Shown here: positions 1 to 16,332 of the stretch, piece by piece
Position numbering within the stretch: the first letter of the stretch is position 1
Layout of the letters: each line of letters begins with the position of its first letter
Source: Gryganskiella cystojenkinii
Taxonomy: Eukaryota; Mortierellomycota; Mortierellomycetes; Mortierellales; Mortierellaceae
Assembly: GCA_015852425.1 (NCBI GenBank)
Contig: JAAAIG010000848.1
Location: 1 to 16,332 of the forward strand
Reading direction: 5' to 3'
DNA: 16,332 bases
Position numbers and translations under genes: made by a program
Notes under the pieces: generated by a model
Database searches by the model: none
What the model was told of the DNA's origin: nothing
Seen by the model: only the letters and a program-made list of their open reading frames with translations

Positions 1-18
1 AAAAAAACCAATGTTTGA

Positions 19-1126
19 GAAGCAGCAGTGATATCCGTGACGGTATACAAGCAAGAAGACAAGAAAAACGCACTCAAGGCATACCTCGGCAAGATGGAAC
101 TTAACGTGATAGAAGGGGCTGAGGCCATATAATATATCCTGTCAAAGGATCTCGGAGAATAAGAGATGTATGAGCACGAAAGGCCACTTGGAGGACTGGG
201 TTCTTCCAGTTATGGGGTCGCGGTACTGTGGACAAGGGTGCAGTGGTTGTCAATAGGTGAACTTCATTGTAGTGTCATGCATTTTATGTAGGGCTGAGCT
301 GGGTTGTCGTCACGTCAATTGTTCGAGAAGATACGTACGAGATTTGGTGGACTGCATATTTCGAGCAGCGGAGGGGAGACCTACACCGGTTATTAAAGAA
401 ACAAACGGCCGTGAGAATTCATCACACCTCGACGCAATAGAACCAAACACATTTATACGTTAAAGATTGGGAAGAGATCGAGTGTATAACGACTCTTGGC
501 ATTATCCGCGACAAGAACGTACCAAGGAGCTTGCACGCAAGCCGCAAAGATTGCCATCCACGGGCACACAGGATGAAAAAACTACACGGGGATATTGCCA
601 ACTGCTCGGACATTTCAAGTAATGGAAACCAGATATGTACCTACAGATCTGTGTCAGCTCTCCGGAATTGCGCCAGAAAACGATCATCATCTTTGGAGAT
701 ACATGGAAACAAAGCTCATAAGAGAGTGGTCAGTCAGCATAATAAGAAGCGTGAAAAGGCTGAGGAGCCACCTTTCAGCTCAGCTACCACTTGCGCGGCC
801 TGGAGAGTGATCAGGGTAGTATTGGGAGGAACGGAGAGCGTCATGGGCGACCAGCGACGAGCAAGACCACAAGAGCAAGATATGGAACAGAAAATACCAT
901 GGCGAGTTCAAAACCTCTACCACAGTTTGGCCCCGGTGGGCCTCGGCAAGGCTATCAAAAGAGCTTTCAAGGCGGTATTGCGACCTCCATGATGGACAAG
1001 GTTGTTACTGAAATCGAAGCCTTAGGAAGTACTGGAAATGCACAGTGCGAAGTCTCCGTCGACTGGGAAAAGTCTGTTGGGATCACCACCGTGAGCGAAC
1101 GTGTTCGAGGCAATACCTACCCATGA
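19..1126 (+). pseudogene. Decayed Argonaute-like gene fragment (L1, DUF1785, PAZ, L2, start of MID)
   Basis: No single frame is open, but protein-like pieces occur in the order of Argonaute domains. Positions 19-129 (frame 1) read EAAVISVTVY and ALKAYLGKM and then EGAEAI, stop at 130, YILSKDLGE, stop at 160, as in the Argonaute L1 segment. Positions 183-257 (frame 3) read TWRTGFFQLWGRG and KGAVVVN, like the DUF1785 core (W-x-G-F-x-Q..R..G...N). The same frame continues past stops at 258 and 270 with CHAFYVGLSW and DLHRLLKKQTAVRIHHTST, then a stop at 438. Frame 1 resumes at 577-660 with KNYTGILP and ETRYVPTDLCQL, resembling PAZ (Y-x-x-x-L-P, YxPxELC). Frame 2 to 1126 gives RYGTENT and MMDKVVTEIEALG, like L2 and the beginning of MID. 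No PIWI segment is seen afterwards. Family known: RNA-guided silencing protein. The relic call is inference from by-eye matching; introns could explain some but not all frame changes. Confidence 0.5.
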
Positions 1127-1637
1127 TGAGGAGTATGGAGGTAGTGATGGTTACACACCCTCAGACTTTTTTCTGGGACAATGACTCTTACTGGACATGA
1201 CAACGATCTGTGACACCGCGCGAAAAGATAGTGCTGAAATCATGCTCGGAGAAAGTAGCAGAAAGAGTATGAAGGGAAAGTTGATGTGATATGGTAAATG
1301 AAAATTGCGAGAAACAGGGGAACAAGTAAGCAAGATGGACCCTCAAAAACATAAGAGCATGCTTCTTGTCTCTTTGGCACAATCGCTTTATTACTTTGAA
1401 GGCTTGGGGCGTTGGCTACAGTACTCGTGTCCTTGTACGGATAGAGGCTGGTTCCGTATCGGTCTAGAAATGAGCATATAAGGATTAACCAACTTGTTCT
1501 CTCAATAAAGAAACACACGGATAGAGCAATAAAAAAAACTGGCTGGTTCCATTTCAGTCCAGAATGGCGCAATGGGAAATAGTGAACCATAAATTGCCTT
1601 CCAATTTAATTCAAACATAGTCTCCATCCTCCCTACA
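1127..1637. other. Intergenic stretch, promoter side of the hydrolase
   Basis: No convincing coding sequence on either strand; the short ORFs present are unlike proteins. A TATA-like ATATAAGG lies at 1476-1483, about 155 bases before the hydrolase ATG, and may belong to its promoter. No Argonaute PIWI remnant could be recognised here. Confidence 0.4.
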
Positions 1638-2531
1638 ATGACTCGGTCTGACGTCTCTTTCCCAAGTGAAAATCTCAAGATTGCTGCCCACCTCTATGTC
1701 CCGGACACGTACCAAGCCGGCCATAAGCTCCCAGCGGTCGTGGTTGTTCACCCCTTTGGTGGTGTAAAAGAGCAGACTGCGGGTCTCTATGCCAAGCATC
1801 TCGCCAAGCAAGGTTTCGTGACCTTACCTTTTGACCGTCGCTACCAAGGCGCGAGCGAAGGCACTCCCAGACAGCAGGAGGATCCCTTTGGAGCTGCCGA
1901 GGATATCAAGTCGGCCGTGACTTTCCTCTCTCTTCAAGAGCAAGTCGATACAAAGCGCATTGGCATCCTCGGTATCTGTGCAGGAGGAGGGTACGTTCTC
2001 TTTGGTGCTTCGACGGATCACCGAATCAAGGCTGTTGCGACTATCAGTGGCGTGGATCTTGGCGCGTTTATCCGCACGATCCCTAAACCTACTTTGGACG
2101 GAATCCTCGATGACGCGGGCCATGCCAGAACCCAGTATGCAAAATCCGGACAAGTCAAGTATCTCCCCATCGTGCCTCAGCCGAACGAGATCACGGACCA
2201 AACCACGAACTTGATGGCCGAGGGATCAGACTATTATTTGACATCTCGCGGAAGTCACCCAAACTCGATTAACCGTACCACCGTGTGGAGCTACGACCGA
2301 CTAGCAGTCTACGATTCATTCGTGAGTTTGGAGCAGATCTCACCCAGACCGGTTTTGCTTATTGCAGGATCCAAGGCGGATACGTTGTTGTACAGCCAGA
2401 AAGCCTTTAAACTCGCAAAGGAGCCCAAGGAGCTTTATATCGTTGATGGATCTACCCATATCGACCTGTATGATCATCATGCGCCAAAGGCTTATCCAAA
2501 GTTGACCGAGTTCTTCAAGCAGAAGTTGTAA
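1638..2531 (+). CDS. Alpha/beta hydrolase, dienelactone-hydrolase-like (COG1073/YcjY type), Cys nucleophile
   Basis: Intact intronless ORF of 297 residues starting at the first ATG after an AT-rich leader (CTACAATGA). The alpha/beta-hydrolase plan is clear: strand plus oxyanion-loop segment AVVVVHPFGGVKEQTAGLYA (33-52), nucleophile elbow GICAGGG (112-118) with Cys114 in the nucleophile place, candidate acid Asp248 in AGSKAD, and catalytic His274 in DGSTHIDLYD. The overall pattern (TRxDVSFPS start, HPFGGVKEQTAGLYAK, LGICAGGGY, DHRIKAVATIS) is that of small cytosolic hydrolases common in bacteria and also found in fungi; Cys at the elbow is usual for that subgroup. No signal peptide or membrane segment is visible, so it is probably cytosolic. 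The substrate cannot be named; thioester, ester or lactone hydrolysis is likely from the fold. Lack of introns and a bacterial-type pattern are compatible with ancient transfer, but that is inference. Confidence 0.85.
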   Translation: MTRSDVSFPSENLKIAAHLYVPDTYQAGHKLPAVVVVHPFGGVKEQTAGLYAKHLAKQGFVTLPFDRRYQGASEGTPRQQEDPFGAAEDIKSAVTFLSLQEQVDTKRIGILGICAGGGYVLFGASTDHRIKAVATISGVDLGAFIRTIPKPTLDGILDDAGHARTQYAKSGQVKYLPIVPQPNEITDQTTNLMAEGSDYYLTSRGSHPNSINRTTVWSYDRLAVYDSFVSLEQISPRPVLLIAGSKADTLLYSQKAFKLAKEPKELYIVDGSTHIDLYDHHAPKAYPKLTEFFKQKL

Positions 2532-2570
2532 ATGGCCCCTTCTTCCTTCCTTTCCCTTCAATAGTGCTCT

Positions 2571-2576
2571 AATAAA
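2571..2576 (+). terminator. Poly(A) signal AATAAA of the hydrolase gene
   Basis: A canonical AATAAA lies 40 bases after the hydrolase stop codon, preceded by a pyrimidine-rich 3' UTR. Spacing is normal for a fungal cleavage and polyadenylation site. Confidence 0.55.
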
Positions 2577-2607
2577 GTAGATGCAAAATATGAGGTACTT
2601 GATCTTA

Positions 2608-2907
2608 TTATCCGCGGACCATGAAAGTAAATCTGTTATATTCATCACTGCCTTCCCCATTTTGCAATCTTTGAACGACACGCGTTCCAGATGCTTGCTC
2701 GTCCGTATTCCTCGATACTTGATATTGTATGAACCAATCGGCCACGATATCCGCAATGCCCTTGTTTGTTTGACATAATTCTTAATCTTGTCTGCAAAGT
2801 TTAGCCAGCGCCATCCCATAACAGAAATCGACCATAGGACAGCACCATAACTCTTCTGGGGCCGAACCGTTGGTTCCAAATTTTTTGTCATCGATTCGCG
2901 TCGCTGA
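2608..2907 (-). pseudogene. Protein-like fragment with an internal stop, family not recognised
   Basis: On the minus strand one frame is bounded by TGA (2908-2910) and tandem TAA TAA (2605-2610). It gives about 99 codons with a single TAA at 2782-2784. The upstream part contains GTNGSAPEELW and MVDFCYGMALAKLCRQD; after the stop come ELCQTNKGIADIVADWFIQY and SRNTDEQASGTRVVQRLQ. The text is rich in ordered, amphipathic protein-like sequence on both sides of the stop, and the reading frame is the same, which suggests a gene remnant with one nonsense change rather than chance. No start codon, splice-site set or domain could be assigned. A 183-residue ORF in another minus-strand frame overlaps but looks less protein-like and runs antisense into the hydrolase. 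Confidence 0.4.
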
Positions 2908-2955
2908 TCAACTCCGTTTCACTGTGAGATCGGCCTTTTGGCCAGGCAAAAAAAA

Positions 2956-2982
2956 GGCAGAGTAGCTCAAGAGAGAGCTGCC
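2956..2982. repeat. Inverted repeat downstream of the tRNA gene
   Basis: AGCTC (2964-2968) pairs with GAGCT (2975-2979), and GGC (2956-2958) with GCC (2980-2982) around a small bulge, forming a hairpin just beyond the tRNA Pol III stop. Its role, if any, is unknown. Confidence 0.4.
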
Positions 2983-2985
2983 TAT

Positions 2986-2991
2986 AAAAAA
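2986..2991 (-). terminator. RNA polymerase III terminator (T6) of tRNA-Leu
   Basis: A run of six A on the plus strand is T6 on the tRNA strand, beginning 10 bases after the discriminator base at 3001. Runs of five or more T terminate Pol III transcription in fungi. Confidence 0.75.
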
Positions 2992-3000
2992 GAAATCGAG

Positions 3001-3083
3001 TGAAGAGAGTGGGATTTGAACCCACGCCTACGAATAGACCGCGGCCTTAACGCGGCGCCTTAGACCAACTCGGCCATCTCTCC
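3001..3083 (-). tRNA. tRNA-Leu, anticodon AAG
   Basis: Read on the minus strand the gene folds as a class II tRNA. The acceptor stem is GGAGAGA with TCTCTTC (one G-T pair) and the discriminator is A at 3001, as expected for leucine. The D arm lies in TGGCCGAGTTGG, which is also the A box. The anticodon stem is CCGCG/CGCGG with loop TTAAGGC, giving anticodon AAG (reads CTT, and CTC after inosine modification). A variable arm of about 13 bases follows. The T arm is GTGGG TTCAAAT CCCAC, which includes the B box. There is no intron. CCA is not encoded, as is normal in eukaryotic nuclear genes. Confidence 0.95.
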
Positions 3084-3139
3084 ATTTGATTCTGAAAATT
3101 TGTTTTTTGAGACATAAATGAATGTGATTTCAGTAACAC

Positions 3140-3166
3140 TTAAGGGTATATTCTATTAAGGGTATA
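3140..3166. repeat. Direct repeat of TTAAGGGTATA, two copies
   Basis: Identical 11-base units at 3140-3150 and 3156-3166 lie about 57 bases upstream of the tRNA-Leu 5' end. They could be chance, a regulatory element, or debris of an insertion beside a tRNA gene. Confidence 0.5.
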
Positions 3167-3198
3167 CTGGTACCCGACCGCCATTCTGGGTGAGGTTA

Positions 3199-3221
3199 TT
3201 TTTTTTTTTTTTTTTTTTTTT
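3199..3221. repeat. Homopolymer T23
   Basis: Twenty-three consecutive T on the plus strand, between the tRNA gene and the gene-poor region. Confidence 0.9.
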
Positions 3222-4724
3222 GACTGGGCAGTTTCCTTTGTCCTGTTCAGCGCTCGGCGCTGCAGGAGTGGAAGGAGGTTTGTGAACGGAAATGACTCTC
3301 ACTCTCTTGTTTAGTTGTTCTTTATGCGCATGAATAGAGCCAAACGGCGCGAGGCGTACCAAGCCGAGTGCTTCTGGAGTGTTTTTTTTAAAAAAAAATA
3401 AGAACAGAAACACGAGAAAGAAAATAACCCGGCGTGTCCTCCTCGACTGTGAGGCTGCAGCATTTTCTCTTTTAGTTTTACTGCCAATCTTCATCAAAAG
3501 CAGTTGCGGTGAAGGGAACAATTCTGATGCAATCGATTCATGATTTTTTGATTGATATTAAAGAAAGATATTATTGTTATTAGGTAAAGGTAATTTTTTG
3601 GTAGTGGGGAGGAGAAAGACAAGTAGACAAGGCGAGGGGGGAAAAAAAATTATGCAATGTGCCCAAACGTATATCCCAGTCAACAATGTACCTATTGAGT
3701 TTTACAGAAAGCACAGGAAAAGGTTAGTGATAGTTGCTTCGTCAAAAAACCAAAGACGAAGGGAGGATGGGAGGGATGGTCGCAGAAAGAAATAATATTC
3801 TGAGCAACCATGACGCGTGGCAAGGTGAGGATGACAAAGAAAGACGGTTGACAGAAGTGAGAGCATTTTTTTTTTTTGCACAGGAATGTGTCACAAAGGA
3901 TAGAAAGATAAAAAGAAGGTAAGGGGGGGAGACAGAAGTGGAGGAGAGGGGGGGGAATAGTGTACGGTTGTACGTTTTGACGACGAAAGAGTGGGTGGGG
4001 GCGCGAAACATAGGTCCCTGCTCTGACTGCGGTCGGCTGTCCCATCCTGGTCATGACGTCTTGACTTTTCCTTAGCTTCCTGTGTTTTCCTTGTGAGAGT
4101 CGAGTCGAGTCGGAGGGTGAAGGTCGAGAGGTGTCACGAAGAAAAGAAAAAAAACTGGGCGGACCCTGTCGAACCGTGTCCAAGTCGACATCCAACGCTA
4201 AAAAAGTTGCCGAACCCGTAAACACAAAAGCAAACACAAGGCGAGAGCGGACACTGAACACAAAAAGGCACGATCCATTGCTTAAAAAACGTGTGTCATA
4301 TGCTCACTTCTTTTGCTGACCGATGATGTGAGAAACCAAAGTTGAAAAAAAAAATCGTCGTGTGACAGTGACTCTCAACGCACACCGCTGGTGGAGGAGA
4401 GGACGACAGAAAGAAAGAAAAAGACGCAAGCGGCCCCTCCACTCAAAAATCCTTTTTATGTTCGGTGCTCGGTGCATCGGTTGAACAAAAGAAACATGGC
4501 AAAAGAGCCAACGAAACAAACAAACCAAGGTTGCAGGAATAGATTGAAAGGGCCTGGAATGACATTGAATGACATTGAAGGGGCGGAACAAGGGGTGGAA
4601 AAAAATTAAAAAATAATAATCTGCTTACCGGTTTCAGGTGGTCATTTGGTTGGTTTTTTTTGTGTGGTTGTTGGACGCGCGATGACTGGTCGAAAACAAG
4701 ACAAGCGATCAAAGCTCGTGTTCT
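3222..4724. other. Gene-poor stretch between tRNA-Leu and the Ala-rich gene
   Basis: No ORF with protein-like composition was found on either strand; those present are purine- or pyrimidine-driven. Visible elements are a T8A9 tract at 3382-3398, a GAGTC triplet repeat at 4097-4111, and a tandem ATGACATTGA pair near 4559-4578. The last part (about 4600-4724) should be the 3' UTR of the minus-strand Ala-rich gene. A GTAAGC donor-like site on the minus strand sits near 4622-4628, but no acceptor partner is obvious. Confidence 0.45.
3382..3398. repeat. T8A9 self-complementary tract
   Basis: Eight T followed directly by nine A. Similar junctions occur at 7195-7216 and 11668-11682. Confidence 0.8.
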
Positions 4725-5747
4725 TTAGTGGGCAGCAACGGCAACAGGGGCGGCCTCAACGGCAGGGACTGCGGCCTCGGGCTTGTTCTCAGCCTCGGGC
4801 TCAGCAGCAGCAACAGCGGGGGTCTCCTCATCCTTGGCGGGAGCAGGGGGAGCAGCAGCCTCGACCTCAGTGGACTCGGCAACGGTAGCTGGGGTAGCAG
4901 CGGCCTCCTTCTCCTTCTTCTCCTTCTTGCTCTTGAAGAATCCAAGGGAGAGACGCTTGCTGATCTTGGAGGTCAAGGGGGAAGAGGTCTTCTCAGCCTT
5001 CTCAACAGCGACGGGTGCAGAAGGGAGGTCAGCAGCAGGCTTCTCCTCGGCAGAGGGAACAGCGGGGGCCTCAGTCTCGGCTTCAACAGCGGGCTTTTCC
5101 TCCTCAGCAGCGGCAGGAGCGGGAGTCTCCTCGACAGCGGCGGCAACCTCGGGCTCAGTAGCAGCAACCTCGGTAGCGGGAGCGGGGGTCTCCTCAACGG
5201 CAGCAGGGGTCTCCTCAACAGCGGCGGGGGCTTCCTCTGCGACAGGCTCAGGAGCAGCGGGCTTCTCAGCTGCGGGAATGGCGGGGACAGCCTTCTCGGT
5301 CTTGGGCTTCTTATCCGTGAGCTTCTTGATGTTGCTGGTCAACTTGGAGATCCAGGACTTCTTCTTATCGGCCTTGGATGTAGCAGGGGCAGCAACGGCG
5401 GGAGTCTCAGCGGCAGGAGTAGCAACTACCTCCGTCGTGGTCTCCTCAACAACAACAACGGGGACACCCTCAGCCTCAGCCTCAGCAACGACAGCCGCAA
5501 CCTCAGCTTCAGCGGGGGTCTCGGCCACGACGGGAGTGCCGTCAGCATGTTCCACGGGGTTCTCAGATGGCTCGACTGCGGTCGAGAATGTAGGCTCGGC
5601 CTCAGCAGCAGCAGGGGTTTCCTCAACGACGGCTGGGGCAGCGGGAGTCTCCTCCTTGGCGACCTCAGGGGCAGGGGTAGCCTCAACGGTCTCGGCGGCA
5701 GGAGCAACGACTTCGGGGGTAGCGACGGGAGTGGTGGTATCGGTCAT
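4725..5747 (-). CDS. Disordered Ala/Glu/Pro-rich protein with two basic modules
   Basis: Single-exon gene of 340 residues. The start is placed at the ATG for MTDTTTPVATPEVV (5747); an in-frame upstream ATG at 5816 would add 23 hydrophobic residues encoded by CT-rich leader sequence and is unlikely. The protein is almost wholly low-complexity A/E/P/V, with the hexamer-like unit (K/V/D)EETPA recurring at about residues 31, 41, 178, 184, 205 and 307. Two basic islands interrupt it: KADKKKSWISKLTSNIKKLT (about 125-144) and SPLTSKISKRLSLGFFKSKK (about 256-275, then a K/E run). KRLS fits an R-x-x-S-like or PKA-type phosphosite. No signal peptide or membrane span is seen. Biased codons (GCC, GTC, GAG, AAG) and the CT-rich leader suggest strong expression. 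The family is not recognised; membrane or cytoskeleton association of the basic modules is only a guess. Confidence 0.8.
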   Translation of the reverse strand: MTDTTTPVATPEVVAPAAETVEATPAPEVAKEETPAAPAVVEETPAAAEAEPTFSTAVEPSENPVEHADGTPVVAETPAEAEVAAVVAEAEAEGVPVVVVEETTTEVVATPAAETPAVAAPATSKADKKKSWISKLTSNIKKLTDKKPKTEKAVPAIPAAEKPAAPEPVAEEAPAAVEETPAAVEETPAPATEVAATEPEVAAAVEETPAPAAAEEEKPAVEAETEAPAVPSAEEKPAADLPSAPVAVEKAEKTSSPLTSKISKRLSLGFFKSKKEKKEKEAAATPATVAESTEVEAAAPPAPAKDEETPAVAAAEPEAENKPEAAVPAVEAAPVAVAAH

Positions 5748-5830
5748 GATTGTTGAAGACAGGAAGGAGGATGTTATGCGATGTGGAGAGAGACAGCGAG
5801 AAAAAAAAAACAACAAAGGAGGAAGTTAAA

Positions 5831-5928
5831 ATGCGATAAGAGAAGAAAGAAAGAGAAAAGAGAAGAAAAGAAAAGGAGAGAAAGAAGAAGAGGAGGCCGA
5901 CAGTTGGAGAAGGAGAGGGGCAGAGGGA
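5831..5928 (-). promoter_or_regulatory. CT-rich core promoter or leader of the Ala-rich gene
   Basis: The plus strand is almost pure purine here (AG and AAG runs), so the coding strand is a long CT tract about 85-180 bases before the ATG. CT-rich tracts beside transcription starts are typical of strongly expressed fungal genes. No TATA box was confirmed. Confidence 0.5.
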
Positions 5929-6870
5929 CGATCATGGATTCGCTAATTTTTTTGTTTATTTTATTGTATTGTGTTGTTTTGTTGCATGGCTGACCTCCCA
6001 AGCAGGGGAGTTTTTCAACAATAATGAATAAAAAAAGAACCCTCGCATTGCCAATAAGTCGGACCCCTCTCGGAGCATGGCCACTAAACGACCACCAACG
6101 GTGCTAAAAGAGCTGACCTTCAGCCAGTCTCCGCTTGTGAGCTCATCTGTATTTTTCTTTTTGTCTATTGACTCGAGCGAGAGCCTTGGGCCTTTTGCTC
6201 ATACTCTTGCAGTAAAAGTGGTCGCGGTTTGGTTTTTTTTGTTTTGTTGTTGGTTCGGTCCCCTCTTTTTTTTCTCCTGTTTGGACGCCCCCGGGACTAA
6301 CAAACACGACATTATGAGAGCATGCTGCAAGATATAAAAAAAAAAATCAAGCACTTACCCAACAACCACCATTCTTATAACCTATGCAATGCACAGTGGT
6401 GAATCATTCACTGTATGTGGAGGACTATTCTCTTCACATTGTTCGTTCCCGCTCTTTGTAAAGGAGGCAAAGTTTTTTTTGCGCGTTCGGATTAATATTG
6501 TGGTGGTTGCTCTTGCACTGACCTTTTTTTGAACTCTTTTTTTTTTTTGTCTTGAACTCGCGGGTCGCCGAGCTGGCTTTGAACTCTGTTCCTGGCTGAC
6601 ACTCGAAAGGAGGGAACTGAAAAAAATGACAAGAAAACTCTTTTTTTTTGGTCAAGACCACATAGTCTAAGGAGAGTTTCGTTTCTATAGAGTGGCCGAT
6701 AGGGCATCCATTCCACTTTGGCTTGGGTCTAGTCGCAGCCTTACGAATACCTAACCAACAAACCCATGAGCCCTTCCATCGCAAATCGATCATCCCTGCC
6801 AATTGAAAAGAAACCCCATTTTCATGTTTTTAATGGGTACGGAGTAGTTTTCCCTCAAGAAAACCCTTGT

Positions 6871-6915
6871 CAACGAGGTCTCGTGGATTGTGGAACATCT
6901 TGAAGGACCTCGTTG
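6871..6915. repeat. 10-base inverted repeat with 25-base loop
   Basis: CAACGAGGTC at 6871-6880 is the exact reverse complement of GACCTCGTTG at 6906-6915. Confidence 0.7.
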
Positions 6916-7194
6916 TCTCCTGTCCCCTGTTCCAAAAGTCATGTTCCTATCTTCTCTTTACACACTCACCCACCCAGCTTTTCACTCGCCGTTTCTGTCT
7001 CCTTTCACTCCCTTTACATGCGGGGTTGGGTCCCCTCTCTTCCTCCCAACCTCAGGTCCCTTCCCCCCTCCCCATTCTTTCTTTACATGGGATCGCCTCC
7101 TGGTTCCAATTCCCGATAGCCGGGGTCCTATCTCCATCTCTCCTATAATTTATTTTTCCATGTTCGAGGGCTGTTCCTTGCGTGTTGCTGCGAC

Positions 7195-7216
7195 TTCTTT
7201 TTTTTAAAAAAAAGAA
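7195..7216. repeat. Perfect 22-base palindrome TTC-T8-A8-GAA
   Basis: TTC followed by eight T, eight A and GAA, perfectly self-complementary. It lies at the downstream edge of the CT-rich stretch. Confidence 0.8.
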
Positions 7217-7521
7217 AAGAAATTGGGCAATAACGTGTAAACAATGAACAATAAAAATGTGTCACAGAACGAAGACGCCATGCAAAAAAAAACAAGGAAA
7301 AGTCTGGTGACCTCCATTCACGATTGGTTCACGGGTGTTGTGCGATCCTTTAGAAAAGTCCCCGATAACACTTTTTTTCGTATATCCAACAACCACTGTC
7401 TGCGTTACCACCCTCTCTCCCTTTGGTCTCTCAACCAACAACCTCAACCTCAACCACCCAAGACCGCAGTTTGGTTATCTCCATCTTGTCTTGTGTAGGT
7501 GTTTGTGTCATTTCTGGACAC

Positions 7522-7539
7522 AAAAAAAAAAAAAAAAAA
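7522..7539. repeat. Homopolymer A18
   Basis: Eighteen consecutive A on the plus strand in intergenic DNA. Confidence 0.9.
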
Positions 7540-8597
7540 GTATCAAACCCTAATTGATTTAAGCAAATCTGAAAGAGTTCCCTGTTCTCTACAGACAGTA
7601 TTCCATCTGGAATAGGGGAACTTCCCTGCCACAAGCCGATAATCGACTTTGTTCAAACTAAAAGACAAACAAACACACACGAAAAAACAAACGTAATTTT
7701 TTACTTCTCTTTGCTTACTAATTCATTGGCCATGGAGGTCAACCTCCCATTCCAACTAACGAGGAACAACCGATCATGTTCCTCCCCTTGATCTCACCCT
7801 CTCCCTTTCCCCGTCTCTCTTAGCCAGTACCCACTGCCCGATAGAACCCCATGGACACCAGTTTGTCTTAAAGAAAGGCGAACAACCAGCGGACCTTTTC
7901 TTTTATCAATGCTGTAAGACCTGTGTCATGCTCGCTTTCTATCGTCTCTGAATTTTTCCTTGCTTTGCTTTTTTTTTTTGCTCTCATTACCCGCTCACTC
8001 CAAGCACTATTATATATCCGCAGTTATTAATACCAGCAGAGTATGGAAGGGATTTGAGGAACGATGTTTCCAGCATACGAACTTGACAGGTTTCACTGAT
8101 CTCTGCAGTTGCTTTGGAAAAGAAAAGTGCACGAGAACTTGAAAGGAAGAAACTGACATTCAAGTTTTGCGTGGAAGCTGGGTATCGCATGCTTATTGCA
8201 CAGATTTTTTTTAATTTTATTGCTGGACACCCTCTTGCTTGCTGGTGACACAGTGATAAATAAAACAACCAAGAAAAAAAAGGAGAGCAGATGAATGGGC
8301 CGTAAAAGATCTGGTGACCTTGGCAAGATGGAAGGTCCAGTTTCTACTATATCGAGCTGCAACAGTGAAAGGGAGAGAGCAACGATGTGAGCTATTGGGG
8401 GTAAAGAGTGGAGATGGGGTGTAGGTAGATCTTCAAAATAAATGACATTGAGCAGCTCACCTCTTCTATTACCGTATTGTCTGGTGCTTGGTGTTACATT
8501 CGTATTTTTAAATGAATTTCGTTTTTAGATATCAAAACCAGCGAGGAGAGCAACAGCTGAAATCAAATTCTAAGGCCTGGACTTGAAAATTGGTGGC

Positions 8598-8617
8598 AAA
8601 AAAAAAAAAAAAAAAAA
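8598..8617. repeat. Homopolymer A20
   Basis: Twenty consecutive A on the plus strand, about 360 bases before the proposed start of the RRP1-tail-like gene. Confidence 0.9.
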
Positions 8618-8979
8618 CGGCAGTCACACAAACAAACAACGAGCGCAATGCAAAAAATTGTTTACATTTTGAACAAAGTGCACTTCAACATCCACACCTT
8701 CAACGCTTCAAATGGTAGACGCAGAGGTATGTCAAAGAAAGCTGTACAACAGGATAGCAGGACAACAAACGCAGGAGCCGGTAGTTTCGGCAGGAAGGAG
8801 AAGAAATGGGTTAAACCTCCTTGCTCCTTCAGGAATTGGATGCTTAATTCGAACTGATGACAGACTATGGTCTACTCCAACTTCGGACACTGCAACCAAT
8901 TCGACGTCTCTGTATGCAAATGCCTTAGAGGGTAGAAAGCAGGATACTCATCCGTATTGTTATTGCTTCCCATTCTTAG

Positions 8980-9864
8980 ATGGAAGAGATCATCATTCCA
9001 CAGAGAAAACTCAGCAACCGGCAGATGGGCGCCTTGGTCTCGCTCTGGAAACTTTCCCACTACAGACAGGCGCCATTTAGCTCTTGGAGCATCCTCTACA
9101 GTTCACCGAGACCTAAGGATACAAGACGATCGCCTATGATCTGGTAAGGGACAGATATATCTGAAACGGATTATTATTTATTTCAACAAAAAGAAAGCGT
9201 ATATTTTTTGTTACAAAGCTAACTGTGTGCTACAAATTTTTAGCTTCGAGACAAAGACCTACGAATTATTGAAGAAGCAACAGGAGGAAGAGCTGAAAGC
9301 GAAAAAACTTCATCAGCATAAGATGTGGCAACATGTTCAGGATCGTTTAGCAGAACAGAACAAGGCTCTTTTGGAACAGGAAGGAAAAGAGATCACTGCC
9401 GCCTCTGGAAGGAAGAGCAACAGCAAGACCGGTACCAACGGCACCTCAGAAGCTGCCGCAGCTGCCAAGAAGAGATCGATCAAATGGAGCCTGGACAAGA
9501 ACATCACCAAGAGTAAGCAAGAAACAATGAAACTCTTTCAGGAACCTGCTGGAGAGTGGTGGCGGTGGCGACCTTAGATTCTAGACTCCTTTCTGGGGCC
9601 TCACTATTTTGACCTAACTTTTTTCTTGTGCCTTTGCGATTCCCACATCTAGGCTTCGACAAGAATATGCCCATCACTCTGGTACCGATCCCAGCTGTGG
9701 ACAAGAGACCTGCGAAGAGTGCGTTGAAGGTCCGGACACCTCATGTGATTCACAAAGGACACAACACCTCCCACTCAGATACCAAAAAGTCGACCACCGG
9801 ATCATCAGCAGCATCAGCAGCATCATCAAAGGCGGGTCGCAAGCATGCCTCTGATTTCTTCTAG
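8980..9864 (+). CDS. Protein with RRP1/Nop52-like C-terminal tail, three exons (5' end uncertain)
   Basis: Model: exons 8980-9143, 9244-9512 and 9653-9864, 214 residues, phase-consistent at both junctions. Intron 1 (100 bases) has GTAAGG, branch GCTAAC and TTTTTAG; intron 2 (140 bases) has GTAAGC, branch CCTAAC and ATCTAG. Exon 2 encodes a charged coiled-coil-like stretch beginning FETKTYELLKKQQEEELKAK. Across intron 2 the joined text runs IKWSLDKNITKSFDKNMPIT, then TLVPIPAVDKRPAKSALKVR, and the protein ends RKHASDFF. This follows the tail of the nucleolar 60S-biogenesis factor RRP1/Nop52 (hydrophobic-L-x-x-N-x-T-x-x-F, later a K-x-x-L-K segment, final DFF). The N-terminal Nop52 repeat domain (about 200 residues in the family) is absent. 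Exons 2 and 3 are well supported; exon 1 is not, because two other frames are also open there and ATG 8980 follows directly on a possible TTCTTAG acceptor, so an upstream exon may exist. It may be a truncated copy. Confidence 0.55.
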
Positions 9865-10607
9865 AGACTTTTTTGCTTTTTTTGCACTGCATCCTTCACA
9901 ACGACATAATACAATGAAAAAAGCCCGCCTTCCATCTTTACGCCACCAAAATGACAAGGACGATTATCCACGTAGCCAGAACTGAATGGGACGAATGTCA
10001 TTTCTGTATCAAATGTTTCCTCCGGGTTTGATCCGGGACATCGTTGGGAATAAGAAAAATGGGCTTTCTTGGATTTCTGATTCCTTGAGGGTTTGAGGGT
10101 TGGCGGAATTTATTTTTTTAGTCGGCTTTGGAGTCTTTCAAAATGAGGGACGCGTCCAGAACGAGCGCGAGCTACTGTGCCATCACTTTCTTGAATCTTC
10201 TACTTTTGTTGGCTTACTCCGAGTGACTTTGAGCCAATATTTAAAAAAAAGAAGTTGTTGTCTGGTGGCAAAACAAAGTCCAAACAATAAGAGGCAACAA
10301 ATCGAACCTTGTGTCCCTATGGAAGCAATGAAATGGCTAAAAATAAAACGAAAAGGTCGGACAAGAGACCATAAGCCAAAGACAAAGTCAAGTCCGCCTT
10401 TTGTTTGTTTCCCATTTTCTTTCAGCAGTGCATGGCAGCTTTGTTCATGGGAGAAATGCTTTGAATGCAAAAAGAAGAACAACGGTGTATCCAGGTATTT
10501 CATTCTTTCCCTGTTTTCTTTTTGACCCTTTTTTCCGCTTCCGTTTTCTTTGCTCGCAGTTACTTTTTCGCTCGTCTTTCGCAAATTCGAATTCAATTCA
10601 TTCATTC
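9865..10607. other. Intergenic region after the RRP1-tail-like gene
   Basis: It contains the 3' UTR of the preceding gene and the upstream region of the kelch-kinase gene. No clear AATAAA is present. ORFs at about 10100-10600 on both strands lack protein-like composition. Confidence 0.4.
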
Positions 10608-10700
10608 CCCCCTATCCCCTTCCCCCTCATCCATCACTACAAAGCTCCTTCCTCTCTTTCGCCTCTTTCGCTCCCTTTCCGTCCTTTTCCCCTTCACTGG
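10608..10700 (+). promoter_or_regulatory. CT-rich core promoter of the kelch-kinase gene
   Basis: About 90 bases of nearly uninterrupted C and T (CCCCCTATCCCC, CTCTTTCGCCTC and similar) precede the gene by roughly 470-560 bases. Such tracts commonly flank fungal transcription starts; no experimental start is known here. Confidence 0.45.
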
Positions 10701-11105
10701 TCGCGCATAGCACTCTTGCACTCCACATAGCTTTCTGCGCCTCTTTATTTAACAGTTTCCCCCTCATGTGGGACCCTGTGGAGAGCACAACGATGGCTCG
10801 TTCTCATTCACGTTCCTCTTCAAGAAGGATTTCAACCCTGTGTACATTCTGTCAATGCCATGCTCTGCATGCTCGACGCCCTCTTTCTCCTCGCCCTCGA
10901 CCGGAATCACATACTACCACTGTTGGTGGATCCTTCCCCGTCCAGCCCACACCAGATACCCTTTCCGTTTCAGGACCGCCTCTGCTCTTGACCACAGTTC
11001 GATGCACTGAAATAACAAACAACAAGGCAGGGATATCCATCGACAGTCAAAGGTGTCGCAGGAGTAATCGCTGTAGTCCTACTACTACCACAACAACAAC
11101 AACTA

Positions 11106-11121
11106 CTACTACTAGTAGTAG
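11106..11121. repeat. 16-base palindrome in an ACA/ACT triplet repeat
   Basis: CTACTACTAGTAGTAG is perfectly self-complementary and sits at the end of an ACA/ACT repeat (about 11084-11112) in the leader of the kelch-kinase gene. If translation began upstream this repeat would encode about eleven threonines. Confidence 0.7.
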
Positions 11122-11170
11122 GAGGAGTCATAGCAGCGGCAGTAGCAGCAAACGCAAAACAAGGACCCCG

Positions 11171-14100
11171 ATGATGGCATTCTGGTCCATTCTTCTCCTC
11201 CTCCTTCCACCCACACCACCGCCACCGCTCGCACAACATCGACAAAACCTTTGGCTCTCCTTCTTTCCCTTCTCCTCCTCTTCATCTTTATCGAGTTTTG
11301 TTTTCGTCGATGCCGCGGCCGTTTCACCCACCTGGCGAGCCTTTCACGGAGCCGCAATTGTGGACACCTCAATGGTAGTATTTGGTGGAACCACGGACGC
11401 GACCACAAGTCCGTATGGAAACACTGTCAAGGGATCGAACGATCTCTGGATCTGGTCAACCACGTTACGTCAATGGTCCCAACCAACTCCCTCGGGGTTG
11501 TCACCTGCCCCCCAAAAGTGTCTTAGCTCGATCTCGTTACAATCTCAGGGCAAAATGTTGTCGTTGATCAGTAATACTTCGGGCCCTTCCACAGAACTTT
11601 TGATGCTCGACACGTACTTTTGGGTCTGGTCCACACCTAATCCTCGTAAGTTTGACGCCTTTTTTTATTTTTTTTAAAAAAAGATGAAGAATGATGACGA
11701 TAAACATGAAATCAACGGACGATCTCTTGTTTTTTCAGCAAACCTCCCTCCTCCCCTTTATTGGACAGTCTCTTCGCTAAAAAAGCTATAACGGATCATA
11801 GATGTTGATATTCATTCTCTCTCCCTCTTTTCGCTTCTTTTTTTATCACAAATATAGCACTCCCTGCGGTGGCTCCGCCCTTGAGGATGGGTGCAGCAGT
11901 CGGCGTGGCAGATACTTTGGTCTTTGTGCATGGAGGGGCCGCGGTAGGCTCCAATGGGTTTGTCAGCACAGGTGTCCTCAATGACCTGACAAAGCTGGTA
12001 AGTTTCTTTAATCTGCAAAAGCTCGCTGTAGAAAACTCAAGGGGGAAACGGGATGGAAGGGTGATCATGTCGCTTTTTCAGACATTTTGAGTGTTGTTGC
12101 TTTGTTTGTTGTTTTTGTTCTTGTTCTTGTTGTGATTGTTTGTTGGTGCTATATTTACATTCCCTGCCTCCCAGCGGACTTGTTTGTCGCCCTACCTTTT
12201 TGTGTATTTTTTTTTGTTGTTGTCTTTCGCCTTTCTCGCCAAGTAGAACAACTCATGAACGCCCTTTGTGGCGTTCATGAGTGGGCTTGTTCAGCACAGC
12301 ATGAGAAAACTTTTTGCCTATGTTCGAATTCTTCGTCCACCTTTTTCAGCAAATTTTTCGCATCCCCTCACTCACATTTCTTGTGTTCCAACTCAATTTC
12401 TATTTTTGTGGGTGAAAAGGATGAAAGACGACAGAGTGGATATTGTCGCCGCGAAAAAAAAAAGAAACAAAGACATCGACTTTTGATGTGAATAGCCCGA
12501 GACATTGATACCTTCGCTGCGGTTGTTGGCGAAGCTCACCAAAATACCCAAGTGAGCTGACTGACAGGGCTGACGCCTTTTGCATAATTCTTTTTTATCA
12601 TATGCAATCGTGTGTTTTTGCACTGATGTATAGGATGAAAGTACTTTCAGCTGGACCTCAATCGCCAACGGACCCTCGCTCATGTACCATACCATGTGCA
12701 GGCTCTCCGGTTTAAACATGATGGCCATCTTTGGTGGCAGTGACCAAAACAGTCCTGCGTACAACACCGTCCACACGTTCGATTTGACGCTCGAGGTCTG
12801 GAAACTCGCGATCCCTGTCAACCCGGGTATTGGTGGCTCTATTCCCTCGGCCCGAAAGGGTCATTCAGCCGTTTGTCTGAACAATACGATGATTGTCTAC
12901 GGTAAGAGAGAGAGAGAGAGAACAAAAAAGAAAAACCACACACTTAATCCATGCCCTGAAAAAAAAAGATGTCCTTATGATCACCTAGATGTTCGTAGCT
13001 GGCTCTTGCACCCAGCCTTTTTACGTCTTCGCTCGTTTTGTTACACAAAAACATGCGCATGAGCAAACGTGGAACCTCCTTTTCTTTTTTCTTGAGGTCA
13101 GGCTTCACTCTTTTGCTAGCAACCCTTCTCATGCATCATCTCTGTCCACACGAAAACAAATAGGGGGTGGGCCAGATGGACCCATTGATGATGATGTTTG
13201 GGTCTTGGATGCTTCTGCGCCTCAATGGGTCTGGAACCGAATCACCACCAACAAGCAGCTTGGACCAGGACCTCGGACGGGTCATTCTGCACTCTTGAAC
13301 GGGACCAACATGCTCGTCTGGGGTGGGTACGGAGCACCGCAGGCTAACGATACCAACATCTATATTCTTGACACGGCTCAGTGGCAATGGACGTCTTCAA
13401 AGGAAATCGGCGGTGGAAGTGTTGCTCCTTTACCAACAGTCCCGGGAGGAACGGACGACAAAAAGAACAACTTGCCGTTGACGATTGGCGTGGTCTGTGC
13501 AAGTTTAGCCCTCATTGCCGCGTTTATCGGGTTCTTGCTCTTCCGTCGCCGGTCCTCAAGGAGAAGAAACGCAGGCATTTCCAAAGGCTTGAACGAGACC
13601 ACGAGTCGCCTGAACGACGGCGAACAACCTTTGTCGCATGACATGGCCATCGAGGATAAACCCAGCTACTATAGCGCGGACAGGGACTCTAGATCGTCTC
13701 TCGGGAAAAAGTCACAAACAGCCAACAGAAGATCTATGTCACCATCGCCGGTTTCATCCCAGGGTTACCCAATGCAGTCAATTGCGGCCCTGACTCAACC
13801 GAGTTTAGAACATGACTCATCTACGAATCAGGCGGATTCCAGTCGGTCGTCGGGACGTTATGGTGGCGAAAAGACTTTCGGATCGTCATCAGTAAGGGAG
13901 ACCGATCCCACGGCCTCGGGGACCGTGGCTGCGCGTGTCGGTTCTATTTCCTCGGACCCTTACTACCCAGCCTACATGGCCGAGGACGACGAGGAGGACG
14001 CAGACCGATGGACGTTCGCTTCATCTTTGTCGTTTGATCAGAGAGATAATAGCCATAGTATGCCGACATTACGGTATATCCCTACACGTGTTCATGCTGG

Positions 14101-16040
14101 CTCTGGAGGCGGCTCAGGGACACCTCAACGATCTTTGGGGCAATCGACCGGAAGTCTTGGAGGCGCGAGTTCCCAAAGGATGCCGATAGTGATTCATCCA
14201 CCTTCAAGAGGTGCACGACGTGATCATAGTGGAATATCAATCCTTTCCGGAAACGGATCCTCGATCGGACCAGGATCAATTTCACTTGCTGGAGCCAACT
14301 CGTCCGAAATTTTGAACAGGGATAGTCCATCGAGTCCTCGGGACACGACGCTTTTCAACTCTGTTAGTCCTTTGGATCGAGTCACATTAATGTGTACGGG
14401 TATGGATGTTGGTCGAGCGAGCGAGGAGGACGGGATGGCACTGAACCAGCGGACCAGTGGGTCCATTCAACTCAGTCGGCCCAAGGAGGCTGGTACTGCG
14501 GCTGAGGCGGTCGCCGCCGCCGCCACCGGTGGAAATGCCGTGGACAAGGACGGCGAACATCAGGAGCTTTCCAATTTACGGCGCAAGGACACCACGTCGA
14601 CCTCGACCACAAAATCCTCTACGACCTATACCAACCTCGATCACCCTGCCTTGATCACGCTTGTGCAGAACCTTCCGGCTCGTTACAAACTCGCGAAATC
14701 TCCCTGTCCGATCCATGGGGAGGCGAATGATATCTTGTTTGCGATCGATTCGGATACCCAACAACCGATCGTGATCAAGTCCTTCTCTCGCAAGGAAGGA
14801 TGGGAGCGCGAATGTCGAATCCTCAGAAGACTTCGGGGTCCTTGTGTTGTCGAGCTCAAGCATGTGGCGACATTGGTCCTTTCGGAAACGGATGATCCCA
14901 ACAAACCGGCCAAGATCCGACTGACGATTCTGGAGCGATTGGACGAGACTCTTGCACAAATGCTGAAGAATGCGCGGAAGGCTAAAAAGGTTGCACTCCG
15001 AGAGCAGACTCTTCATACAGATCCACCTCTGGACCTCGCTGGCGCAGGACTTTATCATTCAGGCCCTGCATTGGATGAAGGTTACATCAAAGACATTATC
15101 AAGGGTGTTCTCCGGTGTTTGACCTGGTGTCATTCCAAAAAGATTGTCTATTGTGATCTCAAGCCGTCTAATGTGATGCATAATCGGGATGATCCCCGTC
15201 AACAGTGGAAGTTGATCGATCTCGAGTCCTCGCGCATTGCGAATGAAGAATGTATCGGGATCGGAACCGTTCGATATTGTCCACCAGAGGTCGCAAGAGG
15301 TACTACAGTCAACAAAGAGGCTTCCTTGGGTGTCACAGCGAATTTCAGTATTGATCTCTGGGCTTTTGGATGTCTGGTCTATGTAAGTTCAGTTGTCATG
15401 CTCTTGCAAAAAACAACCCCGAGACTTGAAAACGTGTTTTTAACAATTTTATGTGGTGAATAACTTAGGAACTGTTTGCAACGAGACCCTTGTTCCCACT
15501 TTCGCTTTCGGATGATACTGTCTTGCACTTTTTGGCTCACCCCTCTGCGGATACACCCTCGCTTGCGAATGGACTGAAATGGGCCTCTTCTCGAGAACTC
15601 GAGATTCCTTACTTTGAGGCTGCCGTCCCCGATGAGAACGCTAGGCGATTGATCCGTATCCTTCTCAATCCTGATCCTCAACGTCGTGCCACCATGGATC
15701 AAGTTTTGGTAACCATTTTTTGCTTGCTTTGTCGCCTACCTCGATACTCACGTCCTATTCGCGAAAGTTTTCGATTGATCGAACTTCAGGTTAGTTTTTC
15801 TGACAACAATATTTTCACCCGCATCATTCTTCTCTCTGTCTCTCTCTCATTTTCTATGAATAGAACTCGGATTACTTGCGTTCCAGCAACAGCAGCACTA
15901 TCGACATGAACAGTCTTCGCGAAACAACAGGATCGACAACTCATGTTAATGAATTGAGCGCGCCTTCAACACCAAAGACACACGCCTCTGCGGCAACTTC
16001 TCAACCGACAATGACATCGAATCCCCCACAGCAGGAATAA
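11171..16040 (+). CDS. Receptor-like protein: kelch ectodomain, one TM helix, atypical protein kinase domain
   Basis: Exons 11171-11645, 11858-11997, 12634-12901, 13164-15382, 15469-15708 and 15864-16040 join in frame to 1172 residues; all introns are GT..AG. The ATG at 11171 was chosen because a signal-like hydrophobic start (MMAFWSILLLLL) follows; in-frame ATGs at 10766 and 10793 would bury it. Residues 55-392: six kelch blades (VVFGG, degenerate LSLIS, VFVHGG, AIFGG, IVYGGG, LVWGG), each followed by a W-containing strand. Residues 398-421: TM helix LPLTIGVVCASLALIAAFIG and on, then RRRSSRRR, giving a cytosolic C-terminus. Residues about 430-800: Ser/Gly/Pro-rich linker. Kinase, about 810-1121: VIK Lys833, alpha-C ERE (842-844), catalytic Asp959 in YCDLKPSN, metal Asp980 in DLE instead of DFG, GTVRYCPPE (PPE 1001-1003), DLWAFGCLVYELF and RRATMDQVL. 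The glycine loop is poor (PIHGEANDILF). The likely role is signalling at the cell surface; the ligand is unknown. Architecture is seen directly; function is inferred. Confidence 0.85.
11668..11682. repeat. T8A7 self-complementary tract in intron 1
   Basis: Eight T followed by seven A just after the intron 1 donor of the kelch-kinase gene. Confidence 0.8.
12251..12282. repeat. Perfect 13-bp hairpin inside intron 2
   Basis: ACTCATGAACGCC (12251-12263) and GGCGTTCATGAGT (12270-12282) are exact reverse complements around the loop CTTTGT. The hairpin is in the 636-base intron 2 (11998-12633) of the kelch-kinase gene, the longest intron here. Confidence 0.9.
12905..12920. repeat. AG dinucleotide repeat abutting a splice donor
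   Basis: Eight AG units begin inside the GTAAGAG donor of intron 3 (12902-13163), so repeat-length change would alter the bases just after the splice site. Confidence 0.75.
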
Positions 16041-16069
16041 GCTCAAAACAACAGCTGGGTCGCCGACGG

Positions 16070-16075
16070 AATAAA
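16070..16075 (+). terminator. Poly(A) signal AATAAA of the kelch-kinase gene
   Basis: AATAAA lies 30 bases after the TAA stop at 16038-16040, within an AT-rich 3' UTR. Confidence 0.6.
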
Positions 16076-16300
16076 ATATATAGGATGGCCTTTAGGGAAT
16101 TCTATACTACGCAAGAGGCGATTCTATCCAAACGAGGGAGAAAACAAAGAAGTGTTTCTAGACCCATAAACCGCGCATAATAGCATTTAACTCTCATCTT
16201 GCACCTTTTCTTTCTACCATCCTCTTCTCTAAAAATGCACTGTATCAAAAATCCATTGTTATTTCCAGTTCGCTAACCTCCCTCCACACCACTCTCACTT

Positions 16301-16332
16301 GGCTGTTATGGCTGCTATGGCTGTTATGGTAT
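16301..16332. repeat. Start of a 9-base tandem repeat, cut by the window end
   Basis: Units GGCTGTTAT, GGCTGCTAT, GGCTGTTAT and the beginning of a fourth follow without spacing. The array may continue beyond the window; a coding repeat on either strand cannot be judged. The 16076-16300 stretch before it shows no gene. Confidence 0.65.

What the first reader, a model, noticed from the sequence alone, without database searches (positions are those of the whole stretch)
11171..16040. A fungal receptor-like kinase: kelch propeller outside, kinase inside
Kelch blades 5-6, a clear TM helix with a basic stop-transfer RRRSSRRR, a disordered linker and most of a kinase domain lie in one uninterrupted exon (13164-15382), so the fusion is not a splicing artefact. 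Single-pass receptor kinases are a plant and animal theme and are generally said to be missing from well-studied Dikarya. A kelch ectodomain joined to a cytosolic kinase would be a candidate surface-sensing system of early-diverging fungi. Novelty is inferred; no database was consulted.
Basis: partly seen in the sequence, partly recalled or inferred. Interest (0 to 1): 0.8.

Follow-up and report, generated by a model that had tools for sequence, protein, structure and literature searches.

The report
Fungal kelch–membrane–kinase receptor family
A soil mould carries a gene for a receptor-type enzyme (a propeller-shaped sensor joined through the membrane to a protein kinase), part of a well-conserved family in two early-branching fungal groups, although published papers say that fungi have no such receptors.

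Summary
A six-exon gene (11171-16040, GT-AG introns, no stops) encodes 1172 aa: kelch propeller (Pfam 1.3e-49), one hydrophobic helix followed by RRRSSRRR, a Ser/Thr-rich disordered linker and a protein kinase domain (2.1e-27). The window is from Gryganskiella cystojenkinii (Mortierellomycota). Database searches find at least 130 relatives, by name all in Mortierellomycota and Mucoromycotina, then a sharp drop in score. The propeller of this gene matches the propellers of both groups over its full length. Catalytic Lys, Glu, Asp, Asn and Asp are each kept in 127 or 128 of 128 sequences; the catalytic loop is of Ser/Thr, 'non-RD' type (Cys before Asp), and DFG reads D-x-E. A signal-peptide-like start is found in 36 of 43 testable members but not clearly in this gene. 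AlphaFold2 gives a confident propeller and kinase joined by a helix and a disordered linker. Public names (F-box only protein 42, CDK12/13) look wrong. Two papers, of which I read passages or a section, say fungi lack receptor kinases. Best reading: an unrecognised family of receptor-like Ser/Thr kinases. Ligand, plasma-membrane location and activity are not shown; an ER-lumen sensor is the main rival.

The parts
11171..16040 (+). whole gene, six exons 11171-11645, 11858-11997, 12634-12901, 13164-15382, 15469-15708, 15864-16040; 1172 aa
   Evidence: GT-AG introns, open frame; junctions compared with relatives
11171..11332 (+). N-terminal stretch with a hydrophobic run; possible signal peptide, start codon uncertain
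   Evidence: the crude signal-peptide rule is not met here but is met in 36 of 43 testable members
11333..13405 (+). kelch beta-propeller, aa 55-375 (split over exons 1-4)
13478..13543 (+). single transmembrane helix, aa 400-421
   Evidence: hydropathy 2.67, only region at 1.9 or more; helix in the model
13544..13567 (+). basic stop-transfer cluster RRRSSRRR, aa 422-429
   Evidence: K+R after the helix mean 6.6 versus 1.0 before it in 129 sequences
13568..14665 (+). disordered Ser/Thr-rich linker, aa 430-795
   Evidence: pLDDT mostly under 45; S+T 25.9% for aa 422-795, 19.8% for the whole protein
14009..14032 (+). linker motif WTFASSLS, in 59 of 59 members of the Mortierellomycota clade, 2 of 69 others
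14366..14377 (+). linker motif SPLD, in 103 of 128 members versus 111 of 6400 shuffled linkers
14666..15878 (+). protein kinase domain, aa 796-1119 (exons 4-6)
   Evidence: Pkinase 2.1e-27; Foldseek matches to CDK12, CDK2 and ERK2, best E 4.3e-17
14777..14779 (+). ATP-binding Lys833, 128 of 128
15152..15172 (+). catalytic loop CDLKPSN (HRD Asp kept, Arg replaced by Cys: non-RD)
   Evidence: Asp 127 of 128, Cys 128 of 128, Asn 128 of 128
15218..15226 (+). D-L-E in place of DFG (Asp kept)
   Evidence: Asp and Glu 128 of 128

Best explanation
It is a type I single-pass receptor-like Ser/Thr kinase. SHOWN by computation: a kelch propeller resembling six-bladed ones, one membrane helix with the positive flank on the kinase side, a long disordered linker and a kinase domain with its catalytic residues kept. 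INFERRED: the propeller lies outside the plasma membrane and binds a ligand (wall polymer, secreted peptide or a partner's surface protein); binding clusters receptors, perhaps through the small-residue helix; the kinase then phosphorylates the Ser/Thr-rich linker and partners that dock at conserved linker motifs (WTFASSLS, SPLD), passing the signal on. Since the Arg of HRD is Cys, activation probably does not depend on activation-loop phosphorylation.
For: Gene model and domains. One hydrophobic helix, positive-inside bias K+R 6.6 after versus 1.0 before, 129 sequences. Signal-peptide-like N-termini in 36 of 43 testable members versus 14 of 860 control windows. No KKxx, KxKxx or HDEL/KDEL end in 128, some of which are cut short. 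Catalytic residues kept in 127 or 128 of 128. Conservation order kinase > kelch > linker, 48/36/20% to the Mucoromycotina group. The kelch part of this gene matches 59 of 59 Mortierellomycota-clade and 58 of 84 other family proteins in hand, and 0 of 21 non-family hits. Relatives with both domains. AlphaFold2 and fold comparisons.
Against: No localisation, ligand, expression or activity data. This gene's own signal peptide is not clear, and three members (two named Umbelopsis) begin MAQQSLP without a hydrophobic start. The glycine-rich loop is reduced and DFG has lost its Gly. P0044 has lost the catalytic Asp and P0059 the catalytic-loop Lys. Searches cover only proteins of 0.55-1.75 times the query length.
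Confidence: 0.65

Rival explanations
1. A secretory-pathway sensor that works like Ire1: the kelch side faces the ER or Golgi lumen and the kinase reports on protein or wall-polymer traffic.
For: Ire1 has the same topology (established knowledge); nothing here tells which membrane it is.
Against: No RNase/KEN domain or PQQ-like lumenal domain among the Pfam hits. No KKxx or HDEL/KDEL end in 128 sequences, which is weak evidence, as a single-pass kinase may stay in the ER without one.
Confidence: 0.17
2. A wall-binding adhesin or sensor whose cytosolic part is a pseudokinase used as a docking scaffold.
For: Reduced glycine-rich loop, DFG to D-x-E; a relative in the same genome has HLN for HRD; P0044 lost the catalytic Asp.
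Against: Lys, Glu, Asp, Asn and Asp are each kept in 127 or 128 of 128 over two phyla, and the kinase is the most conserved part in all three groups, unexpected for a dead scaffold.
Confidence: 0.13
3. Two neighbouring genes, or a gene-prediction artefact.
For: No RNA data.
Against: Kelch end, helix, linker and most of the kinase share one exon; separately predicted relatives from many species have the same domains.
Confidence: 0.02

Closest known systems
Plant receptor-like kinases (RLK/Pelle) and animal receptor kinases
   Same: N-terminal ectodomain, one membrane helix, cytosolic kinase; Ser/Thr-type loop as in plant RLKs. The Cys-Asp catalytic loop resembles non-RD plant immune receptors such as FLS2, EFR and XA21 (recalled, no call)
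   Different: Kelch ectodomain; the kinase matches CDK/MAPK structures best; long disordered linker; named relatives are fungi only in the searches made
Oomycete TKL receptor-like kinases (PMC3019232, passages read)
   Same: Lineage-specific receptor-like kinases with signal peptide, membrane helix and cytosolic kinase in hypha-forming organisms
   Different: The ectodomains described in those passages are leucine-rich repeats or unassigned; oomycetes are not fungi; TKL group
Fungal hybrid histidine kinases
   Different: Histidine kinase chemistry; different domains
Ire1
   Same: Single-pass kinase with a beta-rich lumenal domain, present in fungi (established knowledge)
   Different: No RNase domain here, kelch instead of PQQ-like repeats
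FBXO42, CDK12/13 (names given in databases)
   Same: FBXO42 is among the 24 PDB matches of the kelch part; CDK12 is the best PDB match of the kinase part with one sequence
   Different: No F-box among the Pfam hits; the alpha-C reads WEREC, not the cyclin-type PSTAIRE (recalled motif); membrane-spanning
Kelch-membrane protein without kinase in the same genome (L008)
   Same: Kelch repeats, one hydrophobic helix, RRRK flank
   Different: Short tail, no kinase

Membership tests
Single-pass receptor(-like) Ser/Thr kinase | Signal peptide | tested here: inconclusive
   Crude rule not met by this gene model; met by 36 of 43 members with at least 21 aa before the first kelch strand
Single-pass receptor(-like) Ser/Thr kinase | One membrane helix, positive flank on the kinase side | tested here: met
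Single-pass receptor(-like) Ser/Thr kinase | Kinase domain with catalytic residues and Ser/Thr-type loop DLKPxN | tested here: met
Single-pass receptor(-like) Ser/Thr kinase | Ectodomain of a kind that binds ligands | tested here: inconclusive
   Kelch propeller fold found; binding not tested, ligand unknown
Single-pass receptor(-like) Ser/Thr kinase | Plasma-membrane location and ligand-controlled activity | not testable with these tools
   needs experiments
Receptor tyrosine kinase | Tyr-type catalytic loop (DLAARN/DLRAAN; recalled) | tested here: not met
   CDLKPSN here; catalytic-loop Lys kept in 127 of 128
Plant RLK/Pelle (TKL group) | Kinase domain groups with RLK/Pelle or TKL kinases | tested here: inconclusive
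   PK_Tyr_Ser-Thr below its cut-off, 14.8 versus 23.1 bits; best PDB matches are CDK/MAPK; no kinase-wide tree made
Ire1 | RNase/KEN domain after the kinase | tested here: not met
   no such Pfam hit at E<=1; the protein ends 53 aa after the kinase match
FBXO42 | F-box domain | tested here: not met
   no F-box among the Pfam hits at E<=1
CDK12/13 | PSTAIRE-type cyclin-binding alpha-C (recalled), soluble protein | tested here: not met
   WEREC in the alpha-C of this gene and of all 104 rows; membrane helix
Kelch propeller | Kelch repeats forming a propeller | tested here: met

The most novel reading that the evidence does not exclude
This is the first recognised family of plasma-membrane receptor Ser/Thr kinases in fungi, old enough to be shared by Mortierellomycota and Mucoromycotina, with a kelch ectodomain and an invariant non-RD kinase. 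By analogy with plant non-RD immune receptors it could be a surveillance receptor for wall damage, self/non-self or microbes.
Probability: 0.4. Interest if true: 0.9.

Novelty: new variant of a known kind. Interest (0 to 1): 0.72.

Why it matters
Two papers say plainly that fungi have no receptor kinases: PMC5854419 (passages) and PMC6733946, which surveyed 72 genomes with a set of Mucoromycota among them and named hybrid histidine kinases as the nearest thing. A family of at least 130 protein clusters with that very architecture, filed under names such as F-box only protein 42 and CDK13, would change that picture. It would give these early-diverging fungi a candidate one-protein route from surface to kinase, and removing the gene would test it directly.

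Tried and rejected
Splicing artefact or neighbouring genes: rejected, see exon 13164-15382 and the relatives. CDK13, FBXO42 and tyrosine-kinase labels: rejected by missing features. Other kelch-kinase genes in the same genome: contigs C450 and C190 have kelch exons 5' of kinase exons that look AGC-type to me on the same strand; no membrane helix was looked for, and whether they are one gene or two is open. Kinase group: sequence and fold matches point to CDK/MAPK kinases, but no kinase-wide tree was made, so no group is claimed. The VIA-align second look listed only matches to the kelch part, which says nothing about the kinase.

Errors of mine, mended: wrong exon ends (mended); a signal-peptide script with a range bug (22 of 59; mended); a wrong SPLD pattern (redone); P0036 put in the wrong paralogue group (mended).

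The kelch-only database search returned none of the Mortierellomycota members: it scored only the 7983 candidates that share most words. A direct comparison among sequences already in hand does link the two halves.

Tree: the Mortierellomycota form one clade (59 tips, support 0.898); paralogue group B is a clade (23 tips, 0.999); group A is one only without the three Actinomortierella sequences (33 tips, 0.879). Rows left out: P0001 (same gene as the window), P0118 (no kinase) and P0141 (kinase cut short) are not among the 128; P0118 and P0141 are among the 129; 120 of 128 had enough kinase for the tree; P0149-P0161, found later, were used only. In one search, 16 of the 59 members with a first kelch strand had fewer than 21 aa before it and were not tested. 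Paper searches that gave no description of this family: (listings only, apart from the papers named in the full report); most subscription papers are not held, and Corrochano 2016 could not be opened.
Full report
THE GENE. The window is contig C913 of an assembly of 34,989,676 bases in 1050 contigs. A public protein identical to this one over the kinase region, on a contig of 16,332 bases, is 'Cyclin-dependent kinase 13 [Gryganskiella cystojenkinii]' (P0001); the species is a Mortierellaceae, phylum Mortierellomycota. With exons 11171-11645, 11858-11997, 12634-12901, 13164-15382, 15469-15708 and 15864-16040 the gene reads 1172 aa and a stop, every intron being GT-AG. At the first four junctions the protein aligns without a break to relatives; the fifth lies where the tail diverges. 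The start codon is not certain: the frame is open for 645 bases upstream. P0001 starts at residue 68, after the first kelch strand (WRAFH) that relatives keep, so it is probably too short.

THE FAMILY. A kinase-only search (residues 785-1125) gave 117 hits at E<=1e-3: 104 at E<=2.0e-46 and 13 at 2.4e-9 or weaker. Of those 13 the two with organism names are a Puia bacterium and an oomycete. A second kinase-only search, from Rhizopus microsporus, gave 174 hits at E<=1, of which 120 are listed; they run down to 4.2e-18 and then fall to 2.1e-7, the first of three unrelated-looking kinases. The eight weakest of the upper part (P0154-P0161) are unnamed and covered over about 40% of the query only. 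A kelch-only search from a Mucor member gave 64 hits, of which 57 carry the kinase Pfam domain. Of the 7 without it, two (P0118, P0141) belong to the family by kelch and helix, and five, at 6.6e-13 or weaker, are other kelch proteins. That search scored only the 7983 candidates sharing most words and returned Mucoromycotina-type members only. A direct comparison closes the gap: the kelch part of this gene matches Mucor's at 36% over about 320 residues. Among the 164 proteins in hand it matches 59 of 59 of the Mortierellomycota clade, 58 of 84 other family proteins (several models lack the kelch part) and 0 of 21 others.

DISTRIBUTION. The organism names above these gaps are, as far as I know the genera, all Mortierellomycota or Mucoromycotina (Mucorales, Umbelopsidales, Endogonales); I looked up four lineages, the rest is recalled. 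No Dikarya, Glomeromycotina, Zoopagomycota or chytrid name appears among the listed hits. Because of the word and length filters this is not proof of absence.

CONSERVATION. Over 128 sequences (this gene plus 127 relatives) the ATP-binding Lys, two alpha-C Glu, the catalytic-loop Asn, the Asp of DFG, the APE Glu and the alpha-F Asp are each kept in 128; the HRD Asp in 127 (P0044 has Gly) and the loop Lys in 127 (P0059 has Gln). The residue before the HRD Asp is Cys in 128, so the kinase is of non-RD type; DFG reads D-L/M/F-E in 128. That non-RD kinases need no activation-loop phosphorylation, that FLS2, EFR and XA21 have Cys-Asp there, and that Haspin is active without a DFG Gly, is recalled. 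Median identity to this protein falls from kinase to kelch to linker: 84/71/56% in the closest Mortierellomycota (P0002-P0032), 74/65/46% in P0033-P0052, 48/36/20% in P0060-P0097, the Mucoromycotina and unnamed ones grouping with them (only rows covering over 60% of a part, 18 to 38 rows). SPLD is in the linker of 103 of 128 members against 111 of 6400 shuffles; WTFASSLS in 59 of 59 of the Mortierellomycota clade but 2 of 69 others.

TOPOLOGY. K+R in the 15 residues after the helix average 6.6 against 1.0 before it in 129 sequences; one (P0131) is mis-scored because its N-terminal run was taken for the helix. Of 43 members with at least 21 aa before the first kelch strand, 36 have a signal-peptide-like start by a crude home-made rule, against 14 of 860 control windows. 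This gene is among the 7 that fail: its hydrophobic run is followed by prolines. Sixteen more with a shorter N-terminus were not tested; three of them (P0067, P0072, P0135; two named Umbelopsis) begin MAQQSLP with no hydrophobic start. No KKxx, KxKxx or HDEL/KDEL end occurs in 128, though some models are cut short. So the kelch side is most likely extracytosolic; whether outside the cell or in the ER is not decided. All 128 helices have a small-xxx-small motif, but no control was made and such motifs are common.

DUPLICATION AND BACKGROUND. A kinase tree of 120 members puts the Mortierellomycota in one clade (0.898) with a second paralogue clade B of 23 (0.999). By the names, 13 species or strains have both an A and a B copy. 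In this assembly the exon-4 search found this gene, one weaker kinase relative (C252) and two kelch matches (C475, C220). The C252 frame (1348 aa) has a kinase-like domain with HLN for HRD and DFE for DFG. C475 has kelch, one helix, RRRK and a short tail without kinase, so kelch-membrane proteins also exist without the kinase. C220 was not followed.

WHAT IS IN PRINT. [quoted passage not shown] PMC3019232 (passages) describes receptor-like TKL kinases in an oomycete. PMC2699053 (passages) analysed the Rhizopus kinome; the words kelch and receptor do not occur in its main text. PMC7482071 (passages) calls the Mucoromycotina signalling genes expanded and poorly characterised. Passages of PMC4961843 and PMC6989107 hold nothing on this family. 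Searches by combined terms, by locus tags of two members and by phrases such as 'kelch kinase' found no description of it. The library lacks most subscription papers.

VERDICT. The sequence observation is confirmed, and the reading as a receptor-like kinase is supported, for a family rather than a one-off. The proteins are already in databases under misleading names, so the sequences are not new; their recognition as receptor-like kinases in fungi appears to be, within the literature I could search. Function, ligand, membrane and catalytic activity are inference.

Noticed in passing
L007:2382-6425 (+), contig C252: 1348-aa open frame with a kinase-like domain, HLN for HRD and DFE for DFG: a pseudokinase-like relative of the receptor kinase (37% identity over residues 643-739 of the exon-4 query).
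   Followed up: partly
L008:1544-3238 (-), contig C475: Kelch repeats, one hydrophobic helix, RRRK flank and a short tail without kinase.
   Followed up: partly
L005 and L006, minus strand (contigs C450, C190): Kelch exons upstream of kinase exons (AGC-type by eye) on the same strand: either tandem genes or a second kelch-kinase type.
   Followed up: partly
P0044 (Gamsiella multidivaricata), P0059 (Dissophora globulifera): Group B members that lost the catalytic Asp (P0044) or the loop Lys (P0059): possible decay to pseudokinases.
   Followed up: no
P0118 (Blakeslea trispora): Kelch-helix-linker member of 693 aa without kinase; truncated model or real loss.
   Followed up: no
window 1593-2531 (+): Open frame of the dienelactone hydrolase family (Pfam 1.5e-12).
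   Followed up: yes
window 4725-5825 (-): 366-aa frame rich in Ala, Glu and Pro without a Pfam match at E<=0.01; the opposite strand is open over the same stretch.
   Followed up: partly
public records among P0001-P0104: Family members carry misleading names: F-box only protein 42, cyclin-dependent kinase 12/13, negative regulator of mitotic exit, receptor protein-tyrosine kinase.
   Followed up: yes
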